Shown here piece by piece: positions 1 to 64,000 of a DNA stretch of 64,000 nucleotides. Within the stretch, counting starts at the first letter, position 1; every line of letters starts with the position of its first letter. Made by a program: the position numbers and the translations under genes. The DNA lies in NCBI GenBank assembly GCA_964017065.1, contig OZ024787.1, positions 5,577,301 through 5,641,300 of the forward strand, in the 5' to 3' direction. The notes beneath the pieces are model-generated. The model was not told the origin of the DNA, ran no database searches, and saw nothing but the letters and a program-made list of their open reading frames with translations. This DNA comes from Haliclona indistincta (lineage: Eukaryota > Porifera > Demospongiae > Haplosclerida > Chalinidae).

Positions 1-1800
1 GAGTCGAAAGAATACCTTTCTCTCATAAAAGCTGCTTGCTTTTTCATCCCCCTAGACTCCAAATTCAGCCTAAATAATCCAGCTGTTTGGAAAGACGGTC
101 AAAATCTCTACTTCCTCACTCCTTTTTGTTGTTACCTGGAACTTCTCTTTTAGCTGTGAAATCATCTCACTGTTGTCAGCTTTACTGGAAGTCTTTTCAG
201 GTTAATTCAAGAACTAATTCTCAGTTAGCATACTCAATTTGTGGTCCAGTTGCTCGGAGCTGCATTTACTGCTATTGGTGTCTCACCAATTTCAAGCAAA
301 CATCTATTTACAGAAGCCACCGCTTCACAACCATCAAGATATTGTTTGTCTGGCAAGGCAACATGGTAAGTGGCACTGTGATCATCCAAATCGGGCAGTT
401 TCGCAAGTTTCGAGGACTTTGCGAGCTGCCAGAATGCTGGTACAATCCACAGACTCATGGTCAGCTCCAGCTTGCTGGCAACTATCATTTATTAATTTTC
501 ATCTTTATTAAACATACACTGGTCTTGAGCGAGGCTCATTAGAGTTAAATAATTCTAGGTTTTTTTAGAGGTATTTAAGCAGATTCCCCTTTGTAATAAG
601 AGTGAACTGTACTCTTTTTAGCAGAGCTTATATCTAGTTGTGGGACTTGTTGTGTATGTTTTACCACTTCGAGCTTCAACGGAACAATATTCGAATTTAG
701 TCAGTTTACGTTCTTGCACAAGGTTAAATTCACGATGACAGCAGTTAGAATTGTTGCTAGAAGTATATGAACAAGGATGGTGACAAATGCACAGCCATGA
801 TGCTGAGCATTGTGTAAACGTAAGGCACATGCCCTCAACAATTGTCACATTGCACATCCATAGTAGTACTCGAAAAGTATTCCTTCTTTTTTGTAAATAG
901 ATGTGTATTGTGTATGCCTGTGCAATGTATGTCTATTTCTGTCTTGTGTTTTATACTTGATTTCTTTGTGCTAGGCTTTGCAGTCTGGAATACAAGAAAT
1001 ATGATGTGCTAACGGTTTGACTCATCTGTAGGCAGTTATTTGTAGTTCGTGAATCAGCCAAGTATTCTGTTGCGATATTTTTTCTTCACAGCTCCTGATC
1101 TAGAGGTACAGTTATTTTCTCTCTAGTCTTTGTCTCTTACTTCAAAATTTGTTTTGACAAGATGCTACATAGACAGTACTTGTAGCAAACTACTACGGAA
1201 TGTGTAGTTTTGTATTGTGTACACTCACTCCGTTTCTCACACAAACTGCTGTCTAGTGTGACATCGAATGAAGCTTAATGTTGTATAGACGATTAACGTA
1301 ATTTTGCTGTTGTCATATCATAAACATTGACAATCCACACGTTATGCACACTTGTAAGGTCTGGGCATGGCTTGCCGATGTAGAATGTCAGTAGATAGTT
1401 TGTTTCGCTTGGTGATACGTCTAATTGAAGGACAATATTTATGTACGGTGATGTAATACAATTTTAATAACAATTCATTTTTTCAAGTTAAACAATAGAA
1501 ATAGTTCCCACCACTGACGCCGCATTGCCCCTCTGAACCGCCATGGCTAAGCTGCGTAATAAATAGATGTATGACAGAGGGTCCCCTGTAACGCGGTGAA
1601 CCCGATGACCGAGATCTTTCAGAAAATTCAGAGATGACGAGCCAATCATACCTAGGGTTTCAATCTTTTTAAAACGTTCTTAGTAGTTTTATTAAGAACG
1701 TTTTCTCGGTTTTCTACTTGGTGCCCGCAATTCATTGTCCTCAAGCATACAGTGCATTCAAAGGCATGAGGATTATCCCTCTTTGCATTAATGCATGGCT
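1..1800. other. No recognisable gene
   Basis: Several short open frames occur on both strands (for example 87-542 plus and 234-488 minus), but their composition and lack of motifs give no support for coding. The only structure I see is the hairpin at 1671-1704. The sequence is AT-rich and looks intergenic or heavily decayed. Confidence 0.5.
1671..1704. repeat. Perfect 12-bp-arm hairpin
   Basis: The arms AAAACGTTCTTA (1671-1682) and TAAGAACGTTTT (1693-1704) are exact reverse complements around a 10-base loop. This could be the centre of an old fold-back element. No target duplication was seen. Confidence 0.6.
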
Positions 1801-1805
1801 ACTTC

Positions 1806-1961
1806 CTATGCTAAACTTGGTTGGAATTGAGATTTCTGTGTGGCAGCTCTGGTGTACTTTTTAGTAGTGCTGGATGTCGATGATGCAGCAGTCCTGGGCC
1901 TTTTCTGAGCACCAGAGGATGTCCCGGAAGTTCCCTCGTAATCTGAATCATTCTCGGTCTC
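1806..1961 (-). CDS. Candidate terminal exon, Ser/Thr-rich
   Basis: After an acceptor ending ACTAG there is a clean 51-codon frame to a TAG stop at 1806. It starts ETENDSDYEGTSGTSSG and continues with a basic KRPR cluster and a Ser/Thr run. The acidic-then-basic composition resembles the short exons of the minus-strand genes at 30-37 kb. No upstream exon was found, so this is only a candidate. I do not recognise the protein. Confidence 0.3.
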   Translation of the reverse strand, partial: ETENDSDYEGTSGTSSGAQKRPRTAASSTSSTTKKYTRAATQKSQFQPSLA

Positions 1962-2056
1962 CTAGTAGTTTGTCGCAATCAGAATGTTCTGCAGCTGTGC
2001 AGCGCTAGCGCTAAATTGCAAATGCGACTACTATGCGCACGCGTGTGACGTGATCA

Positions 2057-2093
2057 AAGAGGGCGTGGTGTATGACGTATGTTACGCCCTCTT
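2057..2093. repeat. 10-bp-arm inverted repeat in a CpG-rich patch
   Basis: AAGAGGGCGT at 2057-2066 is the exact reverse complement of ACGCCCTCTT at 2084-2093. The loop contains TGACGT, a CRE-like core. The surrounding 2,020-2,170 is much richer in CpG than its neighbours, so it may be a remnant promoter or a MITE. Confidence 0.5.
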
Positions 2094-2309
2094 CTGGAAT
2101 GCGTGAGAAATGAGTCGTTTTGCGGAGCTACGTGAGAAGAGTGCTGATAGTGTGAGACTCACGCAAAATACGTGAGAGTTGACAGATCTGCAGCTAAGTG
2201 GTAACAGGTTTTACACCTTTCTTGTTAACCAGATAATTCAGGGGGCTCTGCCCTTCTATAAATCTTACGGAACACAAGCCCCCAGCCCCTTTATTGCTAC
2301 GCCACAGCA

Positions 2310-3560
2310 CTATATACTCTTGCTAGAATGTAGTATAATGCCGATTAATTTTGTCTAACTCTTTTAATGATCTAAGGATCACTCAAACAGTATTTTTATT
2401 TGTTTTATTTTATTTGTAAGTATAAGGGGCACACTTCCTACTTCATCATGTGACTTGTTTTCTTAACTTTTTGTTCTTGTAATAGTAAAAATTATTGTAC
2501 TTGTTTTTTCCTTTGTTTGTTTGTTTGTCAGTATAATTTGTTTATTTTTTCCTACACCTTAGTGTTACCTAAACAGTTTTGTTGCTTTAATTATTGTGTT
2601 TGTACTTATTTACTTTTGTCTTATTTTCTTTTTTCTCTTTACACCTTAGTGCCACTCTTTAAAAGTAATTATAAATTATGTATGGCTGAGATGGCTGACA
2701 TAGTCTTTGAACTATCTCTATCGTTAATATTATTTTATTATTTTATCAAAAGAAATTACATGTATTGTTTAAAAGTTTTAATGTTTTGTTAACACAGTAT
2801 TTTAAATTTGTTTAATATGATTTTGATATTTTAAGTTCCTATGCTCTGCTAATTTCTAGTTGAATGTATTGGTTTAGTCGCTGTTTGATTTTTTTGGTGG
2901 TAATGTACTATCATGTCATGTACTTATTAATTACCTGTCAAATTTTTGGACATTAATCCATCAATTTTTTATTATCTTTTACAATTTTTGTTCAAGTCAA
3001 ATTTTGTCATAATTTGCGTTAATTTTATCACATTTCTTTATTTTGATGTCAAAACTACTGATTTCTCATGCTATTCTTGCTGCTAAGCAATTTATTCAGA
3101 GTGAAATACTATTCTTCAAGAATGCAAAATATATACCAGTGATAAATGTCAAGTGAAGTGAAATGAGGAATAAGCTAGTCCAGCCTAGGACACAAGGTTA
3201 ACCATCAATAATGCTAAAAAATTTAACCGTTCATAATTGTGGATTAGTCGGAACCTGTGTATCTACCTTTTTCAGCACCGGAAATTTTGAACGATTCTTT
3301 CGTTATTTTTTATCGAAGTGTTTGCAGAGATTCGTTGACTACATAATGGCACTCTCAAAACCTATGATCGGCCAATCAGTAGCAGTTATTTGGTGTTGCT
3401 TTACAAGTTGTTGATTCTTTGAATAGCTGCACTCTTTCTGGATAGTTGAAAGGCTGGCACAAGTTGATGTCCTTCAATCCATGATACTGAAGTAGTCAAT
3501 GTAGATTATCTGCAGTCGGGTTCCCATTCCAGTAATTGATCATTAGCTACACTCTATACT
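2310..3560. other. T-rich sequence without a supported gene
   Basis: Long T and TTTG runs dominate. The open frames at 2517-2792 and 3211-3414 (plus) are hydrophobic translations of T-rich sequence and show no motif. Just before, around 2,230-2,306, the text resembles the terminal region of hAT-type elements (…TACGCCAC), but no partner end was found. Confidence 0.5.
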
Positions 3561-3561
3561 A

Positions 3562-3675
3562 TCCAGTGCTTCAATAATCTTCCAGTGCTTCAATAATCTT
3601 CCAGTGCTTCAATAATCTTCCAGTGCTTCAATGATCTTCCAGTGCTTCAATAATCTTCCAGTGCTTCAATGATCT
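3562..3675. repeat. 19-bp minisatellite, six copies
   Basis: The unit TCCAGTGCTTCAATAATCT is repeated six times head to tail at 3562, 3581, 3600, 3619, 3638 and 3657. Two units carry a single A-to-G change. It is not inside any gene I can recognise. Confidence 0.95.
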
Positions 3676-3689
3676 TTCAGGAGAATGAT

Positions 3690-4900
3690 GACACAATCAT
3701 AGATATGGTAGTGTTTGTTGTGCTAAGCACTACGCAACTCACTGCACTGAAAAACTCGTGTTGTGGAGAATTTATACTTTATTGTGACAAGCACTACAAA
3801 AGCACTTTTGACTAGTCTTTCCACTGAAAAGTGTCTCCGCGTCCATCATGAATTTAATACAATATGATTTTTGGCAAAGATGTATCTGAAAACTGTCCAA
3901 TAATATTATTATAAATTGTAAAAGTCTCCATGTAAATTATAACTGAAATTTGTAATTATAACCGAAGTGTTTTATAAAAATTATGTCAATGCTTTCACAT
4001 CATTTTGTTGTTTTTAAAGTGTACTCATTTTTATGGATATTTAGATCATTTTTGTTTCTCTGAATGTTTAGATTATGATTTCTAAATCACTCAACATTTT
4101 GACTTATAATGGTATGACTCTTTGGATACTGATTCTCTAGATCAGTCATTTTTTCATATGATACTCTGTTTCGGTTATTATTACAATTTATTTTAGTAAT
4201 ATTCCTTGTACAGTAGTTCGTTTGTGTCAACATTATACTATGACACTTGTGTTTAGTTATTATGTTATTATTATTATCCATACATGTTAGTCTCCTCGTG
4301 TATTCTAATTATCAGTCTGTTGTACTTTCTGTTTTCTTATGTTGTTTCGTTAGCTGTTTCTGTTTCTGTGAAGTAATAATTTGCTGACAACGTATCATTT
4401 GGCGACGAGGATTCCATGACTATTGGTCTAGGGCATTTGTCAGAGTTTTGTCTGGGACATGACCGTCTCTCTGTGTACCTCGAGTGCCCCAATGTACGTC
4501 ACTGGTAATATCGTTGCTGATGACAAGTTTGAATGACAAGCTTTCACCAGCTGTTGAGTTAAACACGATAATATACTGTTCCTGAAAATCGCCAAAATTC
4601 AACTATTTTCGTTAGAGACTGCTTTTTCTCTACACGAACAGTTCTCAGACCAATAAACCAAGTAATGTCATTAACCAACTCTTCTTCTTTGCGCACCTTA
4701 TCGAATGAAGCCAGCACAGCTGGTAACCAGTGCAAGATATTCGTAACACTACCGACATCGTCAAATTTCGTAACCATGCCCATCGCTGAAACTTAACACA
4801 GTTGCTTTTTTACTACAAACGTAATACATGGTACTTGAATGAACTTCATAACAAATTAAATCAGTATCTTTTTTCAAAAATTAATGACTGAGCATGTAGG
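3690..4900. other. No identifiable gene
   Basis: Two minus-strand open frames (4420-4602 and 4559-4783) overlap in different frames and could be one broken N-terminal coding segment, but I recognise no domain. The remainder is AT-rich. Confidence 0.4.
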
Positions 4901-4924
4901 CATAAGGGTGTCTTTTTAGACGGC

Positions 4925-5466
4925 TTTTGCTAAAACACAGCACAAAAATAATGCCTTCAATGCTTTTCTTCTTTGTCACAACCTATCCACATCTTCCAGT
5001 CCTTCTCTAAATACTGTTCACCACAACCACAGCACAGTATGGTATCACCAATCAGACTTTGTAAATAAAGTACCTTTTGAAAAGAAATTTCTTACCACTG
5101 CTCTCATTACTCTGTTGCTCATTCCGCTGGCTTCCTGTTCTAGCCACTAAAATTAATAACAAGTACACACGTAACTACTTGACAGAATTAACTTATTAAC
5201 TTAACACTAGTCTGCTCATGAGACTCATGTTTTCCTGTTTTTAAAACAAAGACCGACTAAGAGGGTAAACAACTAAGGTTGAGAGACTAGGCCCAGCCAC
5301 ACCTGAAAATCTCATTGAAGACGTAATCGCTTATAACTTGACCAGGAATTCTCTGCGTTCTAAAAGGTTTTAAAGGGCCAACTATTCCTTTGTCCAATGG
5401 TTGCATTAGATGAGTAGTATTGGGAGGAAAACAAAACACAATGATAGTTTCATAAGCAGCTTCATT
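4925..5466 (-). pseudogene. Degenerate pogo-type transposase end with PHD-like finger
   Basis: Reading the minus strand from 5466, a frame carries FPPNTTHLMQPLDKG followed by a GPLK motif, the characteristic end of the DDE_1 nuclease of pogo/Tigger/jerky transposases. A short spliceable exon follows at about 5,095-5,145 (RTGSQRNEQQSNESS). A cysteine-rich stretch at about 4,925-5,060 contains CCGCGEQYLEKDW and WIGCD, like a PHD finger; such fingers are common at the C-terminus of these transposase-derived genes. Stops break the PHD part, and the HTH and the first half of DDE_1 are not seen here. Family membership is firm for the DDE_1 scrap and weaker for the finger. Confidence 0.6.
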
Positions 5467-5479
5467 ACATTGTATCGGG

Positions 5480-6290
5480 CATCAACCAGATCATCTTCCT
5501 TTCTCTCATGGAACAGCTCTTAGCAGACAAGTTCATGGTGGTGTGCTGCTCCTAAAGAGTTTAATGAACTCAACAGCGCAAATTGATTATGCCAGCTAGT
5601 TCGTTGGCTTTGACAACCAATTAAAAATTTAGCAAATAATTACAACTAGAACCAGACTAGAACATGTTATTAGCAGGCTGTAGGCCACTAGTGACTCATG
5701 TGAATTGGTATAAGCACCTGATTTTTGCTTCTTTTTCTTCTCCTACTGGGCCTTTTTTGCTCTTCCTTCAGCTTTGCTGCTTCAGCTTTCTTTTACTTTT
5801 GTTCTTCTATAAGGAATAAATTATCTCTGCTATTTAGTACATGGCCTTTAGGAGGGGACCTCTTCTTTTACGCCTAACATGCAAAGGAGTGATTAAAATG
5901 TTCTTTTAAGTAAAGCTGGTTTATGACTGGGAGAGAATGGACTTGATCAAGTTGACCATCAGAATAGGACCGCTCTAAGAGAGAAGTCAAGAGGTTGAGG
6001 TAGATTAAAACTGCTATCACTATCAGTTGACCCATCTATGAAATAATAGTGTCTATCATGGTGCGTACGATCAGGCTGAACAGTGGTATAAAGTGAATAT
6101 TTGTCTCTTTAGATAGGGCATTTTAAAATCTGTTCATCTTTCCATGACAGCATGTGTATTAAAAGTAAATATTCCGGTACATTGAAATCCATTAATGACA
6201 TATCCAGCAGTCATTCCATCTGCCATACATTTCTGAATAATTATTATTATGTACTCATAAACAATCTATTGTTATCCAAGACAAAATATT
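5480..6290. other. No identifiable gene
   Basis: No frame or motif could be supported on either strand. The segment separates the pogo remnant from the next decayed coding patch. Confidence 0.4.
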
Positions 6291-6299
6291 TACATCAGC

Positions 6300-6560
6300 A
6301 ATGAAAGTGCTATAGCAATTGGTTCTATAATAGTTTTTTCTACTAGCAAAGAAGTTATAAGTAAAGCATTAGCAATAAAATGGGCCCTGACTGCTCGAGC
6401 AATAGCTTTGCCAGTGAGCTTGTGTAGAATCATAAATCAACTCCTGTAAACCCGACGCAGCCATTATATGCCAAGAAAGCTCATTTCTGTGTGAAACTTA
6501 CCAAGACGAACAAAAGATGATCTCTTCCAATTGGCTCAGCAAGGACAATCATCACGGCTT
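6300..6560 (-). pseudogene. Decayed ORF of unknown family
   Basis: In changing minus-strand frames I can read FHTEMSFL, MAASGLQELIYDS and LTGKAIARAVRAH in that order. The pieces follow one another as if from one protein broken by indels. The pattern resembles transposon-associated hypothetical proteins of sponges and cnidarians from memory, but I cannot name a domain. Confidence 0.25.
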
Positions 6561-6788
6561 TCCACCATAGAGGCTGGTTAGAGGTAATGATTGGTGTGGC
6601 ACAATGTCAGCGTGCATGGTTTTCAATGTACTTCAAAACGGAATAGACACACGTAGTATCACTGGGATTCATGTCTAGCCTGTCCAATGGAAGCAATTTT
6701 AGTCTGTACAGCTCTTCCATAGATTACTGAGGGTTTGTGAATAAATACAAGCAACACTCAAATGGATACAATAGTGTTGGTCTTTGAT

Positions 6789-7225
6789 TCACTGTAAGTC
6801 ATGGCTTACTTGTCTAGAAGCAGTGACACTGTTGACCAGTCGATCAAATCGTTTTAAAGGAAACGCAGCCACATCTTCACTTCTACAGTGTGGGCATGAG
6901 AACTCGCTATCTGATGCCCTTTCAAAGCAGCTATGGGACCTTAAGAGCTGGTTACAGCAAGTTGTTGTGACGATAGTCTTACCCACTGGGATTAGTTTAT
7001 AAATCTTGCACTCAAAATGGTCTAGAATTAGATGTTTGAGAGTTGCGTGCTAGCTTGCTGGCATCTTTTGTAACATTAGAAACTGTACGTCCTTTACTTG
7101 TAAAAAAATAAAGCGCCAGTTGAAGTTTATTAACTGAATCAATGATGGTCTCCATCCGAGAAACCTCCATATAGTCTTCGTCATAAGCTGCTCTCTTACG
7201 TCTTAGCCGTTTTTTTTCAGACCGA
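6789..7225 (-). pseudogene. RING-like zinc-finger gene, copy 1
   Basis: The minus strand encodes a basic segment (KKRLRRKRAAYDEDYMEVS, about 7,140-7,200), then a linker, then HFECKIYKLIP and TTTCCNQLL, and finally FSCPHCRSEDVAAFPLKRF. The spacing of CxxC-like pairs resembles a RING/U-box type finger with some ligands replaced. A frameshift near 7,020 separates linker and finger. The same order recurs at 23,934-24,485, which shows that this was one gene family. The 5' side abuts the gypsy fragment at about 7,225. Confidence 0.5.
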
Positions 7226-8085
7226 ATGATGATGCATCTGCCGAAACTTTTGTTGGAGGTGGGTACACTTCTTACAATATGCTTTTGTTTAGTGGTTTGA
7301 GATCCACACATATTCTGACTGCACCGGACTTCTTTGGGGCAATCACCATTCCTGCACACCAAGGTGTTGGAGTGTCGACTTTCGATATCACGTCCATAGT
7401 CTCCGTCTTGTCTAGTTCTTCTTTGACTTTGCTTTGTAGGGGTAGAGGGACTCTCCTGGGTGTGAATAGAGAGAAGGGTTTTGCTCCTGGTTCAAGTTGG
7501 ATTTCATATTCTTCTCCGAGATTGCCTAAACCATCAAAGAGCTCTGGGAACAGTTCACTGATTGTGGTTATGGTCAGAGGAGTCTGTGCGGTTATAGAAT
7601 TGTCCAGACTTTTGATGAGACCGAGAGTTTGTATTGCTGGCAGGCCAAGTAATTTCATTCTCAGACCTGAGACCACAAATACCTGCTGGGGGGCTGGATT
7701 TTCTCCTTTGGCTTAGCTGCAGTTTGCACTTATCAGCAACTTTTAGTGGCTTCTGAGCTGGACCACAAAGAATTCTATCAGGTGGATCGAGTGGAGGGAT
7801 TTGTATCTTTTCTTGGAGATGGCTTTCACTTCTGCACCTGTGTCCATCTTGAATGTAGTTACTCGATCTCCAATATACCATGCCGATTTGTTGTCGGTCA
7901 TTGCAGAATCCAGAAATGCGATTTCCTGACTTCCAATGCCATCAATTCTAGATAAGCACTGGGGTCCAAAATTTTGTCGTTTGTGACACTTGTATGTTGC
8001 ATTCAACATCTTTGGCTGGGAATTTTTCGCGCGAGTGTGACTCCTTTCCACACCTAGTGCACTGCTTGGCTTCCGCTTGTTACCA
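7226..8085 (-). mobile_element. Ty3/gypsy gag-pol fragment with internal deletion
   Basis: On the minus strand, starting at about 8,085, the order is a CCHC zinc knuckle (CTRCGKESHSREKFPAKD), a retropepsin with active-site DTG (KMDTGAEVKAI), and the front of a reverse transcriptase (RICVDLKPLNKS at about 7,280). These pieces lie in several frames. Immediately after the PLN motif a frame reads VSADASSFGL, which in gypsy pol belongs to the start of RNase H, so the palm (YxDD) region is missing by deletion. No LTRs were found. It abuts the P-element-like gene on one side and a RING-like gene on the other. Confidence 0.75.
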
Positions 8086-9750
8086 GTAAACCGGCATTAT
8101 GAGGAACTTGAGCAGCTGTTGGATTGTCATTACTACCGCCACGACGACGTTGGCATGAAATGTATCTCTCTAAAGAAGATATTGTGAAAAACCTTCATTC
8201 AAAAGATACTGCACTCTGGGAAGCCTCAGAAGTTGGGGTCTGAATGATTTCACTGCAATAAAAATTAGTTGTAATCATTTCACTTATCAGTTATCTTTAG
8301 TCCATCTGTTGTCTCTCACTTAAGCACAATTTCTGCCGTTCCTTTTCCTTTAGCCCAGGAAGTGAATCAGTCTCTCGTAGTCCAGTGAATCCTTACACAA
8401 CCACTTACGATGTAGCAGTACAAAATTACAAAATCAAACAAGCAAACATTGTTACCTGGAAACGATTGTCTGACTCTGAATAGTAAGGAGCAATATTGTC
8501 TTTCCTCCCATCAAAGGGCCTTTGGCATTTAAGCAATCAAAAGATTTGTTGATCATTCTAATAATCAGTCGTGTATGCTGAGTTGCATCATTGTCGATAA
8601 ATTCCAGCGCACATGTCACACTCACTCATAACCTAGCACATTTAGACTCAATTCAAGAGACTTCGTAATATTACATACATTGTGTACTTGATAAGCCAGA
8701 TTGACTCGCATTCTGGTGAATGATGTCAACCAGTCATGATCTCTTGTCAACTTATAGCACATGCGGAGACCAGGTGTATCGGTATCTGTCACTAAGAGAT
8801 AGAGACTCTCAATCCATTTCCAGCTGATTGACTGGCCACATTTCTAAACATAAGGCATGACATTGAAATAAATATTTATACATGTATAAATATTGCATTG
8901 TTGCAATATTGCATATACATGCATTGTTCGACTCTTCGAATGCGCAAACGAATTACTAAAGCAATTTCGTGCTGTCTTCAATAAATGCGAAGTGTCACAG
9001 ACATGTTCTCTGTCTCTAAATGGATTGAATGTCTTGTAAGGTAATTCGTTTTATTTTCCTTGACATAAGCGAAGCGGCAATTTGACTTGGCACCACAGGC
9101 ATGTTGTACAATTCAAGAGTTTCAATAACCTCCCATGCAAGAGGAGATATCCTCTCTCCTGTAGAGAATACACAAATATTTCAGCACTGTAATTTAATAT
9201 TTTACTTTTCAAACTTGGACTGAAGTATTGAGCTATGGAAAAAGTGAGAGATGGTTTGAAGACTGCTCTGCCCATGAAAACAAACTTGCAAAATTTAGAT
9301 AATAATGTATAATTATGTCCATAATAGTGCAACAAACTGACCTGTTATGCCAATGGACAATCAATAACTTCATCTTCCTCAACCTTCTCATCTTACTCAA
9401 CCTCCTCATCTCCAGTCAACATCAGTTCAATTTCTCTGTTGCAGTTTCCAAGATTAACAAAGCCTGCAAGAACACCTTCACGGTGCTTGAAAATTTGTCC
9501 AGATTTCAGCTTCTTTTCATCCATAGACAACGCACAAGGACACCAAATAGGTTTAGACCCTTCCTCAATGCTCTGATCTGTTGCTCTCGTTTTCCAATAA
9601 TGTCATCCAAAATAAGACGTTGAATTAAAGTGTCCTTAGTTTCGACTGTTATGATAGCTGTAGTAGACCACCCTGAGTTGTTTACAATATTTTCTGTGGG
9701 TCATCTAGAATGTTGTCTATTTCTTCAGAATTAGTAGCTCTGTCAAGCTA
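8086..9750 (-). pseudogene. P-element/THAP9-type transposase, nearly full length
   Basis: Family-typical blocks follow in order on the minus strand: QRLILDDIIGKREQQIRAL and RKGLNLFGVL (about 9,640-9,560), KSGQIFKHREG with AGFVNLGNCNREIE (about 9,500-9,420), VFMGRAVFKPSLTFSIAQYF (about 9,260), PLAWEVIETLELYNMPVV (about 9,120), KWIESLYLL with PGLRMCYKLTRDHDW and RMRVNLA (about 8,850-8,690), SESVTCALEF with FDCLNAKGPL (about 8,630-8,510), and the C-terminal SLERYISCQRRRGGSNDNPT (about 8,180-8,120). Frames change several times; some changes may be introns. I did not find the N-terminal THAP zinc finger. The 3' end is cut by the gypsy fragment. It was a cut-and-paste DNA transposase and is probably inactive. 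Confidence 0.75.
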
Positions 9751-9759
9751 TAAAGCAAT

Positions 9760-10270
9760 AATTACATGTATGAAAGATTAAGGCTCTTTATGAGCTAGTA
9801 CATCATAATTATTTTGTTCTTACATGAACATGCTGAAAAACTATTCTCGGTATACAATGTGATTCTCACCATATGTTTCACCTCGCGCTCGAGCTGTCAT
9901 ACCTCAGGAACATGACTGTGCTTGAATTAGTGGCGTACGATCAAAGCTCACCGAGTTATGCACCAGTTTGTCTATAAATTTGACAAAATATTCCATTTCT
10001 CTCGCTACAGAGTACGATGTGAAAATTTGATACAGTAAAAATACACAGTTGAAAATACTTAATTTATCACACTGTATTTCTAGACTGATTTCCATGTGAT
10101 ACTATACGTCTTCTCTGATCTGACCAGGTCATCTTATTGCTTATTATTATGCAAAGCAACAACATTTGATCTAGAATTAAAAACAAAGCAGCATTCGTCA
10201 TTCGCACCATAACAGTTTAGTTGGCGTCTGTCTCATTCGCAGGGAAAGACACACGTATGCCATTGATGAC
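9760..10270. other. No identifiable gene
   Basis: The minus-strand frame at 9904-10095 shows no motif. If the P-element once had a THAP domain it should lie here, but I could not find its cysteine-histidine signature. Confidence 0.4.
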
Positions 10271-10279
10271 ATCGTCAAA

Positions 10280-10583
10280 CCTATGCAGACGCATAACCCC
10301 TGGGAGCGTTGCACATTTGGTAGTTCTTTCATTCCTCTCCTTCTGCATACCAGGTATTGGTACACTTCTGGCAACCGATTAATGCTTGACAACATTTGGA
10401 AACTATAAAAGAATGTAACTCAACAACTACACCCCCTAATGCATAGAAATCCCGACTGAGATTTCTTTTTTTCAGATTGTCAACAATGACATTGCCTGTC
10501 CAATGACGAGCTCCCTTCCCTGGTGTCTCTGTAGTGGAGAACACAACCTGAATTTTTACTTTTTTAACCTGCGGTATACGCAT
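10280..10583 (-). pseudogene. RING-like zinc-finger gene remnant, divergent copy
   Basis: The frame 10583-10329 contains VSKCCQALIGCQKCTNTWYA, the middle of a RING-like finger (CC…GCxxC…W). After a stop the shifted frame gives MRLHRFDDVINGI, matching the tail seen in the copies at 6.8 and 24 kb (…LKRFDRLVNSV, …LKGFSQLINAF). It is a more distant member of the same family. Confidence 0.4.
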
Positions 10584-10751
10584 GTGTTAAATAAACATTA
10601 GAGGATGAACCCAAACACGACCCTTGTCGACGATGACAGACAACTAGGTTGAATGATAGTAAATAGGATAAATGATGAGATGAGTAATTCCTTTTGGACA
10701 ATCACACTTCATTATTATTATGGAATGGAGAAAAAAAAACAAAAAAACTAT

Positions 10752-11536
10752 TTAGTTGTCTTTTTTGTCTGGGCACGCCGATTGGGCATGGGATCCTCCA
10801 CATTCATAGCATACATGGGAAAACTCGCACTTGTCTCTGCTAAACTTTCCCCTGTAGCTGAACTGGTAGCACACCAGGCTCCTCCATTGTTTTTCCTTTC
10901 CTCCTTTTGATGACCTCTTGGAAGGGTTACTGGAGTCAGCCTTCACTTTGACCCCCTGTCTTCTGAGCGGCCCTCTGAACTCTGGGTGGGCTTCTGTAGT
11001 TCCTGGTCCTGAGTGGGCTTATATACAGTCTCATTCCACAATGAAACGTCCTTCTGCCCCCAATTGCCTAGTTTTCCCCGAGCAGCGGCGAGTCTCCTAA
11101 ACTGGTAGTCGTATGAGGCCCAGCCACAGCCTTTGTAGTCTCGAGCTCCTCTGGCAATCAAAGCACCATACGCCAATAGATCGTTGGTATGCTCTGGGAG
11201 TTTGCGGTTCCTGATTGCCGTGAACGTCAGGAAGGCCTCGATCCATGATGAAATGTCTTTTATGGACTTCTTTTGCCCCTTCAGGTGGCGATTCTCCGTT
11301 AACACCACCTTCTTTTGCCAAGTCAGCATAGGACAGCTCTTCAATGCCTGGTTTCTTGGGAGAAGGTCGACAAAATCTCCTTTTTCGCTTTTGACCACTT
11401 TGTTGGGGACAGGTGGCAGCCCCTCCGTAATGAAAACCAGCTCCTCTGGCGCTGTGTCTGTTGTCTTTCTTGAGGCGGAGCCCCCTTTGGCTGCCAGCAG
11501 AGTAGTCAGGTCCACCGAACTGAGATCATCCTTCAT
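10752..11536 (-). pseudogene. Gag-like protein with C-rich zinc finger, one frameshift
   Basis: A 197-codon minus frame (11536-10943) is followed, after a one-base shift, by a 64-codon frame (10946-10752). The first part holds an alpha-helical core (ISSWIEAFLTF…LLAYGALIARGARDY…WASYDYQFRRLAA). The second holds VCYQFSYRGKFSRDKCEFSH and CYECGGSHAQSACP, a CCCH/CCHC-type finger common in gag-like ORFs of DIRS-like and tyrosine-recombinase elements. No recombinase or reverse transcriptase lies beside it. Assignment to DIRS is inference. Confidence 0.5.
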
Positions 11537-11611
11537 CCTTCATAAGTACAACCTACAGCTGTACTGGCTGTTTGCCTGGATGTAGTTGTTCGAGTAGGCA
11601 AAAAACTCTAG

Positions 11612-12062
11612 CAGACTAGACTACTTTAGTGAGCACTACAATGTAAATATTGCTGATAGAGCAAGCTCTCTCGAGACGCTGCTGAACCCCAGAGCACTTT
11701 CCACTCATTACTGATGCTCCGTCATAACGCTGTCACGCAATGTTTTCAGGATTCAGCTGGTACTCTCTGAGAGTCTCTACAAAAAATGATGCCAGACTTT
11801 CAGCTGTTGGACTTTACTTTTTGCTAACTTATATGCAAGGTGAATCACTGCTTTATCATCCACATGCCTTAAAACAATGGGTAATTTCTCTTGTTCGCTA
11901 CGATCTTTTGTTTTATCAGCTAACAGTGAGAAAACGCCGGCCTCTTACAGCATTGCAGATTTCTTCTCTGACCATCCCAGCCATCATATTTATCAGAGTG
12001 TTCTGTATGTCTGGGGAAGTATAAACAACTTTCCTGGGGCCAAAAAGCATCTTATCTTGGAC
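11612..12062 (-). pseudogene. hAT transposase fragment, DUF4371 (ZMYM-associated) type
   Basis: Minus-strand frames read TSPDIQNTLINMMAGMVREE, then LLADKTKDRSEQEKLPIVLR, then QRYDGASVMSGKCSGVQQRL. These are the hallmark blocks of the DUF4371 region of hAT-like transposases (…QN.LI…, …D.T.D.S..EQL…R…, …G..YDGA..M.G…GVQ). Two frame changes break them. The C-terminal catalytic Glu and dimerisation region are absent, so the copy is truncated close to the gag-like gene at 11.5 kb. Confidence 0.7.
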
Positions 12063-12339
12063 AGTTGTGTTGTGACGACCTACCAAATGCAGAATCTAGA
12101 GAAAATTACCTTTGTATAAATTTCTGAGAAGCCCTTGATGGCTTGTGTCACAATTTGATACCTCTCGTGCATCACGACGCACTGATTCACAACAAGATTG
12201 CATGGGTGCGGCTATAGCTTAACCCTCTAGCAACGCTAATGACACTTGTAACTCTGCTGGAAAGGAAATAGCTAGAAAATCTAGAGCCAGTACTACAGGC
12301 AGACAGACAGACAGACCTTACTAATGTAGAGTTTTTGCC

Positions 12340-12720
12340 GCTCCTTCGCCTTCAACAGGTATACCAGCAATTTGTTGTTCCCATTCAGTGAGATATCCCA
12401 AAGAAATCATTTTGTAACCGCTGATCAATAATTTTAAAATAAAACAGAACTACAAACATGCAACCATTATTACTTTGAAACGATAGTCTGTAACAGCAGA
12501 TTAGGGTGCAATGTCCTCTTTTTTTCTTCTATTTGGCCATCAGTGGTCCTTTAGAATTTAAACAGTCAAAAAATGTATCAATCTTTCGAATAAAAAGACG
12601 TGCTTGCCGAGTGGCATCGAGGTATAGATACTCAAGTGCACAAGCAACACTCTCACTCATGAAGACAGGTGTCCTAAATACGAGTCGCAGAATTATTCTT
12701 GCACAAATCACAGACACAAG
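12340..12720 (-). pseudogene. P-element-type transposase, second partial copy
   Basis: The frame 12717-12529 contains SESVACALEYLYLDATRQAR and KIDTFFDCLNSKGPLMAK, the same block as SESVTCALEF…FDCLNAKGPL in the copy at 8.5 kb but clearly diverged. Downstream, at about 12,340-12,420, YLTEWEQQIAGIP is read. Only this block remains. The preserved spacing shows both copies come from one family rather than from a local duplication of identical DNA. Confidence 0.6.
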
Positions 12721-12769
12721 TGGCAGGAATGCGTTTCTTGCTTCTTAACTTTTTACATTTTAAGTCACT

Positions 12770-13380
12770 TGAGCACTTGTCAGGAGTCGAGTCTAAGTCT
12801 AGTGCAGCATGACGCTAGATCTTTACGACACAGTGCGGTAAGTCGTTTTCCACCAAGGTCGGGAAAGAGAGTGGCTAGGCGAGACTGGTGTTGTTGGTTG
12901 GACATAGTTGCTTTCAAGTCAACTTTGTGTCTTGGTGCTTGCTCTAAGAGTAGCCCAGCAGTCAACGATACTAGTCAGACGATGGTAAGACGCGTCGTGT
13001 CACTGTCCTTTGCATTCGTTTATTGGAATTCCTTTTTTGCTGTAGCCCACACTGAATAGATTTTATTATTAATGACTACTAACCCCGTGGTATGGGCACT
13101 GTTTTATGGTCGGAGTAGTCAGACTGACAGAAAGAACTTGTGATGCTAATTCATTATGATAAATTATGCTTACCATCAGCCACCATTGTCATGTTCGGCA
13201 CCTAAGCCAAGCAACTTACAAGTGTGTCTCTATGAACGTATCTCCACAGACATAATATTATCAGGGAAACTTATTGCACATGCTGGCAGCCCCCCACGTC
13301 GGGTCACATCATCCAACACCGAAAAGTAAGCCCTCCAATCCTGTGCATACCTGCATATCAACAATCCCTACCCAACATAC
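12770..13380. other. No identifiable gene
   Basis: Open frames on both strands at 12,769-13,059 show no motif. Nothing else can be supported. Confidence 0.35.
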
Positions 13381-13389
13381 CTTGACCAT

Positions 13390-13870
13390 TGACAGGAGGT
13401 GGTAGGGGAGGAGGGTTGCTGGCTGACTGCCCTTCCACAGTAGTTGTTGACTCATCCGGGTCCTGGTCGTCAGAGTTAACCATGTTGTGCTGTTCTAACT
13501 GTTCTTCATGGATGACATCCCAAATGAGCTGGACGAGTCCTTGGGTATTGGGCGACCTGGAGTTGTCTGTATACTATTGGGTATGGCCTGCTGGCAGCTA
13601 TGGGCCGCTTGTAGCTTCCTTGACCACGAGTACCGCTCCAAGTAGCTGGGATGCTACGGGAAGGAGCACCGCGAGATGTAGTAGAAGTACCACCGCCGTG
13701 AGAAACTAGGGTGCTGAGAGTGGAAGTAGTAGCACCGCCACGAGTAGTTAGTGTGGCCGTCATATTGCCCCGTCCTCGAGCACGACTAGCCAGGAGACCG
13801 CGAGAAGAGGTGGTCGCGGAGCGACTGCGATTTGTCTTACCATGCGGCAAAGGGAAGCTCCAAGATAATA
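13390..13870 (-). pseudogene. Gly/Arg/Ser/Thr-rich exon with splice donor
   Basis: The minus strand carries an Arg-Gly-Ser-Thr-rich frame (for example RARGRGNMTATLTTRGG) and, in another frame, VQLIWDVIHEEQLEQHNM with an acidic stretch and NPPPLPPPVNGQG. The latter runs straight into the donor GTATGTTGGG at about 13,387. It looks like the N-terminal exon of a low-complexity gene, with a frame break near 13,550. No downstream exon was identified. Confidence 0.3.
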
Positions 13871-13949
13871 TCAGTGGCCCGGAGAACAATCTAGCTGCCG
13901 AGCAGGTCGTTGAGATGACAAAGGTCAGGGAGAGAGAGAATAGGTAGTT

Positions 13950-14815
13950 GCTCGTGTTGAGTGTGCTTACGTAATAGGGGAGTGGCCTATTTCTTATTAA
14001 CTAAGCTTATGTACTTCGTTTTTATTCGACATAAACATGCATTGATTCACGCATTCTGTCTAAGCATGTTAAATATTCTTTACAATAATAATCCATACGT
14101 TACTAAATTTAAGTTCCATGGGACATAACCAGTTCCATGGGACATAACCAGCAGAATATTTCAATGCATTAAGCTCAGGTACTTCAACGGTTTGAACAAC
14201 AGCTTCAAGAATCTCCTTGAGATGCTCAGTCATTAGCGTTTCATTATACATTACTCTAAAAACAGTGGATATTACATTACTCTAAAAACAGTCAACCTTA
14301 TTAAAGAATAAGGTTGTCTAATTTCAAAACTAGCAGACGATTCTTTCCATTGTTACCTCAGGTTGCTAACTCGTGAATTCTTGAGCCTGAATACTCTGTC
14401 ATGTAGCTACTTTATTGATGCTGTGATGCTGGTTACACAGAGCACATAACTGGACATTCATTTATTCTATTGCCGCAACAAAAGATAAATGGCGTCTAGA
14501 TCTTTCAGACATGCCGTAGTATGAAAATTGTATTATTTCAATCTACACTTGATTGTTATTATAAATACTGAGAAAGTGATGTTAATACAAAACCAAGAAC
14601 ATACCTGTCTCAGTTGTCTGAATGCTGCCGCGTGTGTCACGTGAACTGTTTACGCAAGTGCAGATCTTATAACGCGTATACATGGGAACAGTCAGAACAA
14701 CTGTGCTCCTTTGCAGTTTGATACTTTGATTTGTAGTAGCACTGCTTAGCTTATAGCAATGTTGCTCTGTGTGTAGCTTTACTGGCATGCTTTAAGCTTT
14801 TTTATAGGATTTTAT
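13950..14815. other. Mostly empty; one short decayed ORF
   Basis: The minus frame 14251-14069 contains ELNALKYSAGYVPW, which resembles EENAIRFTAGALLRKL in the plus-strand gene at 38.7 kb. A 19-bp duplication (AGTTCCATGGGACATAACC) lies near 14,115-14,152, and an 18-bp duplication near 14,259-14,297. No other gene is supported. Confidence 0.35.
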
Positions 14816-14819
14816 GATT

Positions 14820-15110
14820 TTGTGTTGCTCTTTGATTATCTTTTGCTTTCTCCTCGCGTCTTCTGACGTTATGTGGCTTATATTCACAAAGTTTAGCCTG
14901 TAAATCATCTCTCTCATCCTCTAATTGTTAACATTTCTGTCTAAACAACAGCGATTCTGCTGTTAATTCTTTGTTAGCTATCTGCATAGTCTCCTGCAGA
15001 AAAGAAGGAACTCCAGCGCGGGATTGAATGGTACCAAAGTTACCTGTTTTCGACTGGGTTTTGATGTCACAAGACATTGCTAGAAAACAGCGGCTGATGC
15101 TGACTAAAAA
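14820..15110 (-). pseudogene. Coiled-coil coding remnant
   Basis: Apart from one in-frame stop the minus frame reads as a heptad-rich helix: ETMQIANKELTAESLLFRQK, then QLEDERDDLQAKLCEYKPHN followed by VRRREEKAKDNQ. Similar helix-plus-VRRR segments occur in transposon-associated sponge proteins (from memory). Function unknown. Confidence 0.35.
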
Positions 15111-15129
15111 TTGAATTGACAATCACTAT

Positions 15130-16065
15130 AAAATTTTTGGGCATACGCAAACAATCAATCTGATAATAGTTACATTTATCTGAATCACTTAATTCACTGT
15201 CAGTACTTGTGCTCCATGCGTGATTCTGACGTCTATGACAAACGCCACATAGACAGAAAACTGTTCAGCTCAAGGCTGGTTCATCTCGTTCGCGAACTCA
15301 CTTAACCCCGCCCTCAACATCTCTGACGTCACAAATGATTCAATTTTTACCGTTCAGCGTTCACCGTACCGAAATCTTAACCTCTCTAATGGATAACAAA
15401 TTTATTTATGTAGGTGAGGTATTGTTACAAAAATAAAGGACACTGAGTGTATAATAGAATCAGAGGATGAAATAGAGAATGATGTATGACCTTGGGAAGA
15501 AAGTTCTACAAAGATAAGGTATAGGCAAAACCATGGCTAGTCTAGATAAGCTCAGTTTGTAGCGCAACATTTTGTAGGCGTCTGGCAGACTCTGGCTCTT
15601 ATGTTTACACTTTGACTGGCTGTCCCGGCTTCGTAGAAGGTACAATGCTCTAGAATTCCCGCATAAGAGCAAGCACAAAGCATATTCATCAGACTTTGAA
15701 AGCATATCTCAGCGATTTTTGTAGTAGCAAACAGCAATTCGGTTGGCTTAAAATGTCGGACAACAGTAGGTCGACTTCGTTGGCTCATAGCAACGCATCA
15801 ATACACTTCTACGAGCTCAGAATAGCTATTCATGAAGCTAATAGAGTGTTCACTAGCTTGGAAGTATAAATACGGTGGAATAGAGAGAAATAGCAATGAA
15901 ACAGCCAACGTTAGTTGCTGACGCTAAAACGGCCTACTAGCCGTCAACAACGCTGGAATCTACCGAAATCGATGAAATCTAAATTAAATTCATAACGCTT
16001 TGTGACGTCACTACCGTTTACTGTCCACCGTAAACGCCGATCTTAATCTCTCTATTGCCAAATAA
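15130..16065. other. No identifiable gene; two related CpG/CRE-containing patches
   Basis: The segments 15,293-15,385 and about 15,985-16,065 share an order of motifs (TGACGTCAC, then ACCGTTT/ACCGTTC, then a TCTTAA…CTCTCTA stretch), so they look like diverged copies of one repeat. The minus frames 15460-15788 between them show no recognisable domain. Confidence 0.35.
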
Positions 16066-16079
16066 CGAACCTGTTGTGG

Positions 16080-16290
16080 TGTGATGGGTTGGCATGTGCT
16101 CATCTTCTGCCTAATCTCTTCTAGTAAAAGGTGTAGGTCATCCTGTCTACTAGTTACAATTTGCTCTCGCAAATAATCAGTTGTGACCTATAGCATGAGT
16201 AACATACCTTCTCTTCTGGTGCTATGTTACCCCTGAAGCTAGCCATTTCTTTTAGGTGCTCTAACACGTTTGGCATTTGGGTATGGCCTC
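16080..16290 (-). pseudogene. Possible exon pair of an unidentified gene
   Basis: The minus strand reads PNVLEHLKEMASFRG and a following NIAPEEK, then a GTATGT, and shortly after an AG followed by TTDYLREQIVTSRQDDLHLL and LLEEIRQKMSTCQPI before a GT. The gap between is only about 20 bases, too short for a normal intron, so the arrangement may be a damaged exon. No family recognised. Confidence 0.25.
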
Positions 16291-16299
16291 GACTTTACA

Positions 16300-17030
16300 T
16301 ACTTCGGGCAAATTCCACAGGTGGGGCAATTAGTCAATGGCAAGTACATTGTATTGTCAGACCATGTCTACCTTGTAGTTGATGGTCTCTAGACACACGA
16401 TCATCATTTTCAGGACTAAAGTGCAAGACATTTGTTATTTAAGAGTTAAATTTAAATCATTTTTTTCAATTTTCAACGCCCACAAGGGAGCAGTTTGTGG
16501 TGGTTTAGTGTGAAGTGGTTCAGCTATTTCTCGACGATATCCTCTGAAAGTTGTTTTTCCACCTGACTGTTTAGAAATTCTTCAGCATTTCTGATTTATA
16601 TGTGACATTGGGAAACGATGAGCGAAGTAAAGATGAGAGAAGACAGAACCCTTGTTCTAATACTAAGGATGCTGTGGTATTAGCATATGATCGATCCTCC
16701 ACATGAATCTGTTGGGTATCGGTGGTGGGAAGTATGTTTGATGCACTCTCAGCCTCTATTTCCGGCTCATTTTGAAGTATGGCAGCTCTGGGAAATTGGT
16801 CTTAAATTTCTTAGTCGAAACCTTTGCAAAATAAAATTACTGTACAAAGCCAATCATAATTATAGCATTCCGAGAATTGAAACGCATTTTATTATTTTTA
16901 CCGTTTGATGTTGCACAGGGTATGCAAAGGAAAGCTCAGTGTTAAATTAAACACTAGTCATAATAGTTATAGTTACGGGCGTGACTCTTCTTCGTCATTC
17001 CAATACTTGGGTGAACCATTTGTTTTTCCT
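16300..17030. other. No identifiable gene
   Basis: Nothing could be supported. The plus frame at 16687-16908 lacks motifs. Confidence 0.35.
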
Positions 17031-17040
17031 ATTTGTACTT

Positions 17041-17368
17041 ACCCTGATGCATAATCATGAAAAGTTGACCTAGGAATCGCGAATTCTTCTGCAGCTCTGT
17101 GACTACTTGATCCCTTCTTTATAGCGTTCAAAGCATGTTCAACATGACTATTACTGTATGATTTGTACTGAGATGGTCTACAGATCCGTTCTTTGAGGGG
17201 GAAATGTACAATTGCAGTCGATGTCATTGTAAAACGTGAAGAACACAACACCTCTTGAAGAGAAAGGAATTCCGTCACTGAGAGTCGGAAGTAGTCTACT
17301 GTTGCGTTCCACTCCACGCCTTGTGCTTTTGAGAATCTGTCTGGGTCTGGGATCGCTTGTGCATGCAC
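17041..17368 (-). CDS. Psq-type helix-turn-helix exon
   Basis: The minus frame ends in VEHALNAIKKGSSSHRAAEE followed by FAIPRSTFHDY, a pipsqueak/CENP-B N-terminal type helix-turn-helix typical of pogo-like transposases and their domesticated relatives. It ends in a good splice donor (ATCAG then GGTAAGTAC at about 17,042). Upstream residues (WNATVDYFRLSVTEF) are unassigned. On this strand it lies downstream of the DDE_1 remnant at 17.5-18.6 kb, so it is not the N-terminus of that copy; it should belong to another gene. Confidence 0.55.
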
Positions 17369-17489
17369 AGGATCTAGTAATTGGACTGGTACATGTTCCA
17401 GTGCTTTCTGTTTATTTACCGTTTGTGTGCTGTGTGAAAGCTCTAATAATATTATAGCATGTATACATAATTATTCTGCATCACATAAA

Positions 17490-18575
17490 CCAAACCCTTC
17501 TTCATATCGCTTCTGAAGAAGAGCTTCCTGTGCACAAGAAGAGGTATACTGCAGTACTGGTTTCTTCAGGTCTAGATCTTGGAGAATTCTTTTCGCTACA
17601 AAATGTCCGGATGGTGCTGTCTGTCACTAGCGTAGGTTAGCGAGGAACCAAACGACTGATTATTATTGAACAGTGACAAGTATTTATAATAGACATGTCC
17701 CATTGTTCAATCAGAGACAGTCGTCAGCCTGAGGTCCTGACTGAAGTATACAATACTACATTAACTGGAGTTAAAGACAGTGGCCTAGCTTCTCCAACCA
17801 TGGTAGCAATAAGATCAACTCTTCCAAGATTTGAAATCATCTACCTCTTGGTTACCATTGGAAAAATTTGTTTTGAACGATTTAAAGACCCCGACGTCCA
17901 ATGGTTGTAGTAAGTGAGTCATAATGTGACGGAAAACACAATAGATCTACATCGTTAGCTTGAGCCATTTCACTTGTGATGTGTGCTGCATAACCATTCT
18001 TGAGTAACAAGACAGAACGTGCTGGAGGTATCGATGTCAGAAAAAATGTCAACTAATCAAGATAAAGATCATCATTAATCCATCCTTTAGCACTGCATCT
18101 AAAGATGGTTACCGGCACTGCACCAACTTTAAGATGTTCAGCCATTTTTTACGTGGTTAGATCGTGAATGGAGGCTGAGCAAACCCTGAAGCTGACACAC
18201 ACAAAAGAATAGTGTGAGTTATTCCTTTCTCTGCAGAAGTACCATACACAACTCTTCTTGTGACCATACACAACGGCAGTCCAGCTCAGTTGCCACCTTT
18301 TTATTTCTACTGGACTTGTGAACAATTGAATCTCCGGTTTTGTCCACGTTAAAATTTTGCATTTGTTTTGACAATAGGTTGAGGCGTGCATATACTGCAC
18401 AAATGCCGTTATCAAAGAGGTTTTGCAGGTATCGTAGTTGCTCAAGGTTTTTCATTCTTAATTCAATAGCTTTACTTGGTGAAACTCCTGCTGCTGTTGA
18501 ACTGTTTCCGATGGCACGCAATAGTGATCTGGTTGTATTACTTTGATTTCCATCCCAGAGACTGAGCGAAAGCAA
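17490..18575 (-). pseudogene. pogo/Tigger-type DDE_1 transposase remnant
   Basis: In order on the minus strand: NFNVDKTGDSIVHKSSRNKK (first catalytic Asp region, about 18,350), then GWINDDLYLD (about 18,080) with TFFLTSIPPARSVLLLKNGY and AAHITSEMAQANDVDLLCFP (about 17,950), then a degraded HTTH/QPLD-equivalent and a C-terminal stretch down to about 17,490. Several frame changes and stops are present. The Asn-Gly-Tyr where the family has Asp-Gly-His suggests that the second catalytic Asp is lost. Confidence 0.65.
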
Positions 18576-18599
18576 TCATAGATTCACTTAACGCATCTG

Positions 18600-19050
18600 A
18601 TAAAGATTCCTTGTGTGGCCTTTAGATATTGCACCAGAAAATGCCGGAATATCAGGTGGAGTGTCATAGTCGTCATGTATGCCTGAGCATATCATGTGTG
18701 ATCACAGTCGCAGTTTAGGCTTTGTTGTGAGCACACCGCTCGCAAAAGTGGCTAGCTACTATATTCAAGTAGAAAAGAAAAACCTTTTTTAGGGTGTGAT
18801 CAATAAGTGATGACAATGAATAATGATGATTATAGTAATTCAATCCAACATACCGCTCCACGGTCTTACAACAATCTCAGTGTTCTATAGTCTGTTCGGA
18901 TAAGAGACTACCATGATTTAGATTTTTGTATGTCGTATGTCATGGATGATTATGTCACGATATATTGCATGTCACGATAGAGAACCCAAAAATTTGAAAG
19001 ATAGATACAATCATAAGATTATGGTAAGTGAAAGTGATTGATGACTGCTA
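18600..19050. other. No identifiable gene
   Basis: AT-rich sequence without supported ORF or repeat. Confidence 0.35.
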
Positions 19051-19051
19051 G

Positions 19052-19460
19052 CTACTTGGTGTTTTCGTAGAGGAAATTATTTGATCTGCACGTTGAGGGG
19101 TTAGACAGTTACGCTTCTCAGTGATGATATTCCCAAAAGAGCTAAATAGACACTTAGACGGAACACTGGTAGCTACAAAGGAGAACATTCCTTGCACAAG
19201 CCTGCACAATAGTGGATAGAATTGGACGTCGTGCTGAGTGTGACTTGCTTGAGCTTAGCGTCGCTACTAGCTTTCTTTCTATCGTCATGACCTTGATCCG
19301 GGAATGGCTTCTTGAAGTCAGCTGGATGCGCGAAGTCAGCTGGAAGGTGGTAAGTCAAGTTAGATCTGTTTCCCGAGTATGGTACAACAGCAGTGCATAA
19401 TCGACAGACAATTTTTTTGATGTACGATTGTTCCGCTTTCGTCAGTTGGAAATCCAAAGT
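19052..19460 (-). pseudogene. hAT deletion derivative: BED finger joined to C-terminal dimerisation region
   Basis: The minus strand starts with a BED-type zinc finger (VCRLCTAVVPYSGNRSNLTY followed by HLPADFAHP). About 70 residues later it passes, in another frame, into the hAT C-terminal block (VATSVPSKCLFSSFGNIITE then KRNCLTPQRADQII) and stops at 19,052. In complete hAT transposases these blocks are separated by roughly 400-500 residues of RNase-H core, so the catalytic core has been deleted. Confidence 0.6.
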
Positions 19461-19569
19461 GAATCCATGACTTTACTTTTTGCCCTTGGTTTGGCCACAA
19501 GTATGGCGTGCTTAAGCGGCATGATATGCATATCGCGCACTCCTTCTATCGCGACATATTGACATATCG

Positions 19570-19880
19570 ATCAGTGGCGTATCCAGGGATTTTACATTAG
19601 GAGGGCACGTCACAGACTCACAGTAGCAAATGTGGACAGCGCGCAGAGCACGGCGTCTACATTTAGGCTGGTTAGGCTACAATTAGGCTGGTCTTCACTA
19701 GATTTTACATGTTTGCTGAATGATAATAATGCATGGTTGATATGAATAAATAATACACAATGGATAAATAATGTCAAAAAATAAGCTCTGAAAAGAATGT
19801 ATTTTTAGTCTTTTACAATTTTTTAAGTGATGAGAAGATGATGAGCGATGAGAAGAAAATGGGATGATCAACATCCTCTT
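19570..19880. other. hAT-like terminal sequence
   Basis: CAGTGGCGTATCCAGG at 19,574 resembles hAT terminal inverted repeats beginning CAGTGGCGTA. No matching opposite end was found in the window. The rest of the interval has no gene. Confidence 0.35.
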
Positions 19881-19889
19881 CTTTCAGCG

Positions 19890-20260
19890 CTAAAAAGGAA
19901 CAATCTTGGTGATGGGTCGTCGATATGTTCCAGAAGAAGTCTTCACTTGACATTCACTACTCTTTTTATTCCATCATTGCCATAGTAAACCCTTTCAACT
20001 CGTGCGAGAGGCCATCTTGTTGGAATTAAGACTGTTCAGATATTTATTTGACCAACGAACGTTTGGATGAAGTAGTTTGATAGTTTGAGTAGATTTGGTA
20101 GTGTCGATCGGAGGAAGAGAATTTCCTTCATGTACCCAACGTCGAAAGAATGTTTCTCAGAAACAATATTCGGGAGTTGATTGAGTATTTCACTTCGTAG
20201 TTATCTCCAATGATTTAAAAATGCACTCGTGTGAGGTTTCTCAACATAAATACTTTAGTG
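19890..20260 (-). mobile_element. Old BEL/Pao pol 3' remnant
   Basis: The minus strand reads IPTRWPLARVERVYYGNDGI then KRVVNVK, and after a shift SGTYRRPITKIVPF. This matches the C-terminal region after the integrase of BEL/Pao pol; the full copy at 47,231-47,434 in this window has the same order (STPTRWPIARIIAVYPGRDG…GTYTRPSVKIIPL). It is a diverged separate copy with no LTR seen. Confidence 0.5.
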
Positions 20261-20630
20261 TTAGTCCTCCTAGCCACGGTGGGATAAATCACTCAAAATG
20301 ATATGTTAAATCATGTTACAGTCTGATCGGACGTTACGCCAGTAGTGGTTGGTACTTGAGGTACTCCTTCGTTCATTTGCTGAAGTGACAAAACCAATGC
20401 TCCGGTTGGATTTTGCACGAATTGAAACTCTCAACAGTTTCTAGCCATTGTCACATGACATGTGCATCGGTCACCTGCTTCTCATGAGTCTAGTTTTTGC
20501 ACTAGAAGCCGTGTGCATGACAGCTGACCTGCAAACGGCTGTATTATACATTAGTGTTATGATTATTCATAGAAGCCTCTGGACCTTCCTCTGGAGTCAG
20601 TTCTTTATTAGCTTCCAAAAAGGAATCAGT

Positions 20631-21500
20631 TCACGTGATGATATATGCATTTCCTTCCACAGTTCTTGGCAATGGACCAATGAGGTCTGTTCCTATCCGG
20701 TGAAAGGTACTGTTGACTGGGATGGGCTGGAGCGCTGAGGGTGTCTTTGCTAGTAGTTTGTTCAGGCATGACCTGACAAACACGTCAACATCTTTGGTGA
20801 TGTTTCTCCAGACGTATCTACACAAACACGCACAATAATTATTATTACCATCAGTTATTATGACCTTCTGTTACCTTGATGTTATCTTTTACCCTTGTCA
20901 TGTCACACCCAAAATGCCCGCCTAGCTTGTCTGCGTGACAAGCTGACAGGATTGTCTGCTGTTGAACAGGGTCAATAACCCACTGTCACAGTAGTACCCT
21001 ATAGTGCTTAATTTAAATAGCACAGTAAAGCTATTATGTGGCTTGGTTACGCCTTTGTGGTGACATCTGCCGGCATCATACCACTGGGCCATGAGAGTGG
21101 CGGGTAGCTCACCTCATCTTACCATAGCTCATAGTGAAAGGATATTTGTGACTTCCATAGGCATATTCTAAAAATATAGTAAAAACCAGTAAGAGCTGAA
21201 AAACCTTTGCTGTAAACTTCTACCACAGAGTAAAACACACCTACACTGACTAACGAGGATAATTTATGTTGAACGAGGATAATTTATGTTGAACGAGGAT
21301 AATTGATGAACCTTGATGACGAACCATATGTCATCTGAAACAGATGACGAACCATCTGTTTCCATGGTCACCTGATTTCAATGACAACTTCCTGGCCTTT
21401 CTTCCAATCGCTCTTCTCCGATTGTTGGTGCAGTTGCTTGGGTAGGTTGTAGTGTTCAAGAACTGAAATATCTCTTCGTAGCTGATCTCCATTTTAAACA
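20631..21500 (-). pseudogene. Retroviral-type integrase remnant (GIN1/KRBA2-like)
   Basis: At 21,495-21,370 the minus strand reads YEEIFQFLNTTTYPSNCTNN then RRRAIGRKARK, the N-terminal block of GIN1/KRBA2/SCAND3-type integrases. At about 20,985-20,880 it reads ILSACHADKLGGHFGCDMTR (HxxH of the zinc-binding domain), then VRSCLNKLLAKTPSAL, and at 20,700-20,640 the first strand of the catalytic core (RIGTDLIGPLPRTVEGNAYI, containing the first Asp). It ends there; DDE positions two and three are not present. Repeat material at 21.1-21.3 kb interrupts it. Confidence 0.55.
21118..21304 (-). repeat. Repeat copy 1 of a two-part sequence (B then A)
   Basis: On the minus strand this segment is nearly identical to two separate pieces at 23,085-23,195 (B) and 22,191-22,252 (A), but here they are contiguous and form one open frame ending FRICLWKSQISFHYELW. 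At the B end a 20-bp motif GAGGATAATTTATGTTGAAC is repeated about two and a half times (21,259-21,304). Confidence 0.7.
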
Positions 21501-22190
21501 TTATAACAGCTGCAAAACTCAAATTTGAATTTAGTGGTATTTACATAACAATGCATGAAAGTTCTTTATGTGTGTGCGTGTTGTTTAGCCTGGCTTTGAC
21601 TTGCAAGTACTGACGCATTGGTTCTCAACTTCAGCTCTTTTCCGCACTCTCATTGTATACTCGCAGGACTAAATCTGCACTACTGCCTGCCTTTAATTAC
21701 CCTGCGATAAGAACAGCAACAGTCAAACAGCCAATCAGAGCACTTTTAAATGACTGTTTCCATGGTCCTCTGGTCGCACATACCCAGAAGTTACCAAGGT
21801 GCACTAGCATCAACCAGTCAGATTCACCAGGCAGGGGGCTGCAGTTACGTACGTTCATCACATCTTGATAATAGTAATTATGAATGTAACATCAAAACAA
21901 TGTGGTGTCAGCATGCTATTGATCGTCTACATAGTTGAGGTGAACATTGTCAAGTCCTATGTAAAATTATTCAATAGCAGTAGTTATAGACCCTACTCCC
22001 AAAAATACTGTTATATCAAGACGATCTACAAAATGTGCTGCTGTTCATTCTCCGGCTCTTCATTGTTCACAGACCATTTTATAAGACCTGTTAATTTCAC
22101 TGGTACTGGCTTCGTAGCATTCGACATATGGTCACTGGTAGCATTTGACCCAAACTAGACTACTTCTCACTTTTTTTTACTACACTGTGG

Positions 22191-22411
22191 CTACCATAGC
22201 TCATAGTGAAAGGATATTTGTGACTTCCATAGGCATACTCTAAAAATATTAACGTGTTCTCCTTGTTCAATTAATTCTCCTACAACAAAATATAATATTA
22301 TAACACTGTTGTATAACATCAACGCATTTTTCAAGTACCTTCATCAACAGGGCAACCACTTATGATGGTGTGCAATGAGGAAACAAACAGAGCAGAGCCA
22401 CAATCACTCAT
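22191..22411 (-). CDS. Small two-exon ORF of unknown function
   Basis: An ATG at 22,411 opens a 24-codon exon (MSDCGSALFVSSLHTIISGC…) ending at 22,339 before GTACTTG. An acceptor TTGTAG precedes an in-phase exon at 22,279-22,191 (GELIEQGEHVNIFRVCLWKS…) with a TAG stop. The phase matches, which argues for a spliced frame of 54 aa. The second exon contains repeat A, so the ORF may be a by-product of a mobile element. Further candidate exons lie upstream at 22,560-22,690 (LKTYGLTGILENNMYRTKLG…) and 22,854-22,937. No homology recognised. Confidence 0.3.
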
Positions 22412-23199
22412 AATATTGATCGCGTTTTCCCCAATGCAGTGGATTCAAGACGTAGAGTATACAATAACTATATCAGCACTGATGAAACTAACTAATAAAA
22501 CAGTATGGAACTGACATTTGGTCCCTCAAGGTATAACCCGAAGAGTGGTATATTATTGATATCAGCGCCTTGTCCAATAGCCACCAACACATGCCATGTA
22601 GGTGCATAGCTGTCTACCATGTAGGCGCATAGCTGTCCTAATTTAGTTCTGTACATGTTATTTTCTAGTATCCCAGTCAGTCCATAGGTTTTCAGCTACA
22701 AAAAAAATCATACATTCCAGACAAAAAATTCTAAAACCTTACTTCTGAGGTTATGGCACAATGTGTTCTAAAGCTGTGACCCTCACTAGAACATCAAGGT
22801 ATCCCTTGCAAAAAAGGACAATCAATGCCAACACTAGTCAGCACTTACATTGAGTTTTTCTCGCCTGAACGGAGTCTTTCCTCTCTGAAAAACTACGTTG
22901 ACTGTTTTATTTTCAGTGATGCTGCTAGGTGAGCGGCTGAAAAAAATCCAACTGACATGACAACATAATGATGAAATCTAATGTTATTTTGTGGATAACA
23001 TCAAAGGCACCACCCGGAACCTAATCTCATGAGCGATCAATATAACTTCTATACAGCACAAGCGCCTATACAACTCTATAAATATTGTAAAAACCATTAA
23101 GAGCTGCATGCTGTGAAAAACCTTTGCCGTAAACTTCTACCCCAGAATAAACACACCAGCACTGACTAACGAGGAGAATTTATGTTTCTTAGACTGCAA

Positions 23200-23925
23200 A
23201 AATTAAATTGATGTGGAATTGCTCCACATTTGCTACGAATGTTATGCATAATAATTCTAGACCAACCCAATCAATAAAGCAATTTGATGTTGTGAAAGAT
23301 GAACGAAACTGCTGTCGAACAGCTGAAAATAAGGGATTCCCTTTTGAGTCGATAGCCAGAGACAGTGCAATTCATTGACTTGCAAATAAGATGACCCAAG
23401 TCTGATGTATTTGCACTTGAATTTCTAACTTTTCTATTTCATCATCATTCACAATGACAAATCCTATGTGGTCGAGTTTTCTTAAATGTGGGGAATTGTT
23501 ATAAATTATGCAATTAATGTATGTGTGTCACATTTTTAACCCCTTTTTCACGAAAATTGCTAAAGTAAGAAAAACGCTAATAGCTGTACGCTGTGCATGA
23601 CTTTTAACTTCAATTATTAACTGTGAATGATAGACTGATAATGACAACATCGTGTGAATACAGTGAATCATAATGGACTGATATGACAACATTGTGTGAA
23701 TACTGAAATCACGATGGACTGATATCATTATGTGACCATCGTGTGAATACTGATGAATACTGAACAGTGAGTCATGATGGACTGATACAAAGAATATGAC
23801 AGAATAAATGACCAGACGTGATATCATAGTACATGAGTATAAACTTGAAGCAGTAGGTTTGTGAATAATACATGAGCAGCACAATATTATTGGTGATGGC
23901 TACATGTTAAGCTTCATTAGAAGGG
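23200..23925. other. No identifiable gene; short local repeats
   Basis: Around 23,630-23,780 the motif ATGGACTGATA with CGTGTGAATACTG is repeated several times, giving an imperfect tandem array of about 45-60 bp. The minus ORF at 23528-23884 is a translation of this array. Confidence 0.4.
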
Positions 23926-23933
23926 GCAAAAGC

Positions 23934-24485
23934 GTTGATCAGTTGGCTAAATCCCTTCAAGGGGAATGCTACCACTTCTTTATTCCTACACAGAGGGCAT
24001 GTAAAGCTGTCGTCTGTAGCTCACTGAAAACAACTGTAGCAACCCAAGAGTTGGTTGCAGCAGCTTGTCGTTGCCATGGAAAAGATTTACATATCTTGCA
24101 CTCAAAGTGTCGTACAAGTTCCAGCTTGAGGTGTTTGAGCTCACAAGCATCCTTGGCCATACTAGACACTGTGTCGTTGATCTTTAAAATAAAAATTAAT
24201 CATAAAATTAAAACACGATCAATAATGTAGACTATCAAACTAACTGAGTCAATCTTGCTCTCCAAGCTGTTCTTCTAGTAAGTCGTCATCAACAGAATCT
24301 GATGGCCTTTTCCGGCTAAGGCGCTTTCTATTCCACTCAATCTTCCTTGATAAATCACTATATTCGGCACCTTTAGCAGCAAACGGTTTTTTCGAAGGGC
24401 TCCTCCAATAATCCATTTCTGTAAACAAACATAAAGACGCCGGCTTGGCGTCCGCCAATAGTCTAGCTCTGTTGTTATAAATATA
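23934..24485 (-). pseudogene. RING-like zinc-finger gene, copy 2
   Basis: The minus strand encodes a basic region (EWNRKRLSRKRPSDSVDDD, about 24,330), then a short intron (about 24,190-24,252, GTTAGT…AAAG), then INDTVSSMAKDACELKHLKL, HFECKICKSFP and, after a one-base shift, TSCCNQLLGCYSCF, an in-frame stop, and FTCPLCRNKEVVAFPLKGF. It parallels the copy at 6.8-7.2 kb block for block. A RING-like finger would suggest an E3 ligase role, but the lesions make activity unlikely. Confidence 0.5.
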
Positions 24486-24499
24486 CATTTATAATTAAG

Positions 24500-25180
24500 G
24501 AAATTATATCCACTACTGATGCATCATCTGACCTTTTCCATCAGACACAGGAAGAAATTTGAATCAAGCAAAACCAATTCCTCCTCTGATGTACTTGTCT
24601 TTCTTCCAATTTCTGATAGGATAGCCCTCACAGACACAGAGCTCTCTGCAAGCTTCACATAAACATTGTCATCAGTACTCCCTATTGCAAGATTCTTTCC
24701 AGCCTGGTCGAGAGAGAGAGAGTGACCAAAGGGATGCTGCGCTTATAAAAGGCTGTCTCATAGCTTGGGCCAGGCAGACTATTTCTGGTGGTACTATGCA
24801 TTCGTCCTCGTGCATTTATTGACCAAGGACGAGAAACTGACCAAACGTTGCTCTGGGAGACATTCTCTTTCCTCAACAATCACTATTGTTGAGGAAAGAG
24901 AATGCTAGAAAAGTGTCGACAGCAGCTGTATCAGGTTGCATTAGAGTTACCTTGTGAGGATGACACAAACGGGCTGCTTTAAAAGCAGAGAGTGCAGGTA
25001 ATAGCTCACCCTGAAGCTTATTCTGGATATAGGTAAACCCGGGCTGCACACAACCTAATGCACGCGAGCACGGAGAAGACGAACGTAAGCATACTACAGC
25101 GCCTAGTATTCGCCTAACAGCGCCCAGTAAAGCCAGTATTTGTGGCAGTCTGGCAGACTAGTAGCAAGTAGATAAACTGG
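24500..25180. other. No gene; perfect palindrome inside
   Basis: Apart from the palindrome at 24,861-24,904 I can support nothing. Confidence 0.4.
24861..24904. repeat. Perfect hairpin, 20-bp arms, 4-base loop
   Basis: CATTCTCTTTCCTCAACAAT (24,861-24,880) is followed by CACT and by its exact reverse complement (24,885-24,904). It is not in a 3' UTR that I can recognise. Confidence 0.95.
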
Positions 25181-25189
25181 CAGACAACT

Positions 25190-25420
25190 CCGCTTCGATC
25201 AGTCACATGATAGAGCAAACCGCACCTCGTTTCTGGCCGTATGCGCAAAGCGCAATTGCGCGATCCGGATCGAAACCACCTCTGGAGGTGGATCGAGCTG
25301 AATCCGGATTGCGAACCGGATTAGCCAATGCGCATTAGGTGTGGACGCAGTCAATGCGCATTCGATCCGGATCGAATGTGCATTCACTACATAGTGTGGA
25401 CACACCTTAACTAAAACAAT
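25190..25420. repeat. CpG-rich palindromic patch, MITE-like
   Basis: ATCCGGAT-type motifs recur at 25,262, 25,300 and 25,367. CATTCGATCCGGATCGAATG (25,359-25,378) is a perfect 20-bp palindrome. TGTGGAC is repeated at 25,341 and 25,397. Composition differs sharply from the AT-rich surroundings. It lies immediately downstream of the hAT gene's 3' end, so it could be that element's terminal region, but I could not match it to a second end. Confidence 0.45.
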
Positions 25421-26721
25421 TATTTCTTTTTAGGATCATCAAGAATTGCTTGCATTTTGGTACGTGTTGCATGCCCTACGTCTTCTTCCTCAGCATCATC
25501 TAGGAATGGCCGTACATCTCCAAAGAGATTCATCAGTTGATTTGCCACCTCCCATTTGCTCCACCATCTAGTTTCTGAGAGAGATAGAACAGCAGTACCT
25601 GTGCGATTTTTCCACAATAGGCAAGCCTTTGGACTATGTGAAAAGAGTCGTAGCCAAGAGGTAAGAAATTCATTGAGATGTGGTGTCTTAAAGCAACTGC
25701 CTGCATTGTTGATGTTATGGACTAACTTATGGCTAAAGCAGCCGATATCAACCACACCTGGGTACATGACACTCACAAATCTCATTGCAACCTTATTGGT
25801 AGAAGCACAGTCATGCATTGCAGCTACTACGGAATTTGAAGAAACACCATACTGCACTTGAAGAACTTAGATTAGTTCACGAGCGATTTCCTCACCACAC
25901 ATTGACTTGGCCAAGAGCAGTAGCCGAATGAGACGTTGACAAATATTCCCAACTGCCATCAATAAACCGCACCGCAGTTGCCATTGCCTCTCCATGTCGG
26001 GTAGTGCCGTCAAACACAATAGACACTTTCCTTTTGTCAATTTCTTTCCTGACTCTTTTCTGCTCCTCCTGTTGAACAAATGGAATTGAATCGGACATGG
26101 TACGACGTCCAGCTAGGCGAAGACCATTTTCTTCTAAAAGCTCTCGAAACTGATCAAGCTTGCTAATAGGAATGCCAGATGAAGGTTCCGTGACTTTCAC
26201 ACGATACACTTGCTGCTCAGGAGGAAGAGCCTCTCCAACAGGATGCTCCTTGCTGTTGTATGCCTCTAAAGCTTGTATTATATCCTGTTCTTGTTGTCCC
26301 TTACTTGCCAGTCGATCCTTCCCTGCTGAATGCTTCTTAGAATTGTTTACGTGATTGTCAATAACACTCTGTTTGAGACCCAGTTCCTCTTGACATGCCT
26401 GACAAAACAGTTTTCCTCTGGATACTACAAATGGCTCGTCTTTGTATTGTGCCACTCGTGCTGGACTGATTGTTTTAGTGTTATGACCTTGTCTTGGTGG
26501 CTTAATACGGTTGGCATTTCGTGGAGGGTTCCTCTTGGTAACTCTTTTCTTGCCCAAATCACTGGGGGTGGGCGAACGAAGCCGGTCCATAAGCGACAAT
26601 GAACTGGACTGTGTAGATGAAGACTCCTCTCTATTGCTTTCATCAGTCTCATCGTCACTCGATGACACAGCATGGTAGTTGTGCAGGTACTAGTGGACGT
26701 AGTGGCAGCTCCCGAAGACAT
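25420..26721 (-). pseudogene. hAT-family transposase with BED-type finger, frameshifted
   Basis: The main minus frame (26668-25892) has a Ser/Asp-rich start and basic region, then FVVSRGKLFCQACQEELGLK followed by HVNNSKKH, a BED/C2H2-like finger (CxxC…HxxxxxH). A helical region follows, and then VSIVFDGTTRHGEAMATAVR, the first DDE Asp of the RNase-H fold. After a shift near 25,890 the frame at 25,857-25,420 continues with DCASTNKVAMRF, GCFSHKLVHNI and LSLSETRWWSKWEVANQL. An upstream ATG at 26,721 lies one frame away. The C-terminal dimerisation block is missing. Related genes are numerous in sponges and cnidarians from memory. Two frameshifts make it a pseudogene. Confidence 0.65.
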
Positions 26722-26874
26722 TAGAACTGTCAGAATAGACCCAGAGGCCAGAACGCAGTAGTATAAAGCGAATTTACAGAATTATCACATGATTATGCTC
26801 GGCATATTCCCGTATTCTTAGCGATACCAATTATTCCCGTATTATGCTAAGAATGTTTTCCGCATGCCTAGTAC

Positions 26875-28140
26875 CTTGCACCGGCGCTGCTTGGCCCTGA
26901 AACTGTTGAGCTTGTACTGGAGCTTGACCCTGTACTGGAGCTTGTATTGGAGCTTGACCCTGTAACTGTTGAGCTTGTACTGGAGCTTGGCCCTGTACTG
27001 GAGCTTGACCCTGTAGCTGTTGAGTTTGGCCCTGACCCTGTACAGGTGCTTGGGCCAGCCCTTGCAGCTACTGAACAGGTTGCTGACCCTGCAGCCGCTG
27101 AGCAGGTGGCTGACCCTGAGGCCGCTGAGCAGGTGGGTGTCCCTGAGGCTGCTGAGCAGGTGGCTGTCCCTGAGGCCGCTGAGCAGCTGGCTGAACCTGA
27201 GGTCGCTGAGCAGGTAGCTGACCCTGAGGTCGCTGAGCAGGTGCCTGACCCTGTAGCTGTTGAGCATGTGGTAATGGTACTTGTAGGTGTTGGCCCTGTA
27301 GGTGCTGAGCTGGTGGCCGACTCGGCTGTAGATGTCGAGCAAGTAGTCGACCAGGCTGTACAGGCACTTGGCCCTGTAGCTGTTTCCGAGCAGCTGGTAG
27401 GCTTGGTAGCTGTTGCCGAGCAGGTGATAGGCCCTGTAGCTGTTGCCGAGCAGGTAGGCTTGGTAGCTGTTGCTGAGCAGGTGGTAGGCCCTGTAGCTGT
27501 TGACCCTGAACAGGCACAGGCATGGCTTGGGGCTGCGGCTGTTGACCCTCTGGCTGTTTAGCAGGTGCTCCCTGCAGATGTTGTACCAATTGTGATGTTA
27601 ATGGCAATTGTGTCAGCAACAAAATAAAGAAAAATGTTACTTATAAAATAATGTTCAAAATCAAAACCATTCAAACCACATATGACCAGAAAATTACAAT
27701 CTATAAGTATAATTTTGGCATTGAGCCAGACCAAGGCATCATGTTTCTCCTAATTATAACAGCCTGGTTACATGGATCACAATTGAGTTAGCCCATCAAA
27801 CAGGCATAAAGAACTTCAATTTATACTTGTGCAAGATATCCAGCACTCCATAGACCACGCATGCATTCCTTTTCTTAGCTTCCTAACAGTCCGCTTGCTA
27901 AGCTTGCTAGCTCACGCACTCTGCAATATTAATTTTATTCAATGTCAAATTAATTTTATACTAAAAATAATTATTATTATATTTACCGCACCTGGAGACA
28001 TACTGAGCTTTCTTCCAGCTGGTTGAAGCCTTCTCTCCTCGACATAGTAGCCACCACTTCAATTCGTGAACTTTATAGCTCTCAAACGGCTCTTTTAACG
28101 CAGCGCCAGGAATATCACACTCGCACAACTCAACACTCAT
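26875..28140 (-). pseudogene. Gene with SAP-like first exon and Pro/Gln-rich minisatellite exon
   Basis: Exon 1 starts at ATG 28,140 and reads SYKVHELKWWLLCRGEKAST (SAP-like helix pair) to a donor near 27,992 or 27,987. The next coding block, 27,571-26,875, follows an acceptor CATCTGCAG. It is a minisatellite of 8-10-residue units such as PPAQRPQGQ and QLPSLPARQQLQG, ending before GTACTAGG. An in-frame TAG at 27,068-27,070 interrupts the repeat; the frame continues with PVQGQAPVQAQQLQGQA. Exon phases between exon 1 and the repeat do not match cleanly, so the model is incomplete. The opposite strand of the repeat is also open (26,947-27,561), a by-product of repeat composition. It resembles the Pro-rich family at 36, 49 and 59 kb in design, but lacks the shared short exon. 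Confidence 0.45.
27640..27980. other. Intron-like AT-rich sequence
   Basis: This lies between the SAP-like exon and the repeat exon of the gene above. No independent feature seen. Confidence 0.4.
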
Positions 28141-28429
28141 TGCTATTCCAGCTTTCAAACTTTACCATGTGTTTCTTTATAAATAGATAAAGCATTCTGT
28201 GATGGGCGGGAGATTCAAACAAGTATACAATGCGTTGCAAACGTCGAAAAAGTTTGCAATAGCTAGCAAGAATGTACTCCAGCCTGTGACATCACGGCTC
28301 ATTCATTATTCATCACATTCCTCAGCCCTTATAATGGAAAGGCTTGTTTAAATCAGCTATCACGATCAGATGCACTGATATCAGAGATGAAAAAATACTG
28401 CTGGCGATCAACATACAGTACACAACAAT

Positions 28430-29090
28430 TAAGCCGGGAAGACACAACCAAATGGTCAAAAGCACTATCAAACAAATAATTGTGAACAGCACCGGTGATT
28501 ACAAGGCATGCTTTGCGACACACATACTGTGCAGACTTAGTTGTTGAATAAGTCACTAGTATAAGAAAGCAAACAGATAGTTGTGATGACAAACAATCAG
28601 AACACTTACCATAGTGATTGAGTAGAGCTATCAGATGAATCAGTCACTGATGTGAGTATTATAAACAGATGGTTGAAATCAGAACAATTACCAGCGCTGG
28701 TGATAGTTTGACGTGTCTTGCGACTGAGTAGAGCTATCAGATGAAATAGTCACTGATGTGAGAAAACAAATGATTATATTAAGGTTGAAATCAGAACACT
28801 TACCAGCGCTGGTGATAGTTTGACGTGTCTTGCGACCTGGATTAGACTGAGTAGAGCTATCAGATGAATCAGTCACTGATGTGAGAAAACATATTAAGGT
28901 TGAAATCAGAACACTTACCAACGCTGGTGATAGTTTGACGTGTCTTGCGACCTGGATTAGACTGGGTAGAGCTATCAGATGAATCAGTCACTGATGTGAG
29001 TAAACAAATGATTATAAACAGATGGTTGAAATCAGAACAATTACCAGCGCTGGTGATAGTTTGACGTGTCTTGCTGCAGCACGTGTGTGA
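28430..29090 (-). CDS. Tandem array of 72-nt exons (24-residue repeat)
   Basis: On the minus strand the same exon occurs five times, at 29090-29045 (partial front), 28990-28919, 28875-28804, 28752-28692 and 28646-28610, each preceded by CTCACATCAG or a similar acceptor and followed by GGTAAGTG or GGTAATTG. Full units are 72 nt, start and end in phase 1, and encode VTDSSDSSTQSNPGRKTRQT followed by ITSV or ITSA. Unit 4 has an 11-nt deletion (28,692-28,752, 61 nt) that would shift frame if included. Unit 5 is shortened. An older, diverged unit can be seen at about 28,470-28,552. Because the exons are symmetric, any number can be spliced in without changing frame. Protein function is unknown; it is Ser/Thr-rich, suggesting a disordered, phosphorylatable segment. 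Confidence 0.55.
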
Positions 29091-29099
29091 CTAGTATTT

Positions 29100-29945
29100 G
29101 TCTTTAGTTCAGAAGGATATGTTAGCTCACCAATTAGAAAATATCGGCATATTCAACAGGCTGACGGCTACTGGAAAGGTTGGTTGTTTGCTGACTAGTT
29201 GCATGGGTTCACATGATTATTATTTTGAATATCATGCAGAAGCTGCCCAACTAGACTTTCGTGTTTGACTATCTTAGTCCGCCAATCCCTCTCTCTCTTG
29301 TTCTGGATAGACAAATGTGGCTATAATTATTACCACACCAACAATTCAGGCTACCCACCTCGCCAATTACCAGGAAGAAGTTTAGTTGGTCATTTACAAC
29401 TACAGCAATGTCAGGAACACCCTGTGTTTGAAAGAGACAAAGGGATGTTAACAATTACCTGTACGTCACGTGTATGCGTAACATGTGCACTACAATCAGT
29501 TGGCTACACATTGATTTTACACATTACGTACATGTAGACCCCCATTCTATAGGCTGGAAATTTCTTTGTGGATTATGCTCTAGGCTTCATCCGTTTTGTT
29601 CATCTGCACCAGTCACATGTAAACTTCCCACACTTGCAAATCTTAATGCATACCTGTGACCTCAAACGTGAGCTACATGCATGTACAATTTTATAGTCCC
29701 ATAATCGACCGTGCCTATTTAGTGTGAATCATCCACACTTTAATTGGATTTTCTGCCAGCGAACTGTCGCTTGCGGATATTTTTAGCGCTGTAAGACCGC
29801 ACCTTGTAGCAAACAACCTTGCATTTAAAAGAGGTATATACATTAGTTGATTAGATGATACATGTATCTATGTCACTGTAGGTCATTCTCACCCAACTGG
29901 CATTGATGATGGTTGCAGCCTATCATTATTGAACTGAACTGCTGT
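29100..29945. other. No identifiable gene
   Basis: Open frames at 29265-29659 (plus) and 29269-29454 (minus) carry no recognisable motif. Confidence 0.35.
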
Positions 29946-29947
29946 AA

Positions 29948-30889
29948 TTAAATTTTCATAGACAAAATAACCACACAATAATATTCATGAATTTGATCAT
30001 CTAAAAATGCTGGTACCTCTGAAGAAAGACACACAAACATTCTTCTACCCAGAGAAGCAGCGTCAACTGGCTGTTGCATAATGGCAACGCGCTGTCGCTT
30101 CTCAGGTGTGAGAAAATACTCAGACTCACTGCTTGGAGGCACAGAATCACTCTCAAGCAGCAAGCCACCTACCTCTAGTCCGCTAGTCACCGTATAAATG
30201 TATCTGTCGGTAGACTGTGAAGCCTCGTCCTCCAGCAACGTCTTCGGATCGCTGAGTTGTCTTCTGCAGCGACATGAGCCAAGATTCTCCTGTTGATCTT
30301 GATCGCGAGTTGAGGACTGTTCTCCAGAGGAGTTCCCAGCCCTTCTTTTCCTTTTTCCCAGTTGGCTCATCAATATCTTCTTTGCTGAGGAAAGCCGCTT
30401 GTCCTTTTTTGAGCATGAAAACATTTGTACCAAGATTGCACAAGTCAAAATTCAGGATCCATGCTATGCTGTGGAGACTGTGGAGTAGAACTTCCTGAGG
30501 AAGAAGCAGATGCACCAGTGTCCGTCATTACATAAATAAGACTGTAACTAAACTCTGCACCTAAAAATAGAAAAATTATGAATGAATTTACACCGAACTA
30601 GACATGCTACAAACTTACCTGGAAGAGCATCCTTGTCAACACATTCTGAAAGCAAAAATAAATTGCTGTTTATAAAGAGCTTGATAAAGTGTGCTAACCT
30701 TCAGTTTCAAAACTGGTATCGGTCTCTTTGTGACTGCTGATGTCGGTCTCTTTGTGACTGCTGATGTCGGTCTCTCTGTAACTGCTGTCATCATCCTGAC
30801 TGCTCTCCTCCTTGTAACTGCTATCATCATCATGACTGCTCTTCTTGTCTTCATCTACTTCACTGCTCTCCTCGTCCTCCTCCTCTGGG
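29948..30889 (-). CDS. Multi-exon acidic Ser-rich gene, 3' part
   Basis: Three exons join in phase on the minus strand. Exon a (30,889-30,699) is acidic with the repeated units SSHDDDSSYKEE and DISSHKET. Exon b (30,645-30,619) gives ECVDKDALP. Exon c starts at 30,560 (AEFSYSLIYVMTDTGASASS…) and stops at 30,445. Donors and acceptors fit consensus (GGTTAG, TTTCAG, GGTAAG, TTTTTAG). Downstream, an overlapping 166-codon frame (30,448-29,948) with KKILMSQLGKRKRRAGNSSG and YFLTPEKRQRVAIMQQPVD has coding-like composition and may be a further exon or a frameshifted continuation. The 5' side is cut by a transposase fragment on the opposite strand at 30,900. Function unknown. Confidence 0.4.
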
Positions 30890-30899
30890 CTAAGTTACA

Positions 30900-31124
30900 G
30901 AACTCTTTAGGGAAGCTGGAATAGTTGTTTTTTATCTATCTCCATATTCTCCGGATCTTAATCCCATTGAGGAGCTATTCAGCTACGCCAAATACTACCT
31001 CAAAAGGCATGACGAACTACTTCAGGCAATTACTGATCCTACACCAATTATCCAAGCTGCATTTGATAGTGTTTCTCCCGATCAATGTGCAGCTTGGATA
31101 ACTCACTCTGGTTACAATATATAG
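30900..31124 (+). pseudogene. DDE_3 (Tc1/mariner-IS630-like) transposase C-terminal fragment
   Basis: The plus frame from 30,900 encodes LFREAGIVVFYLSPYSPDLN then PIEELFSYAKYYLKRHDELL, and stops at 31,124. SPYSPDLNPIE is the hallmark of the DDE_3 nuclease, and the Glu in NPIEE is the third catalytic acid. Everything upstream of it is missing. The 5' edge coincides with the acidic exon of the minus-strand gene at 30.9 kb, suggesting insertion into that gene. Confidence 0.75.
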
Positions 31125-31244
31125 AGCTCACCAAACTAGATTATCATGCACATGAAATACATGTATTTGTACTGATAACAGATTTTTGCAGTAGCTACAA
31201 TGTATACACTGCCAAGAAATCAATGAGAGTCACAATGTACAAGA

Positions 31245-32249
31245 CTACATATCTAGCATGTCTGACATGATCTTGTCCTGTAGTTGATCATACTGTTGCT
31301 TCGTAATAACACCTTTCTCCAAAAGTGAGTGCCACTTGTCCATCTGTTCGATGCATGCTGTGCGTAGAGTGACTCTTTTACAAGGAGAGACATTTGTTGA
31401 TGCTGCTTGGTGACTTTCCACACTTGCGGTCAAGGAAGAATCAGATGTTGATGGCCCTGATGGGCGTGCGATCTGCCTGGTTCCTTTCTTGAAGTATGGC
31501 ATATCTGGTGGTTCGCTATATGATTTGTGCTTGCCCATTTCAATAAGGTGTGCCCACATGCGCAGTTTCTTTTCTGTGTAAGCGCCAGTATGCTTCTCTT
31601 TCAACTCCTTCACAATCTTTCTCACTTCCTCAATCTTCTCTGTGTGTGCTGTACTTCGGCTCCGCTTAGGTTCAGTGTCTGTAGGTGAGCATGCTGATCT
31701 CTTTCCTTTCTTGTTTTTATCCTCTGATTGGTAAAACCAAATAGTGATCTCTTTCTTGCCATCATATTCTTCATACATGTCGTCCAGGTCAATGTCATCA
31801 CTCAGCCATTGTTGCTTCCCACGTGCTCCATGTCCTAGAGATACATATCCCACTTGAATATCAGAAACATCTCTGTCTACAAAATAATCAGGAAAACACT
31901 CCGACAACGCCTGCTTTATTTCCTCGACAGATGTAAACCGAGTTGTGACTCTGAATTTTCTCAGAATATAATCACTCTTTCTAGCTGGGTTTATAATCTT
32001 AGCACTATAAGACAATGATGGTATATCAAGGTGATCTCCTGCATAAGCACTCACATCCACACCACCCAGATCCTGAAAACCGAAGAAACTTTAGTATTAC
32101 CGCGAACTATTGGTAATGAAAACACTTACCTCTGCGCCATACTCATCACTATCTACGTTGCCAATAGTAATGGAGTGTCCATAATGGTCCTTACTAATGT
32201 AAGGACCGTGAATTTCGAAGGACCTGTTGTACGATTGTGATTCGTCCAT
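31245..32249 (-). CDS. Intact two-exon gene, 315 aa, unknown function
   Basis: ATG at 32,249 opens exon 1 (32,249-32,130, 40 codons, MDESQSYNRSFEIHGPYISK…) ending before GTAAGTGTT. After a 57-nt intron with acceptor TTTTCAG, exon 2 runs 32,072-31,245 to a TAG stop, in phase. The protein has an N-terminal globular part (about residues 40-135) with RKFRVTTRFTSVEEIKQALS and WLSDDIDLDDMYEEYDGKKE ending ITIWFYQ. This could be a PB1/ubiquitin-like fold, which is inference. A basic nuclear-localisation-like cluster follows (EPKRSR), then a helical region (EKIEEVRKIVKELKEKHTGA, MWAHLIEMGKHKS), a Ser/Thr-rich linker, and a C-terminal helix (MDKWHSLLEKGVITKQQYDQ). Splice sites and the absence of lesions make it the best host-like gene in the window. 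Confidence 0.75.
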
Positions 32250-32300
32250 TTTTCACATGTGCGGATTATTGTGGGCGTGGCTAAGCGTTACGCGGCACAC

Positions 32301-32316
32301 GCGCGCGCGCGCGCGC
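32301..32316. repeat. (GC)8 microsatellite
   Basis: Eight GC dinucleotides lie about 50 bp upstream of the ATG of the 315-aa gene, in a short CpG-rich patch (32,270-32,345) that could be its promoter region. Confidence 0.8.
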
Positions 32317-32379
32317 TGCCCTCACTCGTCACGCCGACACAAGCCTCCGTTCGAACGGAACTGAAATCGACTGTACTGA

Positions 32380-32930
32380 CTATTATTGCAAACGCCAATT
32401 GCATGATGAATTTGTTTGAGTAATGCAGTACATCCTTCTGGAGTGAATATGTTTATGGCTCTCTTGCCTAGTGGCGTAAGCTGCATTCTTAGCCGGTAAG
32501 CTGTTTTGCTGCGCTATAAGTCAGAAAAACAAAAACACCTAAATATTTTGGATTGCTGCAAGCCCTACCTTATCTACCAGACCTCTTACTAAAACAGCCT
32601 GAGAGTAACAGAAACGAACCCTACATAGGGAAGCACTGCCGTGCCTCCCTAATAAGCAGATGGTAACAAAATCTGAAATAAACCATATAAAAAGAACATG
32701 AAAATCAATTAATATATTATGAATTTCCTATACTGTTTTATGATAACACAGTGAATTTCATATGAATATGGTATATTTTCTATCTGAATACAAAATAGTT
32801 TGGCTAACGATTTGTTGATAATCAAATGAATATTATTTTAGTTCATTTATACTAAATAATGTATAATTCAATATAATCCATACAGTACATGACATTGTAC
32901 AGATCATAACAATAAATATTATAGGATGTT
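32380..32930. other. AT-rich intergenic sequence
   Basis: No coding frame or repeat is supported between the 315-aa gene and the terminal exon at 32,939. Confidence 0.45.
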
Positions 32931-32938
32931 TGTGTTAG

Positions 32939-33873
32939 TTAGAATGATGAGTTGGTAGGTTGCTGGCGATATCTCAGAGGTATGTTGACTGATCGCCCAA
33001 TCTTAGTCATCCTTGCCTTTTGTTCTATAATCTTGCTTTGCTTCCATACAAATACATCATCAACCTGCATTTGAATAATTTTTGTGATCGTTCATGTTGG
33101 GCGCGAAATTTAAACTTGTAGTTCTACATTACGAGTTTTGTCAAATTTTTTTAAAATTATTTCCCGGAAAATCACACATGTGAAATAGTCTATGCCTTCT
33201 GTAATCTCAGTATAGCACTCTCTAATCTCGAGTTGTCTGAAAGTATTTTCAGTATCCGTTGATCCTGTGCAGATTTTCAGCCTCAACAAAGGCTAACTTC
33301 GAGTACAAGTCTGTCAACCTAAACTTATTAACAATAGTGATTGTTTACCATTTTCTTTGAAGAGGAATGTCAATTACAATTCCTGATGAATCTACCACTG
33401 CCACTAACATTCTACTCACATACATGCACAATTGCACATGTACATAATAGAATTCAAATTTACCCTGGTCTAAAGAGGGATATATTTCCAGCTTCAATTC
33501 GCTAATAACATAATTAATACAACCACATGATAAACTGTGATCAGAATAATTATTCTCACTCCTGCACCAGAGAATGAGGACCTCATGGGAGTGCGTCGCT
33601 TGGCTGGTGGTGGATGAACTGGTTGAGGCTGCTCAGTTTCCTCAGCCTCTGAGCTAGTACTTGATTCCTATAAAAATTTATATTATTATGCGCTTTCCAA
33701 AGTTTCCATTGCTAACTAACATCACTTGAATCTGGCCATTGTGTGTCAGTTCTACTACTTTTCCTTTTTCCCTGAGACTGTCTTAGTACTCTGCATTCAT
33801 AGAAGTAAATTATGCTGGGCTTAAGTGAATACTGATAACCAACATGTGATTCCTTTCCTTTGCCAGACTTCTC
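32939..33873 (-). CDS. Three consecutive 3' exons of a multi-exon gene
   Basis: Exons at 33,873-33,721 (51 codons), 33,667-33,560 (36 codons) and 33,064-32,939 (41 codons and TAA) are all phase 0, with acceptors TATTGTAG, TTTATAG and AATGCAG and donors GTTAGTTAG and GTGAGAAT. They read HVGYQYSLKPSIIYFYECRV…, then EAEETEQPQPVHPPPAKRRT…, then VDDVFVWKQSKIIEQKARMT…. The first exon's SIIYFYE followed by a GKRKSS cluster parallels EITIWFYQ…GKRSA in the 315-aa gene, so the two may be related. The upstream gene at 35.6-37.0 kb ends its last visible exon in phase 0, so these may be its 3' exons across a 1.7-kb intron. Function unknown. Confidence 0.5.
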
Positions 33874-33879
33874 CTACAA

Positions 33880-35610
33880 TAATAATAACAACTTTGACAG
33901 GAATAGCTATGTTATTAACTTAACTGTAACACAGTGCTTCTTCTTTTCATGTGGCTATTATTATGTGGAAGCAAATAGAATTTTAATAATTGATGATGCA
34001 GAAAAGAATTATTACATGTCTATCTACGTTTTTGCTTGATCTGTCAGCTTCATCCATTGGTAGTTTCTACAAAAGTGCAGTTTATGTAAAACTCATTATA
34101 AATAAGAGAATTAACTTTATGTATAGGTTAACCCATGGGTTCCGAGGCGGTATGGGATATACCCGAGGCATGAAGGTGCATGTAGCTAGCAGCTGCTGAT
34201 CTAGTAGCTCCAGAGAACTGCAAAAAAATGGAAATGCTCCTAGAACTCCTGATCACTCAAAGATTGGATTGTAGAAAAGATGCCTATGGAATGTCATGGA
34301 TTATTCAACATTATGTCATTATTAAATTGGCTTCAGCTTGTGGTACCCCCTGGTTTACTCCCATTTGGGGAAACTAAGACAGTCTCTTAGCATGCTCCTT
34401 CCACTGTTAATAGCTATTCCTCCCACAGTTGTGATAGCTGTTAGCCAAATGCAACCTTCTACTTGACTGTCCCTAGAAAACATTTTAACTTTCTACAAGT
34501 ACTAATCAAAAACACTGTAATTATAGACTTGAGGTCATCCTGATGGAGGCTCTTGGCTTGCATGTGTACGCACAGGCTCAAGGTCACCCTTTCCTGTTAT
34601 GGACTTTACTAGTGACATAATTGCAAGTACAGTACTGTACACAATGGGTATATGAACCACAATATTGTTTTCAATTTTTTACTTCTGCAGGTAACAAGGA
34701 GCAGACCTGGGTCTACACTCGTGTACCAATCAAAACTAAAGCCTGATTCACAATGACGCTGGTATACGTAGCCTATCTGTCAAGCGAGTGTCGCGGAAAG
34801 AATGCCTTTTTATAATTACTGCAGCAAAATAAACATGTGACTTTGGTTTAACACTGCAACAGCAATGCTAGAATGTAGTGTTGGGATGAAACTTGCATGC
34901 GTTACGCTGGCGCCAGCATCATGTTGTGAACCATGCAGGCTTTAGTCTACAATAACTTCTAATAATTATTGTAATTATTATTTTTATCATACAAAAAATT
35001 TAATCAACAACAACGTTGTCATCAAGTGTAATGCTTGACCAACGCCATTGTTGGGAGGTACTTGTAGGCGTGGTTAATTTTATCAGGTGACAAGCTTGTG
35101 ATCAGCTTGCTAGTTAGTGCTCTCTTGCCATTATCTTCTTGTATTGAAGAACTGACTGATCTGGCTGAACTATACTGTAAGTTTAATTATTCTAACTACT
35201 ATAACTTGGCTGGGATACAGCAGGATAATGAACATTCTTGGTTAGGATTATGTTGCTCTTGGGATGATCTGAGTCAATCACATTCTTAACTACTATAACT
35301 TGGCTGGGATACAGCTGGATAATGACATACGTTCTTGTGATGATCGGAGTCAATCACTTCCAAGCTAAGCAGATGTTTATCTGTAGTGGAGAAATCCATT
35401 TCAAGTATTAATATAAAAATTATTGATGCAAACTAAAAAGTGACAGTTATAATGGCTCATCGATTACAGCTGTATAACATGACAATTAGTGCAAGGACAA
35501 AAATTTGTCAGCTTTATACAGCCACAATAAACTGGTCTGTTTTAGATTAGAACTACCAGCATTTTCCAGACACATCATACTATACTGCTATGAATTATCA
35601 TTACTTTGTT
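33880..35610. other. Possible long intron; tandem duplication
   Basis: A segment of roughly 85-90 bp (TAACTACTATAACTTGGCTG…GAGTCAATCAC) occurs at about 35,197-35,283 and again, shortened, at about 35,286-35,358. No exon was supported in between, although short exons could be missed. Confidence 0.4.
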
Positions 35611-35616
35611 ACTCAC

Positions 35617-36962
35617 TTGTGGTATACCCCTACGGGAATGACGACTGCACCGGGAACGATGACGACGTGATCTCTAGTAAAAATTATTATAATTATCACT
35701 GTAACAGCCTGGTGGTATGCATCATGGCTAAGGCTCAAATTATGATTCACATGCATGTATCCGAAATAAATCAATCTAAATACCTTTGCAGGAGGATGAA
35801 GTTGTAGGGGACCTTGGACCTGGGCTGGCGGCTGGGCTCGCGGTTGTACGAGAACTGGAGGAGCAGCTGCCACCAGTGGCTGAGGGAATTGTAGAGCTGG
35901 AGCAGCTGCAGGCAGTGGCTGAGGGAGTTGTAGAGCTGGAGCAGCTGCGGGCGGCAGCTGAGGGAGTTGTAGAGCTGGAGCAGCTGCGGGCGGCAGCTGA
36001 GGGAGTTGTAGAGCTGGAGCAGCTGCGGGCGGCTGCTGAGGGAGTTGTAGAGCTGGAGCAGCTGGCTGAAGGAGTTGTAGAGCTGGAGCAGCTGCAGGCG
36101 GCGGCTGAGGGAGTTGTGGAGCATGAATAGCTGCCGGCGGCTGAGGGAGTTGGGCCCAGGGTTGTATGGGATCGGGAGCTGGAGCAGCTGCCACCAGCGG
36201 CTGAGGGAGTTGTAGTGCTGGAGCAGCTGCCGGCGGCCGAGGGAGCTGGTCCCGGGGTTGTACCAGAGCTGGGCCCGGAGTTGTACCAGAGCTGGAGCAC
36301 CTGCCGGCGGCTGCTGAGGGAGTTGTACAGCTGGAGCACCTGCCGGCGGCTGAGCGAGCCGGGCCCGGGGTTGTACCGGAGCTGGAGCAGCTGCAGGCGG
36401 CGGCTGAGGGAATTGTGGAGCATGAGCAGCTGCCGGCGGTTGAGGGAGTTGGGCCCAGGGTTGTATGGGATCGGGAGCTGGAACAGCTGCCGCCAGCGGC
36501 TGAGGAAGTTGTAGCACTGGAGCAGCTGGCGGCGGCTGAGGGAGCTGGGCCAGGGGTTGTACGAGAGCTGCAGCAGCTGCCGGTTGGTTGAGTACGGGAG
36601 CTGCCGGCTGTTGGTGAGGCACTGCTGGTGCGCATGCAACCACGGGAGCCGGAGAGGAAGAAAAATTCGGTACTGACTGCGTCTGTCAACGTAAAAGATG
36701 TACAGCTAAGCGTCATGCATGGACAACTTACAAGTTCACTCATCCTCAGCTGCGAGTGCAAGTCTCTGGTTTCCTCTTCAGATGCAGAATCGCTAAAACA
36801 ATCAAAACTACCTAAAAAGCAAATAGACCCAGAGAGCATTGTATACTAAGTTAACAACTAGGTACAAATGAACTAACCGTTACTAATTTCAAGAGCAGCC
36901 GCTGCTAGTTCCGCTTCCTCAGCTTGGCGCCTCTTCGCAGCAGCTCTGGTTCTGTTTGCCAT
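35617..36962 (-). CDS. Pro-rich family gene A (minisatellite exon)
   Basis: Exon 1, 36,962-36,878, starts MANRTRAAAKRRQAEEAELA and ends EISN. Exon 2, 36,811-36,732, reads GSFDCFSDSASEEETRDLHS. Exon 3, 36,682-35,784 (899 nt), is a Pro/Ala/Gln/Leu-rich minisatellite with units like QLPQPPPAAPVL and ends HPPAK. Exon 4, 35,673-35,617, is Arg-rich (RSRRHRSRCSRHSRRGIPQ). All splice sites are GT-AG and phases agree. Within exon 3 near 36,245-36,290 a 23-bp tandem duplication shifts the frame, so the repeat is open in two different frames before and after it. The opposite strand is also open by composition. Likely a nuclear, disordered protein, by composition only. It shares exon order with the genes at 49-50 kb and 58.6-60.5 kb. 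Confidence 0.6.
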
Positions 36963-36969
36963 GTATGCG

Positions 36970-38020
36970 GCATGCGCTTGATGCGACACGTGCTTATACT
37001 AGCACGTGATATATAAATTGCATGGGGTTTCTTAATGTCATACCACCCAAAAATTACCACCATGTCGATTTCGATGAGTATCGCCGTATGCATGGAGAGC
37101 GCATATTGAAGTCTACAGTCATCCAAATATAACTCAGCGAGTAAGCTCGTGTGCGATCACCATTCTGCTGCTTGCCAGATAATTTAACGGCCGTACAAAA
37201 TTGTCTACAGTTCAGTGATTGAGTTCACTAATTCGAATATGCGTGAGTGCGTGCGTGGTTATCATAGGCATGAATGTGCCTATGAATGTGCCTACATAAT
37301 TTAAAATCATGTATTTTAGCTGGTTGCTAGGGGATTGTATCTCATAAACTACTGCTGATATTCCAAGAAACCAAAGAACTATATGCTACAAAACTGGCGA
37401 AGGCTGCACATTGCAATTAACTATACTGAGCGCTGAAAGTGCCAGATGGAAACGTGACGGGCACGGCTACTTAGGCTAATAAAACTTTCGTTTTCTCAGG
37501 TAGTAGAACTTCAGATTGTGGATATTATACATACTTCAACAAGGCGAAGAAAGTAACATGGAGCTTTTTTGTGTATTTTGCTTGAAAGTGCGATTATGAG
37601 CTGCTTATCTCGTGGTTTTTCTACTCAGAGGGAGTTTATTTTAAAAATATGTTACGGTCTTTATCAGGTCGCTAATAGTCATATATCCAATTTTGGGTCT
37701 ATTCTGAAGGCCACAGACTGAGTTTATTGAGGAATTTTTAATGTGCTTGTACAAATAGTATACGTAGTGAATATCATTTGTGGTGTTCTAAAAATGTCCA
37801 ACTTGTACTTGAACTCCATATATTATTTGAAGCTCACTGTAAAAAGAAAAAGGACACAAACAAGAAAAGTAATAGAGATTTCTGATGAACGGCTGCTGAT
37901 GAAATTAAATTTTTCATAAATACACAATCAGGGGTATACTACAAATACCGGGTAATAATTTTAACTGCATGTACTAAGTATATCAAAGGGCCTATAGATT
38001 AATAAAATACCACACAGCCT
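36970..38020. other. No identifiable gene
   Basis: This interval contains the probable 5' flank of the minus-strand Pro-rich gene A and then AT-rich sequence. No motif seen. Confidence 0.45.
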
Positions 38021-38028
38021 ATTACTAG

Positions 38029-39241
38029 TCCTACTCAGCTGGCAATTGAGTCTGATATTTCGACAGACACTGATTATAGTGAACCACAAGAAGAAATACC
38101 TTTTGGTATGTAATCCAATCACTATACTTGTATTTGTGATACAGATCTGAATTTTATGTGCTCTAGAGATGAATTTGACTATTCACCGTTTCCTTCACGC
38201 ACATTCGCTTTGCTGTATATGCTTCTACATGGCTTTCGGCCTTTTGGTATAATAATCCTTACAGTTGTTATGGTAACTACAACGTGCTCTCCGCCGATGC
38301 GACTAGTACCATGGCTGCTTCTACTATCCTGAGAGAGATTATAACGATGCAAGAATTGAAAAAGAAAACTAAAGTAGTCGAAAATGTGGTTTTGAGTGCG
38401 GAGAAAGTACTGGCAAACGAATATACATTGCTACACCAGTTCAAGAACCTTGTGGAAGCCTTGTCGGCGATCGAGCTACAAGACCATGCTGCATTTTGTC
38501 GCAATGTAAAAGCTGTTCAGCACCAAAAGAGCAAAACTGTGGAAACTTTTCCGTAGATTCTCCATCAAAGAAGGCCTTCAAATGTGCTATGAATGCAACT
38601 CAGCGATGGCACTAGGCGCCAACGATATATTTTGGCAGCTTTTGATGGAGAAGGTCTTTATTAAAGACGTATTGGCACAATTCACTCCCGCTGCTAGTAG
38701 TGAAACTCCTGTCTCATGTTGTGACCAACTTTCGCATGTCGAAGAGAATGCCATCAGATTCACTGCCGGAGCTCTGTTGAGAAAACTAGAAAAACATATT
38801 CGAAACAAAAAGCCAGCAAAACAGCCCGCTTGTGCACAGTTGCACTAAACAATATGGCTTAAAACTTTCTACAAGCAGTGTACAACCCTCTATGGACAGT
38901 TCAGCTGAGTGGACAGCACTTGCCGATAGAGGTGGACTCTATCACGTTGATGACAGTTTGTTTGTTGCTCTAGAGCTGGCCTGTCACGGTGTGTTAGATA
39001 CCATCCTAGAGTCAAAAGGAGAAGGAATTGAGAGAGTGAAAAAAGAGAATATTGCCTGGCTATGCAATGACGAAGAGGTGCAGTTTTTGTGGAACGTGGT
39101 AGTGATGGACAATGATGAGACTGCTGCAGCTGTGGTCAGACACTTTTGCAAGAAATTGCTTACAAGTGGATCACTACCAGTGGCTACAGCAAGGTCAGAA
39201 AGCTCAAAGAGGACTACAAGAAGCAAAAGAAAGAAGTGTTA
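38029..39241 (+). pseudogene. Plus-strand transposon-like gene, broken
   Basis: Exon-like pieces at 38,029-38,106 (PTQLAIESDISTDTDYSEPQ…, donor GTATGT) and 38,145-38,246 (DLNFMCSRDEFDYSPFPSRT then FALLYMLLHGFRPFG) splice in phase. Three overlapping frames follow: 38,311-38,555 (MAASTILREIITMQELKKKT…), 38,582-38,848 (…HVEENAIRFTAGALLRKLEK) and 38,832-39,241 (…EWTALADRGGLYHVDDSLF…). The combination of an AIRFTAGALLRKL block and an ADRGGL block resembles proteins next to transposases in invertebrates (from memory). At least two frame changes break it. A short similar scrap lies at 14.1 kb. No catalytic domain is recognised. Confidence 0.4.
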
Positions 39242-39249
39242 AAAGGAAA

Positions 39250-40185
39250 GCATTCACTCAGAAACGAACTAGCTTCTAAAGACAATGAGGAAATTATTGA
39301 AGAATAATTATAATCTTGTATAACTCCTGTATAATTTCAACTCTGTTACACACAAAGTCATGACTTATTGTAACAATCACTGTAACTTTCGACAAACATG
39401 TCTTTTTTTAAGTGGGCGACTTAGACCATCGATGTCATCTGAGCTGCTTAGCACGTTTTTTCACATTCCCACCTTGTCCAATCGCCAAAGTTCTCTGAAT
39501 TCTGATAGCCTGAGCATTATAATCGTGCGTGCTTTGCGCAAACCAGAAAACTTTGAGGGGTTCTCATAAATCTAATTAAAAAATAATCTCACATAACATG
39601 TATGCACATTCTATCCTATTATAGCTTACCGGAAGTTGGTTTTCAGCTTGATTTGTGAGTGTCTCATCGAACGTGACAGCTGAGCTCTTAAATTATTCCG
39701 AAATATGGAACATGCAGGACAGCGAGGCAATTTGGAATTGTCAACCAAAAGATGACACTGAGATGACCGGACTGTTAAAGGATGGTACTCACCATTCAAA
39801 CAGACACAAGCATTGCGATCAAGATAGCCTACAACATTTTGTGTTGGAGATAAGAACTGCTTATTCTTTTGGATTTGCTGAGATTAACAAAATCATGATC
39901 AGTATTACCAACACAAGTGCTGAGATTAGACAGATGAGATAGAAGAAGACAAATATCGGGGACATTGAGCACCAATGGTAAATTACGCAGGAGAGGAATC
40001 AGGCTGGGGTTCAGTAAATGACCATGGATGTACACCTGCCAAGTTTGGAATGTGCTAGCCACAACTAAAGTTCTAGTAACTACTAGAGGCTGGCATTCTT
40101 GGCAAGGCTGATGTTCTATCATGCAGAGGTGCAGGTCAGAGGGAGCATCATTAGCAGAAACATTCATCCACGGAGATGGAATTTC
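39250..40185. other. One unassigned plus-strand ORF
   Basis: The plus frame 39,655-39,942 (…SEAIWNCQPKDDTEMTGLLK…) has balanced composition and could be an exon, but no splice sites or motifs confirm it. The remainder is empty. Confidence 0.3.
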
Positions 40186-40192
40186 AATGCTA

Positions 40193-40440
40193 TCAAATTC
40201 TGCTTATTGTGGAACAGATGGTAGGTAGTGAGGGTGAGGTTGCAGGTGTTGTTGCTGTAGATAGTGATGTTAGTGATGTTGGTGTTACTGGTGATGATGG
40301 TGGTGGTGTTATTCCTGGAGCAGGTAACACGAGTGTTATTGGTCCTGGTGCTGATAGTGTTGATGCTACTGGAGGTAATGTTGCTGGAGTGGGTATAGTG
40401 ACTGCTGATGGTGTAACTACAGGTAATGGTGTTGTTCTCC
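40193..40440 (-). CDS. Pro/Thr-rich low-complexity exon candidate
   Basis: A minus frame reads TTPLPVVTPSAVTIPTPATL then PPVASTLSAPGPITLVLPAP and a Ser/Thr/Pro tail. The composition resembles the Pro-rich minisatellite exons elsewhere on this strand, but the flanking exon set was not found. The plus strand of the same DNA is open as a Val/Gly/Asp repeat. Confidence 0.25.
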
Positions 40441-40639
40441 ACCAGTTCCAAAAATTATGAGTCAGACTATTCTTCCTAGGTTTCCTGCTCGATGTTACTG
40501 GTGCTGTTGTTATTGCTGGAGAAGGCATTGCTAGTGCTATTACAGTGCAACAAGGCATAAACTGCCAAAAATTATATTTAAAATAACTTTTCTTCAGTAA
40601 TAATATTCGCATAGCAACCATAGCAAATCTAATTCGCTC

Positions 40640-41736
40640 ATGTATTGCCTTTCATTTGATGTAACTCTCGACACTATCTGCTGTAGTTTGTGCGTTGCTA
40701 TGGACTGACCAATCAGATTAAGGTATCGCCTACGCAATTATTCTAAATAACGCCTACCTACGTGGAAATTGATGCTTACAATTATTGTAGCAGTAGCCAG
40801 GCCAATACAAACACAATGCCTAAGAAGTCTAAGTGAAACATCTAGCTGGACAATGCAAGGGAATCAAAGGTATATAAGCCTAGCTCTTCTACTGGTTCTT
40901 CTCAATTTGAAATTTCTGTTTGTGGGCCCTGCTACAACTCCTACCAGTCATGCTCCACTGACAGCTGCACCATCTCAAACTAGGCAAGGCAGTATATTTT
41001 TGCATACTTAGAGGGCCATAAGCCAGGCAAAGAACTAGAAAACCAGGTGAATAAGTATAAACAAGTCTTTAAGTCACATAGGAGGGTTGGTGTAAACGAT
41101 TAGAATTTTATTTTGTGCATAACTTTGTTTATTTTTGTTTATTCAAAAAAAGCTTCTGTAATTCTATTAAGCAATGAGTAAACTAGTAGTTCGAGTAATT
41201 TGAACTTGTTACCTTTGAATTTATGAAAGTTGATTCGAAAATAGAGAAATGACCAAAATATTTAATTTTTGCTGTCTATAAACTACAATTAAAAAAACCC
41301 TCTGTAAATATTATGTGCATATGGTGTAGAATTAGCTAATAAAATTGTAAAGACTTAAGAAAAATAATAGAAGACTTGATACAATTTTTGACCGTTTTGA
41401 ATATTGGAATAACCAGTGTGCCCATTCTGTACCAGCATTGTTAATGGTCTTTTTTAAAACTTTAACATGATGGCCATACCCTATACTCTCTCTACTGTAA
41501 GTAAAAATAAAATATCATCATTAGAAGCTGAGAAATGTATGTTTATACAAAAACGAGCAATTTGGCAGTTAATGCCTTGTTGCACTGTACTGTTTTTTTT
41601 TGTGGGTTAAAAGGATATGTCTATAAAAAAATTAGCAAAACTCAGAGCATGCATTTCATTATTATTAACTGTGACAAGTGCACTGACCTGTGATTTGAAC
41701 ATACGTCCAATTCTGGACGTACTTCGTCTTCCTTTA
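40640..41736. other. Flank of the retrotransposon, no gene
   Basis: AT-rich sequence without a supported frame, up to the BEL/Pao target duplication at 41,737. Confidence 0.45.
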
Positions 41737-41741
41737 CCTGT

Positions 41742-41873
41742 TGTTGACATCATTTCTATGACGTCATTTTTCATGTATATATTGTGCTGCTCAATAATAA
41801 TAATCTGTTCTGTTCTGTCCCTCTATGGTATCTCCATGTCGAGCGTTTTTAGTTTCGAGAAGATACACACACA
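41742..41873 (+). repeat. 5' LTR (132 bp)
   Basis: Starts TG and ends CA. Contains TGACGTCA at 41,759-41,766 and a TATATA stretch at 41,776, plausible promoter elements. Pairs with 47,514-47,645. Confidence 0.9.
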
Positions 41874-41972
41874 TTTCTGGTCCACCGAGCCGGATACTGT
41901 CTCTCTAGCAGTATCGCTACCACGCTACCGTTTGTGTCTGCTCAAGAACACGTGCTGTTCCCTGCGCTCGTC

Positions 41973-44528
41973 ATGGCTGCTGTCTACCGTAGGAAGAGAG
42001 GTTCTGTAAAAGGTCTGGTCACTCGTTTGAACACTCGTGTGAACAGTCTTGAGAGTTCCAAGCATACAGCTGTAACTATCGACGAAGTTCGTCGTATCAT
42101 TGTACGTCTACAAACGCTCACCGACGAATTCAAGCTGCACCACGATTCTATTCTCGAACTCGTGGATAATGAAGAAGTTCTCGCAGTCGAACAAGAAATA
42201 CTGGAAGCTCATGAAGACACAGTATCTAACCTATTCACTCGACTCGACAAGATTGCTGCCTCGTGTAATGTCGAAAAGGACACACAATCCAAGCAGGCTA
42301 CCAAGCGTCTCGAGTACTTGAAGAAGGAGATTGCTGCCATTCACGCAAGTATCTCCACACTTCCTGCGAGTAGTGACCACACATGCCTGCTACAACAACA
42401 AGAGGAGAAGCTAGGAGAGCTCAAGAAAGAACTCTCAGCCACCCGTCAGACTATTCTCTCCCTCGATATCGATGAGACTAGTACGTTGTCTGTACTACAG
42501 AAAGAAGTAGATGGTGATATCTTCAATTGTTCTCTCGAAATCCGCAAACTACTCTACTCTAAAGATGTAAAGCCTCACGAATCTGCTTCAGATGTCTCTG
42601 GCGTAAAGCTACCAAAACTTGATGTCCCAACTTTTGATGGTGATATCCTTCATTGGAGCAGCTTCTGGGAGCAATTTGTTACATCAGTTGACTCACGTAA
42701 ACATCTCAGCAATGCTGAAAAACTCGTGTATCTACAACATGCTGTAAAGAATGGATCTGCTGCTGGTGTCATCCAAGGACTATCACAGTCTGGAGAACAG
42801 TATACAGAAGCCGTGGGATGTCTCAGACAAAGATACGATCGACCACGTCTTGTTCACCAGATGCATGTACGCAAGATCATGGACATTCCTCGTATGAGAG
42901 AAGGCAGTGGAAAAGAAATACGACAACTACACGACACTGCATTGCAGCATCTTAGAGCACTCAGAGCTATGGGTCATGAGCCGTCAGGTTCATTCATCAC
43001 ATCATTACTTGAACTCAAGCTAGACTCGACAACTATGTTCGAATGGCAACAACACAGTCGATCTCAATCTGATGTTCCGCATTTTGAGGAGCTACTCGCT
43101 TTCATCAATCTGCGCGCTCAAGCAGCCGAAACTGTGATCCCAGACATCCGCAAGAAAAACCCTGAGCCACATCCTCCTCCAAGGAAGGACTTCAGAAGAA
43201 TTGGCTCGTTCAACTCTTTCGTTACTCCCAACGAGGGCATCTCTTGTGTTGTCTGTAAGTCAAACCATCTATTGCACGCATGTCCTGATTTCAAAGCTTT
43301 GGGTCATGAGAATAAGATGAGTTTGTTGAAGACAAATAATCTATGTACCAATTGTCTTAGACCAGGTCATTACAGCAAAGCATGTAAATCCCCTAACAGG
43401 TGTCGTATTTGTCATAAGCTTCACCACACTCTGCTACATGTAAACGATGTTAAGAAGAACGATGGCATTGTCAATACTAACCCTGCGAACAAGTCCCAGA
43501 CACCAGTTCATGTATCTAATCATGCTACTATGGGTAGTCAATCCAATGTATTGTTAATGACTTGTCGTGTCAATGTCAAATCACCAAATGGTTCTACGAT
43601 TGTATCAAGAGCATTGTTAGACTCTGGTTCATCAGCCTCTTTTATATCAGAGCGCCTTGTTCAAAGTTTACAGTTACCAAGGTCTGAACGCAACATTCGT
43701 GTTTCAGGCGTCGCCTGTCTCACCAGCACTCTGTCCGCACGATCGACAACAAGCTGTCTGATCTCGTCAACACATGACCCTACTAAAGAATTTAAAATCT
43801 CTGCTGTTATTGTCCCTCAGGTTACTTGTGATTTGCCGTTGAACAGTATCTCTCCTAATCCTGAGTGGAATCATCTCTCTGACATTAACCTTGCTGATCC
43901 GACGTTTGGTACTCGTAGCAGAATTGATCTATTGCTGGGAGTTGAGGTGTACACAGAGGTTATGTGCAGTGGCCGTAGGATCGGATCCACAGGTATACCA
44001 GATGCTTTTGAGACTCATCTTGGTTGGGTAGTCGCAGGCAACTATGGGAAGCCTTTGTTCACTCATACTGTCAGTTGTCATGTTCATGTACTCTCTGATG
44101 ATCTGTTGCGCAAATTCTGGGAATTAGAGAGTGCTCCACATACCGTTTTGTTATCCCCAGATGAGAAAGTTGCTGTAAATCATTTTCAAACTAAGCATTA
44201 TCGTGATGAATCAGGAAAGTTTGTTGTCCCGTTGCCTCGGAAACAGAATGTTAAACCGCTGGGCGAATCTCGATCTCAGGCTATTAAGCGATTCATCTCT
44301 TTCGAACGCTCATTGCATTCAAAGAACTTGTTCTCAGAGTTTCAGCCAGTCATTGAAGAATACTTCCAGAAAGGTCATGCCGAGGTAGTACCTGATGCTG
44401 ATATGCTGAAGCCTCCTCAATCTTGTTTTACATGCCTATGCACGCTGTACGAAAAGAATCGAGTTCCACGACTAAAATTAGAGCCGTATTTGACGCTTCA
44501 GCCAAGAGTTCTACTGGAGTGTCATTGA
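41973..44528 (+). CDS. BEL/Pao gag-protease ORF, running into reverse transcriptase
   Basis: I choose the ATG at 41,973 (MAAVYRRKRGSVKGL); the frame is open further upstream without an ATG. A helical region is followed by the DUF1759-type gag domain (KLDVPTFDGDILHWSSFWEQ, about residue 215), zinc knuckles (CVVCKSNHLLHAC, CTNCLRPGHYSKACK, CRICHKLHHTLLH, about residues 425-490), and a DUF1758-type aspartic protease (RALLDSGSSASFIS, about residue 550). The frame ends at 44,528 after leaving the pol frame near 44,420, where a one-base frame change lies in a T run at the start of the reverse transcriptase domain. It could be a lesion or an assembly error; I see no convincing slippery site. Confidence 0.85.
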   Translation: MAAVYRRKRGSVKGLVTRLNTRVNSLESSKHTAVTIDEVRRIIVRLQTLTDEFKLHHDSILELVDNEEVLAVEQEILEAHEDTVSNLFTRLDKIAASCNVEKDTQSKQATKRLEYLKKEIAAIHASISTLPASSDHTCLLQQQEEKLGELKKELSATRQTILSLDIDETSTLSVLQKEVDGDIFNCSLEIRKLLYSKDVKPHESASDVSGVKLPKLDVPTFDGDILHWSSFWEQFVTSVDSRKHLSNAEKLVYLQHAVKNGSAAGVIQGLSQSGEQYTEAVGCLRQRYDRPRLVHQMHVRKIMDIPRMREGSGKEIRQLHDTALQHLRALRAMGHEPSGSFITSLLELKLDSTTMFEWQQHSRSQSDVPHFEELLAFINLRAQAAETVIPDIRKKNPEPHPPPRKDFRRIGSFNSFVTPNEGISCVVCKSNHLLHACPDFKALGHENKMSLLKTNNLCTNCLRPGHYSKACKSPNRCRICHKLHHTLLHVNDVKKNDGIVNTNPANKSQTPVHVSNHATMGSQSNVLLMTCRVNVKSPNGSTIVSRALLDSGSSASFISERLVQSLQLPRSERNIRVSGVACLTSTLSARSTTSCLISSTHDPTKEFKISAVIVPQVTCDLPLNSISPNPEWNHLSDINLADPTFGTRSRIDLLLGVEVYTEVMCSGRRIGSTGIPDAFETHLGWVVAGNYGKPLFTHTVSCHVHVLSDDLLRKFWELESAPHTVLLSPDEKVAVNHFQTKHYRDESGKFVVPLPRKQNVKPLGESRSQAIKRFISFERSLHSKNLFSEFQPVIEEYFQKGHAEVVPDADMLKPPQSCFTCLCTLYEKNRVPRLKLEPYLTLQPRVLLECH

Positions 44529-47230
44529 ATGATACCCTATTGGTGGGTCCTACTGTTCATGCATCGCTGGTCGATGTTTTATTGCGCTTTCGTCAACACA
44601 GAGTTGCTCTTATCGCAGATGTTAGTCGTATGTATCGGGCAGTAGCTTTACCTGAGTCAGATCGTGATATGCATCGATTCGTATGGAGAACTTCTCCTAA
44701 TGACCATCTAAAAGACTATCGCATGACTCGTGTGACGTTTGGCGTGTCTTCTTCAGCATTTATTGCTAATATGTGTATCAAACAAAATGCTATAGATCAT
44801 GCTTCGCAGTTCCCTCAAGCTGCAGAAGCAGTACACAGTTCGTTCTACGTAGACGATGGTCTAACTGGTGCAGATTCCGTAGAACAAGCTATAGAGCTAC
44901 ACAACCAGTTGCAAATGCTCTTTGACGCAGGTGGATTCCTCCTCCGGAAATGGAATTCTAGTGAGACTGCTGTACTAGAAAACATAGAGCCTAAACTCAG
45001 AGATGTGCAGCACACCCACACAATCATCGATTCAGAAGCATATACAAAGACATTGGGTGTAGAATGGTATTCGAATACTGATAAGTTTCGATTAATAGTT
45101 GCTGATCTTGTACATTCAGAGGTTTTCACCAAAAGAGAGTTGACATCAGACATCGCCAAAGTTTATGATCCATTAGGATGGATCGCTCCTGTGACCATCA
45201 AAGCTAAAATCCTTCTACAACGATTATGGGAGGAAAAGATCCAATGGGATGATCAAGTACCAGAAGCGTTACTACAGATTTGGTTACGCTGGCGTACAGA
45301 GCTGAAATTGCTTACAGAGAAGAATATATCACGTTGTTATTTTCCAAAAGATGCAACCATTATTTATCAACAAATACATGGCTTCTCTGATGCATCAGAA
45401 TTGGCATATGCTGCTGTCGTATATCTACGCCAAGTAGACTCTACTGGTACTGTACATATCGCACTTGTTGCAGCTAAGACAAAAGTTGCGCCGATCAAAA
45501 GACAGAGCATACCACGTTTAGAGCTCTGTGGAGCTGGTCTGCTCGCACAGCTATTGCATCATTGTCAAATTACATTTAAATTTCCTTTGAGAGACACTTT
45601 TGCGTGGACAGACAGTACCATTGTATTGAATTGGCTCGCCGGGAATCCGCGACGGTTCAAAGCATTTGTGGGAAACAGAGTCTCGCAAATTATAGATCTT
45701 GTTCCACCTAACCGCTGGCACTTTGTAGAAGGCATTGAGAATCCAGCAGACTGTGCTTCTCGCGGACTATACGGTTCTGAGTTGTTGACACACAAATTAT
45801 GGTGGTCAGGACCACAATGGCTGACTTTGGGAATTCATCATTGGCCTAAACAACCAACTCTATCTCCAAATAATCTATCTGAAGAAGCTGATGAAATCTG
45901 TGCTCACACTGCTGTTCTTCAGACTGTTCCATCTACTGTCATTCCTATGGATCAGTACTCGAGCTATACACAACTCAAGAGAATTACAGCTTGGATTAGA
46001 CGATTTGTCAAGAATTGCCAAACAGCTGCTAATGACAGAACTACTGGTCCTTTGACTGCTAAGGAATTGGAACAAGCTCAAAACTACTGGATTGTAATAT
46101 CTCAACGAGATCATTTCTCAAAAGAGATCAATCTGCTCAGTCAAAACAAGCCAGTTTCCAAATCGAGCTCATTACGATCCTTACACCCATTCATTGACCA
46201 AGCAGGTATTATTCACGTTGGTGGTCGTCAGCAAAACTCTAACCAAAACTACAACAAACAACATCCTGTCATCCTCCATGGAAAGCATATCATCTCAAAG
46301 CTGATTGTTAGTGCAGAACATCTACGACTACTTCATGCTGGACCGCTACTCATGAACGCATCACTAAGGCGTCGATTCCACTTTCTAGGAGGACGCAGAG
46401 TCGTTCGGTTCATCACACGCAGTTGCGTCATATGCAAGCGGCAAACAGCTCGAGCTCATCCACCACCATTGATGGGTCAACTTCCTGCCGAACGCATCAC
46501 TCCTGATATCGTTTTCAGTCACGTAGGAATTGACTATGCTGGGCCATTACTCATCAAGTTTGGTTATGTTCGTAAACCTACTCTGAAAAAAGCATATGTG
46601 TGTGTATTTGTGTCTTTATCTACAAAGGCTGTTCATCTAGAACTGGTCTCCGATCTCACGACAGAAGCATTCATAGCTTGTTTGCGCCGCTTTGTTGCAA
46701 GGAGAGGTAAACCAACAAATATCTGGAGTGATCATGGGACTAACTTCATAGGAGCAGCTCGGCAGCTCAATGAATTATATACATTCCTCAAGGAGAAGAA
46801 AACAACTGAAGTTATTTCCCGCTTCTGTTCTGATCAATCCATTACATGGGATTTTATTCCCGAGCATGTGCCACATTTTGGCGGTTTATGGGAAGCCGCT
46901 GTCAAAAGCTTCAAACGACATCTATATCGAATAATGGGAGATACGAAACTCACGTTTGAAGAGATGACAACCACTTTGACGCAAATCGAGGCATGTCTTA
47001 ACAGCAGACCACTCACTCCCCTTCCTACTAGCGAAGACGCTAATTTCGAAGTGCTCACTCTGGGACATTTCTTGATCGGGCGTCCTCTGGAAGCACTACC
47101 CGACTGTCAAGATGTTTCACTTCAAGTCAACCCGCTCAAGCGATGGCACCTATGCCAAACTCTGATAAGACATTTTTGGAACCGATGGTCAACAGAATAC
47201 ATTACCAATTTGCAGAGAATGACTAAGTGA
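44423..47230 (+). CDS. BEL/Pao pol: reverse transcriptase, RNase H, integrase
   Basis: This frame is shifted relative to gag. It begins within the reverse transcriptase (IRAVFDASAKSSTGVSLNDT), includes the active site SFYVDDGLTG, the thumb/Pao-specific region, RNase H (IHGFSDASELAYAAVVYL; RLELCGAGLLAQLL; AWTDSTIVLNWL), an H2C2 zinc-binding region (SAEHLRLLHAG…CVICKRQ), and the integrase core with Asp (HVGIDYAGPLL), Asp (WSDHGTNFIG) and Glu (HFGGLWEAAVKS). A TGA at 47,228-47,230 ends the frame early. The family's C-terminal domain continues in the same frame to 47,434 (VIVQEKNSTPTRWPIARIIA…). Supplies reverse transcription and integration. Confidence 0.88.
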   Translation: MFYMPMHAVRKESSSTTKIRAVFDASAKSSTGVSLNDTLLVGPTVHASLVDVLLRFRQHRVALIADVSRMYRAVALPESDRDMHRFVWRTSPNDHLKDYRMTRVTFGVSSSAFIANMCIKQNAIDHASQFPQAAEAVHSSFYVDDGLTGADSVEQAIELHNQLQMLFDAGGFLLRKWNSSETAVLENIEPKLRDVQHTHTIIDSEAYTKTLGVEWYSNTDKFRLIVADLVHSEVFTKRELTSDIAKVYDPLGWIAPVTIKAKILLQRLWEEKIQWDDQVPEALLQIWLRWRTELKLLTEKNISRCYFPKDATIIYQQIHGFSDASELAYAAVVYLRQVDSTGTVHIALVAAKTKVAPIKRQSIPRLELCGAGLLAQLLHHCQITFKFPLRDTFAWTDSTIVLNWLAGNPRRFKAFVGNRVSQIIDLVPPNRWHFVEGIENPADCASRGLYGSELLTHKLWWSGPQWLTLGIHHWPKQPTLSPNNLSEEADEICAHTAVLQTVPSTVIPMDQYSSYTQLKRITAWIRRFVKNCQTAANDRTTGPLTAKELEQAQNYWIVISQRDHFSKEINLLSQNKPVSKSSSLRSLHPFIDQAGIIHVGGRQQNSNQNYNKQHPVILHGKHIISKLIVSAEHLRLLHAGPLLMNASLRRRFHFLGGRRVVRFITRSCVICKRQTARAHPPPLMGQLPAERITPDIVFSHVGIDYAGPLLIKFGYVRKPTLKKAYVCVFVSLSTKAVHLELVSDLTTEAFIACLRRFVARRGKPTNIWSDHGTNFIGAARQLNELYTFLKEKKTTEVISRFCSDQSITWDFIPEHVPHFGGLWEAAVKSFKRHLYRIMGDTKLTFEEMTTTLTQIEACLNSRPLTPLPTSEDANFEVLTLGHFLIGRPLEALPDCQDVSLQVNPLKRWHLCQTLIRHFWNRWSTEYITNLQRMTK

Positions 47231-47434
47231 CAAACTAAGAATTCAAATCTCGCTGTGGGAGATGTGGTTATTGTACAAGAAAAGAATTCAACGCCCACTC
47301 GATGGCCGATAGCCAGGATCATAGCTGTCTATCCAGGACGTGATGGTGTTGTTCGAGTGGTGGACGTCAAAACAGCTACAGGAACTTACACTAGACCCTC
47401 AGTCAAGATCATACCTCTATCAGTAGACAATTGA
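47231..47434 (+). pseudogene. C-terminal part of BEL/Pao pol beyond the premature stop
   Basis: The 67 codons after the TGA remain open and match the DUF5641-type domain that follows the integrase in BEL/Pao elements (WPIARIIAVYPGRDGVVRVV…). The natural stop is TGA at 47,432. This supports the view that the stop at 47,228 is a point mutation. Confidence 0.75.
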
Positions 47435-47513
47435 ACAGAATTCACTATTTTTTTAGGCTCTTATCACTATCATATAGTAACTATTTAAAACCATTGGTTT
47501 TACCCCGCCGGTA

Positions 47514-47645
47514 TGTTGACATCATTTCTATGACGTCATTTTTCATGTATATATTGTGCTGCTCAATAATAATAATCTGTTCTGTTCTGTCCCTCTACGG
47601 TATCTCCATGTCGAGCGTTTTTAGTTTCGAGAAGATACACACACA
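47514..47645 (+). repeat. 3' LTR (132 bp)
   Basis: Matches the 5' LTR except for a C in place of T within CTCTACGGTA. Followed by the target duplication CCTGT. Confidence 0.9.
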
Positions 47646-47799
47646 CCTGTTCTTTTAGGTGTTCACCCTTCGCACTGTACAGAATGTAATATGCTCACGT
47701 GATAGAGCACTCAGTGAGGCTAGCCGTTACTCATGCAGACCATAAAAGTAGAAGATTACAACTATGACATTTACACACACTAACAGCATAAAAAACATT

Positions 47800-48327
47800 A
47801 ACACTTTAACAAATACGTTGACTTTGCATGGATGTGTTCATGAGATTGAGATAAGTATGATACGAGGGAAGGACCAACGTACCCGAGGGTGGTAAAGAGA
47901 TTATTGACTGCACCGATAAGATATCGAGTCTTTAGCAGAATGTGCTCAGAATCTGAAAGATCATATTTCAACCTGTTTCCAAGATGTAGCACTGAGTCAG
48001 CAAAAGGTAGAGATTGCCCAAAGAAATTAAACCAGACATCGTCAGAAGCCCGATTACCAAGACAAAATTTGATCAACTGAGTTTTCAGTGGATTAAAACA
48101 AGGCCACAATCAGATGCAAAGGATTCACAAGTACAAAGCAATAAACGCAGCGCAGAAGCAGAGGGAGCTAACAAAACAACATCATCTGCATACGCCAGGA
48201 CTCCAGCAAAGTGATGACTCCAGTGACAACCAACACCACTGGATTTCAATCTAAGGAGAAGTTCGTCAAGGTAAATAGCAAAAAGGATGGGAGAAAGAAC
48301 ACCTGGCATCCAGCAGCCGGATACCAA
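47800..48327 (-). mobile_element. Non-LTR retrotransposon reverse transcriptase fragment
   Basis: Minus frames 48,327-48,085 and 48,109-47,798 give PGVLSPILFAIYLDELLLRL, then HHFAGVLAYADDVVLLAPSA with the YADD active site, and after a one-base shift NPLKTQLIKFCLG. The order and spacing are those of a LINE-type (CR1/L2/jockey-like) reverse transcriptase palm and thumb. Fingers and endonuclease are absent. It begins abruptly at about 48,320 against an integrase fragment. Confidence 0.75.
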
Positions 48328-48910
48328 GAAGTTTCTCTACCACTGAATTACCCTGCTCCACTAACCCTTGACACCTTGGGTTTCGTGGTCGTCCATTGAC
48401 GATTGTCACGTCACCAGGCCAATCCTTCACTAAACTCTCCACTATTTCATTGATGAATTCCCGCCCATTATCAGAATGAAGAATCTTTGGTGTGCCTAAG
48501 TAGCTAAAAACGAATTTTGCAGGTTGAGTGCCACTTCAGCAGCTGTTTTGTGGGTAAGTGCAAAAAGAACATGAATCTTGGACCAGTGGTCCATGAAGTG
48601 TCCAATCCATTTGTAAATCCCGTCTGGCCGATGTCTCATGTCAATCAGATCAATCTACGAGATAAACAGAAAATTTTCCATAATTAAGTGGTAGAACAAC
48701 TTACTTGACCTCTAGTCATAAATCCAGATGAAATTATTGGTCTTAACGGGGCCTGAGCTGTTTGAGGCTTCCGCATGTGACATCTAAGACACATCTTTTT
48801 AAATCCTATATAGTTTGTTATCGCTGCTTCCAATCCTCTTGGTGGATCACTCCAGAAGTAGCAGATTACCAGCTCAAGTCTGCTCTCCTTCACAGACTCC
48901 TCAACTGCAT
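48318..48910 (-). pseudogene. KRBA2/SCAND3-like integrase fragment
   Basis: Exon at about 48,900-48,712: ICYFWSDPPRGLEAAITNYI, then CLRCHMRKPQTAQAPLRPII (zinc-binding end) and GFMTRGQ, with donor GTAAGTTG. Intron of about 55 nt. Then IDLIDMRHRPDGIYKWIGHF, MDHWSKIHVLFALTHKTAAE and, after a frameshift, KILHSDNGREFINEI, and RPRNPRCQGLVEQGNSVVEK. This is the integrase core used by KRBA2/SCAND3 and related elements, with Asp residues in IDLID and HSDNG visible. It is cut off at about 48,318 by the LINE fragment. Confidence 0.7.
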
Positions 48911-49043
48911 ATTGCTAAAGCCTATTGTACTGTACCGTATATATTTTATTATAGTAATCACGAAGAAATTTTTTGATTTTAATCACAATACAGTTTTTCT
49001 AAGCGTGGTGGTTAATACAATAATACCATGTCGCTCCACTTAC

Positions 49044-50276
49044 AGGTGGTGTATAGTAATTCCTCCTTCGTTGGCGACATACTCTCTAAAATTAGTAGAG
49101 AGTAAAATACTATTATTCAACTATTATTAGAAGCATTTTGTTATCTAAAATGCATTGCACACTTCATTGTGACCACAACTGATATTTTTACCTTCGCTGG
49201 TGGTACCACAACTGCCGGAGGAGGATGAGCTTGGGGACCAGATGGTACCGCAACTGCCGGAGGAGGATGAGCTTGTGGACCAGGTGGAATCACAACTGCC
49301 GGAGGAGGATGAGCTTGTGGACCAGGTGGAATCACAACTGCCGGAGGAGGATGAGCTTGGGGACCAGGTGGAATCACAACTGCCGGAGGAGGATGAGCTT
49401 GGGGACCAGGTGGAATCACAACTGCCGGAGGAGGATGAGCTTGCATGGGACCAGGTGGTACTGCAACTGCCGAACGAGAGGGTAGGGGTCCGATCACTGG
49501 AGCAAGAGCAGGATGCTTCTTTGGTGTTGATGTTTTCTTTTGTGTCTGAAAAATAACAATGCTGCTAAGTCACACCTTGGCAAAAAAATTCAACTTACTA
49601 ATTGGCTGAAAGAAATATCCTCACTTTCGTCACTGGAAGTAGTGAAGCAATCAAAACTCCCTATACATGAATAAATATTGTGAACACCTCAAAAATTGTA
49701 CATCAAATTTACCACTGAATCAGACTCTTAATATAGTCATTATACATTATACTAGCATTCTTTCTAGCCCTAGGGTTAAAAAACCAATGGATCTTTACCT
49801 ACACCACTTCAATGTCAGTAACAGATGATCATTAATTTTTGTACACAATCACGTATACATAATTATCTTGAACAAATCTGATTTATACCCACAATGCTTT
49901 TGGAAATTGTTTGCATGCAGGGGTTCTAGCTAGGCAGTTTCTAAATGGATTGCAGCACACCAACTCGCTTATCCATGCACTGTAATGCATGTTTACTCAC
50001 CATTACTGATTTCATGAGCTGCGGCGGCCAAACTTGAGCTAGCGCCTTCTTCTTCACGCCTTTGTTTCCGGCGAGAAGCTGCTCTTGTTCTGTTTGCGGC
50101 CACTTTTAAAATTAAGTAGGATTCATAACAGTCGAACAATATACACAAGCATGCATGCAATTACTGATACTTCGTTCACGACAACTAGCATGCATAAATG
50201 GCTGGCTATAAGTAATGAAATCTGAAGACTGCATGCATCAAGTGCTGCACACCGTGCGATGATGCATGCACTTACT
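49044..50276 (-). CDS. Pro-rich family gene B (minisatellite exon)
   Basis: A 5' exon ends at 50,276 with the A of the start codon (…CGCAA, donor GTAAGTG). The next exon (50,102-50,001) begins TG, creating ATG at the junction, and reads MAANRTRAASRRKQRREEEG…AHEISN. Exon 3, 49,660-49,599, is GSFDCFTTSSDESEDISFSQ. Exon 4, 49,545-49,192 (118 codons, no lesion), is the minisatellite with a 15-residue unit around QAHPPPAVVIPPG, ending VPPAK. Exon 5, 49,085-49,044, is Arg-rich (RVCRQRRRNYYTPP) with donor GTAAGTGG. All phases agree. Downstream exons are not found; transposon debris begins at 48.9 kb. Function unknown; a disordered nuclear protein is a guess from composition. Confidence 0.6.
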
Positions 50277-50289
50277 TGCGGCATAAGCT

Positions 50290-50860
50290 ATCTCTGCTTT
50301 CGGCTTGACAACTATCCAACCTCGGTTGGCGAGGGAGAGAAAACACCTCTGGGGAACTGCACAGCTGTAGGAGTGTGCGGTACCTGATAGAGATCGGTAT
50401 ATAGTCACACCGCACCGTCACGTTTGACGAGCCGAACTGCACTGACAGGCTGCACTGCCGGTCAACCTATAGTCAACACACCTCTAGTATAGCCACACTG
50501 CACTGACGAGCGTCTAGCTTGCACTACTGAGCTACACTATAACAGCACAGTATAACTGCACGCTGGATGACCGCATTGCATGTGCAACATAGAAACAGCC
50601 GTGAGAATTACTTCTTATGCACTGCCTCCAACTGACCATCCATAAGACTGTATTAACTAGTTAAAGCGCCGTTGCGAGTGCAATAATTCCCGTATTGCAC
50701 GAGCAGACGGTGCTTTTACTGGTTTGTAGCACGACAGCTTGCCGCTGTCACTGAATCTTTGTGCCAGGGCGACTTATTCTCGAGGTCGAGCCAAGGTCAG
50801 TCACCGCCCACCCTATCTTTAACCCTCCTGGCCGTGCTATATTTTCCCTGGCCGTGCTAT
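50290..50860. other. Intergenic sequence with repeats shared with the far side of the MULE
   Basis: At 50,588-50,650 a unit (CATAGAAA…GAGAATTACTTCTTATGCACTGCC…) matches three tandem units at 56,486-56,650. A 20-bp unit CTGGCCGTGCTATATTTTCC is duplicated at 50,828-50,867. No gene seen. Confidence 0.5.
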
Positions 50861-50871
50861 ATTTTCCATAT

Positions 50872-51046
50872 GGCTGTGTCTATTGACACCAATTTGTTGG
50901 TGTCAATAACGGCCACGAAACGGCTATTGATACCAACTCGTCGCGTCGGTGTCAATAACGACCAAAAAAGCGCTATTTGACACCAACTCGCGACGAGCCG
51001 CTTGTTGGTGTCAACAACGGCCACAAATACGCTATAGCCACCAATT
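50872..51046 (+). repeat. Left terminal inverted repeat of the MULE
   Basis: Starts GGCTGTGTCTATTGACACC. Inside are three modules in which TTGACACCAA (or ATTGATACCAA) is followed 5-25 bases later by TTGGTGTCAA (or CGGTGTCAA), each a potential hairpin. By eye I count 15 CpG dinucleotides in 175 bp, far above the flanking density. The modules could be repeated transposase-binding sites. Confidence 0.9.
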
Positions 51047-51198
51047 GCGCCAACAGGTACGTGCATACCTACGACTACGTACCTATGGCGCAGCGTACAA
51101 CGCAACGATCAAACGCCTGTTAGAGTTTTAGAATTTCATTGAAATGAATGACTAGGATGAATAAATAATGAACAGATGGTCAGTGTATAAGACTACAA

Positions 51199-52711
51199 TC
51201 ATTCTGCCTGCTTGCACTGCCACACTATCCATTCTCGAATTCTGTCACTATTTCCCTGAATTATAAATACAAAAAATATTATTATTACTGATTAACGATA
51301 ATGAACCTAACCGGTTTGAATAGATATTTTTCAGTCTTAAGTAATTCATGTAACGCATACTGGATTAAAGATAAATCAACAGTATTATTGTTGCTTAGTG
51401 TACTGTGGTGAAATCTTACCATGCACACAAATACTCCACAGTCTGATCCATTTGATTGCTTTGGAAGATTCTGTAGTAAGGCTTTTGACTCAGTACATGT
51501 GCATAATACCTTGATGACATCAGCTGCATATGATACTGTAACCTTTGATGACAACCACTTCTTTAAGCGGCTCACACACTCCGGGTATCTACCATTCATG
51601 GAGTCATACACCCTAATTGTACCTTCTTTAGGATGAACAACCTAAATAATAATAGTTATTATTACACTAGAGATTGTGTATTATAATTATACCAGTAGTA
51701 TCCAGTGACTACACGTGCAGATGGGTAAAAGCAAGTGATCTTGGTCCAGTAGTTGAATCTATAAATTATGTGCATGACTGTGATCAATAGTAATACATCA
51801 TACCTTAATGCCGATATTTTTGCGGTACTTGTGAATGTAAAATCACTATTATGTTACCGAGTCTAGTTCAGTTATATACCGAACCCTCGAACGCTACATG
51901 GTCAAAAATTTTACTGATTAAATTTTAGCGGGACTTAAATTTCGCGATTTGAACGAGCGTAATACAAAATTGTATTGAATACTAAATTTTCGCTTATAAT
52001 TTTTGCCAATTGTACTGCTCGCAAATTGAAGTGCTCGCAAAAATACCAGCTTTACAGTATTATTATAGTAACTCACATCCTTATACCACTGTTTGGCTGA
52101 CAGTTCATTCTTGGCCAGAACGTTATAAAAAATGGTGACAATACATGAACGAGAGTTCCATTCTAATCATTATATAATTAGATATTATATACTGCTCAAT
52201 GCTAGATCATTGTTGGCTCACCATCTTGTTGACATTCTTAGCAGACACTTGCAAAAATGACATTACAGCCTATATAGTACACTCATCATAGTGCAGTTCA
52301 ATTTTACCACAACAACTACAATGCACCTGGTCAGTAAGCCACTTGCCAGGAAAGACAGAGAAGATGTCATTGTCATACATTAGACCCATTTGGCCATATG
52401 TACCCTCCATTGCCTTTTTCCAGATAGCACAAACCTATTATAATTATAATAGACACATGAATGGAAATTTTATGACATAATATTATGTTTAAAACTAACC
52501 ACTCTCTGGGTTTCTAAGGGTAGAACCCACCATTCTGGAGATGAAACATCAACCCAAGAAAGGTGTGGTTGTAGATCATCTGAGACTGGATTAGAATTAG
52601 CTATGTCACAAAGTTGAACTTGATGAACACTGCTCGGCAAATCATCTACAGTGGCATCAGGTAAATCGCTTTTGGCATCAGCTAAATGGTCTACTGTTCT
52701 CTCAGCATTGC
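51199..52711 (-). CDS. Module 3: Ulp1/SENP-type cysteine protease (C48 family)
   Basis: An N-terminal extension (SNAERTVDHLADAKSDLPDA…, VCAIWKKAMEGTYGQMGLMY…) is followed by FFYNVLAKNELSAKQWYKD and by the catalytic core: His in CSHWILL, Asp 17 residues later in IRVYDSMNGRYPE, oxyanion Gln and Cys in LPKQSNGSDCGVFVC. These match the His-Asp-Gln-Cys arrangement and spacing of Ulp1/SENP enzymes, which cleave SUMO or other ubiquitin-like modifiers. The protein ends REWIVWQCKQAE. One T-run frameshift lies in exon 10. Exons 51,758-51,199 join in phase. Confidence 0.85.
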
Positions 52712-55700
52712 CTATTATTAAATATATATATATAATAATATTATTATTATTTAAATGTAGGGCTGAAACGAATACTTGTACTATTCGACTATTCGATCGT
52801 TTTGACAGTATTCGAATGCTATTGCAGCTATTCGAATATTCGTTTGAAGTCTTTTAGCAGTTGGGAAACTTGGGCTATTTGTAACCAGTCCACAAATCAA
52901 ACCCGAGCCCTGACTGTATGTTGATATACAACTTTCAAACATATTTTTTTCTTGCGCAATGGTTGCTAGAGCTAGTTTTATTCCGATAATAGAGTATTCG
53001 ACTATTCGTTCGTTTTAGCTAGTGACTATTCGAACATGAAAATGCGTTATTCGTTTCAGCCCTATTTAAATGATTGTATGCTAACTCACTAAAAATTTTG
53101 ACACAGCGCCTTTGCACACAACTCTTCCTCCTCTTGCCCAATCCTCCATACTTAATCATATCTTTACAATAAACACACATCTGGCAATCCTTAGCTGTAC
53201 AACCCTCACAACTTCCACATCTCTTTTTTCTTTTCCCAGTAGAGAGATCTTTGCCAGCTAGAAAAATGTAACAGTGCAAGCAAGCTGATACTATCCATGA
53301 ATGCAGATAGCGCATGTGCATACATGTGTTCTTTTCTATATTTTCCTTGTTCATTGTTGCTATTTGCTTCTTTTCTTCTGCTTTGAAGGCCAAAGTTTAG
53401 AAGAAAATTTTGGTCTACCTCTCTTTTTAATAGTAGGCTTCAGCTCAATACTCTCTCTAAGGGAGCTTAGTAAAAGCCGGGGCTCTTCTTGAGCTGAAAG
53501 TGAAATAGAAACCAAAATATTATGGAGATAAAATAATCATACTGTTTATTTGAATTGACAATAATAATTTAAGTATTACAAATAATTATGCACCTTCATC
53601 AGATGTGAATGTACTCAAAGGCTCTTCCTCAGCCAACTCTCTGTCATTATTGACACTGGGCATGGCTTTGTCATCATTAGTAGTCTCATTTGGAACTGAT
53701 TGAAAATAGTCTAGTATAAGTGAAGTGACAAGTATTACTTAGTATACATTATGATTGATATAATATTTTCACACCTTCATCAGATGTGAATGTACTAGAA
53801 CGAACTTCGAATTCCTTAGCCAACTCGCTGTCATTGTTGATGCAGAGCATGGCTTCATCTTCAATATTAGTTTCATCTGGAACTGGTTCTTCATCGGCCG
53901 TGACATCATGTTCTACAACATCTGATGCTGGTTGTTCATCTACGATGATAAATTATGCATAATAATTTGATAGCTATTGTATTGTAAATCTGAATCAAAT
54001 TTCATGTATCTTACCTGTACAAATGACAAAATCGATGTTTTCATCCCAGTATTGCAACAAAGTTGAGACTTGAGAGTACATCTTCCTAAACTGTGGCATT
54101 CCTACCGTGCTTGCTCGAACAGCCAGTTTCTGAGAAATTTCTAGCATTTTTCTGTACTTTTGGGGTTGACTCAATGTCCGTTTCGTGGGAAGCTGATCAG
54201 GTAGGATACTTACTTGTGGTTCTAACCTATCACTGCATGGGTTGTCTGAACAGATAGAGCCAGAGTTTTTTACTGCTTCACTTTGGTAGGACTTCAACCA
54301 TCGCTTGTGAACCATAGCTTCTTCAAATACACCCAATTCTTTTTGCATTCGACAACTAAAGATATGTCGACAAGGAAGACACATAGTATGCTGGAAAGAA
54401 CAAGTGCAAGTATGTCGGTCCATGTTGACGCTGTATGCCTTCTCCTTGTATGTAACAGTTACTAAAGAACCTTCTACTTGATGCACATACTCTACTTTCT
54501 GTGCAAGTTGAATCTGTTTTAGTAACAGTTGTGTTGCATAACCAGTGCACAAAGAACTCATCACCTTTACTCCAAGAACATGGTCAAATTCAGTGCTCTG
54601 AGTGGTGAACTCTTCTACAAAGGACTGATGAGTTGTTTCCTCGTTAATGCACTGCATGAACTTAAGCAACCCATCGAACATCTCGTTGAGAGTGGAAGAG
54701 CGTCCCATAAGATCCTTTAGCTTACTGTGACAGCACTCAAGATGATTGTTTGTCGTGTTACCAAAGTGCACATTCAGATCTCTTTCGAATGACACCCACA
54801 TCTGCTTGCATGTGTCCCAATTTTCTTCAAAGTATTTGTCGAATTCAGCATTACTTAGCTGCCGTATATCGGCACGAATCTCGCAGTATTGCTGTTCGCT
54901 CTCGCTGTATTATTATGTACTGTATTATCTTATCTCGCTTTATTATCTCGCTGTATTATTATATTATGTACTGCCTTCCGAAGCTCATCTCTGTTTTCTT
55001 TTGGTACATCCAAATCTACAACCATCTTGTACAAGTACTTTATTACGTGAAACTGACAAAGCAAGACAGTAGCATCTGGAAGCTCACTCTTTAGAACAGC
55101 AATCTCAGTAAAATCTTTGTCAATGACAATAACTTTGATCTTTGAGTAGGATGGATTACAATCTTTGAAGGCTTTCACAATTGCGGACAGATGCTGACCT
55201 GTTTCTTCTGTGGTGGCTGCATAGAAAGCAGTGCGTCCATGGCCATACCCATCTTCTATCATGAAGGAATACAATGGCATGCCTACTTTGTTGACATTAT
55301 ATGTTCCATCTATAAGAACAATTTCAGGAAACTTCTCAAACAATTCTCGCATTTGTGAGGAGCAAAAGTAAACCACAGACAACTGATTCATTTCATTTAC
55401 TAGAACACCACCCTTTGCACCACTGTCTTTTTGCAACTCTTCATCAAGATGGTCAACTATTACTTGGGCATCATTTCGACCTTTTCGATCCTCATTCTTC
55501 AACTTTCCTCGTACATTCTGAATATCTTTGAGAGTGATTTGCTTTTGAAATTTGTGCATTAGGTGTTGTTTGAGCAATTTCACTTTGGGACCTAGAGTAA
55601 GCATATCTTTCACCTCAGCTTGCTCACCATCACTTAAACGTCTGGACGAACTGTAGTGTGCCATGATGTTCGGTCCAATACGGTGGTTGTATTCGAAATT

Positions 55701-56119
55701 ACACTTCTGGACAATGAACCTCTTCGTAACTGTGTTAAACGACACATACAGATGTGCATCACACCCCATAGAATAGTGCCGTTGGTTGGGCCTTGGACCC
55801 TTACTGCGCTCTCTTGCTGTACCATAATGTACACATCTGCATAATAATTATAACATTAATTACCATTATTATACACAAAACATCAGTACTAAGTTTACCT
55901 GTAAGAAATGAAAGCATACTTCCACTCTTCACTAATCCTCAACTTGCTCCCAGCCTTTTCTCTCCTCCTGTTATACTCCTGGACGGTTTGCGAATTATGG
56001 CGTCGCAAAGGATGTGATTGAGATGTTAGTTCTTCAATCCTTTCTTCCAGCTCACAATATGACTCAAACGAGTCTCCTACTTTCGGCAGTACCACGCCAG
56101 TACACGACGTGGTAGCCAT
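51199..56119 (-). CDS. Transposase-SWIM-AT-hook-CXXC-Ulp1 fusion gene of the MULE, about 14 exons
   Basis: Exons on the minus strand (start-end): 56,119-55,899; 55,836-54,015; 53,939-53,775; 53,695-53,594; 53,493-about 53,419; 53,257-53,090; 52,711-52,500; 52,434-52,327; 52,269-52,222; 52,162-52,077; 51,758-51,693; 51,641-51,420; 51,359-51,312; 51,255-51,199 (TGA stop). Splice sites are GT-AG and phases are continuous except at two lesions: a small tandem expansion with a stop and frame change near 54,925, and a one-base loss in a T run in exon 10 (near 52,133). Exon 5 can alternatively read through an AT-hook to a TAG at 53,360; the donor at 53,418 is weak. The predicted product is about 1,100 residues: FAR1-like DNA-binding domain, RNase-H transposase, SWIM finger, acidic linker, AT-hook, CXXC finger, Ulp1 protease. 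It is presumably nuclear. The modules are detailed in separate entries. Confidence 0.8.
51800..52065. mobile_element. Probable second MITE in a MULE intron
   Basis: Near 51,808 the sequence TTAATGCCGATATTTTTGCG is mirrored near 52,060 by CGCAAAAATACCAGCTTTA, so imperfect inverted repeats of about 25-35 bp bound a 250-bp AT-rich segment. A target duplication is not clear. The segment lies between exons 10 and 11 of the gene. Confidence 0.55.
52750..53072. mobile_element. hAT MITE nested in a MULE intron
   Basis: TAGGGCTGAAACGAAT starts at 52,758 and its reverse complement ends at 53,064 (307 bp), flanked by the 8-mer TTTAAATG at 52,750-52,757 and 53,065-53,072. Short inverted repeats with an 8-bp duplication define a hAT-type MITE. 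The interior is built from ATTCGA/ACTATTCG motifs. It sits in the intron between the CXXC exon and the next exon and leaves splicing sites intact. Confidence 0.93.
53090..53939 (-). CDS. Module 2: duplicated acidic exons, AT-hook and CXXC zinc finger
   Basis: Exons 53,939-53,775 and 53,695-53,594 encode paralogous acidic segments (VPDETNIEDEAMLCINNDSE… and VPNETTNDDKAMPSVNNDRE…, both ending STFTSDE), a tandem exon duplication in which both copies are phase 1-1. Exon 53,493 onward contains the AT-hook KKRGRPK. Exon 53,257-53,090 encodes a complete CXXC finger: RCGSCEGCTAKDCQMCVYCK, KYGG (the place of the KFGG motif) and SCVQRRC. All eight cysteines are present. CXXC fingers of this kind in DNMT1, MLL and CFP1 bind unmethylated CpG. 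Here the finger may direct the transposase to CpG-dense ends or target sites (inference). Confidence 0.85.
54015..56119 (-). CDS. Module 1: FAR1/Z-SWIM-type transposase
   Basis: Start ATG 56,119 (MATTSCTGVVLPKVGDSF). Exons 1 and 2 form a FAR1/ZSWIM3-type N-terminal domain (FESYCELEERIEELT… SYRCVHYGTARE… FNTVTKRFIVQKCNFEYNHR). The DDE nuclease follows with Asp in VLIDGTYNVNKVGMPLYSF (about residue 250), Asp in VIVIDKDFTEIAVL (about 313) with the adjacent LLCQFHVIKYL, and a likely third acid in TTNNHLECCHSKLKD. The SWIM finger is HTCTCSFQHTMCLPCRH (CxC…CxH). Near 54,890-54,960 a repeated ACATAATAATACAGCGAGA-type motif has expanded, bringing a TAA stop and frame change in this copy; the coding sequence resumes at SESEQQYCEIRADIRQL. 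Acts in cut-and-paste transposition. Confidence 0.85.
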
Positions 56120-56213
56120 GAAGAATTCAGCTAGATCACTGTACTTGAGCAGCTGTAGTAACGTACATACGTAATATGTACTGAAGCATGTGTCGATGGA
56201 GTTAAAAAAGTTA

Positions 56214-56392
56214 AATTGGTGGTTATAGCGTATTTGTGGCCGTTGTTGACACCAACAAGCGGCTCGTCGCGAGTTGGTATCAATAGCGCTTTTTTGGTCG
56301 TTATTGACACCAACGCGACGAGTTGGTGTCATGTCAATAGCCGTTTCGTGGCCGTTATTGACACCAACAAATTAGTGTCAATAGACACAGCC
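56214..56392 (-). repeat. Right terminal inverted repeat of the MULE
   Basis: Reverse complement of the left repeat with a few substitutions and one extra stretch (near 56,329-56,336, GTGTCATGTCAA). The gene's ATG lies 95 bp inside this repeat, so the repeat probably carries or adjoins the promoter. Confidence 0.9.
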
Positions 56393-56401
56393 TTTCCATA
56401 T

Positions 56402-57890
56402 TGCGAACGGTGTTCACATTATGGAAAATATAGAACGGGCGACGGGGCGGCGCCTTTGATACGCCCACGCAGAGTGCTACAAAATGACCATAGAAAACAC
56501 TCTTAAATACCTGTGAGAATAACTTCTTATATGCACTGCCCATCCACCTTAACACTGTATATATTACCATAGAAAACACTCTTAAATAGCTGTGACAATT
56601 ACTTCTTATGCACTGCCTCCAACTGACCACTGTCTATTGCCATAGAAAACACTTTTTAATTTCCCTATTATGCACCTGCCGGCTCCCACCTCACAAGAAT
56701 CTCTCCTTTGCTTTACACTGGCTGACCCTTTGATACTCATGTGTTTTGAGGTCTACATTCTCAATTCCTAAGCAAGCAATGCCTAATAGCCACTGGCAAT
56801 AATGATAACTCCCCAACTCATGGCACCGCCTAGGAGTGCAAAATTATACTAAATATGGATTTGAAAGTGATGGACTTGAAAATCACAATTGAAATTTACT
56901 GCATGCTTATTGGTGCCAATGGCTACACATGGGTTCAGTGCAGCTGGTGCTGCAACCCATTGCCGGCTCATAACGTACTGGCCACTGCCTATGCCACTGT
57001 CTAGGCCACTGTCTATAACTGTCTATGCATCTAACAGTCAGTTCAGCTAGTATGTATACCGTCATTTGACTTCTATTTGACTGCATAAACTTCAACTTTC
57101 TTACAATAAATTAACAAGAAAATTGGCTCTTGTAATGCATTTCAACAACACACGTATCTTATTTCTACCATAATTATATCAGTCATTCCAACAAGAACAA
57201 CTTCCATCACTGCAACCCAGGCGACCGCTCGTATAATTAAATTATACGAGTATGATCCAGGAAGTGACGTCATCGAAAAACCAGACCAGACTTTTACCCT
57301 GGGCGCGTAGGCGTCCGAGCGTTAAGCGTTTGGCTTCGTCTGTGTATGTATGTTTATAACAATTTATTATTATGTACGAGTGTACAAAAAAACGCGACCG
57401 TTTTAAGTGTTTACTGCCTTACTGCTTGAAGTTTGTCACCATAAATTAACCGGCCATTATCATTCCTATTGCAACATTGCCGATTAAAATACAACATCGC
57501 GGTAATAACGGTGGGTGTGCGACTGAGTTTAATTGTGAGACTGAGCGAACACGTATAACGCGTGCTGCAGCGCCCAGGGTACATGTATGTCCCACTCAAC
57601 TCTAGTTTTATACAAGTTTATGTACAATACACAATAAAAGGGCCATACATGTACAAACGAGAGCAAAAGCTAATACATTATTACTGGCGATTCAAACCTA
57701 TAATAATAAAAATTATTATAAGATAAACATATAAATAAGACGATCGGACACAGATAAAGTAAGTGAGAAAAAGGAAGTCAGTAAATTAATAATGATCTTT
57801 AGTATAATTATTAGTTCAGGATGATGTACAAAAATAATAAGAAATAATAAAACAGCTTTTCGAATGAAAAAGAAGATCTATATGTCACTG
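56402..57890. other. Intergenic; three tandem units of about 80 bp
   Basis: CCATAGAAAACACTCTTAAA begins units at 56,489, 56,569 and (as CCATAGAAAACACTTTTTAA) 56,641; the unit also occurs once at 50,588 on the other side of the MULE. CTCGTATAATT (57,228-57,238) is mirrored by AATTATACGAG (57,240-57,250). No gene was supported. Confidence 0.55.
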
Positions 57891-57894
57891 ACTA

Positions 57895-58060
57895 ACCCAC
57901 AATGAGGAGGAAGGCAGACTAAGAAAGTCATATTAAGGTGGCGGGTTACAACCATTCCATGCTTGTTCCTTGTTAGTTTACATTGTTGACCAGTGGTAGA
58001 TTTCACAACCCTACATCTTTTTGATTTCGATAGAAATCTTTTTAATTTTCTTGTAATAAC
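57895..58060 (+). repeat. Dispersed repeat, third diverged copy
   Basis: CCATTCCATGCTTGTTCCTT…TGATTTCGATAGAAATCTTT lines up with the right arm of the inverted repeat at 62,090-62,248 in the same orientation, with many substitutions. It shows that the 62-kb arms belong to a repeat family and not to one unique sequence. Confidence 0.6.
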
Positions 58061-58108
58061 ATAATTATGCGGGTATATTATAATGAAAATCATCCATGCA
58101 AAATTTAC

Positions 58109-58335
58109 CGGCTGAATTCTTTCCACTGGTGACAGATTGAGGAATTTGTCCACCATACTTGCTTCTTGCACAAATTGAGATGTTTGGTCGATCAATTGAA
58201 GCTTTCAAAACCAATGAATTTTGATAGCACTGCTTAAGCTTGTCTAATGTATCAGGAGGTGCCGTAGCAGTTAGAGCCATAATGGGCACAGATGGTAAAT
58301 CAGAAGAAATATTTTGAAGATTTCTGAAACTTGGT
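58109..58335 (-). pseudogene. Isolated RecQ-type helicase exon
   Basis: After acceptor ATTACAG the frame reads PSFRNLQNISSDLPSVPIMA followed by LTATAPPDTLDKLKQCYQNS and SIDRPNISICARSK, ending before GTAAATTT. ALTATA is helicase motif III of RecQ, followed by the typical RPNI. Motifs I, II and IV-VI are not found on either side, so this looks like a captured or left-over exon. Its start phase (2) does not fit the phase-0 end of the neighbouring Pro-rich gene, so it is not part of that gene. Confidence 0.65.
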
Positions 58336-58568
58336 CTGTAATATAATTGTTGTGATAATGAAAGTATGAATAAATAAAATTATGATAGCTATACCTGAAA
58401 TGCTCCCATTCAATCTACATGTTTTCTCTAGTCTGAACGAATTCACTAATCCAAACAGTTTTTCTGTTAGCAGGGTACCAAGGTGTTCAGATTAGTGAGG
58501 GTCTACTGTACTACTACTACTACTACTAAATGCGCAGACATAAGAGCTAAATAACATTTTTAACTTAC

Positions 58569-60534
58569 TCCTGAACGACTACTGCCATCATGTCCACCCC
58601 TAGCCCTGCGAGGCCTCTAAATAAAAAAAGGATAGTTATTGCACAAAGCTTCAGTAATTTATCCAAAAAATGCACTATAGACACCCCTGTAATAAGGACA
58701 CATTCTGTACTACCTTATTGTTACTATTAATTGTGAGTACTTAATTTAGCAATAATTTATTATGAAAATCAACGGTTTAGCCAGTACTAATTTTATTGCT
58801 TTTCAAATTTTTGTAATAATTATTATAAACTTCAAAATTATAAAAAAAATCAAAAATTTGCACATACTAATTTTAGCGTTAATGATGCCACTCGCTAAAT
58901 TTGCTAAAATTAGTACACACAATTATTAGTAACACTAAGGTATGGTCACTGCATGCATTTGATTCCAAATCAACACTTTGTTTCCTTCAAATCAGAACAC
59001 TAATACTGGGTCCAAAATTCCAAATACCAAATCCAGACTAAAGAGATTTCACTGAATACACCACACAATGATACTCATTACCCTATACAAAAGTTGATAG
59101 ATACCTTTGGTTTTGGAGCAGCTAGTCGTAGATGATGAGGAACTCGAGCTGGAGCTGCCGGCAGCACCGGAGCCTGGGCTACCGGTGCCACCGGAGCCTG
59201 GGCTACCGGCAGCACCGGAACCTGAGCTACCGGCGCCACCGGAGCCTGGGCTACCGGCAGCACCGGAGCCTGGGCTACCGGCGCCACCGGAGCCTGGGCT
59301 ACCGGCAGCACCGGAGCCTGGGCTACTGGCACCACCGGAGCCTGAGTTGACGGTACCGGCAGCACCGGAGCTTCAGTTGAGGTTACCGGCACCGCCCGAG
59401 ATTGACTGCTTGTGGCAACAGACTGCAGCTGGCCAGGCTGTGGCATGCTAGATCCAGAGGGGCCAGCAGATTGACTCCTTAATGCAGCACTAGAGTGCGG
59501 TGTACTTGTTAACTGAAGAGTTTTACATTAAATTAATAATTATTTAGGAAAATGAAACTAACCAATGATGTCGATGACCCAAGTAAATCCTGTGTCAAAT
59601 AACAATAGATAAAATCAATAATCATATCAAGTACTGACATTAATTTTACTCACTGAATTATCCGAACTAGAACTGAAGCAAACGAAGGTTCCTGAATTAT
59701 ATTGGAAGTAAAGGAACAATAAATCAACAAAAGCTCTATGGATCAAGATGCATGTATGCATGCATTTACAAAATTAGGCAACAACAGAAACATCCAAACA
59801 TGCTGCAGATCCATGGATAGAAACAAAAATCAATAGCTAAAAGATAATACCTATACTGTATACTGAGTTCTTCAATGAGCATGCAATAAAGTCTAGATTG
59901 CCAACAACAACAATTATAATTATTTAATAATGCAAGACTAGTATCTATATTCTAGGTATAGGTTAGAGACAGAGGCCAAGTAATCTACGCAGTATAAAAA
60001 CCCGAGAGGAATCAATATAGAACCCGAGCAGAGTAGCGTGAAGGTTTCTATACTGCCACATAACACGTTGGCCAGCTGAGGTTTCTAACCGGCTTAGAGT
60101 ATGTACCCAACAAGGAATTTTTGACGCTGTTGCGCAGATATTTTGAAGAACACTGCGATGGGGAACACGAGCGAGTTTAGTTCGCGTACCATAATCTATT
60201 TATAGTACTAACTTCTCGATATCCCGAGAAATACTAATAAGCTTCGTATAAAGCTTGGAGCGCCATGACTCGGAGGAAGTTACGACGCACCGAAAACAAA
60301 GGCTCATTTTGTAGCGCTAAGATGCCAGAAGCTGAAAACACACGCACCGTCTCTCAAATATTGTACGCCCACACTGTTTATACTCACCATTTTGAATTTC
60401 TCTCTGTACTTCAGCCTCGGTTGACTGCCGCCCGCGGGTAGTACGGCCGCGGCTGCTGGAGGTTGTCCTTTTCGCCACTATAATGATAACAAAGATAAAT
60501 CTGTTTCCCGGTAATATTATATAAACAACTTACT
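58569..60534 (-). CDS. Pro-rich family gene C (minisatellite exon)
   Basis: A 5' exon ends at 60,534 with A (…ACTATA, donor GTAAGTTG). The next exon, 60,477-60,388, begins TG, so ATG forms across the junction; it reads MAKRTTSSSRGRTTRGRQST…REIQN. Exon 3, 59,691-59,654: GTFVCFSSSSDNS. Exon 4, 59,589-59,563: DLLGSSTSL. Exon 5, 59,512-59,105 (136 codons, intact): a Ser/Thr-rich lead, then alternating eight-residue units QAPVLPVA/QAPVAPVA, ending APKPK. Exon 6, 58,616-58,569: Arg-rich (RPRRARGGHDGSSRSG). All phases agree. The shared short exon (G-S/T-F-D/V-C-F) and Arg-rich exon tie it to genes A and B. Function unknown. Confidence 0.6.
58640..59100. other. Intron sequence, possibly containing a MITE
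   Basis: TAGCCAGTACTAATTTTA (about 58,778) and TTTGCTAAAATTAGTACACA (about 58,900) have partly mirrored ends. No exon is supported. Confidence 0.3.
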
Positions 60535-60549
60535 ATAGTATTTTGTCTC

Positions 60550-61820
60550 CTCACGAGGACACAGCCTTGTCAATCCGATGTCAGAGTCACTAAACCACGC
60601 CACATCCAAAAACGCGTGATTCAGTGTTGCGCATTCGCACTTGTGAAAGACCATAGACCATAGTAAATATACAGTACCGGTTGCCCATTATTATAGGTAA
60701 TCTTGGTCCTCCGGGATGAAAATTTCCTTTGCCGTGTGCCAATATACTACGGAAGCTCGGAGCCAAACATTTCACTTTCCAAATTCCATTTTGTAAAAAT
60801 TACGGTAAAACACGGCAAAAACTGTAGAGCACACGTTGAAAGATGCATGTTTAACTAGAACTAGTAACCATGCAGAGAGCGGTTGTAACTCATTCCAGGC
60901 TTCCGGCCCTGCATGCATGGTAGCCTGTGTTTCCGCGGCGAGCCGGCCTGAGCGAGTACACCGCTCATCTGACATAGTCACTGGGTCACTGTATCTGCGG
61001 TTGAGATGCACACGTTATAATAACGATTATTAATTAATTTTTTATTCACAGTCGTACAGTGAAAGCCGCTCAGTGGCACGGATCCGTTACAGTACATCGT
61101 ATTAGAACATCTTTCTTCCCAGTTGGAAGCGCGGGTTGCCACGGCTGCTCTGGATGTCACTGTTAGGTTGCCGAGGCCCGCAAAGTTGCTGCTCATGACT
61201 CTCTCTCTGCCGTGAAGAAGGGACTGATTTAGTATTTTATCATGGCCCTCTCGCAGTGGATGAGGCCTCTGGGTGCACTGGCTGAGGCTCTCAGGCTTGC
61301 TCGACAATAAAAGCAATTGCCCGCATGAGAGACTCTCGTCAGTCTCCGAGTCACCAACTCATCACTTCTTATCTTCCAGAAACTTTGTTATTTTGTGGAG
61401 ATGCAATGCTTCTATGTGGGTGTCCCATTGCAGGTCTCTGGACTGTCTTGCTTAGTTAGGTTAGTTTTTTAGTATTTCTACCTTTATTTAGTTAATTTCG
61501 TTGTAAATATTGCCACTTTCATTATGTGTAATAATTATTTGCTATCTTCATGCATTTATATTATTAATTTACTCTCAAACTCAAATGTTCTCCAAATTGC
61601 AACTTGACAGTTTGTTGTCAACATTTTGGCAGATCATCCAAAACTCTCACATTGGCGGATTTAATTTTGCCGCCTAGCATGCATTCCACAATTGAAAATA
61701 ACAGTACAAGGTAAATAATTATTATGGCAAAGAAAACTTTGGCGAATCCTCTGCAATTTACCAAAATTTCTCCCACCAAAATTACCCGCTGTAGGCGTTA
61801 GATTGAGAAAAAAGTACACA
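60550..61820. other. No identifiable gene
   Basis: Includes the 5' flank of Pro-rich gene C. GGCGGA/GCCGCC-type motifs near 61,630-61,800 (TTGGCGGATTTAATTTTGCC…) resemble ends of AT-rich MITEs but could not be delimited. The plus frame 60836-61033 and minus frame 60978-61316 show no motif. Confidence 0.4.
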
Positions 61821-61821
61821 A

Positions 61822-62248
61822 ACAAGAACGAAAAAGATTTCTTGCGAAATCAAAAGGATGTAGGGATGATTTGCAATGCTCAATGGTCCGCAATGTAAAC
61901 CAACAAGGAGGTAACATGCATGGAATGGTAACACGATCCTCTTGCTAACAGACCATAGATCCCTACATCAGTGGCTGCTGTGCTGCCTACAGCCAGCCAG
62001 TCAGCTAGCTAGCTGGCTGTTAATTGACACTTGACATGCTTTTAACTTACGGTAGAAATTTGTATAATTCTTAATCTATATGATATGTACAGCCACTGAT
62101 GTAGGGATCTATGGTCTGTTAGCAAGAGGATCGTGTTACCATTCCATGCATGTTACCTCCTTGTTGGTTTACATTGCGGACCATTGAGCATTGCAAATCA
62201 TCCCTACATCCTTTTGATTTCGCAAGAAATCTTTTTCTTTCTTGTAAG
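61822..62248. repeat. Fold-back element: about 155-bp arms, nearly perfect, 110-bp spacer
   Basis: The left arm (61,822-61,979; …GATTTCTTGCGAAATCAAAA…CCCTACATCAGTGGCTG) is the reverse complement of the right arm (62,090-62,248) with about one mismatch that I can see. The spacer contains short CAG/CTAG-rich repeats. The right arm joins the 3' end of the LINE fragment. A diverged single copy lies at 57,895-58,060. Confidence 0.85.
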
Positions 62249-62249
62249 A

Positions 62250-62830
62250 TGTTGACTGATACCAATGATGGATTATTCTCCACGCTTTACCACCAATACC
62301 AACTTGTAGGAGTTTATCAAGCAGAACACAATGCTCAACAGAATCAAAAGCCTTCTCAAGATCAAACAGGCAGAGATAAGGTAAACTTAATAACTGTGAA
62401 TGAATATAAAGAGAGATGATGGTATAATGAAACAGATTCAGTGTATACTTGTGATCAGTCATGTAATATGCAAATGTGATGGTATCATTAGGATGGCCAC
62501 CCTCTCGCAAATGGGTCAAGAGGGCTTCTTGTGTGCTAAAGGTTGCATCAGAGCATGAGAGACCCTTCCGATAGGCAGTTTGGAGACGGTCGGGAATGCT
62601 TAACTTGTCAAGGACTGGGTCAATCCTCCTCAGAATGATTACTTCGAATAATTTTGAGAAAACTGAGGAGATAGTTATCCCACGATAGCTAGAAGCTGAC
62701 GCATGGTCTTTTCCTTTTCTTTAATAAACTGGTACGATCTGACCGAGTTTCATACATGATTAGATTTCTTCAACGGCGAGGATTTTGTTAAAGACACCTG
62801 TTAACCAAGAAATAAGAATAGAACCACCAT
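62250..62830 (-). mobile_element. Non-LTR reverse transcriptase fragment (CR1/jockey-like)
   Basis: On the minus strand: HGGSILISWLTGVFNKILAV (about 62,810), a broken link, then SYRGITISSVFSKLFEVIIL (about 62,690), LQTAYRKGLSCSDATFSTQE (about 62,560), LTHLREGGHP, an inserted stretch of about 115 nt that is intron-like, then LCLFDLEKAFDSVEHCVLLD and VGIGGKAWRIIHHWYQS (about 62,350-62,270). These are fingers/palm blocks of a LINE reverse transcriptase, including the first catalytic Asp in FDLEKAFDS. The YADD block is missing because the fold-back element starts there. Confidence 0.75.
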
Positions 62831-62832
62831 GT

Positions 62833-63177
62833 CTAATATGCATAGGGATGCATAGGAGTGTGAGGAGACGACCTGGAGCCTCTCAAACACTGGATCGATG
62901 ATCGTAACAAGGAGAATGAGAGTTTACACCTGATCCAGGCAATAGAGCAGGAATAGGGCATGTTCCACTTTACTGACAGTAGGGACGCAAGTCTCTTATA
63001 GCAAACGTTTGCTGCAGCACCAACTCCACCAGTGGCAGACATGATCAAGGGGGTGAAGGAACCGTGCTCAATTTCACGTACTCTCTGTTCGTAAGCACGG
63101 CTCTTTCGTTTCTCATGTTTCCGGTAGGTGGCAGCAAGGGATTGACTGGAGTTTGAAGGAGCGTAGGGATTGACCAT
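62833..63177 (-). CDS. Retroelement-associated ORF of unknown biochemical role
   Basis: The frame reads VNPYAPSNSSQSLAATYRKH, then AYEQRVREIEHGSFTPLIMS, ATGGVGAAANVCYKRLASLL and IAWIRCKLSFSLLRSSIQCL followed by RGSRSS. I recognise this as a conserved segment that accompanies retroelement ORFs in sponges and cnidarians, usually C-terminal, but I cannot assign a catalytic activity. It is uninterrupted. It follows the OTU ORF directly. Confidence 0.55.
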   Translation of the reverse strand: MVNPYAPSNSSQSLAATYRKHEKRKSRAYEQRVREIEHGSFTPLIMSATGGVGAAANVCYKRLASLLSVKWNMPYSCSIAWIRCKLSFSLLRSSIQCLRGSRSSPHTPMHPYAY

Positions 63178-63194
63178 CAGGACCAGGTATTGGT

Positions 63195-63765
63195 CTAATC
63201 ACTCAAGTCCAAGGAGCTGGGAGTAGTACATGTAGGACAAGATGGACATATGAGATTGACAGGTAAGACAGGTTTAATTGAGTCAAAGTGTGACCTGCAC
63301 ACATGAGCAATTTCTATCCATTCTTTGTTTGGTTTAAGGTAAGAACTGATAGGAGACATGATTTTAGTACTATGTGAGGTAGCTGTTGTCCTTGCTGTGT
63401 ATCTTAACCATGTTGGATGCTTTTGGGTGTATGATTCTGTTGCCATGTAAACGTCTACCTGAAACAAAGAAGCAGTGGCTATGACTTCAACAGTCGTCCT
63501 CCAAACACTGTCCTTTGTATGTTTTGGACGTGGAAGGGAGTTTTGTTGATTGTTTTGTGTAATTTCTCAAATACTTCTTCTGTTTTTTCAAATGTTACAA
63601 TTAGTTTTCTTAATTGATCTTGAGTGCCAGTGAGCTGCACAGAAAAAGACAGTTGCCATCGCTTAAGACATGATCAACGGTTCTTCCTTGTTGTTGAAGG
63701 AATGGTAGCAAGACAGCGTATGGAGCACCTCTTGGTTTTGCAGCATATGGTCTGGAATAGGAATC
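63195..63765 (-). pseudogene. OTU-type cysteine protease ORF of a retroelement, frameshifted
   Basis: The minus strand contains RTVDHVLSDGNCLF, the Asp-Gly-Asn-Cys active-site loop of OTU deubiquitinases. After a frame change comes LTGTQDQLRKLIVTFEKTEE…, and after another change TTVEVIATASLFQVDVYMAT and EWIEIAHVCRSHFDSIKPVL, where the catalytic His is expected. Two frame changes at least break it. OTU domains occur in several animal retrotransposons, so this fits the neighbouring retroelement ORFs. It ends in a Cys-rich tail (CPSCPTCTTPSSLDLSD). Confidence 0.6.
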
Positions 63766-63769
63766 TCTG

Positions 63770-64000
63770 TAGCTAAACTTCCAGGTACTGATACTAGTGA
63801 AGTAATGTTTCTGAAAATTCTCTGTAGGTAGTGTACATGTACCCAATTTAACTATGAGCACTACGTGATTTCGAATGAGCATAGCTAACGTTCCATCGTG
63901 AGGCGTGGCTCAATGGCGCTAACATACTGCACTAGAACTCATTCGTGGATTCTTTCTAAAATGGTATTGCGTAGAGCTTGATTACTGGTCTTACTTAAAG
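63770..64000. other. Window end, no further gene
   Basis: The minus frame upstream of the OTU motif (to 63,882) shows no motif. The retroelement may continue beyond the window. Confidence 0.4.

Follow-up and report, generated by a model that had tools for sequence, protein, structure and literature searches.

A decayed Mutator-like transposon with transposase, AT-hook, CXXC and Ulp1 parts in the sponge Haliclona indistincta

Analysis of a 64,000-nucleotide stretch of Haliclona indistincta DNA (the window) revealed a Mutator-like transposon (MULE) of 5,521 bp (50872-56392) with both ends present, between which transposase, AT-hook, CXXC and Ulp1 parts follow each other in this order on the minus strand. 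We consider it probable that the element derives from an autonomous animal MULE and has since decayed, that its intact form encoded a single multi-domain transposase, and that it belongs to a group of CXXC-bearing MULEs with a protease slot. The intact protein would have carried an N-terminal zinc finger, the DDE core, a SWIM finger, the AT-hook, the CXXC finger and a SENP-like Ulp1 protease; that all of these were fused into one protein is our prediction. The domain order within this set of elements shows that the slot after the CXXC finger holds an OTU protease, Ulp1 (in the window only) or no recognised protease. Hosts silence transposons via CpG methylation and SUMO/ubiquitin signalling. 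Transposons that carry domains for methylation and for SUMO/ubiquitin in a fixed order, with the protease swapped between families, provide a way to test the role of accessory proteases, which an earlier report raises as a question for Ginger and MULE elements (PMC2836005).

Ends and coding parts of the element

The features of the element are as follows (TIR, terminal inverted repeat).

50863-50871, no strand: left copy of the target site duplication TTTCCATAT, same letters as the right copy, abuts the TIR
50872-51047, plus strand: left TIR, three motifs GGTGTCAA(T/C)AACG at 50899, 50948 and 51007, 15 CpG, CpG observed/expected 1.44
51285-51641, minus strand: E12, C-terminal part of Ulp1 with YDSM (Asp) and QSNGSDCG (Gln, Cys), Peptidase_C48, stop codon at 51285-51287
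51693-51758, minus strand: E11, Ulp1 exon that carries the His (SHW), both boundaries in phase 0
52077-52162, minus strand: E10, Ulp1 exon (FYNVL...WYKD), from the SENP2 alignment
52222-52269, minus strand: E9, exon of the first Ulp1 helix (AVMSFLQVSAKNVNKM), its phase not matching that of E10 in the window copy
52327-52434, minus strand: E8, start of the Ulp1 domain (WLTDQ), from the SENP2 alignment
52500-52711, minus strand: E7, linker exon between CXXC and Ulp1
52758-53064, no strand: insertion of 307 bp within the E6-E7 intron, with inverted ends of 17 bp and a duplication of 8 bp (TTTAAATG)
53090-53257, minus strand: E6, zf-CXXC finger exon, eight Cys and KYGG, zf-CXXC 6.7e-12
53360-53493, minus strand: E5, AT-hook exon (KKRGRPKFSSKLWPSK), reading frame closed by a stop at the low edge in the window copy, same tail in P0002, P0006 and P0007
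53594-53695, minus strand: E4, acidic linker exon, resembles E3
53775-53939, minus strand: E3, acidic linker exon
54015-55836, minus strand: E2, transposase exon with weak FAR1-like part, DDE RNaseH core and SWIM-like CxC..CxH, ~47-nt tandem expansion near 54900-54975
55899-56119, minus strand: E1, first coding exon, ATG from 56119
56214-56392, minus strand: right TIR, three motifs GGTGTCAA(T/C)AACG, 14 CpG, CpG observed/expected 1.43
56393-56401, no strand: right copy of the target site duplication TTTCCATAT, same letters as the left copy, abuts the TIR

The two TIRs (50872-51047 and 56214-56392) are alike over ~175 bp with few substitutions and small indels, and TTTCCATAT directly flanks both. 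A sequence-only reading of this DNA had described inverted repeats of about 175 bp and an identical 9-bp duplication on both sides, and both observations were borne out; they agree with the 8-11 bp target duplication plus TIRs typical of Mutator/MULE elements. Elsewhere in the genome there are short elements whose outer ends are the same. Among those scanned for a 9-bp duplication (L004, L005, L006 and L008; L007 was viewed at one end), three of four carry an exact one (TTCATTGAT, AATGAATAT, ATAAGCAAT), while the scan found none at L008. Ends and duplications together show that the window MULE transposed by cut-and-paste, duplicating 9 bp of its target, and that the short elements were mobile too.

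A second long copy, 97% identical and also containing stops, lies on another contig. It has one TIR, lacks the 307-bp insertion of the E6-E7 intron and ends abruptly inside the equivalent of E7; since neither an Ulp1 part nor a second TIR was found within 9.5 kb of its sequence, it looks truncated. Of the further copies proposed earlier as a check, the genome contains short elements with 9-bp duplications, and the lone other long copy is of this truncated kind. The Ulp1 part of the MULE was found in the window copy alone.

Pfam assigned the transposase to the ZSWIM1-3 RNaseH-like family (PF21056, 3.8e-42) and to MULE (PF10551, 5.4e-16). In an alignment of 14 rows, D250 and D313 are invariant and E417 is nearly so; we take these to be the DDE residues, and their retention together with the Pfam matches identifies a MULE-type DDE RNaseH transposase. 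Of the profiles proposed in the sequence-only reading, MULE, zf-CXXC and Peptidase_C48 were thus recovered, whereas FAR1 (0.0044) and SWIM (0.056) stayed under the Pfam cut-offs, the SWIM-type CxC...CxH being visible by eye. In P0002, P0006 and P0007, the AT-hook tail is in the same ORF as the transposase. Searches of viral contigs with the transposase exon and with alignment A1, and of genome contigs with A1, returned no relatives.

The finger downstream of the AT-hook is a zf-CXXC domain (PF02008) with its eight cysteines in two clusters and a KFGG-like motif, and its best PDB relatives are DNMT1 and KDM2B. Furthermore, Pfam recognised Peptidase_C48 inside the element ends, as in Ulp1-bearing MULEs; the match scored 2.3e-9 for the last exon and 3.2e-20 once the Ulp1 exons were joined. 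Alignment to SENP2 (4e-14) shows the SENP-type His-Asp-Cys triad and Gln. When the protein search was restricted to composite residues 770-1119, from the AT-hook exon to Ulp1, a single SENP-like match was returned, P0013, which is without a MULE domain.

A group of CXXC-bearing MULEs and its known counterparts

In the same genome, 44 of 71 MULE matches are followed on their own strand by a CXXC match at 0-6 kb (0.14 expected from shuffled places, with chromosome lengths partly rough), and an OTU protease follows in 28 of these 44 places. CXXC and OTU matches lie within 3 kb of each other in 39 of 97 cases against 0.2 expected, in a control that used better lengths, and occur in no other order. 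These counts cover all 71 MULE matches (two below cut-off, one of which is within the 44 and the 28), the 97 of 117 CXXC matches above cut-off, all 150 OTU matches and 65 of 73 Ulp1 matches (eight weak ones, below cut-off, excluded); copies of one family are counted separately, and some MULE matches are two pieces of one place. Based on the 44 of 71 and 28 of 44 places, we interpret the window element as the Ulp1-carrying member of a CXXC-MULE group in whose protease slot ubiquitin and SUMO proteases can be swapped. At four of the 15 non-OTU MULE-CXXC matches besides the window (L043, L044, L045 and L048), reading downstream revealed neither an Ulp1 nor an OTU motif. One MULE match (C2:762059) has an Ulp1 match within 10 kb, which is upstream and on the opposite strand.

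The one OTU element that was delimited, L037, holds transposase, SWIM, CXXC and OTU between perfect 30-nt TIRs with a 10-bp duplication. Like the window element, L037 and the other MULE-CXXC-OTU elements combine a MULE core, SWIM, CXXC and then a ubiquitin-type cysteine protease between TIRs with a target duplication; they differ in having OTU in place of Ulp1 and an ALS2CR8-type N-terminus. As their transposase is just 19% identical to that of the window, the common layout may be convergent or built by exchange. For the L037 transposase there are 11 copies that are 98-100% identical, and in eight of them the complete 504-aa frame is open; this family therefore offers a better starting point for experiments than the decayed copy in the window.

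Ulp1 in animal MULEs has already been reported (PMC2836005). Ulp1-bearing MULEs are described from plants (Kaonashi, cited in PMC6117577) and, in Repbase reports that PMC2836005 cites, from hydra and lancelet. They share with the window element a MULE with a Peptidase_C48/Ulp1 domain; the term CXXC does not occur in PMC2836005, and this comparison is one of descriptions rather than element sequences. Ginger1 elements, according to the same report, end in a C-terminal OTU in some families and Ulp1 in others, once Ulp1 plus PHD, and thus have the same two proteases in one slot. However, their transposase is Gypsy-integrase-like, whereas that of the window is MULE-type and accompanied by CXXC; we rejected a Ginger1 identity, as Pfam at E up to 1 gave MULE/ZSWIM and no integrase core. 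The cnidarian MULE MuDR-6_HM is tabulated with 'Ovarian Tumour Gene' (OTU) in PMC6446971, where neither Ulp1 nor CXXC occurs; it shares MULE plus OTU with the OTU elements described here, and no zinc finger is tabulated for it. P0012, a 1,280-aa ORF, joins a ZSWIM/MULE transposase to Ulp1 in one frame, but has a PHD finger and lacks CXXC; it matches 45% of the query at 24% identity. Among the 44 MULE relatives listed, none has MULE and zf-CXXC in one ORF, where introns would hide such a fusion. As far as the literature was searched, the CXXC finger in MULEs is new: titles and abstract beginnings among the matches listed mentioned none in a MULE transposase.

Frame breaks and alternative explanations

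The window copy is broken in three places. First, a ~47-nt tandem expansion with stops interrupts the transposase exon; neither the second copy nor P0031, which is 82% identical, has it. Splicing out a 71-nt GT-AG intron could span the expansion, but would cost conserved residues. Second, enumeration of splice joins with introns of at least 40 nt (a single intron from AT-hook to CXXC, up to two across Ulp1) gave eight in-frame single GT-AG joins from the AT-hook to the CXXC exon, all from one donor that cuts the AT-hook motif. Third, E9 is out of phase with E10, and all 14 in-frame GT-AG paths omit the first Ulp1 helix. Thus, no unbroken frame was found in the window copy from AT-hook to CXXC or across the whole Ulp1 domain. 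The element had been read as a complete MULE with one spliced minus-strand gene of continuous phases. Because the copy is decayed, this holds in part: both ends and all four parts are present, ordered on one strand, but the phases break and complete coding capacity is unsupported. The analysis did not recover a gene end near 51,199; the stop codon lies at 51285-51287.

Maize MuDR is one element with two genes. A similar arrangement here, with a transposase-AT-hook gene followed by a separate CXXC-protease gene, is possible but unlikely. It would fit the failure to join intact AT-hook and CXXC exons in frame and the layout of L037, whose CXXC and OTU ORFs are apart from the transposase ORF. However, the AT-hook exon of the second copy is open up to a GT in phase with the CXXC acceptor, and the gaps are short with all exons on one strand. 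In P0002, P0006 and P0007, the AT-hook tail is in the same ORF as the transposase.

The Ulp1 exons might instead stem from a host SENP-type gene, part of which the window copy alone captured, with transposase-AT-hook-CXXC as the element's own gene and Ulp1 as no working module of the family. We regard this as rather improbable. The occurrence of Ulp1 in just one copy and the phase break within it point this way, as does the intron before E11, which agrees in position and phase with host SENP-like loci (L049-L051). The HW exons of these loci are just 27-35% identical to that of the element over 44-52 residues, which argues against recent capture from them; the short Cys motif, a conserved core, is 76% alike to L049 over 17 residues. 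Moreover, the catalytic residues are kept, Ulp1 occupies the place where sister elements have OTU, and P0012 demonstrates a MULE-Ulp1 fusion elsewhere. Finally, a domesticated ZSWIM-type host gene that happens to sit between repeats would explain why the ZSWIM1/3 models come closest to the transposase and why P0034 from the sponge Dysidea avara is annotated as ZSWIM3-like, but is very improbable and was rejected on the exact TIR and duplication ends, the second copy on another contig and the stops in both copies.

Possible roles of the CXXC finger and the protease

For the preferred reading, one multi-domain transposase, the AT-hook and CXXC finger may serve as additional clamps on DNA or chromatin. 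As a guess from sequence, the finger might read the element's own CpG-dense, repeated TIR motifs, and the ends would then be held best when unmethylated. The protease could strip SUMO (ubiquitin in sister elements) on the spot from host silencing or repair proteins; for the Ulp1 part, SUMO removal from host proteins would be plausible. A wider proposal is that a large group of animal MULEs senses the methylation of its own ends: CXXC would dock on unmethylated CpG-dense TIRs, transposition would be licensed by escape from silencing, and the swappable OTU or Ulp1 would erase host ubiquitin/SUMO silencing or repair signals there. This we hold to be doubtful.

CpG observed/expected is 1.44 and 1.43 in the TIRs versus 0.62. 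In the left flank, 20 of 2,535 sampled stretches were as CpG-rich by count as a TIR, and given this control the CpG density of the window TIRs could be chance. The short elements L004-L006 speak against a general rule of CpG-dense ends, their outer 75 bases having 27-53 CpG per kb, mostly below their own middles (47-61). The earlier suggestion that the finger selects unmethylated CpG DNA as target appears weak: all five target duplications observed are AT-rich with CpG in none, and the Gln of the K-Q pair, presumably the CpG contact of CXXC fingers, is Lys here. The pair is R-K in the window, M-K in L030 and K-K in L037, L045 and L046. The regular expression used for CXXC missed the genuine finger of L047, so the lack of a pattern match at that locus carries little weight by itself; L047 retains the K-Q pair, as do L043, L044 and L048.

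The window element and its ends

Our analysis shows that the MULE element in the window holds transposase, AT-hook, CXXC and Ulp1 parts in this order.

Window 50872-56392, coding parts on the minus strand: MULE element, 5,521 bp, with TIRs and a flanking duplication

The inverted repeats of about 175 bp and the identical duplication on either side, both described in the sequence-only reading, were reproduced: the two TIRs align over ~175 bp with few differences, and TTTCCATAT lies directly outside the element, identical left and right. Each TIR contains three copies of the motif GGTGTCAA(T/C)AACG. Pfam searches of single ORFs recovered the ZSWIM1-3 RNaseH-like domain (3.8e-42), MULE (5.4e-16), zf-CXXC (6.7e-12) and Peptidase_C48 (2.3e-9); the FAR1 and SWIM domains that had likewise been proposed stayed under the cut-off. 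Exons E8-E12, when joined, are recognized as an Ulp1 domain (PF02902, 3.2e-20), which matches SENP2 in the PDB (4e-14) with WLTD, FY, HW, DSM and Q.NGSDCG aligned. The CXXC finger is nearest to those of DNMT1 and KDM2B. We infer that the domains would form a single fused protein, and their enzymatic activity and role are predicted from sequence.

To place the ends in the genome, the left TIR was used as query (40 scored of 119 candidates; 40 matches listed). Besides the window element, the matches listed include one further near-full TIR (contig C4, 98%) and 37 places with only ~63-87 outer bases in common, among which nine pairs are spaced ~400-520 bases, start to start, as judged by eye. All four outer-end places inspected have inverted ends of 68-84 nt, and three of them an exact 9-bp duplication; the ends of the window element thus belong to an end family that has moved.

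A 38-bp motif is directly repeated on both flanks (window 50601-50638 and 56513-56629), so the element lies in a locally repetitive stretch. Its neighbors in the window include a retroelement and a reverse transcriptase fragment.

Window 41853-47230, plus strand: BEL/Pao-type retroelement, two overlapping ORFs (DUF1759, 7.8e-31; Peptidase_A17, 5.4e-52; integrase and RT weaker)
Window 62169-62720, minus strand: reverse transcriptase fragment (RVT_1, 1.3e-7)

Decay of the window copy and its relatives

A second long copy, L030 (C4:9497000-9506500), is ~97% identical to window 52694-56392 and has a single TIR, a ~1.9 kb insertion and stops of its own. The Ulp1 part is absent from it within the stretch retrieved. 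A DNA search with window 51040-52700, in which 40 of the 51 candidates were scored, recovered nothing but the query stretch and short dispersed repeats; the last Ulp1 exon had no match in the genome beyond itself. Two such repeats of ~75 and ~155 bp, with many genome copies, occupy window 51829-52068 in the E10-E11 intron. Another intron of the element carries a 307-bp insertion (window 52758-53064; 17-bp inverted ends, 8-bp duplication TTTAAATG), which L030 lacks.

The sequence-only reading had proposed one unbroken gene with continuous phases, which does not hold for this copy. Compared with L030 and P0031, a relative with 82% identity, the transposase exon has ~47 nt of additional tandem sequence that introduces stops; a 71-nt GT-AG intron could bridge this sequence. 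A slip in a single assembly is an unlikely source, as the broken ORF (P0033) occurs on two contigs, the longest of which (806,776 bases) is distinct from the window's 15-Mb contig. Between AT-hook and CXXC, every one of the eight in-frame single GT-AG joins (≥40 nt) cuts the AT-hook motif; the hook exon of L030 is open up to a GT in phase with the CXXC exon. Finally, the homology-supported exons E9 and E10 are out of phase, and the first helix is lost in each of the 14 paths that stay in frame with at most two introns. Judged from these breaks and the comparison with L030 and P0031, the unbroken gene is likely ancestral; it is not what this copy holds.

Protein searches identified the relatives P0001-P0009 with 41-52% identity over 46-61% of the query, three of which (P0002, P0006, P0007) contain an AT-hook tail within the transposase ORF. 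P0034, a 55% relative, is an annotated protein of the sponge Dysidea avara; this and P0031 make a sponge the probable source of the genome. P0012 unites MULE, Ulp1 and PHD. In the oomycete Globisporangium splendens (P0011), an Ulp1-like tail, HWG...YDPM...GSSCGVF, was seen by eye C-terminal to the MULE transposase; Pfam made no Ulp1 call on this tail.

Over 44-52 residues, the window Ulp1 is 27-35% identical to the HW exons of the host SENP-like loci L049-L051; for the Cys motif, identity to L049 is 76% over 17 residues. These loci and the window Ulp1 share a phase-0 intron right before the HW exon (host splice sites by eye), which suggests that the Ulp1 part descends anciently from an animal SENP gene and retained its intron.

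CXXC and protease domains beside MULEs across the genome

Whole-genome family searches (144 Mb; counts are lower bounds) yielded at least 71 matches for PF21056, 117 for zf-CXXC (97 above cut-off), 73 for Peptidase_C48 and 150 for OTU. At 44 of 71 MULE matches (mean of 1,000 shuffles, 0.14) a same-strand CXXC finger follows downstream at 0-6 kb, and at 27 it is missing; 28 of the 44 places have an OTU domain within 8 kb downstream. Likewise, OTU follows within 3 kb at 39 of 97 CXXC matches (mean of 500 shuffles, 0.2), and no other arrangement of the two within 3 kb was found among the 97. The domain layout is shown to recur at many related places. A same-strand Ulp1 follows MULE once in 71 matches, in the window. 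One MULE-CXXC-OTU element was delimited.

L037:449-5089: element of 4,641 bp with ALS2CR8-type N-terminus, MULE core, SWIM, CXXC and OTU

It is bounded by perfect TIRs of 30 nt and a 10-bp duplication, ATACTAAAAT. Its transposase occurs in 11 copies of 98-100% identity, eight with the full 504-aa frame. Since the L037 and window transposases are only 19% identical, two distant MULE lineages bear CXXC together with a ubiquitin-type protease. MULE-SWIM-CXXC-OTU elements with an ALS2CR8-type N-terminus are among the 28 places, and the L037-type family is better preserved than the window element. At L033:2145-4923 (contig C9), a ZSWIM-type MULE is followed by a PHD-like finger just under cut-off (0.00019), and no CXXC was found there. 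Downstream of one CXXC finger associated with a MULE, at ~0.7 kb, an ORF gives a weak HIRAN match (L044:840-1466; 0.00034, under cut-off).

Ulp1 within an animal MULE is already known. PMC2836005 describes Ginger1 transposons with C-terminal OTU or Ulp1 as well as Ulp1-encoding Mutator elements in hydra, lancelet and several plants, and proposes a role in repair signaling; PMC6117577 cites at least 97 plant MULEs bearing C48 domains. A table in PMC6446971 gives OTU for a cnidarian MULE, and the text mentions neither Ulp1 nor CXXC (0 occurrences each). FHY3-type genes derived from MULE are described for the sponge Amphimedon in PMC10027918. Among the literature matches listed, no published report of CXXC in a MULE, or of the MULE-CXXC-OTU/Ulp1 layout, was found.

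CpG at the ends and the CXXC finger

The window TIRs contain 15 and 14 CpG (observed/expected 1.44 and 1.43), compared with an observed/expected ratio of 0.62 in the element interior and the remainder of the window; 20 of 2,535 equal-length stretches of the left flank reach the TIR count. In L037, the 200-nt ends have 50 and 70 CpG per kb vs 21.9 inside (observed/expected 0.82 and 1.34 vs 0.54). For the short elements L004-L006, CpG density over the outermost 75 bases is 27-53 per kb, mostly below that of their own middles, which counts against CpG-dense ends as a general rule.

All five target duplications observed are AT-rich and without CpG, so that, if the finger reads CpG, the element's own ends would be likelier sites for it than the bases of the target. 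That the finger docks on unmethylated CpG-dense TIRs while the joined OTU or Ulp1 erases host ubiquitin or SUMO signals seems improbable to us, slightly more so after the CpG counts in the short elements. In the window and several relatives, a lysine replaces the glutamine with which CXXC fingers contact CpG.
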